Assembly (NCBI GenBank): GCA_025463925.1 | Contig: JAODBK010000015.1 | Span: forward strand, 1 to 64,000 | Reading direction: 5' to 3' | Length of the DNA: 64,000 nucleotides | Origin: Acidimicrobiales bacterium | GTDB lineage: Bacteria; Actinomycetota; Acidimicrobiia; Acidimicrobiales; AC-14 | Shown here: piece after piece, positions 1 to 64,000 of the stretch | Numbering within the stretch: position 1 is the first letter of the stretch | Layout of the letters: the number at the start of each line of letters is the position of its first letter | Notes under the pieces: model-generated | Told to the model about the DNA's origin: nothing | Seen by the model: only the letters and a program-made list of their open reading frames with translations | Databases searched by the model: none | Made by a program: the position numbers and the translations under genes

Positions 1-175
1 GCCGCCCGCCTCGCCGGCGCCGGTGGACGCGCCGCAGCCGCGCCCGGCCGAACCCGACTCGGACCGGGACGCGCCGGAACCGCACGCCGCCGAAGCACCG
101 GCGGAGCCGCCCGCACCGGAGACGGGCCCGACCGCGGCGCCGCCCGGCGGCGTGTCGCAATCGGCGACCGAGTGA
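1..175 (+). CDS. C-terminal tail of an unidentified Pro/Ala/Glu-rich protein (partial)
   Basis: An open frame enters from the left edge and stops at TGA 173-175. It encodes about 57 residues that are almost only Pro, Ala, Glu and Asp, ending SQSATE. Such tails are typically disordered, so the function cannot be read from this part. The stop overlaps the GTG start of the next gene by three bases, which suggests translational coupling with the enoyl-CoA hydratase. Confidence 0.55.
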   Translation, partial: PPASPAPVDAPQPRPAEPDSDRDAPEPHAAEAPAEPPAPETGPTAAPPGGVSQSATE

Positions 176-939
176 GCGTCGTCGACTACCAGACCGACGG
201 CCGGCTGGCGACGATCACCATCCGCCGGCCCGAGGCCCGCAACGCGGTGAACGGCGAGGTGGCCCGTGGGATCGAGGCCGCGATCGACGAGCTCGAGGCC
301 GATCCCGAGGTGTGGGTCGGGATCATCGCCGGCGAGGGACCGGTGTTCTCGGCGGGCGCCGACCTGAAGGAGATCGCCGCCGGCCGGGCCGGCGACCTCC
401 AGACCGAACGCGGTGGGTTCGGCGGCATCGCCCGCCGCGACCGGGACAAGCCACTCATCGCCGCGGTCGACGGACCGGCCCTGGCCGGCGGTTGCGAGAT
501 CGTGCTGGCCTGCGACCTGGTCGTCGCGTCGCGGCGGGCGGCGTTCGGCATCCCCGAGGTCAAGCGCTCGCTGGTCGCGGCCGCCGGCGGGCTGTTCCGC
601 CTCCCGCGCAAGCTTCCGCCGAACATCGCGCTGGAGATGGCGATGACCGGCGATCCGATCGACGCCGAGCGGGCCCATGCCTTCGGGCTCGTCAACGAGT
701 TGGTCGAGCCGGGCGAGGTGATGGACGCCGCCAAGGCGCTGGCCGAGCGCATCTGCGCCAACGCGCCGCTCGCCGTCCGGGCCAGCCGTCGCGTCGTGCT
801 CGACGGCGCCGGGGCCGACGACCAGACCGCGTGGCGGATCACCACGCAGGCATTCGGCACGATCCTGAAGTCCGAGGACTTCCAGGAGGGACCGCGCGCC
901 TTCATCGAGAAGCGACCACCGAAGTGGCAGGGGCGCTGA
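172..939 (+). CDS. enoyl-CoA hydratase/isomerase (crotonase) family protein
   Basis: 255 residues, the normal length of a crotonase. The oxyanion-hole segments are visible: FSAGADLKEI near residue 62 and ALAGGCEIVLACD near residue 105. The segment PEVKRSLVAAAGG near residue 128 carries the usual catalytic Glu region. Crotonases hydrate or isomerise acyl-CoA double bonds in the cytosol, usually in fatty-acid or side-chain degradation. The exact substrate cannot be told from sequence; the EVKRxLVAAAGG form is common in actinobacterial EchA paralogues. The GTG start overlaps the stop of the upstream gene. The next gene is convergent, 15 bases away. Confidence 0.9.
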   Translation: MSVVDYQTDGRLATITIRRPEARNAVNGEVARGIEAAIDELEADPEVWVGIIAGEGPVFSAGADLKEIAAGRAGDLQTERGGFGGIARRDRDKPLIAAVDGPALAGGCEIVLACDLVVASRRAAFGIPEVKRSLVAAAGGLFRLPRKLPPNIALEMAMTGDPIDAERAHAFGLVNELVEPGEVMDAAKALAERICANAPLAVRASRRVVLDGAGADDQTAWRITTQAFGTILKSEDFQEGPRAFIEKRPPKWQGR

Positions 940-954
940 GAAACCGCGCCGCCG

Positions 955-1362
955 CTACGTGATGGTGCGGATGATGCCGTTCTCGTGGAGGAACTCGGCC
1001 AGGCCGTCGACGAGCCGGCGTTCGGCCACCTCGTCGAGCGGCACCCACGCCGCCTCGGCGGCGTCGTCGCCCGCGGTGGGCTCGATGGGATCGAGGACGG
1101 TGACCGCGAAGTCGAGGATGACGTAGTGGTGGTCGTCGCCGATGCGCTCGACCCAGCCGACCAGTCCGGCGCACACGCCCTCGATGCCGGTCTCCTCGGC
1201 GAGCTCGCGGACAACCGCCTCGGCCAGACACTCGCCCGGCTCGACCCGGCCGCCGGGCACCGACCACTCCCCCGCCGCCGGGCCGCGGCCGCGGCGCACC
1301 ATCAGCAACCGGTCGTCGGCGACTGCGATCGCACCGACGCACACCTCCGGGGTGGGCTTCAC
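955..1362 (-). CDS. Nudix hydrolase
   Basis: 135 residues from a GTG at 1362 that overlaps the stop of the upstream GNAT gene (GTGA overlap); this start removes an unlikely 46-residue Arg-rich extension. A complete Nudix box is present from about residue 36 (GGRVEPGECLAEAVVREL, then AEETGI), with the RELxEE metal-binding glutamates. Family members cleave nucleoside diphosphates linked to another group, often as sanitising or salvage enzymes. The substrate is not predictable. Co-transcribed with the GNAT gene. Confidence 0.88.
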   Translation of the reverse strand: MKPTPEVCVGAIAVADDRLLMVRRGRGPAAGEWSVPGGRVEPGECLAEAVVRELAEETGIEGVCAGLVGWVERIGDDHHYVILDFAVTVLDPIEPTAGDDAAEAAWVPLDEVAERRLVDGLAEFLHENGIIRTIT

Positions 1363-1838
1363 CGCTTCTTCCCGCCGGCCGGCCGGTGCATCACCAGCTT
1401 GCGCGCCGTGAAGCCCGACTCCTCGAAGAAGTTCTTCGACGCGCGATGGCCGGGGAGCGCCATGGCGTCGATGCCCACCACGTCCTGGGCTTCGAGCCAC
1501 GCCACCAGGTCGTCGAGCATCGCCTCGCCGACGCCCACCGCCCGCGCGCCCTCCTCGACGAAGATGTCGTCGACGACACCGAGCCGGCGGCCATCGCGCA
1601 GCGGCTCGACGCGACCGACCGCGTAGCCGACGACGACGCCGTCGATCGTTCCGGCGAGCACGCGGCGCGTGGGGTCGTCGATCTCACCGGCGAGTTGTTC
1701 CGCGTAGGGCGGCTGGCGGGCGTCGCGGGCCGCCCACACCGCGCCGCCCTTCATCGGCGCCAGCTCCGCGACCCCGTCCGCGATCAAGTCGACGATGCGG
1801 TCGACGTCGTCGCGCGTCGCGACCCGGACGGCCTCCAC
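1359..1838 (-). CDS. GNAT-family N-acetyltransferase
   Basis: 159 residues with a GNAT fold. The acetyl-CoA pyrophosphate loop is ARAVGVGEAM (about residues 98-107), preceded by the beta-4 strand GVVDDIFVEE, and the C-terminal KNFFEESGFTAR matches the family's closing helix and strand. It should transfer an acetyl group from acetyl-CoA to an amine; the acceptor is unknown. The start is GTG at 1838, six bases after the stop of the preceding gene, so it is in an operon with that gene and the Nudix gene. Confidence 0.85.
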   Translation of the reverse strand: MEAVRVATRDDVDRIVDLIADGVAELAPMKGGAVWAARDARQPPYAEQLAGEIDDPTRRVLAGTIDGVVVGYAVGRVEPLRDGRRLGVVDDIFVEEGARAVGVGEAMLDDLVAWLEAQDVVGIDAMALPGHRASKNFFEESGFTARKLVMHRPAGGKKR

Positions 1839-1844
1839 GACCGC

Positions 1845-2396
1845 TCAGGAGGCGGGCTGCAGTTGGGCGATCTTGGTGAGGACCGTCTTGCGGCCGCGGC
1901 CCGACGCCTCGTAGGCGCGGACGGCCTCGAGCTCGTCGCGCGAAAGGCCGTCGAGCCGTTGCACCACCTGCGACGCCGACAAGGTGTCATAGCCCGGGAT
2001 GGCCAGACCTTCGGCGCGCGGCCGGGGCGCGGCCGCCGTCACCGTGGCCGACGCGCCGTTGCTGGGCGCGGGTGGCGCCGAGGTCGCGGCCACCGGTCTG
2101 GCCTGCTCGGCGCGCGGGGTCGGCGTGGCGCCGCCGGTGCCGCGGAGCCCGAGCTCGGTGAGGCCCTGCTCGGCTTGCGCCTTGAGCTTGGTGACCTGCT
2201 CGGCCGCCTGGCGCTGCCCTTCCTTGACGGCGAACTCGCCCATCATCTTGGCCAGCGTCACCTGCCCGGTGAACTGCTGGCGGCCCTTCTCGACCAGCTC
2301 CGGGAGGTGGTCCCGGGCGCTCAGGGCGAGCCCGAGGGGTGCGAACACGAACAGCTCGACCGCCCGCGCCAAGGGGTTCGGGGTGCGCTCAGTCAC
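1845..2396 (-). CDS. conserved actinobacterial helical protein with C-terminal helix-turn-helix-like module
   Basis: 183 residues from GTG at 2396, chosen because a purine-rich site (GAAAGGA) lies about 7 bases upstream. The N-terminal half is an amphipathic helix region (ARAVELFVFAPLGLAL, then a Lys/Gln-rich helix). A Pro/Ala/Thr linker follows. The C-terminal 45 residues (YDTLSASQVVQRLDGLSRDE to the end) resemble a module seen in actinobacterial lipid-droplet-associated or SAP-like proteins. I do not know its function; membrane or lipid-surface association is only a guess from the amphipathic N-terminus. Confidence 0.6.
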   Translation of the reverse strand: MTERTPNPLARAVELFVFAPLGLALSARDHLPELVEKGRQQFTGQVTLAKMMGEFAVKEGQRQAAEQVTKLKAQAEQGLTELGLRGTGGATPTPRAEQARPVAATSAPPAPSNGASATVTAAAPRPRAEGLAIPGYDTLSASQVVQRLDGLSRDELEAVRAYEASGRGRKTVLTKIAQLQPAS

Positions 2397-2440
2397 CGAC
2401 CCATCCTTTCGCGGTGGGCCGGGTGTGGCGAATCCCGTGC

Positions 2441-2887
2441 TCAGACGGTGTGGACGATGATCACGTCGCACGGCGCGTGGTGCGAGACGCGATTGGGCAC
2501 GCTCCCGAGCAGGAACCGCTTGGCGCCGGTCATGCCCTTCGAGCCGACCACGATGAGGTCGGCTCCGGTGTCCTCGGCCGCCTCGATCAATTGCTCGGCC
2601 GGGTCGCCGTCGCCGACGCGCACCTTGACGTCGGTGAGCCCGAGCGCTTTGGCCAGTGCCCGGCCGCGGTTGGCCTTCTCCTCGGCGGAGACGGCGTCGG
2701 TGAGCATCCAGCGGATGTCCTCGGGCGCGACGGCCTGCAGCTTGGCGGTCTCCTCGGGGTGCTTCTGGAACGCCGTGACCACGGTGAGGCGGGCGCCGAA
2801 GGCTCGGGCCAGTTCGGCGGCGTGGCGCACCGCGCCCTCCGCCGATTCCGACCCGTCGGTGCCGACGACGACGTTGCGATACGGCAT
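2441..2887 (-). CDS. universal stress protein, UspA family, ATP-binding type
   Basis: 148 residues, single Usp domain. It begins YRNVVVGTDGSESAE and ends with the ATP-binding loop GSKGMTGAKRFLLGSVPNRV (G-x2-G-x9-G-S), so it belongs to the ATP-binding Usp subclass. Such proteins are cytosolic stress-state modulators. ATG start; a TAGGCT element sits 9 bases upstream, consistent with a leaderless or nearly leaderless transcript. The helical gene follows 44 bases downstream. Confidence 0.93.
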   Translation of the reverse strand: MPYRNVVVGTDGSESAEGAVRHAAELARAFGARLTVVTAFQKHPEETAKLQAVAPEDIRWMLTDAVSAEEKANRGRALAKALGLTDVKVRVGDGDPAEQLIEAAEDTGADLIVVGSKGMTGAKRFLLGSVPNRVSHHAPCDVIIVHTV

Positions 2888-2896
2888 CGTCGGCCG

Positions 2897-2902
2897 AGCC
2901 TA
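2897..2902 (-). promoter_or_regulatory. putative -10 element of the universal stress gene (TAGGCT)
   Basis: TAGGCT on the minus strand with 9 bases to the ATG at 2887; member of the window-wide TAnnnT-N6-9-start pattern. Confidence 0.4.
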
Positions 2903-2918
2903 GTGAGCGGAGGACGGC

Positions 2919-3383
2919 TCAGACGCAGTCCCGGCACAGCTGGCGCTTGGCGTCGGCCAACTGGCTCGGGTGCTTGACGAGGAAGCACGACTGGCACACG
3001 AACTCGTCGGGCCGCTTGGGCTGGACCTTGGTCGGTCCCTCGGTGCGGTCCTCCACGTCGGGCTCGTCCTCGTCCTCCTCTTCGTCGTCCTCGACGACGA
3101 GACGATCCTTGAGGATGACGTCGAGGCTCGCCTCCACGTCGTCGGGGTCGTCCTCCTCGTCTTCGTCCTCGTCTTCCTCGTCCTCCTCGCCGGCGGCCTT
3201 GGCCTTGGGCGCCGCGCCCTCGACGGCCGGTTCCTCTTCCTCCTCGTCGACGATGGCGTCGTCGTCGAGCACGTCGTCGTCCTCGCCGAGGTCGTCCTCG
3301 GACAGGTCGTCGAGATCCGGGTCCTCGAGGTCCTCAGGCTCTTCGGACTCCTCTTCTTGGAAGTCCTCGTCTTCGTCAGCCAT
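2919..3383 (-). CDS. DUF4193 family acidic zinc-ribbon protein
   Basis: 154 residues. The C-terminal 35 residues (DEFVCQSCFLVKHPSQLA, then CRDC) match the DUF4193 zinc ribbon (CxxC...CxxC) that I recall from mycobacteria. The first 110 residues are dominated by Asp and Glu in long runs; mycobacterial relatives are about 100 residues in total, so this acidic arm is expanded. Function unknown; an acidic arm plus zinc ribbon would suit contact with a basic partner such as a nucleic-acid-binding protein. The ATG at 3383 is preceded by AGGAGG (3397-3402) at 13 bases. Confidence 0.75.
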   Translation of the reverse strand: MADEDEDFQEEESEEPEDLEDPDLDDLSEDDLGEDDDVLDDDAIVDEEEEEPAVEGAAPKAKAAGEEDEEDEDEDEEDDPDDVEASLDVILKDRLVVEDDEEEDEDEPDVEDRTEGPTKVQPKRPDEFVCQSCFLVKHPSQLADAKRQLCRDCV

Positions 3384-3419
3384 GGGTTGGGGCGGTCCTC
3401 CTGGGCACTCGGGCGCGGG

Positions 3420-3425
3420 AGCATA
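3420..3425 (-). promoter_or_regulatory. putative -10 element of the DUF4193 gene (TATGCT)
   Basis: TATGCT on the minus strand, about 36 bases before the ATG at 3383. A transcript from here would carry a short leader that includes the AGGAGG ribosome site. No convincing -35 is seen. Confidence 0.4.
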
Positions 3426-3440
3426 CACACCCCCACCGCG

Positions 3441-4055
3441 CTACTTGCCCGGAACCGTCGTCGTGGTCGGGGCGGTGGACGGCGACCCGCCAGCGGCTGC
3501 TTGGCTGAAGTTCAGGTCGGCCACGTCGTCCACCTTCCAGGCGCCGCCGACCTTCACCAGGCTCAGCTTGAGGTAGGCATCGGGCCGGCTCGTCCGGCCG
3601 CCGACTCCGGTGTGGTCGATCGACGCGATCACGATCGCGTGCGCGCTGTTGCCGTCGATCGACGACACGTAGATCTCCTGGACCTTGCCCGTCTGGGTCG
3701 CCTTGGTGCCCACGAGCAGCTCCTTCAATCCCGGGAACGAGCGCTCGTAGTCGTCACGGAACTTGCCGGCGGCGAGGGCGAGCACCGGCGCCTTGGTGTC
3801 GTCGATGCGGGCCGAGTCGTAACTGAGCAGTCGGGTCGTCAGCAGTGACGCCACGTCCTCGACGCGGTGCCGGTCGGCGTCGGCGCTCTGCCGGGCGTCG
3901 CGCTGGTTGACGGCGACGATCGACAGGACGATGACCGCGACGAAGAACACCGCGCACAGCGACGCCAGGCTGGTGACGAGCGCCCGGCTGGTCGCGACGG
4001 GCGATGTGACGGGCGCGTCCGGCGCATCCGGCGCTTCGACGTCGTTGCCGATCAC
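3441..4055 (-). CDS. Mce-associated membrane protein
   Basis: 204 residues. A short cytoplasmic N-terminus is followed by one membrane helix (about residues 25-50, SLASLCAVFFVAVIVLSIVA) and an extracytoplasmic domain with the NTF2/VirB8-like pattern of Mce-associated (Mam) proteins, e.g. SYDSARIDD and GGAWKVDDVADL. The C-terminus is a Ser/Thr/Pro tail. Mam proteins stabilise Mce complexes in mycobacteria. The GTG start overlaps the stop of the last mce gene (GTGA), so it is the last gene of the mce operon. Confidence 0.82.
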   Translation of the reverse strand: MIGNDVEAPDAPDAPVTSPVATSRALVTSLASLCAVFFVAVIVLSIVAVNQRDARQSADADRHRVEDVASLLTTRLLSYDSARIDDTKAPVLALAAGKFRDDYERSFPGLKELLVGTKATQTGKVQEIYVSSIDGNSAHAIVIASIDHTGVGGRTSRPDAYLKLSLVKVGGAWKVDDVADLNFSQAAAGGSPSTAPTTTTVPGK

Positions 4056-5272
4056 TCGGCCGAGCGTAGGTCAGCGGCACTCACGCGCAGCACCAGGGCG
4101 GCACCGACCATCGCCAGCGCGAGGGCCAGCAACGCGGTGCCGCCGGTCGCTGGCAGGCGGGTGCCGGTGGCAGCCAGGGGCACGCCGGCGGTGTAGTTGC
4201 CGACCGGCTTCAGCGTCGAGCTGCACGCGGCGACGACCGCGACCGGAGGCAGCTGCCGCGGCGGCACGAACTGCGGCGCCGGGTTGTACCGCGGGTTGGT
4301 GATCAGGCCGACGCGGATCCAGCGGCGGGCCGGCCCGCCGGCGGGGCCGGGCTCGATGTCGGACCCGGCGTCGAGCAGCTGGTCGAACGCCTGGGGCGCG
4401 ACGGTGAGCACCGTGCGGAGACCGGCCAGCCGCGCCGGCGTGGTCGTGACATCGGTGACGATGGTCAACGTCTTGAGGTCGCAGTCGAGGTCGCCCTTGT
4501 GGGCCGCGACCAGGTCGGCGGTGATCTGGAGCAGTTGCGAACCGCGTTCGAGCAAGAGATCGGTGTTGCCCTTGGCGTTCTTCAGCGAGTCGGCCAGGTT
4601 GCGCAGGTCGGTGATCGCCGACAGCGCGTCGCGGTGGTCGGTGATCGTGTGGGTCAGCCGGGTGTTGTTGCTGGCGAGCCGGTCGAGGGCCGCGGTGCGC
4701 TCGGCCAGTGTCTGGCTGATGCGGTCGCCGGCGTCGGTCAGCGCGCGAAAGCTGTCGGCCCGGCCGCTCAACCCGACGGCGGCCTCGTGCACGAGCGTCT
4801 GCACCGCATCGGGCGACACCGACGCGACGAGGCGGCCCGCCGACCGGAGCAGCTCGGAGAACTCCAGCGGCACGGTCGTCTTGTCCTCGGGCACCACGGT
4901 GCCGGCCCGGTAGAACGGCCCGCCGCCCGCGTACCCGGGCGGTGGCGTGAAGTCGACGAACTGCTCGCCGAGCACCGACTTGCGCAGCACGTTGGCGGTC
5001 GAGCCCTCGGGCACCTTCTTGTTGCGGTCGATTTTCAGGTGGATGCGCACCGCGCCGGGCACCCGGACGACGCGGTCGACCGATCCGTAGGTGACACCGA
5101 GGTAGTCGACCTCCGAGCCCGGCAGCAGCCCGACCGACGAGGCCACGTCGGCGTAGATGTGGTACGGGCGCGCGATCCGATCGACCGAGACGATGTTGTT
5201 CACCGCCCACCCGAGGAAGACCAGGCTCACCAGCACAAACGTCACCAGGTTGACGCGAGTTCTCCGGCTCAT
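4052..5272 (-). CDS. mceF: Mce/MlaD-domain protein, sixth of operon (MceF position), with C-terminal LPATG-like signal
   Basis: 406 residues. An N-terminal membrane helix (about 8-28) precedes the MlaD domain (about 35-115; VGLLPGSEVDYLGVTYGSV) and a long helical, coiled-coil region typical of Mce needle subunits. Unusually, the C-terminus reads LPATG (residues 373-377), then a roughly 17-residue hydrophobic stretch and a charged tail (RVSAADLRSAE). This is the layout of a sortase signal, though it could also be a plain second membrane anchor. The ATG at 5272 overlaps the upstream stop (ATGA). Predicted role: extracytoplasmic substrate-channel subunit of a lipid importer. Confidence 0.88.
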   Translation of the reverse strand: MSRRTRVNLVTFVLVSLVFLGWAVNNIVSVDRIARPYHIYADVASSVGLLPGSEVDYLGVTYGSVDRVVRVPGAVRIHLKIDRNKKVPEGSTANVLRKSVLGEQFVDFTPPPGYAGGGPFYRAGTVVPEDKTTVPLEFSELLRSAGRLVASVSPDAVQTLVHEAAVGLSGRADSFRALTDAGDRISQTLAERTAALDRLASNNTRLTHTITDHRDALSAITDLRNLADSLKNAKGNTDLLLERGSQLLQITADLVAAHKGDLDCDLKTLTIVTDVTTTPARLAGLRTVLTVAPQAFDQLLDAGSDIEPGPAGGPARRWIRVGLITNPRYNPAPQFVPPRQLPPVAVVAACSSTLKPVGNYTAGVPLAATGTRLPATGGTALLALALAMVGAALVLRVSAADLRSAE

Positions 5273-6225
5273 GGGCACCCCGCCGGGCTGCGCGTGTCCT
5301 GCGAGCAGGGAACCGCCCACATGTAGACCTGGGTGAAGTCGTCGGGGATCGCCTTCGGCAGCGCGTGCACGAACAGGTCGAGGAAGTCGACGAGGGTGCC
5401 GACCTGGCCGGTCTGCGTCGCCGCCACCGCGAGGATCGCGTCGACCTGCTTGATCTGCCGGTCGATGTCGTTGCGGTACTTGTCGAGCGCGTAGTCCTGC
5501 GCCCGGGCGAGGTGGCTGAGCGCGGCCAGCGCGTCGACCGCCTTCTGGCGGTCCTTCGCCAGCAACGTCGTCGTACCGGCCAGGTTGGTGAGCAGCGCCT
5601 TCACGTCACCGGCGCCGGCGGCGATGGTGCTCGTGGCCCGGTCGAGGTTGTCGATGGAGGTCGTGATCTGGCGCGACCGGCTGGCAAGGGTCGCCGAGAA
5701 GGACGAGATGTCGCTGATCAGCGCCTTGAGGTCATCGCCCCGCCCACCGAAGCCCTCGGCGCCGGTCTTCACGATCGACGCCAGGTCGGTGGAGCTCACC
5801 GCGCCCAGGAGGCTGACGGCCGAGTCGGCCACGAACTCGAGCTCGGGCGCCTCGCCGGTGTCCGCCGCGGGGATCACGTCGCCGTCGCGGAGGCACGGGC
5901 ACGCCGTCGGCGGGACGCCGTCCTTCGGGCGGAGCTCGATGAACTTCTCGCCGAGGAGCGCGGTCGTGCGCACGATGGCGCGGGTCTGCTTCGGCAACCG
6001 GACGCCCGACGCGACCCGCATGGTGACCTTGGCCTTGAAGTCCTTCGTCAGCTTGATCGAGCGGACCTGGCCGACCCGCACGTCGGCGACCTGGACGCCG
6101 TGGCGCGACTGGAGGTCGCCGACATCGTTGAAGGTCGCGGTCACCGAGTAGCCGCCACCACTGCAACCGGCGAGCGTCGTCGCGCCGACGGCGCACGCGA
6201 TCAGCACGAGCAGGACGCGCCTCAT
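5269..6225 (-). CDS. mceE: Mce/MlaD-domain lipoprotein (MceE position)
   Basis: 318 residues. The signal peptide ends in a lipobox LAGC with Cys21, so the mature protein should be lipid-anchored, as MceE/LprK proteins are. The MlaD domain follows (VTATFNDVGDLQSRHGVQVA, about 27-110; LLGEKFIEL strand) and then coiled-coil helices. A Cys pair (ACPC) lies in the insertion after the MlaD domain. ATG at 6225 overlaps the upstream stop; its own stop overlaps the MceF ATG, so the operon is translationally coupled. Confidence 0.9.
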   Translation of the reverse strand: MRRVLLVLIACAVGATTLAGCSGGGYSVTATFNDVGDLQSRHGVQVADVRVGQVRSIKLTKDFKAKVTMRVASGVRLPKQTRAIVRTTALLGEKFIELRPKDGVPPTACPCLRDGDVIPAADTGEAPELEFVADSAVSLLGAVSSTDLASIVKTGAEGFGGRGDDLKALISDISSFSATLASRSRQITTSIDNLDRATSTIAAGAGDVKALLTNLAGTTTLLAKDRQKAVDALAALSHLARAQDYALDKYRNDIDRQIKQVDAILAVAATQTGQVGTLVDFLDLFVHALPKAIPDDFTQVYMWAVPCSQDTRSPAGCP

Positions 6226-7538
6226 GCGAACCCCAGCAGGTGCCGCGCCGCCGAGCGGAGGAATCGGCCGACCGCGGCGAGCCCGCCGGCCACGTGGTCG
6301 GCGGTCGACGGCGCCGGCACGACGGCGCCGAGGGGCCGCCCGACCCCCCCACCTCCGAGCAGGCCGGTGATGGCGTCGAGGGGATTGGTCGTGCTGGTAC
6401 TGGCCGGCGACGGCCCGGCGAGCGGCGGCACCGTCACCGCCGGGACCGGGCCCAGCGGCCCGGCCGGGGCCGCAGGACCACCGGCGACCGCGGTCGCGAT
6501 CGGCGCCGCCGGGACGACCGGGTTCGTCGGCTGGCAGCTCACGTCGATCGGGAGGCAGACCAGGCCGCCGAGCGACAGGCCGGCGGCCTGCAGGGCCTGT
6601 GAGACCGTCGGGCTGAACTGGGTGCGCAGGTCGAGTCGGTGGTACTGCGGGCTGTAGGCGCTGAGCGTGCCCTGGGCCAGGATCGGGCCGGAGTCGAGCA
6701 GCTGCTCGACCGAGGTGATGTTGGCCCGCACCGACTGAAGCGTCCTCGTGAGCACCGTCAGGTCGCGGTCGAGCTGCACGCGATGCGTACTCACGAGGTC
6801 GAGCGCGCCGTTGGCGAAGCGGGCCAGGCCCTGGACCATGCCCTCGATGGCCGTGCGCTCGTCGGCGAGGAGGCGCGTCGCCTTGGCGAAGGAATCCATC
6901 ACCCGGCCGAGCTGCGCCTCGCGGGTCGCGAGCACGCCGGTGAACGCGTCGAACTGGTCGATGAGGTGACCCAGCTGCTGGTCCTTGTCGGCGATCGTCG
7001 ACACCAGTTGGCTCAAGTGGTCGACCGCGCCGTTGAGCGCGGGACCGTTGCCCTTGAGGTCGTCGGCCAGATTGGTGACGAGCCGACCGGTCGCGTTCGG
7101 GTCGAGGGTGTCGAGGAACTTCTTGAGCGCGGCCAAGGCCTCGTCGGGCTCGACCGGCACGCTGGTGCGGTCCTCGTTGATCACCGTGCCGGCCGGCGCG
7201 CGGGGCTGGCCGTTGGTCCACACCGGGAACAGCTGCACGTAGCGCTCGCCGATCAGCGACAGCGGCACGATCGTGGCGTGCACGTCGGCCGGCAGTGGCA
7301 CGCCCTTGTTGACGGCGATGACGACGCGCACGCGCGTCCCCTCCCCCACCACCTTCCTCACGTGGCCGGCATGGAGGCCGAGCACCCGCACGTCGTTCGA
7401 GGGGTACAGCGAGATCGTGCGCGGAAAGTACGCCGTCACGGTGTACGTGCCCCCATTGCCGCCGCCGACCACCGAGCACGACGCCAGCACACCGGCCGCG
7501 CACGCGGTCGCGGCGACGAGGGCGACGAGCCGCCTCAC
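6222..7538 (-). CDS. mceD: Mce/MlaD-domain lipoprotein (MceD position)
   Basis: 438 residues from GTG 7538, which overlaps the preceding stop (GTGA). The leader ends LASC with Cys21, a good lipobox, so this is a second predicted lipoprotein in the set; in classical mce operons only the fifth protein is one. MlaD domain at about 30-110 (TVTAYFPRTISLYPSNDVRV), then long helices to about residue 310. The C-terminal 120 residues are Pro/Ala/Gly-rich with a Cys pair (LVCLPIDVSC). Confidence 0.9.
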   Translation of the reverse strand: MRRLVALVAATACAAGVLASCSVVGGGNGGTYTVTAYFPRTISLYPSNDVRVLGLHAGHVRKVVGEGTRVRVVIAVNKGVPLPADVHATIVPLSLIGERYVQLFPVWTNGQPRAPAGTVINEDRTSVPVEPDEALAALKKFLDTLDPNATGRLVTNLADDLKGNGPALNGAVDHLSQLVSTIADKDQQLGHLIDQFDAFTGVLATREAQLGRVMDSFAKATRLLADERTAIEGMVQGLARFANGALDLVSTHRVQLDRDLTVLTRTLQSVRANITSVEQLLDSGPILAQGTLSAYSPQYHRLDLRTQFSPTVSQALQAAGLSLGGLVCLPIDVSCQPTNPVVPAAPIATAVAGGPAAPAGPLGPVPAVTVPPLAGPSPASTSTTNPLDAITGLLGGGGVGRPLGAVVPAPSTADHVAGGLAAVGRFLRSAARHLLGFA

Positions 7539-8557
7539 GGTGTGGCCGCCTTCGGGTGGAGGGCGTCGTTGATGATCTGGATCAGGTCGGGCCCGACGGA
7601 GCGGACGTAGATGTCCTGCCACGGGCCGTGCGACGCCGCCTTCGACAGGCCGAGCGCGCCGGCGCCGATCCACGACAGCGAACGGTCGATGATCGGCGTG
7701 CGGGCGTCGATCACCCCGACGGTGTTGTCGACCGTCGTCAGGATGGCGTCGAGCTGGGCCCGCTGCGTCGTGAGGATGTCACCCAACCGCTGGGCGACGG
7801 TGTTGGTGTCGTTGATGCCCTTCGCGATGTCGGCGCGGCGCCGGTCGACGAGGTCGAGGATCGCCTGGCTCTGGTCGAGCAGGCCGGCGAGCGTCTGGTC
7901 CTTGTCGGCCAGGAGCTTGGACAGGCCGTCGAGCCGGTCGAACAGCGACCGCAGCTGCGCTTCCCGGCTGTCGATCGCGGTCGACACCTTGTCGACGCCG
8001 GTGAGCAGCTCGGCCAGCTGGTCGTGCTTGCCCTGGGTGATGTCGGCCAGGTCCTTGATGAAGGTGTTGAGCTTCTCGGTGTCGGTGGCCTGGATCGACC
8101 GCGTCGCGATCTTGGTCAGGTCGAAGATGTCGAACGGCGTCTTGGTGCGGTCGGCCGGGATGATCCGCGCCGCCGTGGGGACGTTCTCGAGGTAGGGCTT
8201 CTTGGCGTTGGTGGTCAGGCGGATGAACCGTTGGCCCAGGAGCGTCTGCAGCGCGACCTCGGCCCGCACGTCGTCCTTGTTGACGTGGACACCGCGGTGC
8301 ACGAGGAACTTGATGACGACCTTGCCGGTGCTGCGGTCGGCGTGGATGCTCTCGACCCGCCCGGCCTTCACACCGGCGACCCGCACGTCGGCGCCCTTGC
8401 GGATCCCGGACGCGTCGGTGAACACGCCCTGCACGGTGTAGCCGTGCTCGAAGACGTGCAGGATGCCGACGGCGAACGCGATCCCGACGGCGAGACCGAG
8501 GAAGAGGATCGACCCGATGCCCACCGCGTAGGGGTTGCGGTCGCGGAAGCTCTTCAC
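7535..8557 (-). CDS. mceC: Mce/MlaD-domain protein (MceC position)
   Basis: 340 residues from GTG 8557 (GTGA overlap with the upstream stop). N-terminal membrane helix (about 12-33; SILFLGLAVGIAFAVGILHV), MlaD domain about 38-120 (GIRKGADVRVAGVKAGRV; LLGQRFIRL), then a helical region ending near the C-terminus without a long Pro-rich tail. Predicted extracytoplasmic subunit of the Mce channel. Confidence 0.9.
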   Translation of the reverse strand: MKSFRDRNPYAVGIGSILFLGLAVGIAFAVGILHVFEHGYTVQGVFTDASGIRKGADVRVAGVKAGRVESIHADRSTGKVVIKFLVHRGVHVNKDDVRAEVALQTLLGQRFIRLTTNAKKPYLENVPTAARIIPADRTKTPFDIFDLTKIATRSIQATDTEKLNTFIKDLADITQGKHDQLAELLTGVDKVSTAIDSREAQLRSLFDRLDGLSKLLADKDQTLAGLLDQSQAILDLVDRRRADIAKGINDTNTVAQRLGDILTTQRAQLDAILTTVDNTVGVIDARTPIIDRSLSWIGAGALGLSKAASHGPWQDIYVRSVGPDLIQIINDALHPKAATP

Positions 8558-9624
8558 CGCACCCCCCCGAGCAACTGGCGCAGGGCGCCGGGGCCGCTCA
8601 CCGGCGTGCCGCCGCCGGCCGGCGGCGCGGTGCTGCTGGCGGGCAGCGAGCCGGCACCCGTGATGCACGGGTTGCTCACGGTGACGGCGCCCGCGATCGA
8701 CCCGCACGGGATGACCTGGTTGAGCCACTCGCCGTAGCGGCTGGCGGTGAACAGCCGCTTCGCCGCCTCGTCGAGCCCGCCGAGCGCGTGGTCGAGCACC
8801 GGCAGCTTGACGGCGACCTCGTCGGTGAGCGCCCGCAGGTTGCCGATGATGCGGTCGATCTCGCCGCGGTTGTTGTCGAGCAGCGCGCCGAGGTTGGCCG
8901 AGAAGTCGCCCAGGTCGGTGACGGACTGGTCGATCACGGCGGTGTTGGCGCTGAACGTCTGCGCGATCTGCAGGAGGTTGTCGAGCACCACGCGGATCTG
9001 GGCGTCGCGGTCGGTGATGGCGCCGGTCACCGCGTCGAGGTTGTCGACCAGCCGCCCGATGGCCTGGTCGCGCGACCCCAGGCTCGATGCCACGACCGCC
9101 AGGTCGTCGAGCGTCTGGCGGAGCTTCTGCTGGTTGCCGTCGAGGGCGGCGACGATCGTGTCGAGGAAGGTGTTGACCTGCTTGGGGTCGATGGCCTGCA
9201 CGATCGGGCCGAGGCGGTTGAACAGCTCGCCGATGTCGACGACCGAGCGGGTCTTGGCGATGTGCGCGCCCTTGCCGAGCACCGTCGGTGCGGTCCCCGG
9301 ATAGAGGTAGACGTACCGCTGGCCGAGGAGGTTGCGCCACCGGATGGCGGCCGACGAGTCGCTCGGCACCTTGACGCTCGTCCGCACCTGGAACTGCACC
9401 AGCGCCCGGCCCTCGCGGATCCTGATGCCGGTGACCTTCCCGACCACCACCCCGGCGATCTTTACGTTGTCGTTCGGCAGCAGGCCGGTGACGTCGTCGA
9501 ACGACGCCGACATCCGGTAGTAGTGCTGCAGCGGCTGGTAGTTGCCGATCGTGAACGCCAGGTAGGCGGTGAACACCCCGCACACCGCGGCGAACGCGAT
9601 CAGCTTGAGGATCGTCCGGCGCAT
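8554..9624 (-). CDS. mceB: Mce/MlaD-domain protein (MceB position)
   Basis: 356 residues. The ATG at 9624 shares its A with the upstream TGA (TGATG). N-terminal membrane helix about 6-24, MlaD domain about 35-115 (GLLPNDNVKIAGVVVGKVTG; LLGQRYVYLYPG), then helical needle region. A disulfide-capable pair (IPCGS, NPCITG) lies near residues 315-330. The last residues (GPGALRQLLGGVR) resemble those of the next upstream Mce protein. Confidence 0.9.
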   Translation of the reverse strand: MRRTILKLIAFAAVCGVFTAYLAFTIGNYQPLQHYYRMSASFDDVTGLLPNDNVKIAGVVVGKVTGIRIREGRALVQFQVRTSVKVPSDSSAAIRWRNLLGQRYVYLYPGTAPTVLGKGAHIAKTRSVVDIGELFNRLGPIVQAIDPKQVNTFLDTIVAALDGNQQKLRQTLDDLAVVASSLGSRDQAIGRLVDNLDAVTGAITDRDAQIRVVLDNLLQIAQTFSANTAVIDQSVTDLGDFSANLGALLDNNRGEIDRIIGNLRALTDEVAVKLPVLDHALGGLDEAAKRLFTASRYGEWLNQVIPCGSIAGAVTVSNPCITGAGSLPASSTAPPAGGGTPVSGPGALRQLLGGVR

Positions 9625-10775
9625 CAGAGGACGCCCCCGATGAGGGACCGCAGCGCCGCTGGGCCGGTGAGGTGCAGCGGCAGCTGCGGGACCGGGAGCG
9701 TTGGCAGCCGCGATGGCCCGAGCGGCGCCGGCGCGGTGCTGGTGCCGGCCGACGTCGCCGCGGTGCCGGTGCACGTCGCCGGCGGCCGCCCGCACGGCGG
9801 GCCACCCCCGGCGACGAACTTGACCGCGGCCATCGTCGTGCCGGGACGGGACGGGTCGTCGAACGCGGTCGCCGCCTCGCCGAGGACCTGGAAGAACTCG
9901 GTCAGGCCGCGCACGAGCGGCGGCACCTGGCCGCGGAGGTCGTAGAGGAGCTGGATCGTCTTCGCGCCGTCGGTGTTGCTCTTGTCGAGGAACGGCCGGT
10001 TGGCGTCCAGCACGTCGGCGAGGTCCTGCGACAGCCGGGCCGCCTGGTCGAGGACCTGGGTGAGCTGGTCGCCGCGGGCGTTCAGATCGGGCAGGGCCTG
10101 GTTGAGGTCCTTGGCGCCGGCGACGAGGTCACCGGCCCGGTCGGCGAGGGCGCCCGACAGCTTGGCCAGGTCGTCCAGGAACTGCTGCGTGTCGGCGTCG
10201 TGCTTGGCGTTGATGTCGGCCGACAGGCGGAACGCCGCGATCTGGCGGTTGATCTCTGGGCCGAGCCCCTCGCCGCCCCGGGCCAGCGTGTCGATCAGCA
10301 CCGCCACCTCGTCCGGGTTCACCGCCTTCAGGATCGGCTCGAGGTCGGAGAGGATCTTCTCGAGCTCGAACCCTCCGGTGGTCTTCTTGATCTCGCTGTT
10401 GTCGCGGAAGAACGGGCCGGTGCGCTCGCCGGCGCCGGGGTCGATGTCGACGAACTTCTCGCCGAACAGCGTCTTGGCCCGAATGCTGGCCGCCGCGGTG
10501 GTCGGCACCTTCTCGGACTTGCGCAGCTGCATGCCGACGCGGGCGCGGCCGTCGAGCAGGCGGATGCTCGACACCTGACCGACGTTGACCCCGCGGATCT
10601 TCACGTCCGAGCCGACGACCAGGCCTTGTCCGGCCGCCGTGAACTTGCCGAAGAGGTGGTACTTCGGGGTGAGGCTGCCGTTGCCGGCGGCGACGCCGAT
10701 GCTCGCCACCCCGATGAACGTGGTGATCGCGATCAGCCCGGTGAGGATGCGGATGGTCCGCTCGGAGACGTGCAT
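9624..10775 (-). CDS. mceA: Mce/MlaD-domain protein, first of operon (MceA position)
   Basis: 383 residues, ATG start. N-terminal membrane helix about 8-30 (ILTGLIAITTFIGVASIGVA), MlaD domain about 38-118 (GLVVGSDVKIRGVNVGQVSS; LFGEKFVDIDPG), coiled-coil helices to about residue 320, then a Pro/Thr/Ala tail with two Cys (PPCGRPPATC) and the C-terminal motif GPAALRSLIGGVL that recurs in MceB. It starts 16 bases after the second YrbE permease. Confidence 0.9.
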   Translation of the reverse strand: MHVSERTIRILTGLIAITTFIGVASIGVAAGNGSLTPKYHLFGKFTAAGQGLVVGSDVKIRGVNVGQVSSIRLLDGRARVGMQLRKSEKVPTTAAASIRAKTLFGEKFVDIDPGAGERTGPFFRDNSEIKKTTGGFELEKILSDLEPILKAVNPDEVAVLIDTLARGGEGLGPEINRQIAAFRLSADINAKHDADTQQFLDDLAKLSGALADRAGDLVAGAKDLNQALPDLNARGDQLTQVLDQAARLSQDLADVLDANRPFLDKSNTDGAKTIQLLYDLRGQVPPLVRGLTEFFQVLGEAATAFDDPSRPGTTMAAVKFVAGGGPPCGRPPATCTGTAATSAGTSTAPAPLGPSRLPTLPVPQLPLHLTGPAALRSLIGGVL

Positions 10776-10791
10776 GCCGGACGTCGGCGCC

Positions 10792-11634
10792 CTACCCCGC
10801 GACCCGCACGGAGTGGGCGCCGCCCCAGAACATCAACGACAGCAGCAGGTTGAGGATGACGACCGACACGATCGAGAGCCGGATGGCCCGGCCGACGGCC
10901 ACGCCCACGCCCTCGGGCCCGCCGGTGGCGTAGAAGCCGTAGTAGCAGTGGATGATCGACACCAGCACCGCGAACGCGCACGCCTTGCCGAGACTGAAGA
11001 GGATGTCGCGGAACGGCAGGTACAGGTGGAAGAAGTGGTTGTACTGCCCCGGTGACATCCCGAAGAACCTCGTCGTGATGATGTAGGTGGCGCCGAAGCT
11101 GGCGTACAGCGAGATCAGGTAGAGCGGGATGATCGCCAACAGCGCGGCGACGACCCGCGTGCACACCAGATAGACGAACGTCGGCACCGACATGACCTCG
11201 AGGGCGTCGATCTCGTCGGAGATCCGCATGGCGCCCAGCTCGGCGGTGAAGCCGGCACCCACCTGGGCCGCGAATGCGATGCCGGCGATGATCGGCGTGA
11301 TCTCGCGGGTGTTGGCCAGCGCGCCGATCAGCCCGGTGAAGCTCTGGGCGCCGATCTGCTCGAGGCCCTTGAAACCCTGGAGGCCGACCTCGGTGCCGGT
11401 GAAGAACGACATCGAGAAGATGACGAACACCATGCCGCCGCCCACGATCAGCGAGCCGGCGCCGATGGCGATGTCGCTCACGAGATTGAAGATGTCGGGC
11501 AGCCGTTTGGGCCGCAGCGCCGCCGGGATCTGCACCACGACCTTGAGGGCGAACGCGAGCTGGCGGCCGACCTCCTCGAGCCCGTTGGCCACGGCGTCGA
11601 ACGGCTTGCGGGCGGCGGTGAGCGGGCTGGCCAT
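10792..11634 (-). CDS. yrbEB: YrbE/MlaE-type ABC permease, second copy
   Basis: 280 residues with five or six membrane helices and the MlaE family pattern: the amphipathic N-terminal helix, the ATPase-contact segment MRISDEIDALEVMSVP, and the closing YYGFYATGGPEGVGVAVGRA. It forms the inner-membrane core of the Mce importer together with the other YrbE. The ATG at 11634 shares a base with the upstream stop (TGATG), so the two permeases are coupled. Confidence 0.94.
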   Translation of the reverse strand: MASPLTAARKPFDAVANGLEEVGRQLAFALKVVVQIPAALRPKRLPDIFNLVSDIAIGAGSLIVGGGMVFVIFSMSFFTGTEVGLQGFKGLEQIGAQSFTGLIGALANTREITPIIAGIAFAAQVGAGFTAELGAMRISDEIDALEVMSVPTFVYLVCTRVVAALLAIIPLYLISLYASFGATYIITTRFFGMSPGQYNHFFHLYLPFRDILFSLGKACAFAVLVSIIHCYYGFYATGGPEGVGVAVGRAIRLSIVSVVILNLLLSLMFWGGAHSVRVAG

Positions 11635-12419
11635 CAGAACTTCTGCGGGACGAGGGCGAAGTACAGCGTGGTCATGACGAAGTTGGCGAAGAAGATGAGG
11701 ATGAAGGTGATGACGACGCCCTGGTTGACGGCGTCGCCGACGCCCTTCGGGCCGCCCTTGGCGTACAGCCCCTTGTAGCAACTCACCATCGCGGCGATGA
11801 AGCCGAACACCGCCGACTTCACCAGCGCCGAGATCAGGTCCTGGATCTGCACCAGTGCGGTGAACCCGGAGAAGTAGGCGCCGGCGGTGACGTGCTGCAC
11901 GATGACGTTGAAGACGTAGCCGCCGGTGAGGCCGGCCACGCTGACCAACGAGACCAGCAGGACGGCGACCGTCGTCGCCGCGAGCAGCCGCGGCGCGACC
12001 AGCCGCTCGATCGGGTTGACCGCCATGACCTCCATGGCCGCGATCTCGTCGCGGATCTTGCGGGAGCCGAGGTCGGCGGTCATGGCCGACCCGCCGGCGC
12101 CCGCGATCAGCAACGCGGTCGCGACCGGCGCCGCCTCGCGGACGATGGCGAGCACCATGGCGGCGCCGGTGGCTGAGTCGGCCCCGAGGCCGCGGGCCAG
12201 CGACCCGACCTGCAGGGCGATGACCATCCCGAACGGGATGGAGATGAAGATCACCGGGATGCTGGTCACCTTGGCGATGAACCAGCATTGGGCCAGGTAC
12301 TCCTTGTACCAGACCCGGATCTTGGGCAGCGCCGTCAAGCCGTCGAGCGCGACGGCGAACATGTTCCCGGACTCACGGATCACGAAGGCCGGTTTGGCGA
12401 CGAGGGGGTTCGAGGCCAT
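11634..12419 (-). CDS. yrbEA: YrbE/MlaE-type ABC permease, first copy
   Basis: 261 residues, MlaE permease. It has the ATPase-contact segment SRKIRDEIAAMEVMAVNPIE and the conserved C-terminal CYKGLYAKGGPKGVGDAVNQ, and several hydrophobic helices. ATG at 12419, 15 bases after the ATPase stop. With its neighbour it should form the heterodimeric permease of the lipid importer. Confidence 0.94.
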   Translation of the reverse strand: MASNPLVAKPAFVIRESGNMFAVALDGLTALPKIRVWYKEYLAQCWFIAKVTSIPVIFISIPFGMVIALQVGSLARGLGADSATGAAMVLAIVREAAPVATALLIAGAGGSAMTADLGSRKIRDEIAAMEVMAVNPIERLVAPRLLAATTVAVLLVSLVSVAGLTGGYVFNVIVQHVTAGAYFSGFTALVQIQDLISALVKSAVFGFIAAMVSCYKGLYAKGGPKGVGDAVNQGVVITFILIFFANFVMTTLYFALVPQKF

Positions 12420-12434
12420 CGAGTCGGTCGAGTC

Positions 12435-13262
12435 CTAGACCGTCATGATCTCGTCGCTGGCGTCGCCCAGCTCGACGGGGGCGTCGTCGTCCTGGGCCAT
12501 CTCGTCCATGCCGATCGGGCCCTGAGCCCGCCCCGAGAGGAACTGGCGGATGATGGGGTTGTCGGTCGTCTTCATCTCCTCCTTGCTGGCGAACTTCACC
12601 AGGCCGGAGCGGAAGAGCACGCCCATGTACTCGGCGACGCGCATCACCGAGGGGATGTTGTGGGTGATGATGAAGAAGGTGGCCCCGACCTCCCGCTGGA
12701 CGTTCACGACCAGCTCGTCGAGGTAGGCGACCCGCACCGGGTCGAGCCCCGAGTCGGGCTCGTCGAACAGCACGATCTCGGGCTCCATCACGAGCGCCCG
12801 GGCGAGGCCGGCGCGCTTCTTCATCCCGCCCGAGACCTCGCCCGGGGTCTTGCGCATGTGGTCGAGCAGGCCGACCAGGCCGGCCTTCTCGTTGACGATC
12901 TCGCGGACTTCTCGCTCGCTCTTGCGGGTGTGCTCGCGCAAGGGGAAGGCGATGTTGTCGTAGAGGTTCATCGACCCGAACAGCGCACCGTCCTGGAAGA
13001 GGACGCCGAACTTGCGGCGGACCCGGTAGAGGTCCTTCTCGCGCATCCCGACGATGTTCTCGCCGTCGACCCAGATCTCACCGGCGTCGGGCCGCAGCAG
13101 GCCGATGATGTTCTTCAGGAGCACCGACTTGCCCGTGCCCGACGGGCCCATGATGGCGGTGATCCGGCCCTTGGGGACGTCGAACGTGATGTCCTCGAGG
13201 ACGGTGTGGGAACCGAAGCGCTTCGTCACCCCCCGGAGCGAGATGATCGGCTCGAACTCCAG
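12435..13262 (-). CDS. mkl: Mkl/MlaF-type ABC transporter ATPase of the mce operon
   Basis: About 275 residues. Walker A GPSGTGKS, Q-loop LFQDGALF, signature VSGGMKKRAGLARAL, Walker B IVLFDEPDSGLDP and switch His ITHNI are all present, and the C-terminal tail follows MlaF relatives. It energises the YrbE permeases. No ATG, GTG or TTG lies in frame near the expected start. The best candidate is CTG at 13262, preceded at 8 bases by an AGGGGG-like ribosome site. The frame stays open further upstream but loses family resemblance there. The start remains uncertain. Confidence 0.92.
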   Translation of the reverse strand: MEFEPIISLRGVTKRFGSHTVLEDITFDVPKGRITAIMGPSGTGKSVLLKNIIGLLRPDAGEIWVDGENIVGMREKDLYRVRRKFGVLFQDGALFGSMNLYDNIAFPLREHTRKSEREVREIVNEKAGLVGLLDHMRKTPGEVSGGMKKRAGLARALVMEPEIVLFDEPDSGLDPVRVAYLDELVVNVQREVGATFFIITHNIPSVMRVAEYMGVLFRSGLVKFASKEEMKTTDNPIIRQFLSGRAQGPIGMDEMAQDDDAPVELGDASDEIMTV

Positions 13263-13304
13263 TGTCGGGGCCCCCTTCGGTCGCGGCGTCAGGTGAGAGC
13301 GCGG

Positions 13305-13333
13305 AGCGTAGCCGTCTGTTTCGACGATGTGAC
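13305..13333 (-). promoter_or_regulatory. putative promoter of the mce operon
   Basis: On the minus strand, GTCACA (13328-13333) and TACGCT (13305-13310) are 17 bases apart. A start about 7 bases on would give a leader of roughly 35 bases before the CTG at 13262. The -35 match is only 4 of 6. Confidence 0.4.
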
Positions 13334-13712
13334 GCTGGGCACCTGCCGGTGGGCACGTGCCCAACCGGCGGCCGGCCCAAACGGGGCGAAGGGATGGGGA
13401 GACCGTTGGGGCCGTCCGGTAGCCCGAGCCCGTGGACCGTGGTTTCCCACCGCCCGCGGCGCTCGGGTTATTGGGACGTTCTCTACTTGGTCTCCCCCTC
13501 CCCCACTGCCCGTTGTCCGCCCCCTGCGACCGCTTGCGGCCACAGGCCCACGACCAAGGGGACCGGGGCGATCGGGACGGCGTGAGTCTGTACGCACTCC
13601 GTTCACCTCGCAAGGGGACATTGCCCGGCGGTGAGCAGGGAGTTCGCGCGTCGGCGCTGGTCAGGCAGATGCAGAAAGGCGAACGAAAGGTGACGGCCCG
13701 GCGACGCGCCGC
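13334..13712. other. non-coding gap upstream of the mce operon
   Basis: About 380 bases with no frame that resembles a protein and no recognised RNA. It lies between the mce promoter region and the end of the LysM gene, and contains C-rich tracts (around 13493-13530) and short palindromes such as CCGCTTGCGG. It may hold upstream operator sequence for the mce operon. Confidence 0.4.
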
Positions 13713-13731
13713 GCGACCGGCACCCGGTCGC
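13713..13731 (-). terminator. hairpin after the LysM transglycosylase gene
   Basis: GCGACCGG, a 3-base loop, then CCGGTCGC: a perfect 8-base-pair stem starting two bases after the stop codon of the minus-strand gene. There is no T-tract, as is common for terminator-like hairpins in high-GC actinobacteria. Confidence 0.45.
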
Positions 13732-13733
13732 CG

Positions 13734-14603
13734 CTACCCGAAGTGGGCTCGGTAGGCGAGGATGCCGGCGACGTAGTGCTTGGTGTCGAGGTAGATGTGG
13801 CCGGCCCGCACCGACGCGAGTCCCTGGTAGTACGACGCCAACGCCAGGTCGGCTTTGCCGCCGGTCGCGTCGAGCAGTGCCCGGATGAAGCGGGCGCTCA
13901 TGCGGATGTTGTCGTCGGCCTTCGTGGGGTCCAGCCGGGCGCCGTTCAACAGGACACTGTTGACGAAGACGACGGTGGCCGGCATGAGCTGGCCGATGCC
14001 GACCGCGCCCGTGCTCGAGACGACGGTGTTGCGCCAGCCCGACTCCCACCACGTCATCGCCTGGAAGAGGTCGGCCGGCACGCCGTACGCCTTCGCCCAG
14101 TGGACGAATCGCGGCCGGAGCCGCACACGGTCGGGTGACGACACGAGCAGGTTGGGCAGGCCCCGCCCGCCATTGGCGTAGCCGGTGATGACCGCGGGCG
14201 GCGGCAGTGACGCCGGCACCGTGAGCTTGGTGCCGATCACCACGACGTTCGGGTTCTCGATGCCGTTGGCGGCCGCGAGCGCCGCCACCGTGGTGCCGAA
14301 CCGGCCGGCGATGCTGCTCGCGGTGTCGCCCGGCCGCACGACGTAGGTGGTCGCCGCCGCCGGCACCGTGCCGGCCGACGGGAGCCGGAGGACGGCGCCG
14401 ATCACGACGTGGTCGGGATCACGGATGCCGTTCAGTGCGGCCACCGCGCTCACGGTGGTGCCGGCGCGGGCGGCGATCGCCGAGAGGGTGTCGCCGCGGC
14501 GGACCGTCACCGTGCGGCCGGACGCGCCGGGCCGCCCCATGAAACCGGCAGTGCCGATCAGGGTGACGACGACGAGTCCGGCGATGCTGCGAACGGCGCG
14601 CAC
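13734..14603 (-). CDS. secreted lytic transglycosylase with two LysM repeats
   Basis: 289 residues. N-terminal hydrophobic signal (about 5-22), two LysM repeats (about 30-75, VRRGDTLSAIAARAGTT; and 85-130, VRPGDTASSIAGRFGTT), then an SLT-type transglycosylase domain with WWESGWRN (catalytic Glu) and STGAVGIGQLMPAT. LysM binds peptidoglycan and the SLT domain cleaves it, so this is a cell-wall remodelling enzyme outside the membrane. GTG start at 14603 with GGAGGG just upstream. Confidence 0.92.
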   Translation of the reverse strand: MRAVRSIAGLVVVTLIGTAGFMGRPGASGRTVTVRRGDTLSAIAARAGTTVSAVAALNGIRDPDHVVIGAVLRLPSAGTVPAAATTYVVRPGDTASSIAGRFGTTVAALAAANGIENPNVVVIGTKLTVPASLPPPAVITGYANGGRGLPNLLVSSPDRVRLRPRFVHWAKAYGVPADLFQAMTWWESGWRNTVVSSTGAVGIGQLMPATVVFVNSVLLNGARLDPTKADDNIRMSARFIRALLDATGGKADLALASYYQGLASVRAGHIYLDTKHYVAGILAYRAHFG

Positions 14604-14701
14604 ATTCCCTCCAGCGCGTCTCCGCCCGCTGCGTAGGACTCACCGTACAAGACAACACCCGCCACGACAACCACATGAGCAACATCTCTTCCGCGGGCGG
14701 G

Positions 14702-16306
14702 CTAGCGCCCCGACCGGCGGGCCTCGGCCCGGCGCTCGCCCTCGAGGCGCTCGAGGTCGTAGGTGCCGTGGTCGACGAAGCGCATGAGCCCGGCGACGAG
14801 CGGGTGGCCGGCCTGCTCGGCGATCAGCCGGTGCATCTCCTGGCACACCCGCCGGTACTCGGGGTGCCCGGCCGCCTGGGTCCGCAGCTCGAGCATGTGC
14901 AGCGCCTCGCGGGCGTTCATCTGGATCGAGTAGCGCAGCCGGAACGCCAGCGCGACCGCGTACCCGGCCTCGGCGCCGAACCCCCCGGCGACCAGCGCGT
15001 CGTGCAGCGCCGCCGAGCGGCCCATCGCGTCCTCGTACCGGTCGCCGGCGCCGGCCTCGACGACCGCCTCCGGGACGACGTAGCCGTGGTTGGGCGCGAG
15101 GGTCTGCCAGTCGATGGTGAGCATGCGGTGGCGTTGGAGGTCACGGAACGCGCCGTAGTCCGACAGCACGTCGAACCGGTAGGACGTCCGCTCGAGGGCC
15201 CGGCCCGGCTTGTGGCGGCGGTTGCCCCGCTCGCCGACATAGGCCTCGGCGACCGCGGCCCGCTCCCCCGCCGACAGCCGCCGCACCCGGGCGAGCACCT
15301 GGTCTTCGGGCAGGTCGGTGTACGGGTAGAGCATCGCCGCGAGCAGCTTGTCCTCGGCGTCCGGGTCGAAGTCGACGAGGGTGACGGCCGGCCGGGGCTC
15401 GGGGTCCTCGCCGGCGAAGAGGCGGCCGGCCACCTCCTCCATGGCCGACCGGGTGGACTCCATGTACGCCGACCAGGCCCCGCCGCGGTCGGGCATGTCC
15501 ACCCGGGAGAGGAACGACGGGATGACCTTGCGCAGCTCGACGAGCATCATGTCGGCATAGGCGCGGGCCTCGGGCAGCGGGTGGGCCCGCATCCGGAGGA
15601 GCAGCGCCTCGTACCCCTGGCCGGTGCCGTAGATGCCGACGTTGGACAGGGCGGCGGCCGGCAGCATGCCGCGCAGCGCGTCGAACGCCTTGGCCCGGAT
15701 GGACTGGCGGTAGACGAAGTCGGAGTCGTCGGCGCTCTTCGGGTACCGCTCGCGGAACCAGTCCTGCATGACGGGCAGGAGGGTGCGGTACCCGTCGAAG
15801 AGGCGGTCGAGATCGCCCACGTACCGGGTGCCGAGCGAGGAGGTCAGCACCGAGGCGGGCCGGTAGTAGCGGTAGCGGCCGTCGGGCCGGTCGTCGTAGG
15901 CGATGTAGCGGGTGGACTGCTCGAGGTAGGCCATGAGCCGGCCCCACTCGAGCACCTTGGTGAGCAGGTTCGACGACTGCTCACAGGCCAGGTGGACCCC
16001 ACCGAGCTGGGCCACCGAGTCGTCGCCGTACTCGAAGAACACCTTGTTGTAGAGGTCCTCGGCCCGCTTGAGGCCCACGGTGGCGTCGATGGTGATGTCG
16101 CCGCTGGTGTCGAGCTCGCCGACGAACTCGTCGAGGAACAGCCGGCGGAGGCTCTTCGGCGTCCGCGAGTAGCGGGCGAAGAGGGCACCCTTGACGACCT
16201 CGGGCAGGTTGACCAGGGCGAACACCGGTTGGTCGAGGTTCGTGAAGTACCGCCGGAGGATCTCCTCCTCGCTCGGCGTGAAGTGCTCGACGACGTAGGG
16301 GTGCAC
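14702..16306 (-). CDS. double-length ThyX-like (FAD-dependent thymidylate synthase superfamily) protein
   Basis: 534 residues, about twice a normal ThyX (roughly 220-250). The first half carries EQSTRY (residues 129-134) but has WGR where ThyX has RHR. The second half carries RHR (392-394) but lacks the EQS part (TLAPNHGY follows). The two halves together thus hold the full ThyX signature RHRxxSxxEQSxRY, suggesting tandem duplication and division of labour. ThyX makes dTMP from dUMP with FAD and methylene-folate; whether this protein does is unproven. GTG start at 16306, 8 bases after a TAATCT element that overlaps the upstream stop. Confidence 0.75.
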   Translation of the reverse strand: MHPYVVEHFTPSEEEILRRYFTNLDQPVFALVNLPEVVKGALFARYSRTPKSLRRLFLDEFVGELDTSGDITIDATVGLKRAEDLYNKVFFEYGDDSVAQLGGVHLACEQSSNLLTKVLEWGRLMAYLEQSTRYIAYDDRPDGRYRYYRPASVLTSSLGTRYVGDLDRLFDGYRTLLPVMQDWFRERYPKSADDSDFVYRQSIRAKAFDALRGMLPAAALSNVGIYGTGQGYEALLLRMRAHPLPEARAYADMMLVELRKVIPSFLSRVDMPDRGGAWSAYMESTRSAMEEVAGRLFAGEDPEPRPAVTLVDFDPDAEDKLLAAMLYPYTDLPEDQVLARVRRLSAGERAAVAEAYVGERGNRRHKPGRALERTSYRFDVLSDYGAFRDLQRHRMLTIDWQTLAPNHGYVVPEAVVEAGAGDRYEDAMGRSAALHDALVAGGFGAEAGYAVALAFRLRYSIQMNAREALHMLELRTQAAGHPEYRRVCQEMHRLIAEQAGHPLVAGLMRFVDHGTYDLERLEGERRAEARRSGR

Positions 16307-16314
16307 GGCGGCCG

Positions 16315-16320
16315 AGATTA
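16315..16320 (-). promoter_or_regulatory. putative -10 element embedded in a stop codon (TAATCT)
   Basis: The TAA stop of the M20 gene forms the first three bases of TAATCT, 8 bases before the GTG of the ThyX-like gene. Candidate leaderless internal promoter. Confidence 0.35.
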
Positions 16321-17502
16321 CGGTCCGAGGCGATGCGCGTCGCGGACGGTTGACATCGCCTGGTCATCGAGCCAGAGATCGGCCACGGTCATGGCCATCG
16401 CCTTCGCCCCGTCGAGCACCGCCCGGTCGCCGTCGGGCCCGGCGGCCCAGGTCGCGAACTCCTCGGTGTGGATCGTGACCCCGGCCGGCGACACCTTGAT
16501 CGTCGGGTGGATCGACGGCACGAGGTGGCTGACGTTGCCCATGTCGGTGCTCCCGACGACCCGACTGTCGGGCGACGGCCGGTGGACGTCGCGGCCGGTG
16601 CGGGCGGCGTTGGCCGCGTAGAGATCGGCGAGGGCGCGGTTGGTCCGCAGGTCGGAGTAGTCGGGCGCCATCGGGTGATGCTCCATGGTGCAGCCGGCGG
16701 CGGTCGCGCCCGCCTCGAGCGCAATCAGCACCCGCTCCTTGAGCGGGGCGAGGCTGTCGATCGTCGGCGAGCGGACGTACCAGTGGGCCTGGGTGTGCTG
16801 CGGGACGATGTTGGGCTTGTCACCGCCCTTGGTGAAGATGCCGTGGATGCGCTCGGTCGGCAGGATGTGCTGGCGCAGGGCGGCGACCGCGGTGTACCCG
16901 AGCACCGCGGCATCCAGCGCGTTGCGCCCGTGCCACGGGAACGCCGCGGCGTGGGCGGCCCGCCCGTGGTAGTCGACCTCCATCGTCGACACCGCGATCA
17001 CGTCCATCTCGGTCAGGTCGGCGCCCGCCGGGTGGACCATCATCGCGGCGTCGACGCCGTCGAGCGCGCCCTGCTCGGCCATGAGGATCTTGCCCCCGCC
17101 GCCTTCCTCGGCCGGCGTGCCGAGCACGATCAACCGGCCACCGCAGTCGTCGACGATCGCGGCCGCGGCCAGCGCCGCGCCGAGACCGGCAGTGGCGATG
17201 ATGTTGTGCCCGCAGGCGTGGCCGATGCCCGGGAGGGCGTCGTACTCGCACAGCACCGCGACCGTCGGGCCCGACGCGTCGGGCGCACCCGCGGTGGCCG
17301 CGAATGCGGTCTCGAGGCCGTAGGCGCGGCGCGTCACCTCGAGGCCGGCCGCCTCCAACGCGTCGGCGAGCAGCGCGGAGGCATACCGCTCCTCGAACAG
17401 CAGCTCGGGATTGGCGTGGATCCGATGAGAGGCGTCGAGCAGGGCCTCGGCGCGGGCATCGACCTCGTCGTTGACCCGCTGCTTCGCCCCCTCGACGTCC
17501 AT
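16318..17502 (-). CDS. M20-family amidohydrolase/peptidase
   Basis: 394 residues, M20 (peptidase D) fold. Metal-binding patches are seen: EYDALPGIGHACGHN, TPAEEGGGGK (catalytic Glu pair), MMVHPAG and a C-terminal HTEEF. The lid domain begins with DYHGRAAHAAAFPWHGRNAL, matching the aminobenzoyl-glutamate/PM20D2-like subgroup rather than classical ArgE or DapE. Likely hydrolyses an N-acyl amino acid or dipeptide in the cytosol. ATG at 17502. Confidence 0.9.
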   Translation of the reverse strand: MDVEGAKQRVNDEVDARAEALLDASHRIHANPELLFEERYASALLADALEAAGLEVTRRAYGLETAFAATAGAPDASGPTVAVLCEYDALPGIGHACGHNIIATAGLGAALAAAAIVDDCGGRLIVLGTPAEEGGGGKILMAEQGALDGVDAAMMVHPAGADLTEMDVIAVSTMEVDYHGRAAHAAAFPWHGRNALDAAVLGYTAVAALRQHILPTERIHGIFTKGGDKPNIVPQHTQAHWYVRSPTIDSLAPLKERVLIALEAGATAAGCTMEHHPMAPDYSDLRTNRALADLYAANAARTGRDVHRPSPDSRVVGSTDMGNVSHLVPSIHPTIKVSPAGVTIHTEEFATWAAGPDGDRAVLDGAKAMAMTVADLWLDDQAMSTVRDAHRLGP

Positions 17503-17508
17503 GATCCG

Positions 17509-17514
17509 AGCCTA
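17509..17514 (-). promoter_or_regulatory. putative -10 element embedded in a stop codon (TAGGCT)
   Basis: The TAG stop of the upstream gene forms the start of TAGGCT, with 6 bases to the ATG of the M20 gene. Confidence 0.35.
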
Positions 17515-18126
17515 CGAGACAGTGACCGTGAGGGCGTCCGGTTGGACGCGCATGGCGAGGGTCCGCGCCGGCGGCCGGCGCTGGCCGTCGAGCCACACGG
17601 GCAGCGGCCGCTCGAGCTCGACCTGCACCGCGGGCGCCCGGTGCTCGAGAATGCCGGGGTGCGGCAGGTGGGCCCCGTGCGCCAGGCGCGACCGCACCGC
17701 GAGCACCTGGTCGAGCGGCAGCCGCGCGTCGGAGACGTCGAGCAGGCCGTCCCCGGGATGGGCGCGCGGCCCGGCGTTCCACCGACCGATCCACTGCGCG
17801 TTCATCCCCGCAACCACGCGAGTCCACCACCGATTGCGGGCGACGAGGTGGGCGACGAAGAGATGGAGCACCCCGTCCAGCAAGACCTCGCCGAGGTCGA
17901 CCCGGAACGTCACCGCGTCGGACGACCAGAGGCGGTCGGCGTCGGTGCTCGTCCCGCCGAGGGTCCGCCACAGGTCCCCGCCCAACAGGCCGAGTGGCGG
18001 GAACGGGCGGTGTTCGCGGCGAGCGGCCTCCAGCGCGCCGCGCCCTTCGGCATCGGAGGCCACCACGACACCGCGATCGGACAACGGCTCGGGCCGCCCG
18101 TACGGCGACCCCTTCTCGATCGTCAC
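17512..18126 (-). CDS. diacylglycerol-kinase/YegS-like C-terminal domain protein, catalytic part degenerate or absent
   Basis: 204 residues, GTG start. From about residue 95 it resembles the C-terminal lipid-binding domain of DAGK/YegS proteins: NAGPRAHPGDGLLDV, RSRLAHGAHLPHP and a closing WLDGQ strand. The normal N-terminal nucleotide-binding half (about 130 residues with GGDGT) is missing; a short GLLGGDLWRTLGG (about 47-59) is the only similar stretch. It is therefore unlikely to be an ordinary kinase. It lies 7 bases after helY. Confidence 0.6.
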   Translation of the reverse strand: MTIEKGSPYGRPEPLSDRGVVVASDAEGRGALEAARREHRPFPPLGLLGGDLWRTLGGTSTDADRLWSSDAVTFRVDLGEVLLDGVLHLFVAHLVARNRWWTRVVAGMNAQWIGRWNAGPRAHPGDGLLDVSDARLPLDQVLAVRSRLAHGAHLPHPGILEHRAPAVQVELERPLPVWLDGQRRPPARTLAMRVQPDALTVTVS

Positions 18127-18133
18127 GACGACG

Positions 18134-20761
18134 TCATGAATCGGCAGCGACGACCGACGATGCCGCCACCACGCCGCGGTACAGCCGATCGGCGGCGTCG
18201 CGCGCCGACTTCGCGGTGGCCGCCTCGACGGACTGCAGGTCGCCGATCTGGCGAAGCAGATCGATCAGCTGCTTCACGTTGCGCACGAAGTCACCGCCGG
18301 TCATGTCCTCGTCGGCGATGACCTCGGCCAGCTCCTCGCCGGCCGCCCAGCCGTAGGCCAGCGCGAAGAACCCGCAGTCCGGCGACCGGGTCAGCGGCAG
18401 CCCGGCCTCCTCCTCGGCGTCGTTGAGGTCGCGCACGAGCCGCTCGAGGTCGGTCCACCGGCGCTTCACCTTTGCCGACGGGAACCACGCCGCGGGCGCC
18501 GGACCGGTGCCCCGCGCCTCGTAGACGAAGCACGACGCGAACCCGGCGACCGCCGCCGGATCCAGGTCGTCGAGCAGGCCGGCGCGGAGCGCCTCGGAGA
18601 TCAGCAGGTCGCACTCGTGGTAGATGCGCGAGAGCTGCTCGCCGGTGTCGGTCAGTGACCAGCCGTCGACGTAGCCCCACGCGCCGAGCACCCGCAGCAC
18701 GCGGTCGAACTGGCGGGCCAGCGACTCGGTCCGGCCGCGGATCCGCCGCTCGAGGCGGCGAACGTCCTTCTCGGTCCGCTCGGCCCGCTCGAGGGCCCGG
18801 AGATGGCGCGCCAGGTCGGGGCATCGGGCCGACGGGTGTTGCTCCAGGATCGACGCCGGCTCGGGACCGCGCCGGTCCGGTCCTCGATCCGGTGTCTCGG
18901 TGCGCAATGCCGCCGCCGCCAGCGCGCTCGCGACCTGGCGCTGGAAGGCATGGTTGTGCGGCGCGTACGGGGTCGGCAGGTCGATGTGGCCGGCCGGCGA
19001 CGGTGGCGCGGGGAAGTCGCGCGCGGTCAACGAGATGCGGCGGCGCTCGGGCGTCAACGCGGTGAGCTTGACGTCACCGCCTCGCCGGGTGCTGACCGAC
19101 AGCACCGCTACGCGACCGCCGCTCTTGCCACCCGGCAGCAGGAGGATGTCGCCCGGCCGTCGCCGGGCCAGCGACTCGGACACCTCGGCCCGCGCCGGCG
19201 CCCGCAACGGCCCGCCGGCCTCGACCTCCCGCAGCAGCCGGCGGTACTCGGCGACGTCGCCCAGCTCGCACTCCGCCTCGGCGCGGTACTGCGCGACCAT
19301 CCGCGCGCTGCGCTCCAACTGGGTCTCGAGCTTCACGATGTCGCGATCGGCCCGGTACTGCGCGAACGACAGGTTCAGCAGATGGTGCGCGGTGTCCGCG
19401 GGATAACGGCGCACCAGGTTGCACGCCATGTTGTACGTCGGCCGGAAGGACGACGACAGCGCGTAGGTCCGCGTCGACGCCAGGCCGGCGACCTGGTCGA
19501 ACGGCACGAACGGCGACCACAGCACGACCGCGTAGCCGACGTCGTCGATGCCGCGGCGGCCGGCCCGCCCGGTCAGCTGGGTGTACTCCCCCGGCGTCAG
19601 GAACTCATGGCGCTCGCCGGTGAACTTCGAGAGCTTCTCGATCACCACCGAGCGGGCGGGCATGTTGATGCCGAGCGCCAGCGTCTCGGTGGCGAACACC
19701 ACCTTGACGAGGCCGGCCGAGAAGCACGCCTCCACCGCCTCCTTGAAGGGCGGCACCATCCCGGCGTGGTGCGCCGCGAATCCGGCTTCCAGCCCGGTCA
19801 GCCACCGCGTGTACTCGAGCACCCGCAGGTCGGCGTCGGCGATCGTCTCGACCTTGGCTTCGGCGATGGCGCGGATCGCCTGGCGCTCCTCGGCGGTGGT
19901 GAGTCGCAGCCCGGCGTCGAGACACTGCCGCACCGCGTCGTCGCACGCCGCCCGACTGAAGATGAAGTAGATCGCGGGCAGCATGTTCTCGTCGTCGAGC
20001 CGCTCGACGACGTCGGTGCGGCGCGGCGTGTGCAGTCGCCCGCGTGCGCGGGCGTAGCGAGCAGCCTGCGGACCGCGCACCGAGCGCGAGTCGAGGCGGG
20101 CCGCTTCGGGATTGGGTCGGCCGTCGACGAACGTCGGGAGCAGGTGCAGCTGCTCGCTGTCGCGGTCGCCGACGAGGTAGAGGTGATTGAGTTCGACCGG
20201 GCGGCGCTCCTCGATGATCGCGGTCGTCGTGCCGCGCACGGTCTCGATCCATTCGGCGAACTCCTCGGCGTTCGACACCGTCGCCGACAGGCACACCAGG
20301 TCGAGGGTCGGCGGCGCGTGGATGATGACCTCTTCCCACACCGGGCCGCGGTACTGGTCCTGCAGGTAGTGCACCTCGTCGAGCACGACGTAGCGCAGCC
20401 CGTCGAGCGCCGGTGACCCGGCGTAGATCATGTTCCGCAGCACCTCGGTGGTCATCACGACCGCGGGCGCGTCGCCGTTGATCGCGTTGTCGCCGGTGAG
20501 GAGACCGACGCGGTTGCGGCCGTGCCGCCGCACGAGATCGCCGTACTTCTGGTTCGAGAGCGCTTTCAGCGGCGTGGTGTAGAAGGCCTTGTGGCCTTCG
20601 TCGAGTGCCTTGGCGACCGCGTACTCCGCCACCAGCGTCTTGCCCGAGCCGGTTGGCGCGGCGACGAGCACCGACTGCCCGGCGTCGATGGCATCCAGGG
20701 CGCGGACCTGGAAGTCGTCGAGCTGGAACTCGTAGCCGGCGGCGAAGTCCTCGCGGTTCAC
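18134..20761 (-). CDS. helY: HelY-type Ski2-like DEVH-box RNA helicase
   Basis: 875 residues. Helicase motifs: Q-like FQVRALDAI, motif I APTGSGKT, Ia TTPLKALSNQK, II DEVH, III LSATVSN, V ATETLALGINMP, VI TGRAGRRGID. A long middle insert and a C-terminal DSHCT domain (about 690-870) complete the Ski2/HelY architecture. Family members are thought to unwind RNA. GTG start at 20761, 4 bases after the stop of the Tat-linked gene, preserving the tatC-helY order known in mycobacteria. Confidence 0.95.
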   Translation of the reverse strand: MNREDFAAGYEFQLDDFQVRALDAIDAGQSVLVAAPTGSGKTLVAEYAVAKALDEGHKAFYTTPLKALSNQKYGDLVRRHGRNRVGLLTGDNAINGDAPAVVMTTEVLRNMIYAGSPALDGLRYVVLDEVHYLQDQYRGPVWEEVIIHAPPTLDLVCLSATVSNAEEFAEWIETVRGTTTAIIEERRPVELNHLYLVGDRDSEQLHLLPTFVDGRPNPEAARLDSRSVRGPQAARYARARGRLHTPRRTDVVERLDDENMLPAIYFIFSRAACDDAVRQCLDAGLRLTTAEERQAIRAIAEAKVETIADADLRVLEYTRWLTGLEAGFAAHHAGMVPPFKEAVEACFSAGLVKVVFATETLALGINMPARSVVIEKLSKFTGERHEFLTPGEYTQLTGRAGRRGIDDVGYAVVLWSPFVPFDQVAGLASTRTYALSSSFRPTYNMACNLVRRYPADTAHHLLNLSFAQYRADRDIVKLETQLERSARMVAQYRAEAECELGDVAEYRRLLREVEAGGPLRAPARAEVSESLARRRPGDILLLPGGKSGGRVAVLSVSTRRGGDVKLTALTPERRRISLTARDFPAPPSPAGHIDLPTPYAPHNHAFQRQVASALAAAALRTETPDRGPDRRGPEPASILEQHPSARCPDLARHLRALERAERTEKDVRRLERRIRGRTESLARQFDRVLRVLGAWGYVDGWSLTDTGEQLSRIYHECDLLISEALRAGLLDDLDPAAVAGFASCFVYEARGTGPAPAAWFPSAKVKRRWTDLERLVRDLNDAEEEAGLPLTRSPDCGFFALAYGWAAGEELAEVIADEDMTGGDFVRNVKQLIDLLRQIGDLQSVEAATAKSARDAADRLYRGVVAASSVVAADS

Positions 20762-20765
20762 GGTC

Positions 20766-21815
20766 CTACGTCCTACCCTCCGGCCGGGGCCCCAGGTCGC
20801 CGCCGGGCCACAGGCCGTCGGCGATCGACAGCAGGTCGCTCGCGATGCCGGCGACCTCGGGCGTGCCGGTGATCGCCGCGAGCTGCTCGGCCCGGTGACC
20901 GTCGGCGTAGACGAGCAGGTCGAGCCGCAGCCGGGCGCTCGCCTCGCGGCCGTCGGGTCCCACGGGGTCGGGCTCCTTGCGCAACCTCTCGGCCGCCGCC
21001 ACCTCGGCCCGCGCCAGCGCGGCTCGGTCGGAGCTCGCGACCGCCGGGATGCCGGCGGCCTGCACCGCGGCGGCCCACCGCGGCCGGTCCTCGGTCGGCC
21101 GGGCGTCCTGGCGGAGCTGCACCTCGCCGGCCGGCGGGGGCGCCTGCGGTTCGAGTGGCGGCCCGGGCGCGACCCCTTCGGCCACCCAGTCGGGCACCTC
21201 CTCGGGCAGGCGGATCTCGATGTCGGGCGAGGCGACGTCGTGCAGGAGCGGCGTCACCATGGCCCGGCCACGGTCGTACACCCGGTCGGCGAGCGTGCGC
21301 ATCCGCCGGGCCAGCGCGTCGAGCTGCACCCGCACCGGCTGGGCCGCGCCGGTCGGCAGCCGGACGAGCGCGGCGTAGGCCCGGGCCGTGTCGATGTACA
21401 GGCCGGCCGACGACACGTACAGGTCGCGGGCGGCCGGCGCCCGCGTGAAGGCCGGCAGGGCGGCGGCCCGATCGCGGCTCACGCGGAAGTCGGCGAGGTC
21501 CTTGTCGACCTCGGCGCGGAAGGTGTCGGCCGGCCGGGTGCCGGCGAGGTACTCCCGCGCGCCGGTGGCGAGCGTCGCCACGTCGTCGACGAGCGGCTTG
21601 AACGCATCGGCGACCTTGGCCTCCCATGCCAGCGCGTCGGCCCGTTCGGCCGCCTCCGCCGGCGTGAGCGGCGCGGTCGTCGAGGACCCGACCGTCGAGG
21701 TGGCCGCCGTCGGGCCGCCACCGTTGCCCGACGAACCGAGCAGCCAGATGCCACCGCCGCCGATCGCCAGGACGGCGGCGATCGCAATGATCGCCGTCAG
21801 GGTGCCGCGCCTCAC
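20766..21815 (-). CDS. unknown membrane-anchored protein coupled to tatC
   Basis: 349 residues from GTG 21815, which overlaps the tatC stop (GTGA). One N-terminal membrane helix (about 8-25), a Ser/Thr/Pro linker, then an Ala-rich helical domain (about 50-200) and a second helical region after a Pro-rich hinge (about 235-255). No Cys, no recognised catalytic motif. Topology suggests the bulk lies outside the cytoplasm. I do not recognise the family; position between tatC and helY parallels an unannotated membrane-protein gene near helY in mycobacteria. Confidence 0.7.
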   Translation of the reverse strand: MRRGTLTAIIAIAAVLAIGGGGIWLLGSSGNGGGPTAATSTVGSSTTAPLTPAEAAERADALAWEAKVADAFKPLVDDVATLATGAREYLAGTRPADTFRAEVDKDLADFRVSRDRAAALPAFTRAPAARDLYVSSAGLYIDTARAYAALVRLPTGAAQPVRVQLDALARRMRTLADRVYDRGRAMVTPLLHDVASPDIEIRLPEEVPDWVAEGVAPGPPLEPQAPPPAGEVQLRQDARPTEDRPRWAAAVQAAGIPAVASSDRAALARAEVAAAERLRKEPDPVGPDGREASARLRLDLLVYADGHRAEQLAAITGTPEVAGIASDLLSIADGLWPGGDLGPRPEGRT

Positions 21816-22507
21816 TTCCCCATGAGGCGCCCGATGAGGATCGAGATCTCGTAGAAGAGGTACATGGGAACCGCCATGCCGAAGAACGAGAACGGATCCT
21901 GGCTGGGGGTGATGAACGCCGCGAAGGCGACACAGCCGACGATGGCCTGTCGGCGCCAGCCGCGGAGCCGGGCGCTCGACACGACGCCCGCGGCCTCGAG
22001 CGCGACGAGCACCACCGGGAACTCGAACGCGATGCCGAACACGATCACCATCAGGACGAAGAGCGTGAGGTACTTGTTCGGCGAGTACGTGTTCTGGAGA
22101 TTGGCGCCGCCGATGTGGGACAGGAACTGCAGTCCCGGCGCGAGGACCAAATAGGCCACGACCGCGCCGATTGCGAAGAGCAGGAGCGACGCCGCGACGA
22201 ACGGGATCGCGTAGCGCTTCTCGGTCTTGTTGAGCCCCGGCGTGATGAACCGCCAGAACTGCCAGAGCAGCACCGGCAGGGCCAGCACGACGCCGCCGTA
22301 CCCGCTCACCTTCAGCCGCGTCGCGAAACCCTCGAGCGGGTCGAGCGCGAGGAACTTCTTCTGGTGGGTGGCGCGGACGTAAGGGTCGGCGAGGAAGCGG
22401 AAGATCTGCGGGTAGAGGATGTACGCCACGAGCGCCCCGACGAAGATGGCGACGACCGAGATGATCAGCCGCCGGCGGAGCTCCGTCAGATGCTCGACGA
22501 GCGTCAT
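21812..22507 (-). CDS. tatC: Sec-independent translocase subunit TatC
   Basis: 231 residues with six membrane helices. The N-terminal VEHLTELRRRL signature and the FITPGLNKTEKRY cytoplasmic loop are the known twin-arginine signal-peptide contact regions; AAFITPSQDPFS is the conserved C-terminal loop. Forms the substrate receptor of the Tat pathway with the TatB-like protein just upstream. Confidence 0.97.
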   Translation of the reverse strand: MTLVEHLTELRRRLIISVVAIFVGALVAYILYPQIFRFLADPYVRATHQKKFLALDPLEGFATRLKVSGYGGVVLALPVLLWQFWRFITPGLNKTEKRYAIPFVAASLLLFAIGAVVAYLVLAPGLQFLSHIGGANLQNTYSPNKYLTLFVLMVIVFGIAFEFPVVLVALEAAGVVSSARLRGWRRQAIVGCVAFAAFITPSQDPFSFFGMAVPMYLFYEISILIGRLMGK

Positions 22508-22584
22508 CCGACCCTCGGCCTTGGCGCGCCGCGCCGGGTCGTCGGGCGCGCCCCGTCGTCTGGAGATGGTGGCGATCGGCCGGC

Positions 22585-22845
22585 CTACTGGTGGGTGGCG
22601 TCCGGCGTCCCGGCCGAGCCATTCAGCTCGGCGGGCTTCGGAGCGTCATCGGGCTGCTCGTCGGAGTGGATGGCGACGTCGAGCATGTCGCGAGCCTCGG
22701 CCTGCAGCGTCGCCGACCACTGGCGGAACTCGCTGACGAACTTGCCCAGCGTGCGGGCCGCCTCGGGCAGCTTCTCCGGGCCGAGGACGATGAGGGCCAC
22801 CACCAGCACCACGAGGATGTGGATGGGATTGAGGCCGGGGGGCAC
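22585..22845 (-). CDS. tatB: TatB/TatA-family translocase protein
   Basis: 86 residues: one membrane helix (about 8-20, HILVVLVVALIVL), the hinge GPEKLPEAARTLGKFVSEFR and an acidic tail. The Glu-containing GPEKLPEAAR hinge is closer to TatB than to TatA, which normally has FG there. No second TatA-like gene is in the window. GTG start at 22845, 6 bases after TAAGAT. Confidence 0.88.
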   Translation of the reverse strand: MPPGLNPIHILVVLVVALIVLGPEKLPEAARTLGKFVSEFRQWSATLQAEARDMLDVAIHSDEQPDDAPKPAELNGSAGTPDATHQ

Positions 22846-22851
22846 GCCCGG

Positions 22852-22857
22852 ATCTTA
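22852..22857 (-). promoter_or_regulatory. putative -10 element of the tat operon (TAAGAT)
   Basis: TAAGAT on the minus strand, 6 bases before the GTG at 22845; fits the leaderless pattern. Confidence 0.45.
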
Positions 22858-22873
22858 CCGGCGGCCCGGTGGG

Positions 22874-23071
22874 CTACCGGCGGCGGTTGACGGACGCGGC
22901 CAGGGCGCGGGTCTCGGCCCCGACCTGGCGGACGTCGGCGGCCACCTCGCGCACGGCGGCCAGGCGAGAGACGAGCAATTCGGTCTCCCTGGCCATGCGC
23001 CGCATCGCGTCGAAGAGCACGACGAAACCGACGAGGACGACGAATGCCGGGAGCAACCACATGGGGCTCAC
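22874..23071 (-). CDS. small single-helix membrane protein
   Basis: 65 residues from GTG 23071 (starting VSPMWLLP); an ATG at 23062 is the alternative. One membrane helix (about residues 4-20, MWLLPAFVVLVGFVVLF) and a basic helical cytoplasmic tail rich in Arg, Ala and Val with coiled-coil character. The GTG is favoured because TAACCT lies exactly 7 bases upstream. No family recognised; being next to tatB does not prove a Tat role. Confidence 0.55.
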   Translation of the reverse strand: MSPMWLLPAFVVLVGFVVLFDAMRRMARETELLVSRLAAVREVAADVRQVGAETRALAASVNRRR

Positions 23072-23078
23072 CGAACCG

Positions 23079-23084
23079 AGGTTA
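23079..23084 (-). promoter_or_regulatory. putative -10 element embedded in a stop codon (TAACCT)
   Basis: The TAA stop of the upstream zinc-ribbon gene is the first half of TAACCT, 7 bases before GTG 23071. Confidence 0.4.
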
Positions 23085-23414
23085 CTGGCCCACCATCGCG
23101 GCGAGGCGGTCGAACCAGCCACCGCTCTCGAGCATCAGGTGGAAGTCGAGGAGGTCGTCGTGGGTCAACGGCTCGCCCATGACCCTGTCCTCGAACATCT
23201 CGGCCGGAAGGTGCCATTGCGACATCCGCACGCCCGACGACACCAGCAGGTCGATGATCCGTGTCTCGGCCGGCTTCGAGATCGCAATACGGCATTCCGG
23301 GCACCGGAACGCATAGGAACCGGCGTTGTCCTCGGCGCACACGAGCACCTTCACGTCCTCGACGGTGAGCTCGACATCTCCGCAGTCTGGGCAGCTCGCC
23401 CGAATGGTTGTCAC
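23082..23414 (-). CDS. zinc-ribbon protein of unknown function
   Basis: 110 residues from GTG 23414, chosen because GGAGGGGAG lies about 7 bases upstream. Two CxxC pairs (CPDCGDVEL at the N-terminus and RCPECRIAI about 35 residues later) form a zinc ribbon. The C-terminal half is helical with an acidic, aromatic end (THDDLLDFHLML). I recall similar conserved actinobacterial proteins without assigned function. Confidence 0.7.
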   Translation of the reverse strand: MTTIRASCPDCGDVELTVEDVKVLVCAEDNAGSYAFRCPECRIAISKPAETRIIDLLVSSGVRMSQWHLPAEMFEDRVMGEPLTHDDLLDFHLMLESGGWFDRLAAMVGQ

Positions 23415-23531
23415 TTGATTCTCCCCTCCATGTTCCAACCATCGGCCGACCTCGCGTTCCCCTTGAGTGGGCTGTTCGGACCATTTCGAGAGTCCCGATG
23501 TGACTAGTGCATCGTGACCGGCACCAGCCCT

Positions 23532-23537
23532 TACGCT
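23532..23537 (+). promoter_or_regulatory. putative -10 element of the GDPD gene (TACGCT)
   Basis: TACGCT, 8 bases before GTG 23546. This spacing decides the start chosen for the gene. Confidence 0.4.
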
Positions 23538-23545
23538 TCGTGACC

Positions 23546-24271
23546 GTGGCCCAGTTGCCATCGCTCATCTCGCCGCCGATCGCGTTCGGGCATCGCGGTG
23601 CCCGCGCCCACGCCGCCGAGAACACCATCGACGCCTTCCGCCTCGCGCTGCGGCTCGGCGCGACCGGGCTCGAGAGCGACGTCTGGCTCACGTCGGACGG
23701 CGTCGCCGTCCTCGACCACGACGGCGTCGTCGGCAACCCGTTCCGGCGTCGCCCGATCTCCTCGGTAGCGAGGCGCGCCCTCCCCGACCACATTCCCGCG
23801 CTCGCCGACCTCTACGCCGAGTGCGGCACCGGCTTCGAGCTGTCGCTCGACGTGAAGGACGCCGCGGCCGCGACGGTGGTGATCGCGGTCGCCCGCGCCG
23901 CCGACGCCGAGGCCGAGGGGCGGCTGTGGCTGTGCCACGGGAACTGGCACGTGGTCGCCGACTGGCGGAGCTTCACCGCCGCCCGGCTCGTCGACAGCAC
24001 GCGGCTCCGGAACATGCGGCACGGTCCGGAACGCCGGGCGGCCCAGCTCCGCGAAGCGGGCATCGACGCCGTCAACCTGCACCACTCCGACTGGACCGGT
24101 GGCCTGACGACGTTGTTCCACCGGTTCGAGCGGTTCACGCTCGGGTGGGACGCGCAGCACGGACGGGTGATCAGCGGTCTCGCCGAGATGGGGATCGACG
24201 GCGTCTACAGCGACCACGTCGACCGCATGGTCGAGGCCCTCGGGCTGGAGCCGCCGCCTATAACAGGTTGA
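23546..24271 (+). CDS. glycerophosphodiester phosphodiesterase family protein
   Basis: 241 residues from GTG 23546 (GTG 23540 is possible). The GDPD motifs are clear: HRGARAHAAENT, the metal-binding ESDVWLTSDG, and LDHD. The C-terminal barrel ends with the usual GIDGVYSDHVDRM. It should hydrolyse glycerophosphodiesters to glycerol-3-phosphate and an alcohol; no signal peptide, so cytosolic. Its 3' end overlaps the convergent lepB gene by 14 bases. Confidence 0.9.
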   Translation: MAQLPSLISPPIAFGHRGARAHAAENTIDAFRLALRLGATGLESDVWLTSDGVAVLDHDGVVGNPFRRRPISSVARRALPDHIPALADLYAECGTGFELSLDVKDAAAATVVIAVARAADAEAEGRLWLCHGNWHVVADWRSFTAARLVDSTRLRNMRHGPERRAAQLREAGIDAVNLHHSDWTGGLTTLFHRFERFTLGWDAQHGRVISGLAEMGIDGVYSDHVDRMVEALGLEPPPITG

Positions 24272-24878
24272 TCTTGGAGATCGGCCAGACGCGGATGAAC
24301 GCGCGCCCGACGATCAGCGTCTTCGAGATGGGCCCGAAGAACCGGCTGTCCTTCGAGTTGCCGCGGTTGTCGCCCATGACGAAGTAGTGCCCGACCGGGA
24401 TCTTCTGGGGCGCGATGGTGATCGACGCCATGGCGGCGCGGGCCTCGGCGCTGAGATACGGCTCGTTCAGCACCCGACCGTCGATGAGGATGTGGCCGTC
24501 GCGGGCCTCGATCGTCTCGTTGGGCAGACCGATCACCCGCTTGATCAGGTCCTTGATCTTCACGTCCGACTCGAGCGGCGGCCGCTTGAACACGACGATG
24601 TCGCCCCGGTGGATGTCGTGCACGTGGTAACTGAGCTTGTTGACCAGCACGCGGTCGCCCACACCGAGCGTCGGCACCATCGACGGCGAGGGGATGTAGA
24701 AGGCCTGGAGCAGGAACGCCTTGATGACGAGCGCCATCGCCAAGGCCCCGGCGAGGATGACGACCCACTCGACCGCCGACCGGACCGACGAGTGTGGTCG
24801 TTCCGGTGTGTCCTCGTCGAGGAGCGCGACGTCACCCGGTGGAGTCGGCTCGGACGGGGGCGGCGGTGTCGACTCCAC
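24258..24878 (-). CDS. lepB: signal peptidase I
   Basis: 206 residues. One membrane helix (about 36-57), then the S26 catalytic motifs: SPSMVPTL with Ser66 and KRVIGLP with Lys113, plus GDNRGNSKDSRFFG (box E). The Pro-rich cytoplasmic N-terminus is typical for actinobacterial LepB. It removes signal peptides from Sec and Tat exported proteins, fitting the nearby tat genes. GTG start; TAACGT lies 10 bases upstream. Confidence 0.95.
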   Translation of the reverse strand: MESTPPPPSEPTPPGDVALLDEDTPERPHSSVRSAVEWVVILAGALAMALVIKAFLLQAFYIPSPSMVPTLGVGDRVLVNKLSYHVHDIHRGDIVVFKRPPLESDVKIKDLIKRVIGLPNETIEARDGHILIDGRVLNEPYLSAEARAAMASITIAPQKIPVGHYFVMGDNRGNSKDSRFFGPISKTLIVGRAFIRVWPISKINLL

Positions 24879-24888
24879 GGAGAGAGCG

Positions 24889-24894
24889 ACGTTA
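24889..24894 (-). promoter_or_regulatory. putative -10 element of lepB (TAACGT)
   Basis: TAACGT on the minus strand, 10 bases before the GTG at 24878; would give a leader of only a few bases. Confidence 0.3.
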
Positions 24895-24901
24895 CCGCGG
24901 G

Positions 24902-25837
24902 TCAGGCGCGGTACCGCTCCAGCAGGCGGGCGGCGGCCGCCCGCCCGGCGGTGGCGTCACCGTCCACGACGCGCGCGTCGGGCCCGAGCCTGAGCAGGAG
25001 GCGCTCGAGCCACGCCGGCCGGCTGGCGACGAGGACCACCCGGGCCCGCCCACCCGACAGCTGCTCGACCTTCTCCGCCGGGTACTGCTCGGCGACCCAG
25101 CGCGCGCCGGGTTCGAGCTCCAACGTGACCCGCGGATCGTCCGGTCCGGGTTCGAAGACCGCGAGGTCCGGGACGACGCCGGGCGGGTCGAACGAGGTGT
25201 CCAGCATCCGCGCCGATCGGATCCGGTCGACGCGGAACAGCCGCTCGTCGTCGACTGCGTGGCACCACGCCGACAGGTACCACTGGCCCTTGGCCGAGAA
25301 CACCGCGTACGGGTCGACCACCCGGCGCCGGTCCTGGTCGCTGCCGTAGGAGTAGTAGTCGAGCTCGACCTGCCGATGGTCGGCGGCCGCGGCCCGCAGC
25401 GCGTCGAGCAGCTCGCCGGGCGCCGGGCCGAGCGCGATGTCCACCGCGGCGCCGGCGTCGATGCCGAGCGCCGACGCCAGCTTGTCGAGGCCGCGCGCCA
25501 GCGGACCCGCGGGATCGGTGCCGGGCGTGGCCAACAACGTCTTGCCGGCGGCCAGCAGGGCGAGCGCTTCCGCCGGCGTGAGTCGCAGCGGGCGCCCGAA
25601 GTAGTCGGCGTACCGGATCCACACCCGGCCGTCACTGATGTCGACGTCGATCAGGACGTCCGGCGAGTACGGCGGCAGCCCGCAGAGCCAGAGGAGCTCC
25701 AGGTCGGCGGCCAGCTCCTCCTCGGTGATGCCGAACCGCGCGCAGACGTCCGCGAGACGCGGGCCGTCGTGCTCGACGACCCACGGCACCAGCGCGAGCA
25801 GGCGGCGCACCCGGGAGTCGGCGGACGGCGGCGGCAT
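24902..25837 (-). CDS. pafC: WYL-domain transcriptional regulator PafC
   Basis: 311 residues. N-terminal winged-helix region (about 10-60), WYL domain about 145-225 (KGQWYLSAWCHAVDDERLFR, RVDRI) and the WCX C-terminal extension. The second of two tandem WYL genes; the ATG shares a base with the pafB stop (TGATG). In mycobacteria PafB and PafC act together as the activator of the LexA/RecA-independent DNA-damage response. Gene order with pafA and tat supports orthology. Confidence 0.88.
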   Translation of the reverse strand: MPPPSADSRVRRLLALVPWVVEHDGPRLADVCARFGITEEELAADLELLWLCGLPPYSPDVLIDVDISDGRVWIRYADYFGRPLRLTPAEALALLAAGKTLLATPGTDPAGPLARGLDKLASALGIDAGAAVDIALGPAPGELLDALRAAAADHRQVELDYYSYGSDQDRRRVVDPYAVFSAKGQWYLSAWCHAVDDERLFRVDRIRSARMLDTSFDPPGVVPDLAVFEPGPDDPRVTLELEPGARWVAEQYPAEKVEQLSGGRARVVLVASRPAWLERLLLRLGPDARVVDGDATAGRAAAARLLERYRA

Positions 25838-26751
25838 CAGTGCGAGGCCACGAGCTCGAGCCACGCCACCATGTCGTCGCGCAGCGCCGCCGGGGCGAGC
25901 ACCTCGGCGTGGTCGAGGAAGCCGAGCACGAACGATCGGAACGCGGCGCGGTTGGTGACCGGGAGCTCCAACACCACCGAGCCGTCGGCCTTTCGCTCCT
26001 GCACGGCCTCGGCGCCGACCTGCCCGATGGCCCATCCGGCCTGGCCGGCGTCGACGAGCAAGGTCGCGGTGACCAGCTCCTCGTCGCCCATCCGCCACGG
26101 GTGCGGCTGGTCGCCGGTCGCGGTCGCCTCGAACGCGCCGGGCGGGCCGACCGGCTCGACGTCGCCGTCCACCCGGTCCAGACGGAACTGGCGGACTTCG
26201 TCGCGGTCGTGGTCGCGGCCCGACACGTACCAGTGCCCGTTCCGGAACGACAGGCCGTACGGATCGAGGGTGCGGCGGGCGCCGCGGTACCCGAACGCGA
26301 CCGCGCGCCGCTCGGACACCGCGCCGAACAGCGGCGCCAGGACCTCGGCGCCGGGGAGGGACGCGACCGGCGCCGAGCCGGGATCGGCACCGGTGAGCTC
26401 GCCGCCGAGCTTCCAGAGCGCCTCCATCCCGTGCCCGCCGTCGAGCCGGACCGCCGACGCCGCGAGGTGCAGCGCCGCCAGCTCGTCGGCCGCGAGACCC
26501 GGATCCTGGAGCTGGTAGTCCTCGGGCTTGATGCGATACCCGACAATGTTCGCCTGATCGTCGATGGGCCCCGACGTGATCGGGATCCCCATCTCGCGAA
26601 GCGTTTCCTTGTCGCGCTCGAAGGCGCGCCGGACGCTCGCCGGTTCCCCGGTGTACCCGGGCACCTGTTCGTACAGCTCGTCGGCGGTCAAGAGTCGGCG
26701 GGTCTCGAGCAGCGCCGCCACCAGGTTGAGCAGCCGCTCGGCCCGGTTCAT
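25837..26751 (-). CDS. pafB: WYL-domain transcriptional regulator PafB
   Basis: 304 residues. Starts NRAERLLNLVAALLETRRLL, the canonical winged-helix opening of WYL regulators. WYL domain at about 160-230 (RNGHWYVSGRDHDRDEVRQF, RLDRV), then WCX. Partner of PafC. The ATG at 26751 is 8 bases after TAGCGT, predicting a leaderless mRNA. Divergent from sufR, with only 54 bases between the starts. Confidence 0.9.
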   Translation of the reverse strand: MNRAERLLNLVAALLETRRLLTADELYEQVPGYTGEPASVRRAFERDKETLREMGIPITSGPIDDQANIVGYRIKPEDYQLQDPGLAADELAALHLAASAVRLDGGHGMEALWKLGGELTGADPGSAPVASLPGAEVLAPLFGAVSERRAVAFGYRGARRTLDPYGLSFRNGHWYVSGRDHDRDEVRQFRLDRVDGDVEPVGPPGAFEATATGDQPHPWRMGDEELVTATLLVDAGQAGWAIGQVGAEAVQERKADGSVVLELPVTNRAAFRSFVLGFLDHAEVLAPAALRDDMVAWLELVASH

Positions 26752-26759
26752 GACGCCCG

Positions 26760-26765
26760 ACGCTA
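26760..26765 (-). promoter_or_regulatory. putative -10 element of pafB-pafC (TAGCGT)
   Basis: TAGCGT on the minus strand, 8 bases before ATG 26751. Confidence 0.5.
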
Positions 26766-26792
26766 CCGGTCGGACCACTCGGCGAGGTCCGG

Positions 26793-26798
26793 TACCCT
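26793..26798 (+). promoter_or_regulatory. putative -10 element of sufR-like gene (TACCCT)
   Basis: TACCCT, 7 bases before GTG 26806; leaderless-type spacing. Confidence 0.5.
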
Positions 26799-26805
26799 TT
26801 TCGCG

Positions 26806-27435
26806 GTGCCCACGCGCGGAGATCTGCTTCTCCTGCTGCGCAAGCAGCCCGGGATCACGGTGGCCGAGCTGGCCGACAAGCTGGGCCTCAGCGCGATGGG
26901 TGTGCGCCGCCACGTCGACGCGCTCGCCGACTCCGGTCTGGTCGAACGGCACGGCGCGCCGACGCGGCGGCTCGGCCGGCCGGCGGCCGGCTGGCGACTC
27001 ACCGACGCCGGCGTCGAGCTGTTCCCGAGGCGGTACGAGGCCTTCGCCATCGAGGTGCTCGAGGACGTCGCCGACGCGTGTGGTGCCGAAGCCGTCGTCG
27101 CGGTGCTGGCGGCGCGCACCGCCAAGGACGTGCCGCGCTATCGGGACGCGCTGGCCGGCGCCGACGATCTGGCCGAGCAGGTCCGGCGGATCGCCCAGCT
27201 CCGCGACGACGCCGGGTACCTCGCCGAGACCAGCGCATCCGACGACGGCGCGTTCCTGCTCGTCGAACACAACTGCGCGGTCCACCGCCTCGCCGAGCGC
27301 CACCCGGCGGTCTGCTCGCAGGAGCTCGAGCTGTTCCGCACCGTGCTCGGCCCCGAGGTCGAGGTCACGCGGGTGTCGCACACCATGAGCGGCGACAGCG
27401 CCTGCTCCTATTGCATCCGCCGTCGCACCACCTGA
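26806..27435 (+). CDS. sufR: SufR-like Fe-S cluster-sensing transcriptional regulator
   Basis: 209 residues. Winged helix-turn-helix at 5-70 (PGITVAELADKLGLSAMGVR, RHVDALADSGLV), then a helical sensor region and a cysteine-bearing C-terminus: Cys157, Cys170, Cys200 and Cys203 in the contexts EHNCAVHRL, AVCSQE and SACSYC. This matches SufR-type repressors that ligate an Fe-S cluster and control suf genes. No suf genes follow here, so its target may lie elsewhere or be the divergent pafBC. Confidence 0.82.
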   Translation: MPTRGDLLLLLRKQPGITVAELADKLGLSAMGVRRHVDALADSGLVERHGAPTRRLGRPAAGWRLTDAGVELFPRRYEAFAIEVLEDVADACGAEAVVAVLAARTAKDVPRYRDALAGADDLAEQVRRIAQLRDDAGYLAETSASDDGAFLLVEHNCAVHRLAERHPAVCSQELELFRTVLGPEVEVTRVSHTMSGDSACSYCIRRRTT

Positions 27436-27454
27436 CGGGTCCGCCGGCGACGCG

Positions 27455-28465
27455 TCAGTCGAGCATCCGGGCGGCGGTGACCCCCGCGACCGCGGCTGCC
27501 GCGAAGAACAGCGGGTCCTCGGTCGCACTCCGCCCCATGTGGGTGACGCCGATCCCGAACGCGCGGAGCCGGGCGTCGACGTCGGGCGCCGCGACCACGC
27601 GCCGGTCGCACACCGGAAGCTCGACGTCGTCCTCGCCCGCCGGAACGGCCACCGCGACACCTTCGGGGCGCGCCACCAGACCCATCGCGGTGCGGGCGTG
27701 ATGCGAGACCCCGCGGTGGCGGTCGCGCCGGTCGGCCGAGGACATCCGGAGCGCCAGCACCGGCTGGCCGCCCATGGCGGCGGCGATGTCGACCGCGGCC
27801 ACCACGTCGAGCGCGGTCGTGCCGAGTTGCGTGCCGGTGCCCACCAGGCCGGGGCCGGGCCCGACGACGGCGACGTCGGCGCGATGGTGGCGGGCGGCCG
27901 CCAGTCCCGACGCGACGTTGACCGCTTCGAGATCGCCGCCGAACGCGTGGCCGGCGGTGACGGTGAGGTCGACCAGGCCACGGTCACGCAGCGCCGCGAC
28001 CTGGTCCGACAGCGCCAGCGGGAGGGCGCCGCCGTCGGTCATGACGAACGCGACGCGCACGTGCCGGTGGCGCGCCTCGTCGCGCAGCGCGACGACGACC
28101 GGTGCCAGCTGGCTGTGCACGGAGCACACCACGACCGGCATGCCGTCGAGCGCGCCGGGCGCGTCGTCGTGCTCGTCGAACGCCCCGGTGTCGGCTTGCA
28201 GGCTGGTGTAACGCAGCTTCATGACGTGGCCCCCGCCGGGCTCGCGCCACTCGCGACGGGCCAGGTTCCAGTGCACGACGTGCCAGCCCCCGCTGCCGAG
28301 TCCGAGCTCGACCGCGGTGGTGTTGACGACGACGTCGTCGCCGACCGCGACGTCGCCGGTGAGCTGCGTCAGCACGAACGCCGGCTCACCGTCGACCTCC
28401 ACGCGCTGGAGCCCGGCGCGCTCGTCGGTGATCGCGGTGACCCGCCCGGTTCGGAAGCTGGGCAT
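27455..28465 (-). CDS. DUF3866 family protein
   Basis: 336 residues, cytosolic (no signal or helix stretch). The N-terminal 100 residues look like a small beta domain (RVTAITDERAGLQRVEVDGE). The rest has alternating strands and helices with Gly-rich turns (MTDGGALPLALSDQVAALRD; VVGPGPGLVGTGTQLG), suggesting a Rossmann-like fold. The family is actinobacterial and of unknown function; here it lies directly after pafA (7 bases), so a proteasome-linked role is possible but unproven. Confidence 0.75.
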   Translation of the reverse strand: MPSFRTGRVTAITDERAGLQRVEVDGEPAFVLTQLTGDVAVGDDVVVNTTAVELGLGSGGWHVVHWNLARREWREPGGGHVMKLRYTSLQADTGAFDEHDDAPGALDGMPVVVCSVHSQLAPVVVALRDEARHRHVRVAFVMTDGGALPLALSDQVAALRDRGLVDLTVTAGHAFGGDLEAVNVASGLAAARHHRADVAVVGPGPGLVGTGTQLGTTALDVVAAVDIAAAMGGQPVLALRMSSADRRDRHRGVSHHARTAMGLVARPEGVAVAVPAGEDDVELPVCDRRVVAAPDVDARLRAFGIGVTHMGRSATEDPLFFAAAAVAGVTAARMLD

Positions 28466-28472
28466 CGCTCGG

Positions 28473-29831
28473 CTACAGCGAGGCGATGAGCTTCTCGACC
28501 CGGTCGTCGCGCGACTTGAACGGGTCCTTGCACAGGACGGTGCGCTGTGCCTGGTCGTTGAGCTTCAGGTGCACCCAGTCGACGGTGTAGTCGCGCTTGC
28601 GTTCCTTGGCCCGGCGGATGAACTCGCCGCGCAGCCGGGCCCGCGTCGTCTGCGGCGGCTCGGACACCGCCTTGTCGATCACTTCGTCGGTGCTGGTGCG
28701 CTCGACCAGACCGCGATCCTGCATCTTGTAGAACAGGCCGCGCGCCCGGTTGACGTCGTGATACTGCAGGTCCATCAGCGCGACCTTCGGGTGGGTCAGG
28801 GGCAGCCCGTGCCGGGTCCGGTAGCCCTCGATGAGGCGATGCTTGATCACCCAGTCGCATTCGCGGTCGAGCGTGAACGGGTCCTTGTCGAGTTGGGTGA
28901 GGCAGTGCTCCCACATGCCGAGCGCCTTCTCCTCGAGCTTGGAGAGGCCCTTCTGGTCGCGGTAGCGCAGCGCCCGGCTGAGGTACTCGGACTGGATGTC
29001 GATCGCGCTGGCCTCGCGACCGTTGGCCAGGCGGACGCGCCGCTTGCACGTGGTGTCGTGGCTGATCTCGCGGATCGCGCGGATCGGGTTCTCGAGCGTC
29101 ATGTCGCGCAGCACGACGCTCGGGTCCTCGAGCATGCGCAGCAGGATGCTGGTGGCGCCGATCTTCAAGAACGTCGCGTACTCGCTCATGTTGGAGTCGC
29201 CGACGATGACGTGGAGGCGGCGGAAGCGCTCGGCGTCGGCGTGCGGCTCGTCCCGGGTGTTGATGATCGGGCGACTGCGCGTCGTCGCGCTCGAGACGCC
29301 TTCCCAGATGTGCTCGGCCCGCTGGCTGATGCAGTACATCGCGCCGCGCGCGGTCTGCAGCACCTTCCCGGCGCCGGCGTAGATCTGCCGGCTGACGAAG
29401 AAGGGGATGAGGATCTCGGCGTAGTGCCCGAAGTCGTCGCGGCGGCTGGTGAGGTAGTTCTCGTGGCAGCCGTACGAGTTGCCGGCCGAGTCGGTGTTGT
29501 TCTTGAAGAGGTAGACCACCCCGCGGATGCCCTCTTCGCGGAGTCGCTGCTCGGCCGACGCCAGCAGGCTCTCGAGGATGCGCTCCCCCGCCTTGTCGTG
29601 GGCGACGAGATCGGCGATCGAATCGCACTCGGGAGTCGCGTACTCGGGATGGCTGCCGACGTCGAGGTAGAGGCGGGCGCCGTTCTCGAGGAAGACGTTC
29701 GAGCTGCGGCCCCAGCTGACGACCCGGCGGAACAGATAGCGGGCGACCTCGTCGGGGCTGAGCCGGCGCTGGCCGCGAAGGGTGCAGGTGACGCCGTACT
29801 CGTTCTCGAGCCCGAAGATTCGCCTGTCCAT
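28473..29831 (-). CDS. pafA: Pup--protein ligase PafA
   Basis: 452 residues. Glutamine-synthetase-like ligase opening [13 protein letters not shown] (nucleotide/Mg site), [38 protein letters not shown] and TRDEPHAD. It lacks the Dop-specific loop, so it is the ligase that joins the C-terminal Glu of deamidated Pup to substrate lysines. ATG at 29831. It is divergent from the small gene at 29860, and the -10 candidates of the two interleave. Confidence 0.96.
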
Positions 29832-29842
29832 CCCTTGGGCTC

Positions 29843-29852
29843 ACGGTAGCGT
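29843..29852. promoter_or_regulatory. interleaved divergent -10 elements (pafA and the DUF2007-like gene)
   Basis: TAGCGT on the plus strand (29847-29852) is 7 bases before ATG 29860. TACCGT on the minus strand (29843-29848) is 11 bases before the pafA ATG. They overlap by two bases, so RNA polymerase could not occupy both at once. Confidence 0.4.
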
Positions 29853-29859
29853 TCTCCTG

Positions 29860-30183
29860 ATGCAACAGGACCGGATGGTGCGGTTGGCCACGGTGCACAC
29901 CACGTTCCATGCCCGGGTCATCGCCGCCCGGCTGGGCGCCGAGGGCATGGTCACCGAGCTCCGCGGCAACGTGGACGGCCCGTACCCGATGGGCGACGTG
30001 CACGTGTTCGTCGCCCAGGGCGACCTCGACAGCGCCCAGGAGCTGATGCTGGCCGATGAGGTGGAGTCGGCGTTCGAGGACGACGAGGACCCGCCCAGGC
30101 GCCTGCCGGCGCCCCCTGCGTGGGTCTACTTCGCGGCGATGGTGCTCATCGCGGCGCTGGTCCTGACGTTCAAGAGCTGGTGA
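29860..30183 (+). CDS. DUF2007-like small protein with C-terminal membrane helix
   Basis: 107 residues from ATG 29860. The first 65 residues (MVRLATVHTTFHARVIAARL, then GMVTELRGNV and HVFVAQGDLDSAQELML) have the ferredoxin-like pattern of DUF2007 (putative signal-transducing) domains. A short acidic and Pro-rich linker leads to one membrane helix (about 87-103). Predicted tail-anchored cytosolic domain. Its last 14 bases overlap the convergent end of prcA. Confidence 0.65.
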   Translation: MQQDRMVRLATVHTTFHARVIAARLGAEGMVTELRGNVDGPYPMGDVHVFVAQGDLDSAQELMLADEVESAFEDDEDPPRRLPAPPAWVYFAAMVLIAALVLTFKSW

Positions 30184-30853
30184 GCAGGGCGGCGAGCTCG
30201 TCGTTCTCCAGCCGCCGGAACGCCCGCCGGCCGTCGCCGCGGTCGAGCACCGCGACCTCGAGCTCGCGCGGCTCGAGCTGACGATCCGGCCCGGCGAGCG
30301 CACCGACCGCCGCCCGCAGCGCGGCCCCGAGGTCGGCCGTCGCCTGGTAGGCCTGCTTCATCCGCTCGGCGATCGTCTCAGCCTCGCCCCCGAGCACAGT
30401 GAAGCCCTCCTCGTCGACGACGGTGCCGTCGTACAGGATGTGGAAGAGCTGGTCGTCCGGCGGGTCGGCGGCGACCTCGGCCACGAGGATCTCGACCTCC
30501 ATCGGCTTCATCTCGTGGGTGAAGATCTGGCCGAGCGTCTGCGCGTACGCGTTGGCGAGTGACCGCGCGTCGACATCCTCGCGTGAGTAGTTGTACCCCT
30601 TGAGGTCGGCGTGGCGGACGCCGGCGGTGCGCAATGAATCGAACTCGTTGTACTTGCCGACACCGGCGAACGCGATGCGGTCGTAGATCTCGCTGACCTT
30701 GTGCAGCGTGCGCGACACGTTCTCGGCGCAGACGAGGATGCCGCCCGCGAACGTCAGTCCGACGAGACTGCGACCGCGCGCGATGCCCTTCCGGGCGTAG
30801 TCGGCGCGGTCCTTCATCACCTGCTCCGGCGCCACGTAGAACGGCATGCTCAT
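30170..30853 (-). CDS. prcA: 20S proteasome alpha subunit PrcA
   Basis: 227 residues with the alpha-subunit pattern: N-terminal helix H0 (YVAPEQVMKDRADYARKGIA), RGRSLVGL strand, KVSEIYDRIAFAGVGKYNEF, and no N-terminal threonine. Alpha rings gate the chamber and bind Mpa. Starts 12 bases after prcB; ATG 30847 is an alternative start. Confidence 0.95.
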   Translation of the reverse strand: MSMPFYVAPEQVMKDRADYARKGIARGRSLVGLTFAGGILVCAENVSRTLHKVSEIYDRIAFAGVGKYNEFDSLRTAGVRHADLKGYNYSREDVDARSLANAYAQTLGQIFTHEMKPMEVEILVAEVAADPPDDQLFHILYDGTVVDEEGFTVLGGEAETIAERMKQAYQATADLGAALRAAVGALAGPDRQLEPRELEVAVLDRGDGRRAFRRLENDELAALLTSS

Positions 30854-30865
30854 GTCAGCCGGTCC

Positions 30866-31663
30866 TCATCGTGGGTGTCCTGATTCGCTCTTGTGCTGGA
30901 TGAGGGCGGCGAAGCGTTCGGACACCTCGGACTCCGGCACGGGCGTGTAGCCCGCGGCGGTGATCGTTGCGACCGTCGGGTAGATGCCGCGCACGGGATC
31001 GGGACCGCCGGTGGCCGAGTCCTCGTCGGCGGCCTCGTAGAGCGCCTCGACCGCGAGCTCGATGGCGGCGGCACGATCCAGGCCCTCGGTCCATCCGAGC
31101 TTGATCGTCGTGCGGGCGTCGCGCCCACCGGACCCGTCGGCGTGGAAGTCGGTCTCCTCGTACCGGCCCCCGGTGGCGTCGTAGGTGTAGATGCGGCCGA
31201 CCTGCCGGCGGAGGTCGTAGCCGGCGAACAGCGGGATCACGACGAGGCCCTGCATCGCCATCGGCAGGTTCTGCCGCACCATCTGCGCGAGCTGGTTGGC
31301 CTTGCCCTCGAGACTGAGGGCTGCGCCCTCGACCTTCTCGTAGTGCTCGAGCTGCAGCTGGAACAGCTTCACCATCTCGAGCGCGAAGCCCGCCGAGCCC
31401 GCGATGGCCACACCCGAATGACGGTCCGCCGGATGCACCTTGTCCATGGCGCGGTGGGCGATGCTGCTGCCCGCGGTCGCCCGCCGGTCGCCGGCCATGA
31501 TGACGCCCTCGTGGTAGCGCAGCGCGCAGATCGTTGTGCCGTGGGCGATCACCGGGCCGTGCTCGTTGGGCTCGACCTTCGGTGGCTCGCCGTTCATGCG
31601 GCGCACGAGATCGACGAAGCTGGAGCCGGGATCGCGGTCCGGTGAGAAGCGGGGCAGCGTCAT
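30866..31663 (-). CDS. prcB: 20S proteasome beta subunit PrcB
   Basis: 265 residues. A 42-residue propeptide ends at HG, releasing the catalytic Thr43 (TTICALRYHEGVIMAGDRRA). Lys and Asp of the active site lie in MDKVHPADRHSG and GDRRA. The ATG at 31663 overlaps the stop of the endonuclease VII gene (ATGA), so prcB translation is coupled to that gene rather than to pup. Confidence 0.96.
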   Translation of the reverse strand: MTLPRFSPDRDPGSSFVDLVRRMNGEPPKVEPNEHGPVIAHGTTICALRYHEGVIMAGDRRATAGSSIAHRAMDKVHPADRHSGVAIAGSAGFALEMVKLFQLQLEHYEKVEGAALSLEGKANQLAQMVRQNLPMAMQGLVVIPLFAGYDLRRQVGRIYTYDATGGRYEETDFHADGSGGRDARTTIKLGWTEGLDRAAAIELAVEALYEAADEDSATGGPDPVRGIYPTVATITAAGYTPVPESEVSERFAALIQHKSESGHPR

Positions 31664-32223
31664 GCAGCGGGGGACGTTAGCGCCCGCACCCGCGCCCTGA
31701 TCAGCTCGTCCAGCTCGTGCTCGGTCTGGTCGTGACGGCGGAGGTAGCGCAGCGCCGCCGTCAGCAGGTCGAGCTGCTCCTCGAAGGCCCCGATCGCCTG
31801 GTTGCACGGGAAGCAGAGCAGCCCACGCACCGCGCCGGTCTCGTGGTCGTGATCGACGTGCAGCGAGCCGTCCTCCGGCTCCGGCCTCCCACAGATGGCG
31901 CAACCACCAAATTGGTCCGCGAGCATGCGCTCGTAATCGCCAATGGTGAGCCCATATTTGCGGTTCAAATGATACTCACGCTGGTAGCGCTTGTATTCTG
32001 GTGTTTCACGTAGACGGCGCTGGTTTTCCTTGTATCGCTCCGGATTCTGAATCCGCCATTCGACCGCGCGCCTGATGGCTTCCTCTCGAACCTCTGGGTA
32101 CCGAGCCGCCGCCCTGGCCTTGAAGCAGCGCATGCAGTCGCCCCGCAGCCCATCGCGAGTGCCCTTGGCCCGGTAGAAGTTGTCCTCGGGCTGCGCGGCA
32201 CCGCATTTGCTGCATATCTTCAA
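31660..32223 (-). CDS. endonuclease VII-like (His-Me/HNH) nuclease between pup and prcB
   Basis: 187 residues from TTG 32223, two bases after the pup stop. Two zinc motifs at the N-terminus (KICSKCGAAQ; CMRCFKARAA) precede a basic helical stretch. The C-terminal nuclease core has CAICGRPEPEDG, LHVDHDHETGAVRGLLC and CNQAIGAF, the signature of phage T4 endonuclease VII relatives that cut branched DNA. Base composition is low: 61 of 120 bases are G or C in 31921-32040, against about 70% around it, which suggests transfer. I recall a similar gene between pup and prcB in Streptomyces, so the position may be old. Confidence 0.88.
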   Translation of the reverse strand: MKICSKCGAAQPEDNFYRAKGTRDGLRGDCMRCFKARAAARYPEVREEAIRRAVEWRIQNPERYKENQRRLRETPEYKRYQREYHLNRKYGLTIGDYERMLADQFGGCAICGRPEPEDGSLHVDHDHETGAVRGLLCFPCNQAIGAFEEQLDLLTAALRYLRRHDQTEHELDELIRARVRALTSPAA

Positions 32224-32225
32224 TG

Positions 32226-32423
32226 CTATTGACCGCCTTTCTGGACATATGATTTCACGAAGTCCTCGGCGTTCTCCTCCAGCACCTCGTCGATTTCGTC
32301 CAGAAGATCGTCCAATTCGGCCTTGATCTTCTCGCCTTGCTTCGACTGCGCGGGCGCCTCTTCGACCACCTCTTCCTCGCGCGGCGCCGGCGTTGCCTTC
32401 TTCTTCTGTTCTCTTTCAGCCAT
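32226..32423 (-). CDS. pup: prokaryotic ubiquitin-like protein Pup
   Basis: 65 residues ending KGGQ, so it needs deamidation of Gln65 to Glu by Dop before ligation. The middle is a highly charged helix (KAELDDLLDEIDEVLEENAE) that binds the Mpa coiled coil; the N-terminus is disordered and Lys-rich. ATG at 32423, with AGGAGG 16 bases upstream, a long spacing. Coding G+C is lower than in most neighbours. Confidence 0.97.
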   Translation of the reverse strand: MAEREQKKKATPAPREEEVVEEAPAQSKQGEKIKAELDDLLDEIDEVLEENAEDFVKSYVQKGGQ

Positions 32424-32443
32424 GGTGATGCATCGCTTTCCTC

Positions 32444-33934
32444 CTAAGAGCCCAGCCGGTCCAACAGCTCGGCCGGGGTGGAACATGCCTCGAGCAGCTC
32501 GTCGACATGAGCTGCCGTGCCGCGGAGCGGCTCCATCATCGGGACCCTCCGCAGCGGGTCGGTGCCGAGGTCGAACACCAACGAATCCCAGTTGGCTGCC
32601 GCAATGGATGATGCCCATCGCTGCAGGCAACGGCCACGGAAATACGCGCGGGTGTCGGGCGGGGGCTCGGTCATGGCCCGCTCGACCGACGCGTCGTCCG
32701 TCAGCCGTTCGGTTGCCAGCTTCGCGAACAGCGACCGCCCCGGCCGGACGTCGTGGTACTGCAGATCCATCGCGGCCATCTTGTGGTCGTCCCACGTCAG
32801 CCCGTTCCGCGACCGGTACGCGTCCAGCAGGGTGTACTTCGCGACCCAGTCGAGCTGGTCCGACAGCGACATCGGGTCGGTCTCCAGCGCGGTGAGCACC
32901 GACTCCCAGCGCATCAGCACGTCGGTGCCCACGTCCTGGCCGACCGACTCGAGGCCGCGGTCCTCGGCGTACTTGCGGGCCAGGTCGAACAGCTCCCACT
33001 GGAGCTGCACCCCGGTCAGGCGGCGGCCGTCGGCGAGCTCGACCGGCTCGGACAACGCCAGGTCGTACGACACCTTGCGGATCGCCTGCACCGGGTTGGC
33101 CAACGACAGGTTGATGTCACCGAAGAAGTCGTCCTCGATCATCGAGAGCACGATGGCCGTCGTGCCGAGCTTGAGGTACGTCGCGACCTCGCAGAGGTTG
33201 GCGTCGCCCACGATGACGTGGAGCCGCCGGTACTTCTGCGCGTCGGCGTGCGGCTCGTCGCGGGTGTTGACGATCGGTCGCTTCAACGTCGTCTCGAGGC
33301 CGACCTCCTCCTCGAAGAAGTCAGCCCGCTGGCTCAGCTGGAAGTGCACGCCGGCGGTGGAGGACGACGGCGCCTCCGACCCCACCTTGCCGGCGCCGCA
33401 GTACACCTGCCGCGTCACGAAGTGCGGCAGCACGTACTGCACGATCTTGGCGAACGGCACCGAGCGGTCCATGAGGTAGTTCTCGTGGGTGCCGTACGAG
33501 TTGCCCTTGCGGTCGGAGTTGTTCTTGTAGACCACCACGTCCTGGCCGGCCGGCAGCACCTGGGCCGCGGCCTCCATCGACCGGGCCAGGATCCACTCCC
33601 CCGCCTTGTCGTACAGGACACACTGCGCGGCGTCGGCGCACTCCGGCGTGGAGTACTCCGGGTGGGCGTGATCGACGTAGTACCGCGCGCCGTTGGTGAG
33701 CACCGCGTTCACCAGGTGGGTCTCCACCTCCGGCGGCATCGAGCCCTCACGGGCGAAGCCGCGGGCGTCCCGGCCGGGCGACTCGTCCTCGAAGTCCCAC
33801 CCGACCTTGCGGGCGAGCTGCGAGACATAGGCGTTGATCAGGAGCGAGGACGCGGTGATCGGGTTGGACTCGCCCCCGCCGCGGAGGACGATCCCGTACT
33901 CCGTCTCGATCCCGCACACCTTGCGAATGGCCAT
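32444..33934 (-). CDS. dop: Pup deamidase/depupylase Dop
   Basis: 496 residues. RKVCGIETEYGI opening, ESPGRDARGFAREG (the Dop loop, absent from PafA), GARYYVDHAHPEYSTPEC, KNNSDRKGNSYGTHENYL and NTRDEPHAD. Converts Pup-Gln to Pup-Glu and removes Pup from substrates. ATG at 33934, 9 bases after TAGCTT; pup follows 20 bases downstream. Confidence 0.96.
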   Translation of the reverse strand: MAIRKVCGIETEYGIVLRGGGESNPITASSLLINAYVSQLARKVGWDFEDESPGRDARGFAREGSMPPEVETHLVNAVLTNGARYYVDHAHPEYSTPECADAAQCVLYDKAGEWILARSMEAAAQVLPAGQDVVVYKNNSDRKGNSYGTHENYLMDRSVPFAKIVQYVLPHFVTRQVYCGAGKVGSEAPSSSTAGVHFQLSQRADFFEEEVGLETTLKRPIVNTRDEPHADAQKYRRLHVIVGDANLCEVATYLKLGTTAIVLSMIEDDFFGDINLSLANPVQAIRKVSYDLALSEPVELADGRRLTGVQLQWELFDLARKYAEDRGLESVGQDVGTDVLMRWESVLTALETDPMSLSDQLDWVAKYTLLDAYRSRNGLTWDDHKMAAMDLQYHDVRPGRSLFAKLATERLTDDASVERAMTEPPPDTRAYFRGRCLQRWASSIAAANWDSLVFDLGTDPLRRVPMMEPLRGTAAHVDELLEACSTPAELLDRLGS

Positions 33935-33943
33935 GCCAGGTCG

Positions 33944-33949
33944 AAGCTA
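33944..33949 (-). promoter_or_regulatory. putative -10 element of dop-pup-prcBA (TAGCTT)
   Basis: TAGCTT on the minus strand, 9 bases before ATG 33934, within a 46-base gap after mpa. Confidence 0.35.
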
Positions 33950-33980
33950 CCCCGGTATGCCCGGATACACGAGCACACGG

Positions 33981-35780
33981 CTAGAGATATTGGCCCGTCG
34001 CGACCCGCTCGATGGATCGGCCACCCTGGGTGTCGTCGCCCTCCGACAGCAGGGTGCGGATGTAGACGATCCGCTCGCCCTTCTTGCCCGAGATCTTCGC
34101 CCAGTCGTCCGGGTTGGTGGTGTTCGGCAGGTCCTCGTGCTCCTTGTACTCCTGCCGGATCGACGCCAGCAGGTCGGCGGTGCGGATGCCCCGGCCCTCG
34201 TTGGCGATCCGCCGCTTGATGGCCAGCTTCTTGGCCCGTTGCACGATGTTCATGATCATGGCGCCGGAGGAGAAGTCCTTGAAGTAGAGGATCTCCTTGT
34301 CGCCGTTCTGGTAGGTGACCTCGAGGAACCGGTTGACGTCGTCCTCGCGGTACATCTCCTCGACGGTGCGCTCGATCATCGACTGGACGCACTTGGCCGG
34401 GTCGCCGCCGCCCAGGTCTCGGACCTCGTCGGCGTCCAGCGGCAGGTCGGGCGTGAGGTAGCGCGAGAAGATCTGCGCCGCCTGCTCGAGCCCCGGGCGC
34501 TCGATCTTGATCTTCACGTCGAGCCGCCCCGGCCGCAGGATCGCCGGGTCGATCAGGTCCTCGCGGTTGGAGGCGCCGATGACGATGACGTTCTTCAGGG
34601 CCTCCACCCCGTCGATCTCGGCCAGCAGCTGCGGGACGATGGTGGACTCCATGTCGGAGCTGATGCCGGTGCCGCGGGTGCGGAAGAGCGAGTCCATCTC
34701 GTCGAAGAAGACGATGACGGGCATGCCTTCCTCGGACTTCTCACGAGCCCGCTGGAACACCAGCCGGATCTGCCGCTCCGTCTCCCCGACGTACTTGTTG
34801 AGCAGCTCCGGGCCCTTGATGTTGAGGAAGTAGCTCTTGGCGCCGGTGTCGCCGCTGACCTCGGCCACCTTCTTGGCCAGGCTGTTGGCCACCGCCTTGG
34901 CGATGAGCGTCTTGCCACACCCCGGCGGGCCGTACAGCAGGATCCCCTTGGGCGCCGGCAACTTGTGCTCGATGAACAGGTCGCGATGCACGAACGGCAG
35001 CTCGACCGCGTCGGTGATCTGCTCGATCTGGTTGTCGAGGCCGCCCACGTCCTCGTAGGAGATGTCCGGCACCTCCTCGAGCACCAGCTCCTCGACCTCC
35101 GGCCGCGGCAGTCGCTCGAGCAACAGGCCGGTGCGGGAGTCCATCATCAGCGTGTCGCCCGACCGGATGCGCTGGCCCATCAGGGCGTCCGAGATCTCGA
35201 CGACCCGCTCCTCGTCCGCCCGGCCGACGATGATCGCCCGCTTGCCGTCCTCGAGGACCTCCTTCATCGTGACGACCTCGCCCGAGATCTCCGGGCTGCG
35301 GGCCAGCACGACGTTGAGGGACTCGTTGAGGACGACCTCCTGGCCGCGGGTCAGGTCGTCGTCCTCGATCTCGGGGTGCAGCGCCACCCGCATCTTGCGG
35401 CCGCCCGAGAACACGTCGACCGTGCCGTCGTCGTTGCGGCCGAGGTAGGTGCCGTAGGCCGACGGGGGCTGGGTGAGCTTCTCGACCTCCTCGCGCAGCT
35501 CGGCGATGTGCTCGCGTGCCTCGCGCAAGGTGTAGGAGAGCTTCTCGTTCTGGGAGACCGCCTGGGCCAGTTGGCCCTTGGTCTCCAGCAGGCGCTCCTC
35601 GAGGGTGCGGACGCGCTTCGGGGCGTCCTGCAACTTGCGCCGCAGCTGGACGACCTCCTCCTCCAGCGTCTTCGCCTGCTCGAGCAGTGCGGCGACCTGC
35701 TGCTCGTACTCGGAGAGGCGACGTTCGTACTCGTTGCTCGGCGCGGGGACCACCTCCTCCTCCGTTGATTGAACATACAC
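33981..35780 (-). CDS. mpa: proteasome-associated AAA ATPase Mpa/ARC
   Basis: 599 residues. N-terminal coiled coil (about 15-75) for Pup binding, tandem OB domains (about 80-230), AAA domain with GPPGCGKT (Walker A) and [12 protein letters not shown] (Walker B), and the C-terminal GQYL that docks into PrcA pockets. It unfolds pupylated proteins into the proteasome. GTG start at 35780 is likely but not certain: a second in-frame GTG at 35753 follows GGAGGAGGAG directly, too close to serve as its ribosome site. Confidence 0.96.
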
Positions 35781-35818
35781 CGGGGATTCTCGCTAGCCGC
35801 GGAGCCTGAAGGTACGCG

Positions 35819-35843
35819 ATTTACCTCGCCAATACCGGGTAAA

Positions 35844-35844
<1 letters not shown>
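35819..35844. promoter_or_regulatory. inverted repeat ATTTACC-N12-GGTAAAT in the mpa/ferredoxin gap
   Basis: Perfect 7-base arms (35819-35825 and 35838-35844) in the divergent intergenic region, with the right arm touching the ferredoxin -35 box. The AT-rich arms stand out in this genome. Candidate operator for one or both genes. Confidence 0.4.
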
Positions 35845-36177
<333 letters not shown>

Positions 36178-36195
36178 CGCCCCGGCGTCGCCCGA

Positions 36196-36216
36196 CCCCC
36201 GGCGGGCCCGCGGGGG
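36196..36216. terminator. hairpin between convergent ferredoxin and marP genes
   Basis: CCCCCG (36196-36201) and CGGGGG (36211-36216) form a 6-base-pair stem with a 9-base loop, followed on the plus strand by CTCTTCT. Could stop transcription of the ferredoxin gene. Confidence 0.45.
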
Positions 36217-36237
36217 CTCTTCTCGTGCTCGGCGCGC

Positions 36238-37407
36238 TCAGGCGGCGTTGAGGCACGGACCGGTGTCGGCGCCGACGTGCGGCTTGGCCAGCACGGCGCG
36301 CAGCTCCTCGCTGGTGAGCGCGTAGGCGGTCCCCGGGCGGTCGGGGGCGATCGCGAACGCGACCCCGATCACCGCCCCGTCGCGGTCGGCCAGCGCCCCG
36401 CCGGAATCGCCCGGGCGGAGATCGGCGGCGAGGATGAACACCTGCCGGCGGGTCTCGTGGCGGTCGTACAGGTCGCGGCCGACGGCGACGATCTGCTGGC
36501 GGATCGCGGCCGGGGAGACCGCCACGTCCTTCTGCCCGCCGGGATGGCCGAACACCGCGCCGGTCTCGCCCTCCTTGCCGTTGGCGATCGACAGCGGCGC
36601 TTCCCGCAGGCCGGGAACGGCCAGCACGGCGAGATCGCGGTCGGGGTCGAACACGACCACCGCCGCCCGGACCCGTCGCCCGGCCGGAGTGATGACGTCG
36701 GTCTGCTTCTCACCGGCGACGACGTGGGCGTTGGTCACGATGGTGTCGGCGGCGACCGCGAAACCGCTGCCGTCCTGGATCCGGCGGCACGCCACGCCCT
36801 CGACCCGCACGGTCGACTGGATCACGCGGGCCACGACGTCCGGCGGCAGTCCGGAGTCGGCGGGCGGTGGCCCGGTGTTCGGCGCCGGCCGCAGCGCGTC
36901 GAACACCTTGGGGAAGTTGTCGTTCCCGACGAGCCGGCGCAGCGCCTGCAGGGTGTCGGGTGGGCGGAGCGGGACGTCGGCGATGGCCCGCGCGATGCGC
37001 GAGTTGCGGGCTTCGCGGGACCACCACCCGGGGACGTCGGCCATCGAAGGCAGCAGCAGCCACACCGCGACGGCGACGCCGAGGCCGCCGGCGATCGCGC
37101 CGGCGACACGGTCGGCGGTCCGGAGGGGCCCGAGCGGGATCACCTTCTGCACCGCGCCGCCGACGAGCAGCCCGAGGGCCTGACCGATGAAGGCCGCGCC
37201 GACCAGCATGCCGACGGCGACGAGCAGCCGATTGGACGGCGTGGCGTTGCGGAGGGCGTCGACCACTTGCGGGAGCAGTCGGGCACCGACGACCAGCCCC
37301 AAGGCCAGGCCGGCCCACGACGCGGCGCGCGCCAGGAGTCCCAGGCGGTACCCGCCGAGGACCGCGACGACCGCGACGGTGACGATGATCAGGTCGAGGA
37401 GGTTCAC
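36238..37407 (-). CDS. marP: MarP-like membrane serine protease (CvpA plus trypsin domain)
   Basis: 389 residues. Four membrane helices at 1-125 form a CvpA domain; the extracytoplasmic trypsin-like domain (about 190-385) has the triad His228 (TNAHVV), Asp258 (DRDLAVL) and Ser335 (RPGDSGGAL). Two Cys (ACRR near 205 and the final PCLNAA) could form the regulatory disulfide known in mycobacterial MarP, which protects against acid stress by cell-wall processing. GTG start, 27 bases after trmI. Confidence 0.92.
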   Translation of the reverse strand: MNLLDLIIVTVAVVAVLGGYRLGLLARAASWAGLALGLVVGARLLPQVVDALRNATPSNRLLVAVGMLVGAAFIGQALGLLVGGAVQKVIPLGPLRTADRVAGAIAGGLGVAVAVWLLLPSMADVPGWWSREARNSRIARAIADVPLRPPDTLQALRRLVGNDNFPKVFDALRPAPNTGPPPADSGLPPDVVARVIQSTVRVEGVACRRIQDGSGFAVAADTIVTNAHVVAGEKQTDVITPAGRRVRAAVVVFDPDRDLAVLAVPGLREAPLSIANGKEGETGAVFGHPGGQKDVAVSPAAIRQQIVAVGRDLYDRHETRRQVFILAADLRPGDSGGALADRDGAVIGVAFAIAPDRPGTAYALTSEELRAVLAKPHVGADTGPCLNAA

Positions 37408-37434
37408 TTCGGCGGCGGCGCCCGGTCGTCCGGC

Positions 37435-38202
37435 TCAGCCACCCAGCAACCGGGCGTGGGTGAGGAAGCCGGTGTGGGCCACCATGCGGTGGTCGGGCCG
37501 CACCGACTGGCCCTCGACGTGCCAGGAGCGCTGGAGCACCTCGATCGTCTCGGCCAACCCGAACGCGCTCTCGGCCAGCGCCTCGCGCAGCTGCGCGACC
37601 TGGCCGATGGTCGGGAGGTAGGCCACGAGGATGCCGCCGTGGTGCATCGCCGCGGCCGCGTGCTTCACCACCCGCCAGGGCTCCGGGAGGTCGAGCACGA
37701 CGCGATCCAGCCCGGTGGCCTCGATGCCCTCGTAGGCGTCGCGCACCTCGACGGTGTACCGCTGGCCGTCACCGAGGAACGCCTCGACGTTGGCCCGGGC
37801 GCGGGCCGCGAAGTCGTCGCGGATCTCGTAGCCGAGGATGTCGGCGCCGGCGCGGAGCAACGTCATCGAGAGCGCGCCCGAACCGAGGCCCGACTCGAAG
37901 ACGCGCGCGCCTGGGAAGACGTCGGCCAGCATCAGCAACGGCCCGAGATCCTTTGGGTAGATCACCTGCGCGCCGCGCGGCATCTTCAACACGAAGTCGG
38001 CCAGGGTCGGGCGGATGGCGACGTACCGGGCGCCACCGCTCGATCGGACGGTCGTCCCCTCCGGTCGCCCGATGAGCTCGTCGTGCTCGGTGACCCCCGA
38101 GTGGCTGTGGAACTGGCCGCCGGTCGCGAGGGTGACGAGATAGCGCCGCGCCTTCCCGTCGACCAGCATCACCTTCTCTCCCGGCGTGAACGGACGCGAC
38201 AC
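37435..38202 (-). CDS. trmI: tRNA (adenine-58-N1)-methyltransferase TrmI
   Basis: 255 residues from GTG 38202. N-terminal small beta domain, then a Rossmann methyltransferase: IYPKDLGPLLMLADVFPGAR, SAM loop FESGLGSGALSMTLLRA, motif IV LDLPEPW. These match TrmI, which makes m1A58 in the tRNA T-loop. Only two bases after ttuA. A second T-loop modification gene next to it suggests a shared role. Confidence 0.94.
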   Translation of the reverse strand: MSRPFTPGEKVMLVDGKARRYLVTLATGGQFHSHSGVTEHDELIGRPEGTTVRSSGGARYVAIRPTLADFVLKMPRGAQVIYPKDLGPLLMLADVFPGARVFESGLGSGALSMTLLRAGADILGYEIRDDFAARARANVEAFLGDGQRYTVEVRDAYEGIEATGLDRVVLDLPEPWRVVKHAAAAMHHGGILVAYLPTIGQVAQLREALAESAFGLAETIEVLQRSWHVEGQSVRPDHRMVAHTGFLTHARLLGG

Positions 38203-38204
38203 GA

Positions 38205-39110
38205 CTATCTCGCGACCTTGGCGACCAGCGCGCAGAACGCGCACAGGCCGGCGTTGGTGGTCGGCGCGCCGCAACCCTCGCACGCGACCAACCGGTCCCG
38301 GCCGGCGGCGGTCTCCTCGGCGAACTTGGACGACGCCCGGTCGAGGAAGCCGAAGTAGAACGCCGCCTTGCTGCCCGGCGACTGCGCTTCGATGTCGTTG
38401 AGCGCGGCCTTGTAGCCCAGGTGCTTGTTGCCCACCGCGTTGGGGCACTCCTCGACGATGTAGTCGATGCCGGTGAGCACGCAGTACGCCGCCGTCTCGC
38501 GCTCGCCGAGCCGGATCAGCGGCTTCACCTTGCGGGCGAACCCCTGCGCCGCCGGCAGCACCGGGAGCTGGCGGCCGAGGTAGTCGGTGTTCCAGCGCAG
38601 GACGTTGCCGAACAGCACCGCGGCCTCGTCGTCGAGGTTGTGCCCGGTCGCGACCACGTCGTAGCCGCCGTCCAGCGCCGCCTGGTTGAACAGGTGGCGC
38701 TTCGACAGGCCGCACGCCGAGCACGGGACGCGGCGGGTGGCCGCGGCCGCGCCCGGGATGTCGAACCCGTACTCGGACGGGATGTCGACCTCGATCAGCG
38801 TGGCGCGTCGCGTCGCCGCATACGCGCGGGCCATCGCGCCCGAGTCGTCGGAGTACTCGCCGATGCCGAGCCCGAGATAGAGGCCGTCGGCGTCGACCCC
38901 CAGGTCGAGCAGGACGTCCCAGAGCGCGAGCGAGTCCTTGCCGCCCGACACCGCGACGAGCACCCGGTCCCCCGGCACCAGCATCGACCAGTCCTCGACC
39001 GCCCGCTTCACCTGTTCGCGGCAATGGCGGAGGAAGCAGTCACGGCAGAAGCCGGCGTTGTGGCGGCGGATGTCGATGACCGCCGGCTCCCGGCAGCTGC
39101 GGCACTTCAC
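38205..39110 (-). CDS. ttuA: TtuA-type tRNA 2-thiolation enzyme (TtcA/CTU1 family)
   Basis: 301 residues. N-terminal zinc finger (Cys3, Cys6, Cys22, Cys25), PP-loop SGGKDS (55-60), the Fe-S cysteines Cys130 and Cys133 (PCSAC) with Cys222 (EECPN), and a C-terminal zinc finger (CEGC...CAFC). As I recall, Thermus TtuA uses Cys130, Cys133 and Cys222, the same numbers. TtuA converts T54 to 2-thio-T54 with sulfur from TtuB. GTG start, 10 bases after the carrier gene. Confidence 0.92.
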   Translation of the reverse strand: MKCRSCREPAVIDIRRHNAGFCRDCFLRHCREQVKRAVEDWSMLVPGDRVLVAVSGGKDSLALWDVLLDLGVDADGLYLGLGIGEYSDDSGAMARAYAATRRATLIEVDIPSEYGFDIPGAAAATRRVPCSACGLSKRHLFNQAALDGGYDVVATGHNLDDEAAVLFGNVLRWNTDYLGRQLPVLPAAQGFARKVKPLIRLGERETAAYCVLTGIDYIVEECPNAVGNKHLGYKAALNDIEAQSPGSKAAFYFGFLDRASSKFAEETAAGRDRLVACEGCGAPTTNAGLCAFCALVAKVAR

Positions 39111-39120
39111 GACGGTCCCG

Positions 39121-39321
39121 TCATCGGGCGCCGCCGGAGATCACGGGCCGGATCTCGACCTCGTCGTGGTCGGCCAGCGCAGCGTCGCCGGTGACGAGCG
39201 TGTCGCCGCGGATCACCAGCACCGACTCGCGGTTGAGCTGGAGGCGATCGAGCAGCGCGTGCACCCGCATCGGGCCCGGCATCTCGAGCTCGCGCCGGGG
39301 GTTGCGGAGGAGGACTTTCAC
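39121..39321 (-). CDS. ttuB: TtuB-like ThiS/MoaD-family sulfur carrier ending in GGAR
   Basis: 66 residues from GTG 39321 (GTGA overlap with the upstream gene). Beta-grasp pattern: VKVLLRNPRRELEM, VHALLDRLQLNRESVLVIRG and the late strand DEVEIRPVISGG. Sulfur carriers act through a free C-terminal GG thiocarboxylate. Here two residues (AR) follow the GG, so either trimming is needed or this protein is not a classical carrier. The next gene, ttuA, is its expected client. Confidence 0.82.
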   Translation of the reverse strand: MKVLLRNPRRELEMPGPMRVHALLDRLQLNRESVLVIRGDTLVTGDAALADHDEVEIRPVISGGAR

Positions 39322-39518
39322 TCGGCCAGTTTCGCGTGGGAGATGACCAGGGTCTCTCCGGGCGCCAACTCCTCGCGGTAGACGACCTTCTCCTCGCCCT
39401 TGCCCATCACCCGCTTCGCCACGTGCAGCGCGCCGGCCACGGCCATGACGTACGTCCACCCGCGGCTGCCACCGAGCAGTCCCCTGCGGAACCCGGCCCG
39501 CGCCAGCCGACGCAGCAT
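39318..39518 (-). CDS. small basic protein of unknown function
   Basis: 66 residues, ATG at 39518. Arg-rich start (LRRLARAGFRRGLLGGSRGW), a short hydrophobic stretch (TYVMAVAGALHVA) and a charged end (KGEEKVVYREELAPGETLVI). I do not recognise it. It sits between a small membrane protein and the sulfur carrier in a tightly coupled operon. Confidence 0.6.
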   Translation of the reverse strand: MLRRLARAGFRRGLLGGSRGWTYVMAVAGALHVAKRVMGKGEEKVVYREELAPGETLVISHAKLAE

Positions 39519-39522
39519 CCCG

Positions 39523-39744
39523 TCAGACCCGCCGGATCTCGACGACGGTGGTCTCCTTCTTGCCCTTGCGCTTGCCGAGCCAGAACACCAGGCCGACCAC
39601 GACGACTGCCGCGGCCACCCCGACGTACAGCCCCACCTGTTTCGCCTGCTGGCCGGTCTGCTCGACCTCGCCGCGCAGCTCGCGGAGCTTGGCTTCGATG
39701 TCCTCGCGCCGGATCGGCGTGTCCTGCGCCGCGACGGTGGTCAT
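39523..39744 (-). CDS. small single-helix membrane protein
   Basis: 73 residues, ATG 39744 overlapping the upstream stop (ATGA). N-terminal charged helix (REDIEAKLRELRGEVEQ), one membrane helix (about 38-55, VGLYVGVAAAVVVVGLVFWL) and a basic tail with Lys clusters. Resembles small membrane proteins annotated as hypothetical in actinobacteria. Confidence 0.65.
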   Translation of the reverse strand: MTTVAAQDTPIRREDIEAKLRELRGEVEQTGQQAKQVGLYVGVAAAVVVVGLVFWLGKRKGKKETTVVEIRRV

Positions 39745-40070
39745 GGGCGGGATCCCTTCTTGCGGGTGGCACGGGCCACCGCCAGCCCGGCGACCAGCCC
39801 GCAGAACACCAGCGCGATGGCGTACGGCGCCCACGTCAGGTGGCCGGTGAAGTGGTGGTCGGTCTCCGTCTGCAGCGCCCGGAGGCCGCCGAGCACGACC
39901 AGCACGAGGCCGAGTCCGAGCAGGAACGAGCCGGCGACGCCCCACGCCACGAACCGGCCGAGGCTCTTGATGGGCGCGACCGTCTCCTGCTTGAAGTAGG
40001 CGACGACCAGCTCCCACAGCTCCTGGGCGGTGACCACCACGCTCTTGCTCTGTCCGGACGGTTCGGGCAC
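39741..40070 (-). CDS. two-helix membrane protein, holin-superfamily-like (DUF)
   Basis: 109 residues from GTG 40070. A soluble segment (AQELWELVVAYFKQETVAPI) is followed by two membrane helices (about 45-65, VAWGVAGSFLLGLGLVLVVL; and 79-98, WAPYAIALVFCGLVAGLAVA). This layout is common in actinobacterial proteins annotated phage holin-like, without evidence of lysis function. First of three small membrane-related genes before the tRNA modification genes. Confidence 0.6.
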   Translation of the reverse strand: MPEPSGQSKSVVVTAQELWELVVAYFKQETVAPIKSLGRFVAWGVAGSFLLGLGLVLVVLGGLRALQTETDHHFTGHLTWAPYAIALVFCGLVAGLAVARATRKKGSRP

Positions 40071-40120
40071 GCGGGGCTCCCAGGCGACGGCGGGGCGCTC
40101 TACCCCGACGGCCGGTGTTC

Positions 40121-40741
40121 CTACCCCCCTTGGGCGCGGCGTGCAAGCACATCCAACTCGTCGGCGAGCAACTCGCCGACGAGGCCGAGCCGGGCGTCGA
40201 CGCCGTCGGTCGCGAGCACGCGCTGCGCGTCGAGTGGTCCCATCCCGGCCAGCGCGACGCACTGCGCGGCGGCGACCGCATCGTCCCCGGCCAGGTCGAC
40301 GGTCGCCGCCTCGGCGGGCAGGCCGAGCTCGGTGCGCATGGCGAGGAGGCGGCGGAGCCGTTGCTCGACGTCGGCGCGGTGGGACGAGCCGGCCGGCCCG
40401 GCCGGTCCGTCGGCCAGGTCCACCACGTCGGCCTGCGGGTACGGGTCGTCGGGAAGCCAGCTCGCGACGCGCAGCCGGTTGATCCCGGCCACCGCCAGCA
40501 CCCAACGCCCGTCGGGCAACTCGCGGGCTTCGATGATCCGGGCGCGCGTGCCGACGTCGAACCGGCTGTCGCCGCCGCCGACCTCGTTGCCGCGCTCGAT
40601 CAGCACGACGCCGAACTCGGGTGTGCCGGTGAGGCAGTCGTGCACGAGCACGCGGTAGCGCGGCTCGAACACGTGCAGCGGCATCACCAGGCCCGGGAAG
40701 AGCACGGCGCCGAGCGGGAACATCGGCAGCCGCGTCGTCAT
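40121..40741 (-). CDS. LON N-terminal (substrate-binding) domain protein
   Basis: 206 residues consisting of a LON N-terminal domain alone: LPMFPLGAVLFPGLVMPLHV, FEPRYRVLVHDCL, FGVVLIERGNEVGGGD and RLRVASWLPDDPYP. No AAA or protease part. Such stand-alone proteins may bind unfolded substrates. The ATG overlaps the dacB stop (ATGA), so the two are coupled. Confidence 0.88.
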   Translation of the reverse strand: MTTRLPMFPLGAVLFPGLVMPLHVFEPRYRVLVHDCLTGTPEFGVVLIERGNEVGGGDSRFDVGTRARIIEARELPDGRWVLAVAGINRLRVASWLPDDPYPQADVVDLADGPAGPAGSSHRADVEQRLRRLLAMRTELGLPAEAATVDLAGDDAVAAAQCVALAGMGPLDAQRVLATDGVDARLGLVGELLADELDVLARRAQGG

Positions 40742-42165
40742 GGGACGATCGTCGCCGGGTCGGGCGCGCGCGGGTAGAGCGCCAGCACATTGGCGACGCG
40801 GTCCTCGAGGCCGATACCGGCCGATGCGCGCGGCAGGGACCCGGCGAGCAGCGAGAAGGTCAGCGAGTGGCCACGCGCCCCGGTCGCCCAACCGGAGAGT
40901 GCCACGACGTTGTCGAGCGACCCGGTCTTGGCGCGGATGCGCCCGGCCGCCGGCGTGCCGACGAACCGCTTGCGCAACGTCCCTTCCCGGCCGGCGACCG
41001 GCAACGCCCGCGCGAGCAACCCGGTCGGTCCGCTGCGATCGAGCACGCGCACGAAGAGGTCGCACGTCGCCCGGTCGCCGCGGTCGAGGCCCGAACCGTC
41101 GAGCTGCTGCACGTCCGCCACGGGGAGGCCGAGCCTGGTCAGGTCGTCGCGGATCACGTTGATGCCCGCCACGGTCGTGCCGGCGCCCGCGAACCGCGCG
41201 CCCAGCTCCTTCACCAGCATCTCGGCGGCCGTGTTGTCGCTCTCCTTCAGCATCTCGCCCACGATCTCGTGTATGGTCGGCGAGACGACCGACGCGACCG
41301 GCGCGGCGTCGGCGGCTGCCTTTCCTTCCGTCGGTGGCCCGGCGACGTGCACGCCGCGCGCCCCGAGCAGGAACGTGAGTGTCGTCGCGGCGAACGTCGC
41401 CGGCTGCGCCGCCGGTTGGATCGGCGGCCGGTACGACGAGAACCCGCCGTTGACGAGCAGCGCGGTGATCGGGCCCGCCTGGTGGTCGGTGAGGTACACC
41501 GGAAGCCACGTCGGGATGGCGCGCTGCCCGTCGAAGCGCGTGTCGTCGCCGACGATGCTCCCGGTCACGGTCCGCACCCCGGCGGTCACGACGGCATCGG
41601 CCAGCGACTCGAGGGACGTCGCGATGCGCGCCGTGTGGTTGAACGACGCCTGCGCCGCGAAGTCCGCGGTCGCGAGCAGCGGGTCGCCGGCGCCGACGAG
41701 CCAGAGGTTCCCCTGCACGGTGCCGGACGACGGCGGCTGGCCGACGACCTCGGTGCGGAGCCGCGCCTCTGGGCCGATGCGGTCGAGCAGCACCGTCGCG
41801 GCAAGGAGCTTCAGGTTGGACGCCGGGATCATCGGCGTCGTTGGGTTGCGGGAGTAGAGGACCCGGCCGCGGTCGTCGTGGACGATGAGACAGGAGTTGG
41901 GCCCGCCGCCGCCGAGCACCTTGTCGCCGAAGATGGCGTCGAGCCCGGTCGTCAGCCGGGCGCCGGCGACCGCGTCGGTGATCCCCACCGGCGCTCGCCG
42001 CAGGCTGAGCACCGCGGTCGCCGGCGACGCGGTGGCGGCCGCCGGCGCGTGGGTCCGCTCGGCCCGCATGGCGAGTCCGCCGCACACCACCGCCCCGGCG
42101 AGCAGCGCCACCGCGGACGCGACGGCCTGGCGGGGCCTCAGCCCGCGCGAGAAGGCCTCCGACAT
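40738..42165 (-). CDS. dacB: D-alanyl-D-alanine carboxypeptidase, PBP4/DacB family
   Basis: 475 residues. N-terminal membrane or signal segment (about 12-32), then an S13 peptidase with SxxK (ASNLKLL), SxN (KESDNTAAEM) and KTG (IRAKTGSLDN). Trims or cross-links peptidoglycan outside the membrane. ATG at 42165 is 7 bases after TATCCT, predicting a leaderless transcript. The end is coupled to the LON-domain gene. Confidence 0.93.
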   Translation of the reverse strand: MSEAFSRGLRPRQAVASAVALLAGAVVCGGLAMRAERTHAPAAATASPATAVLSLRRAPVGITDAVAGARLTTGLDAIFGDKVLGGGGPNSCLIVHDDRGRVLYSRNPTTPMIPASNLKLLAATVLLDRIGPEARLRTEVVGQPPSSGTVQGNLWLVGAGDPLLATADFAAQASFNHTARIATSLESLADAVVTAGVRTVTGSIVGDDTRFDGQRAIPTWLPVYLTDHQAGPITALLVNGGFSSYRPPIQPAAQPATFAATTLTFLLGARGVHVAGPPTEGKAAADAAPVASVVSPTIHEIVGEMLKESDNTAAEMLVKELGARFAGAGTTVAGINVIRDDLTRLGLPVADVQQLDGSGLDRGDRATCDLFVRVLDRSGPTGLLARALPVAGREGTLRKRFVGTPAAGRIRAKTGSLDNVVALSGWATGARGHSLTFSLLAGSLPRASAGIGLEDRVANVLALYPRAPDPATIVP

Positions 42166-42172
42166 TCGGCCG

Positions 42173-42178
42173 AGGATA
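42173..42178 (-). promoter_or_regulatory. putative -10 element of dacB (TATCCT)
   Basis: TATCCT on the minus strand, 7 bases before ATG 42165. Confidence 0.5.
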
Positions 42179-42185
42179 CGGGCGG

Positions 42186-42599
42186 CTACTCGTCGCGCGG
42201 CGTCAACAAGTAGGTCGATGTCGCCTTCGCGACGAGTCGCCCGTCGTCGTCGACGACCTCGGCCTCCACGAAGGCGGCCCGCGTCCCGCCGGACAGCACC
42301 CACGCGGTGCACGTGAGCACCGACCCGACCCTGGCCGGCTTGAGGAAGCTGATCTTGAGCTCGGCGTTGGCGGAGAACACCTTGCGCTCCCGCGCCCACG
42401 TGACCGACGCCGCGCCCATCGTCGAGTCGGCGAACGCCGCCACGAAGCCGCCCTGCACGATCCCGACGGGGTTGGCGAAGCGCTCGTCGGCGGTCATCCG
42501 CCACACCGTGCGGCCCGGCTCGGACTTGTCAATGCAGACCATGCCGAGCGTCAGGTCGCAGTTCGGCGGCACCTGCACCCGATGGTCCGTGGGCGCCAT
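42186..42599 (-). CDS. hotdog-fold acyl-CoA thioesterase (PaaI family)
   Basis: 137 residues. Hotdog motif NPVGIVQGGFVAAFADSTMG with the active-site pair region, then AELKISFLKPARVG and a closing strand. Likely hydrolyses acyl- or aryl-CoA esters. ATG 42599 follows the acyl-CoA ligase stop by 5 bases, so ligase and thioesterase form an operon. Confidence 0.9.
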   Translation of the reverse strand: MAPTDHRVQVPPNCDLTLGMVCIDKSEPGRTVWRMTADERFANPVGIVQGGFVAAFADSTMGAASVTWARERKVFSANAELKISFLKPARVGSVLTCTAWVLSGGTRAAFVEAEVVDDDGRLVAKATSTYLLTPRDE

Positions 42600-42604
42600 C
42601 GGAC

Positions 42605-44146
42605 TCAGACCCTGGTGGCCCGCCCGGCCCAGTGCTCGTCGCGCAGGAGTCGCTTCAGCAGCTTGCCGCTCTCGGTTCGGGGCAGCTCGTCCCGGAACTC
42701 CCACGAGCGCGGGCGCTTGTAGCCGGCGAGGCGCTCGGACGCGAACTGCTCGAGGCCGGCCATGTCGATCGACCGGCCCGGACGCGGTTGCACGACGGCG
42801 TGGACCTTCTCGCCCCACTCCTCGTCGGGGATGCCGAACACCGCGGCGTCCATCACGTCGGGGTGCTCGTGGAGGACCGCTTCGATCTCGGCCGGGTAGA
42901 TGTTCACGCCGCCGCTGATGATCATGTCCTTGGCCCGGTCGCAGATGTAGACGAAGCCCTCGTCGTCGACGCGCGCGATGTCGCCGACCGACTTCCAGCC
43001 GCCACCTTCGAGGTCGATCGCGTGGAGCTGCTCCTCGGTCCGGTGGTACCCGTCCATCGCGAGCGGCGTGCGGACGTAGAGCTCGCCCGGCTCGCCTTCG
43101 GGCACCGGCACTCCGTCGTCACCGACGATCAGGATCTCGATGCCGCCGTACGGCCGGCCGCACGAACCGGGCTTGCGCAGCTGGTCCTCGGGCCGCATCA
43201 CCGTGTCGACGCCGAGCTCGGTCGAGCCGTACACCTCGAACAGGAACCAGTCACCGAGCTTGGCGTAGATCTCCTGCTTCAACGCGTACGGCACCGGCGC
43301 GGCGTTCGCCACCAGCGATCGCATCGACGTGAGATCGAGCCGAGCCAGTGACTCCGGCGGGAGCGCCACGATCCGCTTCAACTGCGTGGGCGCGGTGAAC
43401 GTGTTGGTGACGCGATGCCGCGTCACCAGGTCGACCCACAGCTCGGGGTCGAACTTCCGCATGACGACGACGGTGCCGCCGAGGGTGTGGGTGAGGCTGG
43501 CCCACGCCAACGGGCCGGAGTGGTAGAGCGGGCCGGTGGTGATGTGGACCTCGTTGCCCGGTTCGAGGCGCAGCTCCTGCATCAGCGCGACGATCAAGCC
43601 CGGCGCGCTGGCGGTCCGCAGGGCGCCCTTGGGCTTCCCGGTGGTGCCGGACGTGTAGATCATGGTGGCGCCGAACCCGGTCTGGTCGAGCTCGGGTTCG
43701 CCGTCACCGCCCGTGGCCAGCACGTCGTCCCAGCGCCGGAAGCCCTCGTCCGCCGGTCCGTCGCCGAAGACCACCACCTCGCGCACCTTCGTCAACCGGT
43801 CGCGGACCTGCTCGATCTTGTGGGCCTCCTCGGCGTCGACGACGACGAGCGTGGCGTCGCTGTTGTCGATGACGTAGGCCATCTCCTCGGCGGTGAAGCG
43901 GTACGCGAGCGGCACCGACACCATCCCGATCTTGCGGGCGGCGTGGATGAAGGTCAGGACCTGGCGGCTGTTCGGCCCGCACCACACCGCCCGGTCGCCC
44001 GGTCGCAGGTCGAGAGCCCGCAGCCCGTTGCCCAAGCGGTTGATGTCGGCGTTGAACGCGGCGTAGGTCGTCACCTCGTCGCCGACGACGACCGCGGCCC
44101 GGTCCGGCCAGGTCGACGCGTGGACGGCCAACGGGTCGAGAGCCAT
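42605..44146 (-). CDS. AMP-dependent acyl-CoA synthetase (FadD-like)
   Basis: 513 residues. ANL superfamily motifs: YTSGTTGKPKGAL (P-loop), FEVYGSTELG (A5), GWKSVGDIARVDDEGFVYI (A7-A8 hinge), and a C-terminal catalytic Lys in RTESGKLLKR. Activates a carboxylic acid, probably a medium or long fatty acid, as acyl-CoA. ATG at 44146, 8 bases after TAGAGT. Confidence 0.93.
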   Translation of the reverse strand: MALDPLAVHASTWPDRAAVVVGDEVTTYAAFNADINRLGNGLRALDLRPGDRAVWCGPNSRQVLTFIHAARKIGMVSVPLAYRFTAEEMAYVIDNSDATLVVVDAEEAHKIEQVRDRLTKVREVVVFGDGPADEGFRRWDDVLATGGDGEPELDQTGFGATMIYTSGTTGKPKGALRTASAPGLIVALMQELRLEPGNEVHITTGPLYHSGPLAWASLTHTLGGTVVVMRKFDPELWVDLVTRHRVTNTFTAPTQLKRIVALPPESLARLDLTSMRSLVANAAPVPYALKQEIYAKLGDWFLFEVYGSTELGVDTVMRPEDQLRKPGSCGRPYGGIEILIVGDDGVPVPEGEPGELYVRTPLAMDGYHRTEEQLHAIDLEGGGWKSVGDIARVDDEGFVYICDRAKDMIISGGVNIYPAEIEAVLHEHPDVMDAAVFGIPDEEWGEKVHAVVQPRPGRSIDMAGLEQFASERLAGYKRPRSWEFRDELPRTESGKLLKRLLRDEHWAGRATRV

Positions 44147-44154
44147 GACGGCGG

Positions 44155-44160
44155 ACTCTA
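44155..44160 (-). promoter_or_regulatory. putative -10 element of the acyl-CoA synthetase gene (TAGAGT)
   Basis: TAGAGT on the minus strand, 8 bases before ATG 44146. Confidence 0.45.
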
Positions 44161-44185
44161 GGAGGAGGCGCCCGCCGGCGTGGGA

Positions 44186-44923
44186 TCAGTGCCGCGCGAA
44201 CCAGCCGGCGAGCAGTGGGGCCAGCTCCGCCGCCCCCTCGGTGGTGAGGCCGTGCCCGAGGTCGAGCTCGACCAGCTCGGCCCCCGCGATCGCGGCCGCC
44301 AGGGCCCGGCCGTGCTCGACGGGGAGCACCCGGTCGTGCCGCCCGTGCACCACCAGCGTGGGCGCCACGATCGACGCCAGCCGGTCGCCGATGTCGAGCC
44401 GGCCGTCCAGCTCGGCGTGGCCGGCCGACGCCGGTGAGATCGCGGCCGCCGACATGCGGGCGACACCCTCGGCGGCGTCGCCGACGAGGGCGAACCATCC
44501 CGGCGTGAAGATGTCGGGCAGGACGACGCGCATGTACAGCTCGGGATCGGTGTCGAGCAGCCGCCGCCATCCGTCGAACATGAAGGCCAGCGACGGGTCC
44601 GAGCGGGCCCAACCCGACACCAGCGCCAGCGACCGCACCCGCTCGGGGTGCGCCGCGGCCAGGGCGGCCGCGGCGGCGGCGCCGAGCGACCAGCCGGCGA
44701 CGTGGGCCCGGTCGACACCGGCGGCGTCGAGCACCGAGACCGCCTGCCCGACCAGGTCGTCGACCTCGAGCGCCCGGCCCGGGTCGACGAAGTCGGGCGC
44801 CAGCACCCGCCACCGGGCCACCAGCTCGGGCGTCACCTGCAGCCAGTGCAGGCGCGTCCCGGTCGACCCGTGCAGCAGGAGCACGGCGTCGCCGGCGCCG
44901 TCGTCCCCGAACGGGACGAGCAT
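44186..44923 (-). CDS. alpha/beta hydrolase
   Basis: 245 residues. Oxyanion-hole LLLHGST, nucleophile elbow GWSLGAAAA (Ser), acid in HGRHDRVLP and His in DLGHGLTTEG. Soluble esterase or lactonase type; substrate unknown. ATG 44923, 5 bases after the TetR gene stop, so probably co-transcribed with the regulator. Confidence 0.9.
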   Translation of the reverse strand: MLVPFGDDGAGDAVLLLHGSTGTRLHWLQVTPELVARWRVLAPDFVDPGRALEVDDLVGQAVSVLDAAGVDRAHVAGWSLGAAAAAALAAAHPERVRSLALVSGWARSDPSLAFMFDGWRRLLDTDPELYMRVVLPDIFTPGWFALVGDAAEGVARMSAAAISPASAGHAELDGRLDIGDRLASIVAPTLVVHGRHDRVLPVEHGRALAAAIAGAELVELDLGHGLTTEGAAELAPLLAGWFARH

Positions 44924-44928
44924 GCGGC

Positions 44929-45540
44929 CTACGGTTCGAGCGCGGCGCGGAAGAAGTCGCGCGTGTGCTCGAGCCGTTCGCGCAACGCCTCGGTGGCCAT
45001 CGGGTCGCGTGCGAGGAGCACGCCGAGGAACGGCTGGTCGCTGAAGTAGCTCAGCAGCGCGCCGTAGCCGGTGACCAGCAACTGCTCGGGGTCGTAGCGG
45101 CGGAGCCGGCCGGCCGCCATCTCCCGTTCGAAGAACGCCACCGCCCGGGCCCACAACGGCCGCAGCCCCTCGCCCAGGTCCAGGCCGAGCCGGCTGCCCC
45201 CGGCCAGCGCCTCGCGCCGGACCAGCCGGACGAACTCCGGGTGCTCCTGGAAGAACTCGAACCCGGCCACGAGCATTCGGTCGACCATCGGCCAGCCTTC
45301 GCGCGGGCCGACGGTGGCCTCGTCGACGCGCCGCAGCCAGTCGACCATGGTGTGCTCGAAGACCTCGCGGTAGAGGGCTTCCTTGGACGGGAAGTGGTGG
45401 AGGAGACTCGGGCGGCGGATGCCCACGCCGGCGGCGATGTCGTTGAGGGACGTCCCCTCGTAGCCATGCTCGGCGAAGCGCTGCAACGCTTCGGTGAGGA
45501 TGGCGTCGCGCGTGGAAATCGGGACCTCCGTCGCCGCCAT
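44929..45540 (-). CDS. TetR-family transcriptional regulator
   Basis: 203 residues. N-terminal helix-turn-helix [20 protein letters not shown], then [16 protein letters not shown], and a helical ligand domain. Divergent from the desaturase gene. A perfect 18-base palindrome lies in the 80-base gap between them, so it probably represses or tunes the desaturase and itself in response to acyl-CoA or lipid ligands. ATG at 45540, 8 bases after TACCCT. Confidence 0.93.
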
Positions 45541-45548
45541 CGGATCTC

Positions 45549-45554
45549 AGGGTA
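45549..45554 (-). promoter_or_regulatory. putative -10 element of the tetR gene (TACCCT)
   Basis: TACCCT on the minus strand, 8 bases before ATG 45540. Confidence 0.5.
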
Positions 45555-45587
45555 CCGGACCGGTGTTTCGGGTGACCGGACGGTTGC

Positions 45588-45605
45588 CTACCTACCGGTA
45601 GGTAG
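45588..45605. promoter_or_regulatory. probable TetR operator, 18-base perfect palindrome
   Basis: CTACCTACCGGTAGGTAG is fully self-complementary and lies between tetR and the desaturase gene. Its right end overlaps the desaturase -10 candidate TAGACT (45603-45608), so bound repressor would block that promoter. Confidence 0.7.
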
Positions 45606-45608
45606 ACT
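45603..45608 (+). promoter_or_regulatory. putative -10 element of the desaturase gene (TAGACT)
   Basis: TAGACT overlaps the palindromic operator by three bases; transcription from about 45615 would leave only a few bases before ATG 45621. Confidence 0.4.
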
Positions 45609-45620
45609 ACCTTGACCGGA

Positions 45621-46364
45621 ATGCTCCGTACCCCGTGGGCGGCGGTCCTGGCCGGCCTCGCGCTCGCCCAGCTCGGCACCCTGATCACGACGGTGTGGCT
45701 CCACCGGGGCCTCTCGCACCGGGCGATGACGCTCACGCCGGGGGTGACGCGGGTCCTGCGGGTCGCGCTGTGGATGCTTACCGGCATCCGGCCGCGCCAG
45801 TGGGTCGCGGTCCACCGCCGCCATCACGCCCACACCGACGTGGAGGGCGACCCGCACTCCCCCGTCCTGCTCGGGTTCGCCCGGGTCCAGTTCACCAACG
45901 CCGTGCTCTACCGCCGCGTCGCCCGCGACGAGGTCACCGTCCGCCGGTACGCGCGGGATCTGCCGGCCGACGGCTGGGACCGGGCCCTCTTCGACCACGC
46001 GCTCGTCGGGCTGGCCATCGGCGTCGTCCTGCTGGTCCTGGTGTTCGGCCTCTGGCTCGGGCTCCTGGCCGCCGCGGTCCACGCGGTCGCGTACCTCATG
46101 CTGAACGCCGCGGTGAACGCGGTCGGGCACACCTGGGGATCGCGGCCCCACGAGAACCTGGCGACCAATTCGCAATGGCTCGCGCTCGTCACCTGCGGCG
46201 AGGGCCTGCACAACAACCACCATGCGGCGCCGACGTCGGCGCGCCTCGCGCTCGGGCGCGGCGAGATCGACCCCGGCTGGTGGGTGGTCCGGCTGCTCGT
46301 GCGCGCCGGGTGGGCCGAGGTCCGCCACGACGACGAGCGCATCCGCGACCGTCTCGCGGCCTAG
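45621..46364 (+). CDS. membrane fatty-acid/acyl-CoA desaturase
   Basis: 247 residues from ATG 45621 (TTG 45612 possible). Three histidine boxes of acyl-CoA desaturases: HRGLSH, HRRHHAHTD and HNNHH, with membrane helices around them (about 5-25, 135-165). Inserts a double bond in fatty acyl chains using diiron chemistry in the membrane. At about 250 residues it is shorter than eukaryotic desaturases but usual for bacterial ones. Controlled by the divergent TetR. Confidence 0.92.
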   Translation: MLRTPWAAVLAGLALAQLGTLITTVWLHRGLSHRAMTLTPGVTRVLRVALWMLTGIRPRQWVAVHRRHHAHTDVEGDPHSPVLLGFARVQFTNAVLYRRVARDEVTVRRYARDLPADGWDRALFDHALVGLAIGVVLLVLVFGLWLGLLAAAVHAVAYLMLNAAVNAVGHTWGSRPHENLATNSQWLALVTCGEGLHNNHHAAPTSARLALGRGEIDPGWWVVRLLVRAGWAEVRHDDERIRDRLAA

Positions 46365-46371
46365 CGCCCGG

Positions 46372-46390
46372 GTTCTGCCTCCCGCAGAAC
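46372..46390. terminator. hairpin between the desaturase gene and nagA
   Basis: GTTCTGC, 5-base loop, GCAGAAC: a perfect 7-base-pair inverted repeat starting 7 bases after the desaturase stop and ending 4 bases before the nagA -10. It could end the upstream transcript or act as a nagA operator. Confidence 0.45.
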
Positions 46391-46393
46391 GCG

Positions 46394-46399
46394 TAGCGT
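46394..46399 (+). promoter_or_regulatory. putative -10 element of nagA (TAGCGT)
   Basis: TAGCGT, 7 bases before GTG 46407. Confidence 0.5.
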
Positions 46400-46406
46400 T
46401 CCTCCG

Positions 46407-47501
46407 GTGACGGAGACGTTGGCCGCGGCCCGGGTGGTGACGCCGGCCGGAGTGCTGGCGCCCGGGGTGGTCGAGGTCGACGGCGGCGTCATCACCGCGG
46501 TCGGGTCGGCCACCGGCCCGGTGCCCGCCCGGACGCTCGTGCCCGGGTTCGTCGATCTCCAGGTGAACGGGATCGACGACGTCGACGTCGCCGGCGCGCG
46601 CGGGACCGACTGGGACCGCCTCGACGAGCTGCTCGTCGCGCAGGGCGTCACCGCGTGGTGCCCGACCCTCGTGACGAACGCGCTCGACTCGTTCGCGGCG
46701 CCACTGGCCGAGATCGCCGGCGCCGCGGCCCGCCCGCCCGACGGTCGCCCGGCCATCGCCGGCGCCCACCTCGAAGGCCCGTTCCTCGGCGCGATGCACG
46801 GGGCCCATCCGCACCAGCACGTGGTGCCGTTCGACGACGCGTTCCTGAAGGAACTTCCTCCGGTGGTGCGGCTGGTCACCCTCGGCCCCGAGCAGCCGGG
46901 CGCGCCCGCGGTGATCGCGGATCTCACCAACCGCGGGATCACCGTCGCCCTCGGCCATTCGGCGGCGTCGTTCGACGAGGTCGCGGCCGCGGCCGGCGCC
47001 GGCGCGAGCCTGGTGACCCACTGCTTCAACGGCATGCCCCCACTGCACCATCGCGAGCCGGGGATGGTGGGCGCGGCGTTGAGCGACCCGCGGCTCGCGG
47101 TGTCGCTCATCGCCGACCTCGTGCACGTGCATCCGGCGGCGTTGACGATCGCGTTTCGCGCCAAGGGCGCGGCGCGGGTGGTCCTCGTCACCGACGCGGT
47201 GGCGTGGCGCTCGCACACCGTCGGCGACATCCGCGTCCGCTTCGACGGGCGGGCGCCCCGGCTGGCCGACGGGACGCTCGCCGGCAGCGCGCTGTCGATG
47301 GACCGGGCGCTGCGGAACGTGGTCGGCCACGCCGGGATCGGACTCGCCGACGCGGTGCGAGCGGCGGCCACCACCCCGGCCGACCTGCTGGGCCTGGCGG
47401 ATCGCGGCCGCATCGAGGTCGGCGCCCGTGCGGACGTCGTCGCGCTCGACGACGATCTCGAGGTGGCCGCCGTCCGGATCGGAGGCGAGCGGGTCCGATG
47501 A
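46407..47501 (+). CDS. nagA: N-acetylglucosamine-6-phosphate deacetylase
   Basis: 364 residues, amidohydrolase fold. Metal and substrate sites: GFVDLQVNG, AHLEGPF (metal Glu), LGHSAAS (His), THCFNGMPPLHHREPG (His) and LVTDAV (catalytic Asp). Deacetylates GlcNAc-6-P in amino-sugar and cell-wall recycling. No nagB neighbour. GTG start, leaderless-type promoter; end overlaps the next gene (ATGA). Confidence 0.93.
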   Translation: MTETLAAARVVTPAGVLAPGVVEVDGGVITAVGSATGPVPARTLVPGFVDLQVNGIDDVDVAGARGTDWDRLDELLVAQGVTAWCPTLVTNALDSFAAPLAEIAGAAARPPDGRPAIAGAHLEGPFLGAMHGAHPHQHVVPFDDAFLKELPPVVRLVTLGPEQPGAPAVIADLTNRGITVALGHSAASFDEVAAAAGAGASLVTHCFNGMPPLHHREPGMVGAALSDPRLAVSLIADLVHVHPAALTIAFRAKGAARVVLVTDAVAWRSHTVGDIRVRFDGRAPRLADGTLAGSALSMDRALRNVVGHAGIGLADAVRAAATTPADLLGLADRGRIEVGARADVVALDDDLEVAAVRIGGERVR

Positions 47502-49435
47502 GCGGGTTCCCGAAGCTGCTGTCGCCCGGACGCATCGGCTCCCTGGAGTTGCGCAACCGGATCCTGATGGCGCCGATGGGCGACGTCCTCTGCAACAACG
47601 ACGGCACCGTCTCCGACAACCAGCTGGCGTACTTCGAGGCGCGGGCGCGTGGTGGCGCCGGGCTCCTGCTGGTGGGGTCGGTCGCAGTGGCGTACCCCGC
47701 GGGCGCGTTCCACGAGCGGCAAGTCGGCGCGTCGGACGACCGGTTCCTCCCGGGTCTCACCGCGCTGGCCGACCGGGCGCACCGTCACGGCGCCAAGATC
47801 GCGCCGCAGCTCGTGCACGACGGCATGACGTCCCTGGCCGACATCGCCGCCGGCCGCCCGGTGCTCGTGCCGAGCCCGCCGCCCGGCATCACGCCCGACG
47901 CGCTCTCGCAGATGGTCACCGCCGACGAGGCGACCGCGATGATGTCGCCGTTCACCACGCCGACCTCGAAGGTCGAGTACCAGATCGCCACCGAGGACGA
48001 CATCGCATGGGCGATCGCGCGCTTCGCCGACGCCGCGGCGCGCGCCCGCGCCGCGGGCTTCGACGGCGTCGAGCTGCACGCCGGCCACGGGTACCTGCTC
48101 GACAACTTCCTCTCGCCCCACACCAACCGGCGCGACGACGGGTGGGGTGGTGACGTGACGGGGCGGGCCCGCCTGCTCTGCGAGGTCGTGCGCGCCGTCA
48201 AGGCGGCGACCGCGCCGGACTTCCCGGTGTGGATGCGCGTGAACTCGCGTGAGCACCATCGCGACGACGGCGAGACGTTCGACGACCAGCTCCAGGTGAT
48301 CGATCTCGCCGTGGCCGCCGGCCTCGACGCGGTGCACGTGAGCGCCTACGCCGATCCCGGCGCCGCGACCGGCATCACCGACGCCCACACGCCCCACACC
48401 GTGGGCGAGCTCGGCGATCGGGCCGCTGCGGTGCGGGCACGCGTCGACGTGCCGGTCATCACCTTCGGCCGCTACGAGCCGGACGAAGCCGAGCAGGCCC
48501 TCGCCGACGGCAAGGCCGACTTCGTCGCCATGGGCCGCAAGCTGCTCGCCGACCCAGACCTCCCGAACAAGCTGCGCGACGGTCGCGTCGACGCGATCCG
48601 ACCGTGCATCTACCAGTACCGCTGCATCGGCAACATCTTCGTGCGCGAGGACGTCGCCTGCGTGGTCAACGCCACGACGGGCCGTGAGCACGACCTGGCA
48701 CTGCCGAGCGCCGGGCAACCGCTCGACGTCGTGATCGTGGGCGGCGGCGCCGCCGGGTTGGAAGCGGCGCGCGTCCTGGGTGCCGATCACGCCGTCCAGT
48801 TGTTCGATGCGGCTGCCGCGCTCGGCGGCGTGCTGGCTGTGGCCGCGACCGCGGACCCGCTGCTCGACCGCTATCTCGGCTGGCTGCTCCACGAGGTCGC
48901 GGCGTCCGGCGTGGACATCCGGCTGGGTCACGCCGTGACCGTCGCCGACCTGGTCGCGGCGGCGCCCGACGTCGTCGTGCTCGCCACCGGCGCGACCTGG
49001 GACGGCGAAGACGGCTTGAGCATCCGCCAACTGGCGCCGTGGTTGCGCGGCGAGGACGACGCGCTGGTCGGTGCCCACGCCACCGTGATGGGGGGCGGCA
49101 AGGCCGGCCTGTCGCTGGCGCGGGTGCTCCTCGACCGCGGCCGGTCGGTCACCATCGTCGAGCCGGGTGGTGTCCTCGGCGTCGAGCTCGGACTGCCCGG
49201 CCGGTTCCGGCTGGTCCACGACCTGCAGGCCGACGGCGTCGAGATCGCGGTCGAGGCCCCGGCCGATCCCGGCACGGTCATCCTCGCGGCACCGACCGCG
49301 CACGAGGCGCCGTTGGCGGATGACGCGCGCGCCGCCGGTCTCATGGTGCACACCGTCGGCGACTGCGCCGGGCCGGGGATGCTGGAGGCCGCCAACCGCG
49401 CGGTCGCGCAGCTCGCCTTCACCCTCTCGATCTAG
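47498..49435 (+). CDS. Old Yellow Enzyme/2,4-dienoyl-CoA reductase-like flavoprotein with altered Fe-S motif
   Basis: 645 residues. N-terminal FMN barrel (1-360; GFDGVELHAGHGYLLDNFLS, PHTNRR), a linker with the Fe-S ligands, and a C-terminal FAD/NAD(P) domain (from about 408; VVIVGGGAAGLEAARVLG). The normal cluster motif is Cx2Cx2Cx11C; here it is Cys370-x2-Gln373-x2-Cys376-x11-Cys388. The cluster may be lost, 3Fe-type or differently ligated. ATG overlaps the nagA stop. Confidence 0.9.
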   Translation: MSGFPKLLSPGRIGSLELRNRILMAPMGDVLCNNDGTVSDNQLAYFEARARGGAGLLLVGSVAVAYPAGAFHERQVGASDDRFLPGLTALADRAHRHGAKIAPQLVHDGMTSLADIAAGRPVLVPSPPPGITPDALSQMVTADEATAMMSPFTTPTSKVEYQIATEDDIAWAIARFADAAARARAAGFDGVELHAGHGYLLDNFLSPHTNRRDDGWGGDVTGRARLLCEVVRAVKAATAPDFPVWMRVNSREHHRDDGETFDDQLQVIDLAVAAGLDAVHVSAYADPGAATGITDAHTPHTVGELGDRAAAVRARVDVPVITFGRYEPDEAEQALADGKADFVAMGRKLLADPDLPNKLRDGRVDAIRPCIYQYRCIGNIFVREDVACVVNATTGREHDLALPSAGQPLDVVIVGGGAAGLEAARVLGADHAVQLFDAAAALGGVLAVAATADPLLDRYLGWLLHEVAASGVDIRLGHAVTVADLVAAAPDVVVLATGATWDGEDGLSIRQLAPWLRGEDDALVGAHATVMGGGKAGLSLARVLLDRGRSVTIVEPGGVLGVELGLPGRFRLVHDLQADGVEIAVEAPADPGTVILAAPTAHEAPLADDARAAGLMVHTVGDCAGPGMLEAANRAVAQLAFTLSI

Positions 49436-49441
49436 CGACCG

Positions 49442-50929
49442 TCAGCGCCCGGCGGCCACCGCGTCGCGCCGCGGGTCGGCGCCCCCCTCGAGCCAGCCAT
49501 CGGCGTGGGTGCGGATCACGTTGCCGCCGCCGAACTCCTCGGCCGGCACGTCGTGGCTGACGCGGAAGCCCGCCTCGGCCAGCGCGTCCTCGGTTCCCGC
49601 CGGGATGCCGGGCTCGATCGCCACGAGGTCGCCGGCGAGCCAGCGGACGCGCGGCGCGGCCAGTGCCTGCTGCGGGTCGCGACCGTGGTCGATCAGGTGG
49701 CGGAGCACCTGCACGTGGCCCTGCGGTTGCATGGGCCCGCCGACGACGCCGTACACCGCCCAGCGTTCGCCGTCCCGGCGGACCAGCCCGGGAATGATCG
49801 TGTGGAACGGCCGCTTGCCGGGCGCGACCACATTGGGGCTCTCGGGGTCGAGCGAGAATCCCGCGCCACGGTTCTGCAGCACCGCGCCCGCGGCCCACAG
49901 GCCGGAGCCGAAACCCCAGTACACCGATGTGATCAAGCTCACCGATACACCACCGGCGACCACCGCGGTGTACACCGTGTCGCGGCCCGCGGTGGCCCAG
50001 AAGTCCGCAACGTCGGCGTACCGCGGGTCGGCCACCCGGCCGGCGGCGGTTCGCATCGCGTCGCGGATCGCGGTGATCGTCGCCACGACGGTCGACGGGT
50101 CGTCGGCGGCGCCGGCGCGGTCTCGATCGAGTGCGGCCAGCGCGGCCAACACCGCTGCGCCCTGCCCGTTGGGCGGGTGCTGGATGATCTCGTGGTCGCG
50201 GTACGCGCCACTGATCGGCACTGTCCACTCGCCGCGGTGCCCGGCCAGGTCGTCGAGCGTCATGACGCCACCGGCGTGCGCGATCGCGTCGGCCGTCGCC
50301 TTGGCCCACTCGCCCTCGTAGTGCGCGTCGCGCCCGCCCGACGCGATGGCGTCGAGGCTGACCGACAGCTCGGCGTTGGTGATGCGGTCGCCGGCTCGCG
50401 GCCGGCGCGGCAACGGGCTGGCGTCGGCCAGGCGTTCGCCGACCGGCCGCCACGCGCGCGCCGCGATGCGCCCGACCGGATATCCGCCGGCGGCGAGCCG
50501 GCGGGCCGGCTCCAGCAGCGTGGCCAACGGCAACCGGCCGAACCGCTCGTTGAGCTGCGACCATCCGTCGACCAGGCCGGGGACCGTGACCGCGTGGGGG
50601 CTGTCGTCCGGGAGCCCGAACGGGATGCCGATGTCGGTCGCCGGTGGCGCGAAGTCGCCCGCCGCCGCCCGCGCCACCGCCAACGTCAGGCCGGCGGGCG
50701 CCGCGCCCGAACCGTTGAACCCGACGACCTCCCGGCCGTCGTCGACGAGGCAGAAGCAGTCGCCGCCGATCCCGGTCCACATGGGCTGCACCACCCCGAG
50801 CACGGCGTCGGCCGCGATCGCGGCGTCCATCGCGACGCCGCCCTCGGCCAGTGCCCACAGGCCGGCCTGCGCGGCGAGCGGGCTGCCGGTCGACACCATC
50901 GCGTCTCGGGCCCACGCGGAACTCGTCAC
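49442..50929 (-). CDS. ggt: gamma-glutamyltransferase family protein
   Basis: 495 residues, N-terminal nucleophile hydrolase. Large-subunit features GGVAMDAAIAADAVLGVVQP and GIGGDCFCLV; the autocleavage site precedes Thr318 (RDTVYTAVV), and SLITSVYWGFGSG follows. No signal peptide, so cytosolic, unlike classical exported GGT. It belongs to the YwrD-like shorter group. GTG start; the promoter element is shared with the divergent gene. Confidence 0.92.
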   Translation of the reverse strand: MTSSAWARDAMVSTGSPLAAQAGLWALAEGGVAMDAAIAADAVLGVVQPMWTGIGGDCFCLVDDGREVVGFNGSGAAPAGLTLAVARAAAGDFAPPATDIGIPFGLPDDSPHAVTVPGLVDGWSQLNERFGRLPLATLLEPARRLAAGGYPVGRIAARAWRPVGERLADASPLPRRPRAGDRITNAELSVSLDAIASGGRDAHYEGEWAKATADAIAHAGGVMTLDDLAGHRGEWTVPISGAYRDHEIIQHPPNGQGAAVLAALAALDRDRAGAADDPSTVVATITAIRDAMRTAAGRVADPRYADVADFWATAGRDTVYTAVVAGGVSVSLITSVYWGFGSGLWAAGAVLQNRGAGFSLDPESPNVVAPGKRPFHTIIPGLVRRDGERWAVYGVVGGPMQPQGHVQVLRHLIDHGRDPQQALAAPRVRWLAGDLVAIEPGIPAGTEDALAEAGFRVSHDVPAEEFGGGNVIRTHADGWLEGGADPRRDAVAAGR

Positions 50930-50938
50930 TGGCGGCGG

Positions 50939-50948
50939 ACGCTAGCGT
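50939..50948. promoter_or_regulatory. palindromic bidirectional -10 element (ACGCTAGCGT)
   Basis: The 10-base palindrome contains TAGCGT on both strands: 8 bases before ATG 50957 on the plus strand and 9 bases before GTG 50929 on the minus strand. Confidence 0.5.
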
Positions 50949-50956
50949 CGCCCCGG

Positions 50957-51349
50957 ATGGACATCATCAGCGCGCTCTTCGTCGAGAACATCGAGCTGCG
51001 GCAGGTGCCGGGGCCGTCGACCCGCATCGACCTCGCCGGGATCATGTTCTCGCTGCCGGCGCCGTCGGCTCCGCCGGTCACGATCGCGCCCCACCTCGTC
51101 GTCATCGTCCGGTGCCGGGACGGCGAACCGGGCGAGGGCATCTTGGAGGTGGTGTTCAAGGACGAGAAGGGCGAGGAGATCGCCCGCAACGTCTCGCCGT
51201 TCACCGTCGAGCCGGGCAAGTTCACCTACCGCCTGGTGCGCGGCGAGCTGACGTTCGCGTCGTTCGGCACGATCGAGGCTCACTGCCGCGTCGACCGGGG
51301 CGAGTGGACCGTCGTCCCGCTGACGCTGATCCCGAACCCCGAGGCCTGA
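50957..51349 (+). CDS. small beta-rich protein of unknown function (DUF6941-like)
   Basis: 130 residues from ATG 50957. Alternating strands (ALFVENIELRQVPGPSTRID, LAGIMFSLPAP, HLVVIVRCRD, EWTVVPLTLIP), no signal peptide or Cys pair. The opening VENIEL...LAGI resembles small DUF6941-type proteins from memory; the assignment is tentative. It precedes the FIST gene by only 3 bases and is probably co-transcribed with it. Confidence 0.6.
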   Translation: MDIISALFVENIELRQVPGPSTRIDLAGIMFSLPAPSAPPVTIAPHLVVIVRCRDGEPGEGILEVVFKDEKGEEIARNVSPFTVEPGKFTYRLVRGELTFASFGTIEAHCRVDRGEWTVVPLTLIPNPEA

Positions 51350-51352
51350 CGC

Positions 51353-52498
51353 GTGGCCTACGCCGCCGCGATGTCCGAGTACCCCGTCACCGCGCATGCG
51401 GTCGGCGAGGTCGTCGGCGCGGTGATGGAGCAGCGCGGCGGCGAACCTCAGCCCGACCTCGCCATCCTGTTCGTGAGCCCGCCCCACGTCGGCGCGCTGG
51501 AGGACGCGGCCGCCGCGGTGCGCGACGTCATGCGCCCCGGCACCCTGCTCGGCTGCGCCGCCGGCACCGTCGTCGGCGGGGACCGCGAGGTCGAGGACGA
51601 GCCCGCGGTGAGCTTGTGGGCCGGGGACACCGGGCCGGTCGCGCCGTTCCACCTCACGTCGATCACCACGCCCGACGGCGACGCGCTCGTGGGCTGGCCG
51701 GCCGAGGTGCCGCTGGGGGCGAGCGCGCTGCTCCTCCTGGCCGACCCGTTCTCGTTCCCGGTCGAGCCGTTCCTCGAGCGGCTGCGAACCGACCACCCGG
51801 GGCTGCCGGTGGTCGGCGGGTTGGCCTCGGCGGCGCGCGGCCCCGGCGGCAACCGTCTGGCCGTCGACGACCGCGTCGTCAGTGAAGGCGCGGTGGGCTG
51901 CTTCCTCGGTCCCGACGTCCGCGTGACGCCGGTCGTGAGCCAGGGCTGCCGGCCGGTCGGCGAGCCCTTCACCGTCACCCGCTCCGAGCGCAACGTGGTC
52001 TACGAGCTGGCCGGCAAGCCCGCGCTCGAGCGACTCCAGGAACTTGCCAGCGCGATGACGCCGGAAGACCGCGAGCTCTTGCGCCGCGGACTGCACCTCG
52101 GCCGCGTCGTCGACGAGCACAAGCTCGAGTTCGACCGCGGTGACTTCATCGTCCGCAACGTCCTGGGCGGCGACCAGCGCACCGGCGCGATCGCGGTCGG
52201 CGACCTCGTCGACATCGGCGCGACGACGCAGTTCCTCGTGCGCGACGCCGATTCGGCCGACGAGGACCTGCGTCACCTGATGGCCGGCCGCCATGCCGAG
52301 GGCGCGCTGGTGTTCACCTGCAACGGCAGGGGCACCCACCTCTTCGGAGTGCCGGATCACGACGCCGGCGTCGTGGCGACCGCCCTTCCCGGCGCCGCGG
52401 TGGCCGGCATGTCGTGCGCGGGTGAGCTGGGGCCGGTGGGCGGCCGGAACTTCCTGCACGGGTTCACGGCGTCCGTGGTGCTGCTCGGCGGGCGATAG
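51353..52498 (+). CDS. FIST-domain signal transduction protein
   Basis: 381 residues from GTG 51353. FIST N domain (about 25-215; FVSPPHVGALEDAAAAVRD, LLGCAAGTVVGGDREVED) and FIST C domain (about 220-375; GALVFTCNGRGTHLFG, GMSCAGELGPVGGRNFLHGF). FIST domains are predicted small-ligand sensors, often linked to signalling. No output domain is attached here, so it may act with a partner. Confidence 0.9.
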   Translation: MAYAAAMSEYPVTAHAVGEVVGAVMEQRGGEPQPDLAILFVSPPHVGALEDAAAAVRDVMRPGTLLGCAAGTVVGGDREVEDEPAVSLWAGDTGPVAPFHLTSITTPDGDALVGWPAEVPLGASALLLLADPFSFPVEPFLERLRTDHPGLPVVGGLASAARGPGGNRLAVDDRVVSEGAVGCFLGPDVRVTPVVSQGCRPVGEPFTVTRSERNVVYELAGKPALERLQELASAMTPEDRELLRRGLHLGRVVDEHKLEFDRGDFIVRNVLGGDQRTGAIAVGDLVDIGATTQFLVRDADSADEDLRHLMAGRHAEGALVFTCNGRGTHLFGVPDHDAGVVATALPGAAVAGMSCAGELGPVGGRNFLHGFTASVVLLGGR

Positions 52499-52501
52499 CG
52501 T
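52496..52501 (+). promoter_or_regulatory. putative -10 element of the pentose phosphate operon, embedded in a stop codon (TAGCGT)
   Basis: The TAG stop of the FIST gene is the start of TAGCGT; a transcript starting near 52508 would carry a leader of about 50 bases before GTG 52557. Confidence 0.35.
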
Positions 52502-52556
52502 CGTCGGGACCCGGACCACGGGTAATGCCAAGGGCAGGGCGAGAGAGCGAGGGCCG

Positions 52557-54527
52557 GTGGCAGACGACCTGGAGCAGCTGGGGATCAACGTCATTCGCGG
52601 TCTGGCGATGGACGCCCCGCGCAAGGCGAGCTCCGGCCACAGCGGCACCGCGATGGCGCTGGCACCGCTCGCCCACGTGCTGTTCACCAAGGTCATGCGC
52701 CACGACCCGTCGGCGCCGGACTGGCCGGACCGCGACCGCTTCGTCCTGAGCTGCGGCCACGCGTCGATCCTCCTCTACTCGATGCTCCATCTCACCGGGT
52801 ACGGCCTGACGCTCGACGACATCAAGGCGTTCCGCCAATGGGGCTCGCGCACGCCCGGTCATCCGGAGGTGCACCACACACCCGGCGTGGAGGTGACCAC
52901 CGGCCCGCTCGGCCAGGGGTTCGCCAACGGCGTCGGCATGGGCATCGCCGAGCGATGGCTGCGCGCCAGGTTCAGCCCCGAGGTCTGCGACCACCACACG
53001 TTCGTCATCTGCTCCGACGGCGATCTCGAGGAGGGCATCAGCCACGAGGCGGCGTCGATGGCCGGCCATCTCGGACTCGGCCGGCTCGTGTACGTCTACG
53101 ACGACAACCACATCTCGATCGACGGCCCGACCGAGTTGGCGCTGTCCGACGACGCCGGCACCCGTTTCGAGGGGTACCACTGGCACGTCGACCGGATCGG
53201 CGAGGCGTTCAACGACACCGCGGCCCTGGAAGCCGCGCTGCGGCGCGCCATGGCGGTCGAGGATCAGCCGTCGCTCATCATCCTCCGCAGCCACATCGGC
53301 TGGCCGGCGCCCAACCTCACCGACAGCCCCAAGGCGCACGGCGACCCGTTCCCGCCGGACGAGATCCGCGCGACCAAGGAGATCCTCGGGCTGCCCCCGG
53401 ACGAGGACTTCTGGGTGCCCGACGAGGTGCTCGCGATGTACCGCGAGTGCATCCCGCGCGGGCAGGCGATGCGGGCCGAGTGGGACGAGCGCATCGCCGC
53501 GTGGACCGGCGACCGGGCGACGTGGGAGCTCTGCCTCGCCGGGCGCGGTGCTGCCGGCTGGCAGGCCAAGCTCCCCGTCTGGGAGCCGGGCGAGGAACTG
53601 GCCACGCGCGTCGCCGTCAACCACTGCATCAACGCCACCCTCGACGTGGTGCCGTCGTTGATCGCGGGCGGCGCCGACCTCACCGGCAACACCGGGACGA
53701 AGCTGAACGAGGGCGGCGTGCAGTCACGCGAGAACCCGGCCGGCCGGCAGATCTACTACGGGATCCGCGAGCACGGCATGGGCGGCGTGATGAACGGGCT
53801 CGCCCTCCACGGCGGCACCGTGCCGGTCGGTGGCACCTTCTTCAACTTCAGCGACTACATGCGTGGCGCCGTCCGGTTGGCCGCGCTCAGCGAAGCCCAC
53901 GTCATCTACAGCTGGACCCACGACTCGGTCGGGCTCGGCGAGGACGGTCCGACGCACCAGCCGGTCGAGCAGCTCGCGGCGATGCGGGCCACCCCGCAGC
54001 TGTGCGTGATCCGGCCGGCCGACCCGAACGAGACCGCGCAGGCCTACGCCATCGCGGTCGACCGCAACGGCCCGACCGCACTGATCCTCACCCGCCAGGC
54101 GGTGCCGACGCTCGCCGGCACCGGTGACGGACGGGTGGCGATGGGCGCGTACGTCCTCGTCGACGCCGACGGCCCACCGCGGCTCGTGCTCATCGGAACC
54201 GGCAGCGAGGTGTCGGTGTGCGTCGAGGCCGCCCGCCGCCTGGTCGCCGACGGCGTCGCCACGCGGGTCGTGTCGATGCCGTCGTGGGAGTTGTTCGAGG
54301 AACAGAGCGAGGCCTACCGCCGGTCGGTGCTGCCGGTCGACGTCCCGCGGCTGTCCGTCGAGGCGGCGTCGTCGGTCGGTTGGGCGCGGTACGCGAGCGC
54401 GTCGGTGGCGCTGGACCGCTTCGGCGCGTCGGCGCCCGGCAGTGTCGCACTCGCCAACCTCGGCTTCACGCCGGAGAACGTCGTGGGGCGGGCCAACGAT
54501 CTGCTGCGCGGAGGTGCGGGCACATGA
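52557..54527 (+). CDS. tkt: transketolase
   Basis: 656 residues from GTG 52557. Thiamine pyrophosphate site [18 protein letters not shown] with the later NH of [26 protein letters not shown], and the pyrimidine-domain motif [13 protein letters not shown]. Exchanges two-carbon units in the pentose phosphate and Calvin-like pathways. GAGAGAG about 9 bases upstream may serve as ribosome site. First gene of the operon tkt-tal-zwf-opcA-pgl. Confidence 0.96.
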
Positions 54528-55654
54528 CCGAGACGAACAGGACGACCAAGACGAATCTCCATCGTCTCTACGAGGAGTTCGGCCAGAGCCCATGGCTCGA
54601 CAATCTCAAGCGCGGCTACATCACCTCGGGCGCCCTGCAACAGAAGATCGACGCCGGCATCCGCGGCATCACGTCCAACCCGACGATCTTCGCCAAGGCG
54701 ATCGAGGGCGCGGCCGACTACGACGAGCAGTTCCGGTCGCTGGCGAAGCAGCACGTCCCCGTCGACGAGGCGTACTGGGACATGGTCGTCGACGACATCC
54801 TGAAGGCGCTCGACATCATGCGGCCGGTCCACGACGCCAGCGGCGGCGTCGACGGATTCGTCTCCATCGAGGTCGCGCCCGACCTGGCGCGCGACACCGA
54901 GCGGACGATCGCATCGGCGCGCGAGCTGCACGAGCGCATCAACCGGCCCAACCTCTACGTGAAGATCCCGGGCACCGCCGAGGGCGTGCCGGCCATCCGC
55001 CAGATGGTGGCAGAGGGCCGCAACATCAACATCACGCTGATCTTCAGCCTCGAGCGGTACGGCGAGGTCATCGAGGCGTACCTCTCCGGCCTCGAAGCGT
55101 TCGCGGCGTCGGGCGGCGACGTCAGCGCCGTCAGGAGCGTGGCCTCGTTCTTCGTCAGCCGCGTCGACACCGAGGTCGACCGCCGGCTCGACGCGATCGG
55201 CACCGAGGATGCCCTGGCCCTCCGCGGCAAGGCCGCCGTCGCGCAGGCGAAGTCCGCGTACGAGCTGTTCCGCGAGCGCTTCGCCGGCGACCGTTGGGCC
55301 GCGCTCGCTGCCGCCGGCGCCCGGACGCAGCGTCCGCTGTGGGCGTCCACGTCGACCAAGAACCCGGCGTACCCGGACACGCTGTACGTCGACAACCTCA
55401 TCGGGCCCGACACCGTCAACACGTTGCCCGAGAACACCATCGAGGCGTTCGAGGATCACGGCACGCTGGCCCGCACCATCGACGACGACGTCGCCGGCGC
55501 CCACGCGGTCCTGGCCGGTCTCGCGACCCTGGGCATCGACATGGAGGACGTGGCCCGGGTGCTCGAGGAGGAGGGCGTGGCCAGCTTCAGCAAGTCGTTC
55601 GACGAGCTGATCGCGGCGCTCGAGGCCAAGGCCGCCGAGCTGGCCGAGAAGTAG
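54524..55654 (+). CDS. tal: transaldolase
   Basis: 376 residues, ATG overlapping the tkt stop (ATGA). Motifs GITSNPTIFAKAIEG and NLYVKIPGTAEG with the Schiff-base Lys, then STSTKNPAYPDTLYVDNLIG. Actinobacterial long-type transaldolase. Transfers dihydroxyacetone units between sugar phosphates; its position between tkt and zwf matches the conserved actinobacterial order. Confidence 0.96.
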   Translation: MTETNRTTKTNLHRLYEEFGQSPWLDNLKRGYITSGALQQKIDAGIRGITSNPTIFAKAIEGAADYDEQFRSLAKQHVPVDEAYWDMVVDDILKALDIMRPVHDASGGVDGFVSIEVAPDLARDTERTIASARELHERINRPNLYVKIPGTAEGVPAIRQMVAEGRNINITLIFSLERYGEVIEAYLSGLEAFAASGGDVSAVRSVASFFVSRVDTEVDRRLDAIGTEDALALRGKAAVAQAKSAYELFRERFAGDRWAALAAAGARTQRPLWASTSTKNPAYPDTLYVDNLIGPDTVNTLPENTIEAFEDHGTLARTIDDDVAGAHAVLAGLATLGIDMEDVARVLEEEGVASFSKSFDELIAALEAKAAELAEK

Positions 55655-57189
55655 TGCCGCTGCCCGAGGAGAACCCGCTGGTCGACCCGACCGCCGAGCG
55701 CGTCGCCCCGCCGGCGGTGCTCGTCGTGTTCGGCGCGTCCGGCGACCTGACATCGCGCAAGCTGATGCCGGCCATCGAGAACCTGGCCCTCCGCCGGTTG
55801 CTGCCGCCCGGGTTCGCGGTGGTCGGCGTGGCCCGCACCGAGATGGACGACGACGACTTCCGGACCCGCATGCGCGAAGCGGTCGAGAAGCTCGGCGGCG
55901 GGGGCGACGAGGCCCGGCACGTGTGGGACGCGTTCACCGGCGGCTTCCGCTACGTCGCCGGCGACTACAGCGACAGCGCCACCTTCGACCGCCTGAAGGA
56001 GGTCCTCGACGAGCTCGACGAGCAGCGGGGAACGGCCGGCAACCGGCTCTACTACCTCGCCACTCCACCGGAGACGTTCCCCGTCATCGTCAAGGCGCTG
56101 GGTGAGGAGAAGCTCAACACCGCCAAGCACCCCGACGCGTTCATTCGCGTCGTGATCGAGAAGCCCTACGGCCACGACGGCGCGTCGGCGCGGGCGCTCG
56201 ACGAGGTCGTGCATGCGGTCTTCGACGAGCACCAGGTCTACCGGATCGACCACTACCTCGGGAAGGAGACCGTGCAGAACGTGCTGGCGCTGCGGTTCGC
56301 CAACGCGATCTTCGAACCGGTGTGGAACCGGCGGTACGTCGACCACGTGCAGATCACCGTTGCCGAGTCGCTCGGCGTCGGCCACCGCGGCGGCTTCTAC
56401 GAGAAGGCGGGCGCGCTGCGCGACATCGTGCAGAACCACGTCATGCAGGTGATGGCGCTCACGACGATGGAGCCCCCGGCGAGCTTCGACGCCCAAGGGA
56501 TTCGCGACGAGAAGGTCAAGGCATTACGGGCGGTCGACATCCTCAGTCGCGAAGAGGTGCTCACCGAGGTCGTGCGGGCGCAGTACTCGCGCGGGTGGGT
56601 CGAGGGCGAGGAGGTGCCCGGGTACCGGGAGGAGGAAGGCGTCGACCCGCACAGCCAGACCGAGACCTACGTCGCCATGCGCCTGAAGGTCGACAACTGG
56701 CGCTGGGCCGGTGTCCCGTTCTACATCCGCACCGGCAAGCGGCTGCCGAAGCGCGTCACCGAGGTCGCGATGCAGTTCCAGAAGGTGCCGCACCTCCCGT
56801 TCGCGCCGTCGCAGGCGCGCGACCTCGCGCCCGACGCACTCGTGCTTCGCATCCAGCCCGACGAGGGCATCACCCTGCTGTTCGGCGCCAAGGTCCCCGG
56901 GCAGACGTTCGAGGTCCGGTCGGTGTCGATGGACTTCTTCTACGGCGCGGCGTTCCTCGAGGAGGCGCCGGAGGCGTACGAGCGGCTGCTGCTCGACGCG
57001 CTGGTGGGCGACCCGACACTGTTCATCCGCTCCGACGAGGTCGAACAGGCGTGGCGCATCTGCGACCCCATCCTCGACGCGTGGTCCGAAGCCGACGCGC
57101 CCTTGGCAACGTACGAATCCGGCACCTGGGGACCGGCCGAAGCCGACCGGCTCCTCGCACGTGACGGCCACCGCTGGCGGCAACCGTGA
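55654..57189 (+). CDS. zwf: glucose-6-phosphate 1-dehydrogenase
   Basis: 511 residues from GTG 55654, which shares a base with the tal stop. NADP site VLVVFGASGDLTSRKL, active-site RIDHYLGKETVQN and IRTGKRLPK. First committed step of the oxidative pentose phosphate pathway, giving NADPH. In actinobacteria with this operon the enzyme works with OpcA, encoded next. Confidence 0.97.
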   Translation: MPLPEENPLVDPTAERVAPPAVLVVFGASGDLTSRKLMPAIENLALRRLLPPGFAVVGVARTEMDDDDFRTRMREAVEKLGGGGDEARHVWDAFTGGFRYVAGDYSDSATFDRLKEVLDELDEQRGTAGNRLYYLATPPETFPVIVKALGEEKLNTAKHPDAFIRVVIEKPYGHDGASARALDEVVHAVFDEHQVYRIDHYLGKETVQNVLALRFANAIFEPVWNRRYVDHVQITVAESLGVGHRGGFYEKAGALRDIVQNHVMQVMALTTMEPPASFDAQGIRDEKVKALRAVDILSREEVLTEVVRAQYSRGWVEGEEVPGYREEEGVDPHSQTETYVAMRLKVDNWRWAGVPFYIRTGKRLPKRVTEVAMQFQKVPHLPFAPSQARDLAPDALVLRIQPDEGITLLFGAKVPGQTFEVRSVSMDFFYGAAFLEEAPEAYERLLLDALVGDPTLFIRSDEVEQAWRICDPILDAWSEADAPLATYESGTWGPAEADRLLARDGHRWRQP

Positions 57190-57205
57190 CCGGGCGCAGC
57201 TCGCG

Positions 57206-58201
57206 ATGACGGCGACCATCACGGTGCTCGGATCGTGGGAGGCCGAGCAGGTGACCGTCGCGCAGGTCGAGGATGCGTTGACCGACCTGCGCCGCGGCGA
57301 GGTCCGGGCCGCGGTCCGGACCAGCGTGCTGACGCTGGTGGTCGTGGTCGACAGCCGCGCCGCGGGCGACGAAGCGCTCGAGGTCGTGAACGGGATGGGC
57401 GGCCGGCATCCGTCGCGGACGCTCGTCATCGTCACTCCGCCCGACACCGACGGTGGGCGCGGCATCGACGCGTGCGCCGCGGTGCGGGTCGCCTCGGTCG
57501 GCGAGCGGCGGATCTGCTTCGAGGACGTGATCCTCGAGGTCCGCGGCCCGGCGCGCCACCACCTCGCGTCGATCGTCGAGCCGTTCACCCTGCCGGACCT
57601 GCCGGTCGCGGCGTGGTTGCCGCACCAGCTACCGACGCTCGGGGACCCGCTGCTCGCGGCATGCGACCGCGTCGTGATCGACACCCGAGCGGTGTCGACG
57701 TCGCCGGACCCCGCGGTGTTCACGAAGATCGCGGCACTGGCTCGCCGGCTCCCGGTCGCCGACCTGTCGTGGATCCGGCTGGCGCCGTGGCGCAGCTTGC
57801 TGGCGGGCGAGTTCGAGGGCGCGGTCTACCGGCCCTTCCTGGCCGGCGTGCGGCGGGTGGAGGTCTCGGGTCACTACAGCCCGCGCCATCTGCTCGGTGG
57901 CTGGCTGTTGAAGCGGCTCGACCTGAGCCGGTCCCAGCTGCACTTGCGCGACGCCGACCACGTGTCGGTGACGATCCACGCCACCGCCGACAGCCGCAGC
58001 GGTCGCTTCGCGGTGCTGCGGCCCACCGACGCTCGCGAGATCACGGCCGAGGTCGACATCGACGGTGGCCCGACGATCAGCCAGACGCTGCGGATGCGCG
58101 ACCGGTGGCCGATGCGGGCGCTGGCCGACGCGCTCACGCGCATGGGTCACGACGACGTGTACGAGCAGGCGATCGCCGGCGCATCCGAGCTGTCGCGGTG
58201 A
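57206..58201 (+). CDS. opcA: OpcA, glucose-6-phosphate dehydrogenase assembly protein
   Basis: 331 residues from ATG 57206 (GTG 57162, overlapping zwf, is possible). Matches OpcA: N-terminal TSVLTLVVVVDS strand, HPSRTLVIVTPP, and middle VAAWLPHQLPTLGDPLLA. The C-terminal part is the glucose-6-phosphate dehydrogenase-binding domain. OpcA helps assemble or activate Zwf in actinobacteria and cyanobacteria. Confidence 0.92.
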   Translation: MTATITVLGSWEAEQVTVAQVEDALTDLRRGEVRAAVRTSVLTLVVVVDSRAAGDEALEVVNGMGGRHPSRTLVIVTPPDTDGGRGIDACAAVRVASVGERRICFEDVILEVRGPARHHLASIVEPFTLPDLPVAAWLPHQLPTLGDPLLAACDRVVIDTRAVSTSPDPAVFTKIAALARRLPVADLSWIRLAPWRSLLAGEFEGAVYRPFLAGVRRVEVSGHYSPRHLLGGWLLKRLDLSRSQLHLRDADHVSVTIHATADSRSGRFAVLRPTDAREITAEVDIDGGPTISQTLRMRDRWPMRALADALTRMGHDDVYEQAIAGASELSR

Positions 58202-58211
58202 GCGGGCGCCG

Positions 58212-58895
58212 GTGAACCCGCCGAACGGCGAGCTGATCGTCGTCGACGACGTTCCCGGTGAGTTCTCCGAGCGCGTCATCGAGGCGTTCCACAACCGGCC
58301 GGGTGAGGACTTCTCGATGTTCCTCTCGGGGGGCCAGACGGCGCGGCGCTGCTACGAGCGGCTGGCGGTCGACGGCGCCGACCAGATCGACTGGTGGCAG
58401 GTCGACGTGTACTGGAGCGACGAGCGGTGCGTCCCGCCCGACCATCCCGATTCCAACGAGCGTCTGGTCCGCGAGGCGCTGCTCGAGCGGGTCGGCGCCG
58501 CCAACGCGGTCTACCCGATGCGGTGCGACGCCGGCGCCGACGCGTACCAGCAGCGCGTCGCCGCGCTCGGCCGGTTCGACCTGGTGCACCTCGGCCTCGG
58601 GCCCGATGGTCACGTGGCCTCGCTGTTCCCCGGCTCCCCCGCGCTCGACGCCGACCCCGGCCGACTGGTGACGATGAACCACGACCCCTCGGGCCGCAAT
58701 CCGTACGACCGGATGACGCTCACGTTCGCGGGGCTGGCTCGGGCCCGGACCACCCTCGTCACCGTCGAGGGCGAGGCCAAGCGCGATGCCATGGCACGGG
58801 TCTGCGCCGGCGACGAGACCTGCCCGGGCGCGCGGGTGCGGGCCGAGCGCATCGTCTGGCTGGCCGACCCCGCGGCTGCCGCGGGCTGCAAGTAA
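58212..58895 (+). CDS. pgl: 6-phosphogluconolactonase
   Basis: 227 residues from GTG 58212. Motifs MFLSGGQTARRCYERL, VDVYWSDERCVPPDHPDSN and HLGLGPDGHVASLFPG, the core of Pgl/DevB. Hydrolyses 6-phosphogluconolactone made by Zwf. Last gene of the operon; no 6-phosphogluconate dehydrogenase follows. Confidence 0.95.
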   Translation: MNPPNGELIVVDDVPGEFSERVIEAFHNRPGEDFSMFLSGGQTARRCYERLAVDGADQIDWWQVDVYWSDERCVPPDHPDSNERLVREALLERVGAANAVYPMRCDAGADAYQQRVAALGRFDLVHLGLGPDGHVASLFPGSPALDADPGRLVTMNHDPSGRNPYDRMTLTFAGLARARTTLVTVEGEAKRDAMARVCAGDETCPGARVRAERIVWLADPAAAAGCK

Positions 58896-58910
58896 CTCCC
58901 GCCGGGCCGG

Positions 58911-58916
58911 TAGCGT
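58911..58916 (+). promoter_or_regulatory. putative -10 element of fbiC (TAGCGT)
   Basis: TAGCGT, 7 bases before ATG 58924; predicts a leaderless fbiC transcript separate from the pentose phosphate operon. Confidence 0.5.
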
Positions 58917-58923
58917 GCGCGCC

Positions 58924-61197
58924 ATGACCGGCATCCCGAGGTCGGACGCGCCACTCGCCGATCTCGTGGCCGCAGCCGCGGCCGTGCGCGACCAGGCGCA
59001 CGGCCGCCGGATCACGTGGTCGCCGAAGGTCTTCATCCCACTCACCCATCTCTGCCGGGACAAGTGCGGCTACTGCACGTTCGCCCAGCCCCCGGCCCGC
59101 GTCGTCGCGCCGTTCCTGGCGCCCGACGAGGTGCTCGCGATCGCGAAGGCCGGCGCCGATGCCGGGTGTCACGAAGCGCTGTTCACCCTCGGCGAGCGGC
59201 CCGAGCTGCGGTACCCGGCGGCCGCCGAGTGGCTGGCCGCCGCGGGTTACCCGTCCACGGTCGACTATCTCGTCGCGATGTGCCGGCTCGTGCTCGACGA
59301 GACCGGGCTGCTGCCGCACGCCAACGCCGGCGCGTTGCATCGGGCGGAGCTGGCGCAGCTCCGGGCCGTCGCGCCGTCACAGGGGATGATGCTCGAGAGC
59401 CTCGACCCCGACCTCGATTGCCATCGCGGCTCGCCCGACAAGACGCCGGCCCGCCGGCTGGCCACGCTCGAGTCGGCCGGCCGGCTCGGCATCCCCTTCA
59501 CCACGGGCATCCTCGTCGGCATCGGCGAGTCGCGACAGTCGCGACTGATCGCCCTCGAGGCGATCGCGGCGAGCCATCGCGCCCATGGCCACGTCCAGGA
59601 GGTGATCGTCCAGAACTTCCTGCCGAAGCCCGGCACCGCGATGCACCTCGCGCCGGCGTGCCCGGACGACGAGTACCTGTGGTCGATCGCGGCCGCCCGC
59701 CTCGTCCTCCCGCCCGACGTCCACCTCCAGGCGCCGCCCAACCTGTCGGACGACTTCGGCGCGCTGCTGGACGCCGGCATCGACGACTGGGGCGGCGTCA
59801 GCCCGGTGACGCCGGACCACGTCAACCCCGAGCGGCCCTGGCCGGCGGTCGACCGCTTGCGGGCCGTCACCGAGGCGCGCGGGTTCGCGCTGGCGCCGCG
59901 GCTCACGATCTACCCGACGTTCGCGACGGCGCCGGCGCGGTGGCTCGATCCCGGGCTCCGGTTCGCAGTGCTCGATCGTTCCGACGCCGAAGGGCTGGCG
60001 CGCGAGCCGGGCGACACCTGGTACTCCGGCGCCGACGTCGAGCCACCGGCGCTCCTGCCGCGGCCGGCGGGCCCGACGGTCGGCGGCCCGGTCGCCGAAG
60101 TCCTCGACGGCGTGCTGCTCGGTCAGGAGCCGGGCGTCGACGAGCTCACCACGTTGTTCGCGGCGCGGGGCGCCGAGGTGGCGCTGGTCGCGGCGGTCGC
60201 CGACGAGATGCGGCGACAGACCGTGGGCGGCGCGGTGACGTGGGTCGCCAACCGCAACATCAACTACACCAACATCTGCACGTTCAAGTGCCGCTTCTGC
60301 GCCTTCTCGAAGGGCCCGCTCTCCCTCAACCTGCGCGGCGACCCGTACCTGCTGGGCTTCGAGGAGATCCAGCGGCGCATCATCGAAGCGGTCGAGCTGG
60401 GCGCCACCGAGGTGTGCCTCCAGGGCGGCATCCATCCGGACTTCGACGGCGACTACTACATCGACGTGACGAAGGCGGTGCGCGACGTCTCGCCGGACAT
60501 CCACATCCACGGCTTCACCGCGCTCGAAGTGACCGAAGGCGCCAAGCGGTTGGGCGAACCGCTGGCGGACTACCTGCGACGGTTGATGGCCGCCGGGCTC
60601 AAGACGCTCCCGGGCACCGCGGCCGAGATCCTCGACGACGAGATCCGCCGCGACCTGTGCCCCGACAAGATCAACACCGAGGAATGGCTCGAGGCGCACC
60701 GCACCGCGCACTCGGTCGGGCTGCGTTCGAACATCACGATCATGTTCGGGTCCATCGAGCAGCCGGTGCACTGGGCGCGGCACCTGGTGCGCACCCGCCA
60801 GCTCCAGCGCGAGACGGGGGGTTTCACTGAGTTCGTCCCGCTGCCGTTCGTGCACATGGCGGCGCCGATCTACCTCCAACGCAAGGCGCGGCGGGGGCCG
60901 ACCTTCCGCGAGTCGCTGCTGATGCACGCCGTGGCGCGGATCGCGTACCGCGGGCTCATCGACAACATCCAGACCTCGTGGGTGAAGATGGGCGTGTCCG
61001 GCGCCCGCCAAGCGCTCCTCGCCGGCGCCAACGACCTCGGCGGGACGCTGATGGACGAGAACATCAGCCGGGCCGCCGGCGCGAGCCACGGCCAGCGCAT
61101 GGACGAAGCGGCGTTCGCCGGCCTGGTCGACGTGCTGCCCGACCGGTGGCTGGAGCAGCGCACGACGCTGTACGGCCGGGTCGAAGCGGTGTCCTGA
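58924..61197 (+). CDS. fbiC: 7,8-didemethyl-8-hydroxy-5-deazariboflavin synthase, CofG/CofH fusion
   Basis: 757 residues with two radical-SAM domains: CofG (about 30-370) with Cys44-x3-Cys48-x2-Cys51, and CofH (about 400-750) with Cys452-x3-Cys456-x2-Cys459. Together they make the F420 chromophore Fo from tyrosine and a pyrimidine intermediate. The fused form is typical of actinobacteria. The organism therefore makes F420; a link to sugar phosphate oxidation next door is plausible but not shown. Confidence 0.97.
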   Translation: MTGIPRSDAPLADLVAAAAAVRDQAHGRRITWSPKVFIPLTHLCRDKCGYCTFAQPPARVVAPFLAPDEVLAIAKAGADAGCHEALFTLGERPELRYPAAAEWLAAAGYPSTVDYLVAMCRLVLDETGLLPHANAGALHRAELAQLRAVAPSQGMMLESLDPDLDCHRGSPDKTPARRLATLESAGRLGIPFTTGILVGIGESRQSRLIALEAIAASHRAHGHVQEVIVQNFLPKPGTAMHLAPACPDDEYLWSIAAARLVLPPDVHLQAPPNLSDDFGALLDAGIDDWGGVSPVTPDHVNPERPWPAVDRLRAVTEARGFALAPRLTIYPTFATAPARWLDPGLRFAVLDRSDAEGLAREPGDTWYSGADVEPPALLPRPAGPTVGGPVAEVLDGVLLGQEPGVDELTTLFAARGAEVALVAAVADEMRRQTVGGAVTWVANRNINYTNICTFKCRFCAFSKGPLSLNLRGDPYLLGFEEIQRRIIEAVELGATEVCLQGGIHPDFDGDYYIDVTKAVRDVSPDIHIHGFTALEVTEGAKRLGEPLADYLRRLMAAGLKTLPGTAAEILDDEIRRDLCPDKINTEEWLEAHRTAHSVGLRSNITIMFGSIEQPVHWARHLVRTRQLQRETGGFTEFVPLPFVHMAAPIYLQRKARRGPTFRESLLMHAVARIAYRGLIDNIQTSWVKMGVSGARQALLAGANDLGGTLMDENISRAAGASHGQRMDEAAFAGLVDVLPDRWLEQRTTLYGRVEAVS

Positions 61198-61248
61198 TCG
61201 GGCCGGCCGTGGCCTTCCGCCGTCGCCAGTGGCAGGCCGCGGCCGATC
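61196..61248 (+). terminator. imperfect long inverted repeat after fbiC
   Basis: GATCGGGCCGGCC at the fbiC stop and GGCCGCGGCCGATC about 35 bases on can form a GC-rich, bulged stem, in the gap before the convergent small gene. No T-tract. Confidence 0.3.
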
Positions 61249-61251
61249 CGG

Positions 61252-61461
61252 TCAGCTCACGCGCCGCTCACCCAGGAGCGGCGCGGCCTGCTGGGCGACG
61301 AGCAGCTCGATGTGCTCCGGTGACGCCTTCCTGACGCGGACCGCGTGCAGGATCACCGACCGCGGGCAGAGCACGGATGCCTCCAGCCACGCGGTCAGGA
61401 GCAGGAGCCCAGCAGCGAGGAGGAGGCATGCGGGAACGAGCAGCACACTCCACCACGTCAT
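61252..61461 (-). CDS. small membrane protein of unknown function
   Basis: 69 residues from ATG 61461 with AAGGGGAG about 6 bases upstream. One strong membrane helix (about 4-25, WSVLLVPACLLLAAGLLLLT), then a short cytosolic part (RVRKASPEHIELLVAQQAAP). No family recognised. Stands alone between fbiC and the DUF2236 gene, transcribed against both. Confidence 0.6.
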   Translation of the reverse strand: MTWWSVLLVPACLLLAAGLLLLTAWLEASVLCPRSVILHAVRVRKASPEHIELLVAQQAAPLLGERRVS

Positions 61462-61493
61462 GCCCGCTCCCCTTCCCGATCCCCCACCAGGAC

Positions 61494-61499
61494 TAACGT
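61494..61499 (+). promoter_or_regulatory. putative -10 element of the DUF2236 gene (TAACGT)
   Basis: TAACGT, 6 bases before GTG 61506. Confidence 0.45.
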
Positions 61500-61505
61500 C
61501 GATCC

Positions 61506-62267
61506 GTGACCGGACGCGACGCCGGGCTGTTCCCGCCGGACGCGATCGTGCGCCGCGTCGACGCTGAAGCGATCCTCCTGCTCGGCGGCGGGCGGGCGCT
61601 GCTCATGCAGCTCGCCCACCCCAAGGTCGCCGCCGCGGTTGCCGAGCACAGCGGGTTCGCGTCGGACCCGTTCAGCCGACTGCGCCGGACGCTCGACGCC
61701 ACCTTCACGATCGTCTTCGGCACCACCGACCAGGCGGCGGAGACCGCGGCCGCGCTCAGGGCCGTGCACGACCGCGTCGCCGGTGTCGGGTACCACGCCA
61801 ACGATCCCGAGCTGCTCATGTGGGTGCACGCCACCCTCGTCGACACCGCCCTCCGCGTGCACCGGCGCTTTCTCGGGCCGCTCTCGCCGCTCGAGGCCGA
61901 GCGCTACTACGTCGAGTCGATGACGATCGCCGAGATCCTCGGCGTGCCCGCCGCACAGCAGCCGGTGGATCTGGCGGCGTTCCGGTCGTATGTGCGCGGG
62001 ATGGTCGGCGCCCTGGAGGTCAGCGACGTCGCCCGGCGGCTGGCCCGCTCCGTCCTCCACCCGCGGTTGCCGCTCGGTCCGGCGTTCGAACCGGCGCTGG
62101 TCCTCGGCCGGCAACTGACGGTCGGGATGCTGCCGGCGCCGCTGCGCGCCGGGTACGGCCTGTCCTGGGATCGGCCGCGACAGGCGGCGCTGGTGCTCGT
62201 CGGCGCGGCGTCGCGGCAGGTGCTCCCCCGCGTACCAGCGGTCCTCCGCCGGGTGCCGGCCGCGTAG
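61506..62267 (+). CDS. DUF2236/MpaB-like oxygenase family protein
   Basis: 253 residues from GTG 61506. Matches DUF2236: GGGRALLMQLAHPKVAAAVA (family His), RTLDATFTIVFGTTDQA, ELLMWVHATLVDTAL and YYVESMTIAEIL. MpaB and latex-clearing proteins of this family are haem oxygenases acting on C=C bonds; for this member the substrate is unknown. Cytosolic by lack of signal. Confidence 0.88.
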   Translation: MTGRDAGLFPPDAIVRRVDAEAILLLGGGRALLMQLAHPKVAAAVAEHSGFASDPFSRLRRTLDATFTIVFGTTDQAAETAAALRAVHDRVAGVGYHANDPELLMWVHATLVDTALRVHRRFLGPLSPLEAERYYVESMTIAEILGVPAAQQPVDLAAFRSYVRGMVGALEVSDVARRLARSVLHPRLPLGPAFEPALVLGRQLTVGMLPAPLRAGYGLSWDRPRQAALVLVGAASRQVLPRVPAVLRRVPAA

Positions 62268-62276
62268 GCCCGGACG

Positions 62277-62468
62277 TCACTCCCACCACTCCTCGGGCAG
62301 CTTGCCTTCGATGGCGCGGATGTTGCGCCGGGCGCACTCGGGGCAGAGCCAATGCACGCGACCCTCCTCGACCGCGAACGACCATCCCTCCGGCGATCCC
62401 CCTTCGGGCGCGTCCGCCGTCGTGCCGCAGCGCGAGCAGCTCTCGGTCACCGATCGCCAGCGTCGCAT
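62277..62468 (-). CDS. small zinc-ribbon protein
   Basis: 63 residues from ATG 62468; GTG 62450 (VTESCSRCG) is an equally good start. Two CxxC pairs (CSRCGTT and LCPECARRN) frame a WSFAVEEGRVHW strand, a minimal zinc ribbon. Function unknown. It diverges from the LOG-family gene. Confidence 0.6.
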   Translation of the reverse strand: MRRWRSVTESCSRCGTTADAPEGGSPEGWSFAVEEGRVHWLCPECARRNIRAIEGKLPEEWWE

Positions 62469-62469
62469 A

Positions 62470-62475
62470 TACGGT
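62470..62475 (+). promoter_or_regulatory. putative -10 element of the LOG-family gene (TACGGT)
   Basis: TACGGT, 7 bases before ATG 62483. Confidence 0.45.
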
Positions 62476-62482
62476 GGCCCGG

Positions 62483-63619
62483 ATGACCGATCCGCTGCCG
62501 CGCTACCGCACCGGCGACGCCGACCTCGACGCCCGACTCGTCGCGCTGCTCGACGCCATCGGCGCGACCGAGAACCGCGACCAGCTGTTCGAGATCCTCG
62601 TCTCCGTCGCCAAGCTCGGTCAGGACCACACCGACCGCCTGAACCTGAAGATCACCAATGCCGCCCTGAACGAGATGGAGAACGCGTTCCGGGTCTTCGC
62701 GCCCCTGCGCGGGATTCCGAAGGTGACGATCTTCGGCTCGGCGCGAACGTTGCCGACCGACCCGCTGTACCCGCAAGCTCGCGAGCTGGCGGCCGCGATC
62801 GCGGCCCGCGGCTGGATGGTCGTCACCGGCGCGGGTCCCGGCATCATGGAGGCAGCGTCGGAGGGCGCCGGGCTCGAGCACACCATCGGCGTCAACATCC
62901 GGCTGCCGTTCGAACAGGACGCCAACCCGTACATCGCCGACCCCCGCCTCGTCACCATGAAGTACTTCTTCACCCGCAAGCTCATGCTGATGAAGGAGTC
63001 CGCCGGCTTCGCGGTGCTTCCCGGCGGCGTCGGCACCCTCGACGAGACGTTCGAGTTGCTGACGCTCGTCCAGACCGGCAAGGCGGCGCCCGCCCCCATC
63101 GTCCTCGTCGACGTCCCGCACGGCACGTACTGGCAGGCCTGGAACGACTTCATGATGGGCACGGTGGCCGATGGCGGGCTCATCTCGCGAGACGACTGTC
63201 ACCTGTACCGGATCACCGACAGCGTCGACGATGCAGTCGCCGAGATCATCGGCTTCTACCGCAACTACCACTCGATGCGGTACGTCGGGAACGTCCTCGT
63301 GTTGCGGCTGCGGGCCCAACCGACGCCCGAGGAGGTCGCGCGCCTGAACGAGGAGTTCGGCGACATCTGCGTGAGCGGTGGCATCGAGGTCGCCGGCCCG
63401 CGGCCGGCGGAGGTGCGGACGCGCGACCACGTCGGCCTGCCCCGATTGGCGTTGCGCTTCGACCGGATGAGTCACGGCCGGCTCCGTGCGTTGATCGACG
63501 CCATCAACGCCCTCGACAGCGCACCACCCATCGCCGGGCCGGAGATCGACCGCGACGCGTTCGAGTCGGCCGGATCGCCGATGGAAGACGTCGAGGTGAT
63601 GGACGACTCGGATTCCTAG
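62483..63619 (+). CDS. LOG-family (lysine decarboxylase-like) protein, long form
   Basis: 378 residues. The central Rossmann domain (about 70-255) has TIFGSARTLP, VVTGAGPGIMEAASEGAG and PGGVGTLDETFELLT, the LOG signature for nucleotide N-glycosidase/phosphoribohydrolase activity. It has an extra helical N-terminus (about 65 residues) and about 120 C-terminal residues, longer than plant-type LOG. It may cleave nucleoside monophosphates. Its stop shares CTAG with the convergent gene. Confidence 0.88.
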   Translation: MTDPLPRYRTGDADLDARLVALLDAIGATENRDQLFEILVSVAKLGQDHTDRLNLKITNAALNEMENAFRVFAPLRGIPKVTIFGSARTLPTDPLYPQARELAAAIAARGWMVVTGAGPGIMEAASEGAGLEHTIGVNIRLPFEQDANPYIADPRLVTMKYFFTRKLMLMKESAGFAVLPGGVGTLDETFELLTLVQTGKAAPAPIVLVDVPHGTYWQAWNDFMMGTVADGGLISRDDCHLYRITDSVDDAVAEIIGFYRNYHSMRYVGNVLVLRLRAQPTPEEVARLNEEFGDICVSGGIEVAGPRPAEVRTRDHVGLPRLALRFDRMSHGRLRALIDAINALDSAPPIAGPEIDRDAFESAGSPMEDVEVMDDSDS

Positions 63620-63813
63620 CCGTGGTCGGGCTCGGCGAGGATCGAGGCGGCCTTCTCGACCGCCCGCCGGGCACGGGTGAGGCGCTTCTCGTCCACCGGC
63701 AGCTCGGTGCCGCCGGCGTCGATCGATTCCCGGAGCCGGGCGATGGCGAGATCGGCCAACTCCTCGGCGATCACCTCGAGCCGCCGCCGCAACTCGTCGA
63801 ACTCACCCGCCAC
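63616..63813 (-). CDS. small helical protein of unknown function
   Basis: 65 residues from GTG 63813 with GAGG about 9 bases upstream. Two charged helices (GEFDELRRRLEVIAEELADL; DEKRLTRARRAVEKAASILA) suggest a coiled-coil or helical hairpin. It overlaps the end of the glcF-like gene by 11 bases, so it is probably co-expressed with it. Confidence 0.6.
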   Translation of the reverse strand: MAGEFDELRRRLEVIAEELADLAIARLRESIDAGGTELPVDEKRLTRARRAVEKAASILAEPDHG

Positions 63814-64000
63814 CGCTGGTCCTCCCGATCGCCTCGTCGATGAGCTCCATCGGGTGCCGGGCATCGATGCCGGCGGCTGCCAGGTGCAGCGCGCATCCCG
63901 GGTTCGCGCTCGCCACCACTGTCGCACCTGAACGGGCGATGGCGCCCAGCTTCCGGTCGCGGATCGCGCCGGCCATGTCCGGGTGGAAGCTCGCATAGGC
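63803..64000 (-). CDS. GlcF-like (Fe-S)-binding, CCG-domain protein, C-terminal part
   Basis: About 65 residues enter from the right edge in frame and stop at TGA 63805-63803. The segment VVASANPGCALHLAAAG is the second CCG-type cysteine-rich motif of glycolate oxidase iron-sulfur subunits (GlcF) and relatives. The N-terminal 4Fe-4S domains lie outside the window. Expected to pass electrons from a flavoprotein oxidase such as GlcD. Confidence 0.75.
   Translation of the reverse strand, partial: AYASFHPDMAGAIRDRKLGAIARSGATVVASANPGCALHLAAAGIDARHPMELIDEAIGRTSGGG

Follow-up and report, generated by a model that had tools for sequence, protein, structure and literature searches.

The closest solved relative of the protein described here belongs to the Mce1 transporter. 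In the available part of the preprint on this complex (PMC9882608), portal, needle and ring together reach about 225 Å into the periplasm, and the outer end is a portal made up of the C-termini of all six subunits, to which unstructured ends are added. As regards sortases, the accessible portion of PMC5148588 reports that class E enzymes take LAXTG, and in the corresponding portion of PMC13251363, which deals with Actinoplanes, the authors infer LPVTG for their class E sortase and apply a rule of two consecutive basic residues to the charged end. Since class E sortases are linked to both LAXTG and LPVTG, as far as these sources go, the occurrence of LP and LA forms within one orthologue family is plausible. 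Mce transporters and sortase anchoring are each known. Judged by titles and the beginnings of abstracts, none of the open-licence papers listed links a Mce protein with sortase anchoring.

The window, that is the whole stretch of 64,000 nucleotides analysed here, carries on its minus strand an mce operon with the gene order YrbE-YrbE-MceABCDEF. Its last Mce gene (4052..5272, minus) is of the mceF type and encodes a protein of 406 amino acids, which occupies the sixth Mce position (F) downstream of two MlaE permeases. Translation of positions 4052-5272 in the plus direction does not yield a gene and was discarded; the coding strand is minus. The protein is assigned to the Mce family by TIGR00996 (160.1 bits, above the cut-off of 140.5) and contains an MCE (MlaD) domain at residues 36-111 (4940..5167, minus; Pfam PF02470, 52.5 bits, cut-off 25.1); Mce4_CUP1 scores 30.0 bits, which is below its cut-off of 32.6. 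Among solved structures, Mce1F (8fed_F) is the closest in sequence, with profile positions 36-294 matching chain positions 40-291 at 128 bits. A membrane helix at about residues 9-27 (5192..5248, minus) is apparent as a hydrophobic stretch in the sequence and as helix 3-27 in the predicted model, and a Mce needle region is present besides this helix and the MCE domain. The predicted structure models have mean pLDDT values of 62.9 and 61.4, with high confidence confined to the MCE domain and the end helices. Two cysteines, Cys264 (4481..4483, minus) and Cys350 (4223..4225, minus), are invariant in 19 aligned MceF proteins of Acidimicrobiia and Streptosporangiales. They are possible disulfide partners, and Cys350 is the last invariant residue ahead of a variable tail.

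The remaining Mce genes, mceE to mceA (5269..10775, minus), encode proteins none of which has a sorting-type end; MceD and MceE start with the lipobox-like sequences LASC and LAGC, respectively, as read from the sequence. They are joined by two genes for MlaE/YrbE-type permeases (10792..12419, minus; Pfam PF02405, 207.8 and 233.4 bits) and by an ORF whose translation reveals ABC-ATPase motifs (12435..13613, minus) and which is probably MceG, the ATPase, extended too far at its N-terminus. At the other side, a gene for a Mce-associated membrane protein-like product (3441..4055, minus; NF051431, Rv0361 C-terminal, 20.7 bits, below the cut-off of 37) overlaps the mceF stop. The surroundings of the operon include, downstream, a highly acidic protein that matches DUF4193 (2919-3428, minus; 30.2 bits, cut-off 25) and an adjoining ORF (13734-14603, minus), which by eye reads as two LysM repeats plus a lytic transglycosylase-type domain.

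A preceding sequence-only reading of the window had pointed to LPATG at residues 373-377 of the last Mce protein, followed by a hydrophobic stretch and a charged end, and all of these elements are indeed there. LPATG, the putative sortase recognition site (4142..4156, minus), is read from the sequence, as is a second sorting-like pentapeptide, LAATG, at residues 366-370 (4163..4177, minus). The two stand in tandem, two residues apart, so that the tail reads LAATGTR-LPATG (4142-4177, minus). Both are located in the variable linker after Cys350, which is modelled at a pLDDT below 50. The 29 residues after LPATG comprise a hydrophobic core (best 15-mer mean 2.78, Kyte-Doolittle) and then the charged end RVSAADLRSAE; the sequence and the predicted model, in which residues 378-400 form a helix, place the hydrophobic segment at residues 379-395 (4088..4138, minus), leaving the 11 residues 396-406 (4055..4087, minus) as the charged end. 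Thus, the window's MceF has a pentapeptide and then a C-terminal hydrophobic segment, which is the arrangement of a sorting signal. Its charged end contains two R/K and two D/E residues but only single R, and therefore lacks the two consecutive basic residues of the published rule. This rule is not absolute, as two LPxTG proteins of the same genome (L010, L012) lack such a pair as well; among the ten motif-bearing MceF proteins of Acidimicrobiia introduced below, three have it. The curated LPXTG model TIGR01167 did not match the window's MceF at E<=1 in the genome search or at E<=10 in the protein scan, and two other MceF proteins of the Acidimicrobiia set (A1) match it weakly (best E 0.98). 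Moreover, L[AP]xTG arises in 3.2% of shuffles of the protein's own 52-residue tail. The window's tail alone is weak evidence, and it is the orthologues that make the case for a candidate sorting signal.

Absence of sortases from the genome had been named as an observation that would speak against anchoring, but this objection falls away: three sortases are encoded in the genome (4.08 Mb, 119 contigs), all of them on other contigs. The NCBIfam class E model scores best for all three, and one exceeds its cut-off. One sortase gene (L002) and the gene of an LPRTG-tailed protein (L014) are a few hundred bases apart on the same strand of contig C76, at about 19.5-20.4 kb. At least eight further LPxTG-tailed proteins are encoded in the genome (L010, L011, L012, L013, L014, L017, L019 and L023, among 15 loci). 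These proteins have 26-39 residues after the motif, and the 29 residues in MceF are therefore not unusual, contrary to the earlier view that its tail is longer than normal. That the tail is also less basic holds in comparison with most of the eight proteins, L012 being equally weak. In the order search, sortases were present in all 16 orthologue-bearing genomes, with or without the motif, and likewise in 8/8 further genomes. Sortase presence does not predict the motif, because genomes without the motif have sortases too, and the correlation of motif and sortase was set aside as uninformative. A DNA pattern of LPxTG codons proved too unspecific for use: the genome yielded 52 hits in the forward and 94 in the reverse direction, the control 49 and 27.

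To judge recurrence, we compared 18 MceF proteins of Acidimicrobiia (the window's own, L049, L056 and L061-L075), scoring a hydrophobic end as a 17-mer mean above 1.6. The hydrophobic end is kept in 18/18, and L[P/A]xTG precedes it in ten of them, a count inflated by kinship, as near-copies (L068/L069, L074/L075, L061/L064) are included and the ten are not independent events. Shuffling of the 18 sequences gave an expectation of 0.33 and a maximum of 4 in 20,000. The motif takes the forms LPATGG, LATTGG (in three proteins of a sister genus), LAATGG, LPATGS, LPVTGR and LPNTGG, and it recurs although the linker ahead of it varies among the orthologues. It is present in all four of the closest orthologue rows of the window's MceF. 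On a tree of 25 rows the motif label requires at least 5 changes, as compared to an average of 8.0 for shuffled labels, 13 of 500 of which were as low; that is, the motif is clustered yet patchy, and within one genus (g63) it occurs in one member and is absent from two. Outside the 18 stand four more distant F-like ORFs of the same order (L145=L154, L146, L158, L180), which have a hydrophobic C-terminal end and no motif; counting them, the fraction becomes 10/22. A protein from the second operon of a sister-genus genome (L028), which by its coordinates looks like a last Mce protein, is devoid of both features in its last 70 residues. The class-wide A1 search, from which the best four candidates per genome were taken, yielded matches in at least 5 of 395 genomes and is not a census. 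As to conservation of the motif, on which the earlier reading had made its proposal depend, L[P/A]xTG in 10/18 proteins here and in 8/11 of a second class stands on one side; on the other are the patchy tree and the 8/18 that have a hydrophobic end without the motif.

The second class emerged from a phylum-wide search, in which at least 27 of 396 genomes matched at E<=1e-50 among the best four candidates per genome, again no census. MceF-type proteins outside Acidimicrobiia were found to end in RPLPATGGG... and DDLATTGTD..., and in the follow-up in that order 36 genomes were searched with each protein and 8 matched each time. L[P/A]xTG is present in the last 60 residues of 8 of the 11 distinct complete ORFs of this class, which are related to each other; two shortened ORFs (L195, L196) were kept outside this count. 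Shuffles led to 0.18 expected occurrences with a maximum of 3. The hydrophobic 17-mer mean of the eight motif bearers is 1.48-2.65 in seven and 1.46 in the eighth, and by eye a run of two or more R ends 7/8 of them. Among the ORFs without the motif, L190 has the hydrophobic end only, and L205 and L207 have neither feature. TIGR01167 scores 13.7 bits for one protein of this class (L191), its cut-off being 15.9. In two motif-bearing operons (L182, L183) the motif is found in the product of the sixth and last Mce ORF, and by eye no other Mce protein there has such an end; sortases are encoded in both genomes, and also in G645, whose MceF lacks the motif. Two genomes of another class encode a last Mce protein (L179, L186:2041-3723; L181, L185:5511-7181) whose C-terminal part is an M23 peptidase domain (Pfam PF01551; 108.8 and 114.3 bits, cut-off 28.7), possibly another link of the F subunit to peptidoglycan.

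As controls, we inspected the A-E subunits and MceF proteins of other groups. Motif and hydrophobic C-terminal end do not coincide in any of the 58 complete A-E ORFs from the same Acidimicrobiia loci (motif alone 2, hydrophobic end alone 2) nor in any of the 327 A-E ORFs from 65 Streptosporangiales loci (motif alone 19, hydrophobic end alone 5). Nearly all of the 19 represent a stretch of the LATTGG/LAGTGG type that is conserved close to the C-terminus in MceC-type proteins (e.g. L107, L115). L[AP]xTG alone is therefore insufficient to call a sorting signal, because MceC-type proteins carry it without the hydrophobic end. In the MceF proteins of Streptosporangiales (L076-L140), the hydrophobic C-terminal end is found in 60/65 and L[P/A]xTG in 0/65; the linkers of the 60 span 46-105 residues, with a median of 67.5. 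Plasmid-borne MceF proteins of a Mycolicibacterium and a Rhodococcus have neither a C-terminal hydrophobic segment nor the motif, and the last Mce ORFs of Streptomyces and Nocardia plasmid loci have no LPxTG in their last 60 residues. The MceF proteins of Mycolicibacterium, Streptomyces and Rhodococcus (L147, L148, L151) share another kind of C-terminal end, with a Gly-Pro-Asp-Gly stretch, a Trp near the end and, by eye, no hydrophobic segment.

The length of the linker between Cys350 and the hydrophobic segment can be set against the reach of the needle. A fully stretched polypeptide chain measures 3.5 Å per residue. The match of residues 36-294 to Mce1F suggests that the needle of the window's MceF is similar in length to that of Mce1. 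Its linker of 29 residues would extend to about 100 Å when stretched, as compared to a needle of ~225 Å, and a permanent membrane anchor would hardly reach. Thus, in a Mce1-like needle, as modelled on this one solved complex, the helix is unlikely to remain embedded in the membrane, and its removal by cleavage, as of a sorting signal, would be expected. The linkers of Streptosporangiales, in contrast, would be about long enough to lead back to the membrane. The geometry argument is nevertheless weak, because it fits neither the motif-less MceF proteins of Acidimicrobiia, whose linkers are equally short (25-40, one Acidimicrobiia linker having 60), nor the second class, in which the linkers of five measured motif bearers span 60-103 residues. 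Linker length was not adopted as a general criterion for telling sorting from anchoring: it mainly splits Acidimicrobiia from Streptosporangiales and fails for these two groups.

We consider it probable that MceF is a class E sortase substrate, which is cut after Thr and joined to peptidoglycan and thereby fastens the needle's outer portal to the cell wall. In this view, MceF would initially span the membrane at both ends, by an N-terminal anchor and by a C-terminal sorting signal; export and N-terminal anchoring would come first, followed by insertion of the C-terminal helix. Sortase would then cut LPATG, and perhaps LAATG also, between Thr and Gly, with the hydrophobic stub staying in the membrane and the new C-terminus becoming joined to lipid II and hence to peptidoglycan. 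As the C-termini of the Mce1 subunits form the outer portal, such a linkage of MceF would tie the outer end of the needle to the wall and hold the importer's outer end in a cell which we take to have no mycolate membrane. The sequences establish the gene itself, the motif and its recurrence, its restriction to F in the loci examined, and the sortases; cleavage, wall linkage, orientation and benefit we infer.

The main rival is the simple second helix that the sequence-only reading had already offered as an alternative: the C-terminal segment would be a plain permanent second anchor, MceF would loop out and back, and the pentapeptide would be a leftover or irrelevant. The tails of Streptosporangiales correspond to this picture, combining a hydrophobic end in 60/65 and the motif in 0/65 with linkers of 46-105 residues, and within Acidimicrobiia, too, the hydrophobic end is universal but the motif is not. 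The weakly basic end of the window's MceF, the patchy distribution of the motif and the missing TIGR01167 call likewise speak against sorting. Against a mere anchor stands the recurrence of L[P/A]xTG, which occupies the same position in both classes much more often than in shuffles and despite a variable linker, and the short linker is at odds with a needle of about 225 Å. We therefore regard the permanent anchor as unlikely, albeit as the alternative to be taken most seriously. For the sortase-anchoring reading as first put forward, the recurrent motif and the sortases are in its favour, and the 8/18 proteins without the motif as well as sortases in motif-less genomes count against it, so that it is supported in part.

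Removal of the helix could also have another outcome: sortase or another protease may cut the tail, with the protein being released or joined to a protein partner and the needle tip freed from the membrane. Indeed, the geometry calls for removal of the helix rather than for wall linkage, and the motif is carried by the one subunit whose C-terminal end is hydrophobic. But class E sortases of known function attach proteins to the wall, as described in the available parts of PMC5148588 and PMC13251363, and this outcome appears quite improbable to us. That LPATG is a chance feature of a tail rich in Ala, Pro, Thr and Gly is hardly credible any more. The 3.2% of own-tail shuffles, the silence of TIGR01167 and the occurrence of L[AP]xTG without a hydrophobic end in 2/58 and 19/327 A-E ORFs would be compatible with it, but the orthologues largely refute it, since the motif is found in 10/18 and 8/11 proteins of two classes, each time before a hydrophobic end, and in all four of the closest orthologue rows.

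Should MceF indeed be sorted to the wall, the importer's portal would dock to the wall instead of an outer membrane, and sortase would take part in the assembly of a lipid importer of the ABC type. In the loci examined the sorting signal is confined to F and sits at the end which in Mce1 forms the portal. It thus offers a concrete and testable answer to the question of what the long Mce needle docks to in actinobacteria: the wall may hold the importer's outer tip in place where an outer membrane of the mycobacterial type is believed to be lacking. More tentatively, and with somewhat more doubt than confidence, one may picture MceF being stitched by sortase to peptidoglycan in mycolate-free Actinomycetota at large, a trait retained or acquired repeatedly in two or more classes, with M23 or return-helix ends taking its place elsewhere.

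Compared with known systems, the window's MceF resembles Mce1F (PDB 8fed/8fee/8fef; PMC9882608, as far as available) in being the last of six Mce subunits and in having an N-terminal helix, an MCE domain and a helical needle. It appears to differ in its end: the accessible description of Mce1 in PMC9882608 has the C-termini as portal plus unstructured ends, whereas the window's MceF has a motif and a hydrophobic tail. The MceF proteins of Streptosporangiales are the same subunit, share Cys264 and Cys350 and have the hydrophobic C-terminal end in 60/65 cases, but none of the 65 has L[P/A]xTG and their linker is about twice as long. With the class E substrates, as described in the parts of the sources available, namely the chaplins of Streptomyces coelicolor and CwpA, CwpB and SspA of Actinoplanes missouriensis, MceF has in common L[A/P]xTG, a hydrophobic segment and a charged C-terminal end, as well as class E-like sortases encoded in the same genome. 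According to the same partial descriptions, chaplins, CwpA, CwpB and SspA are surface or morphogenesis proteins, whereas MceF is a transporter subunit that brings along an extra N-terminal helix and a weakly basic end.
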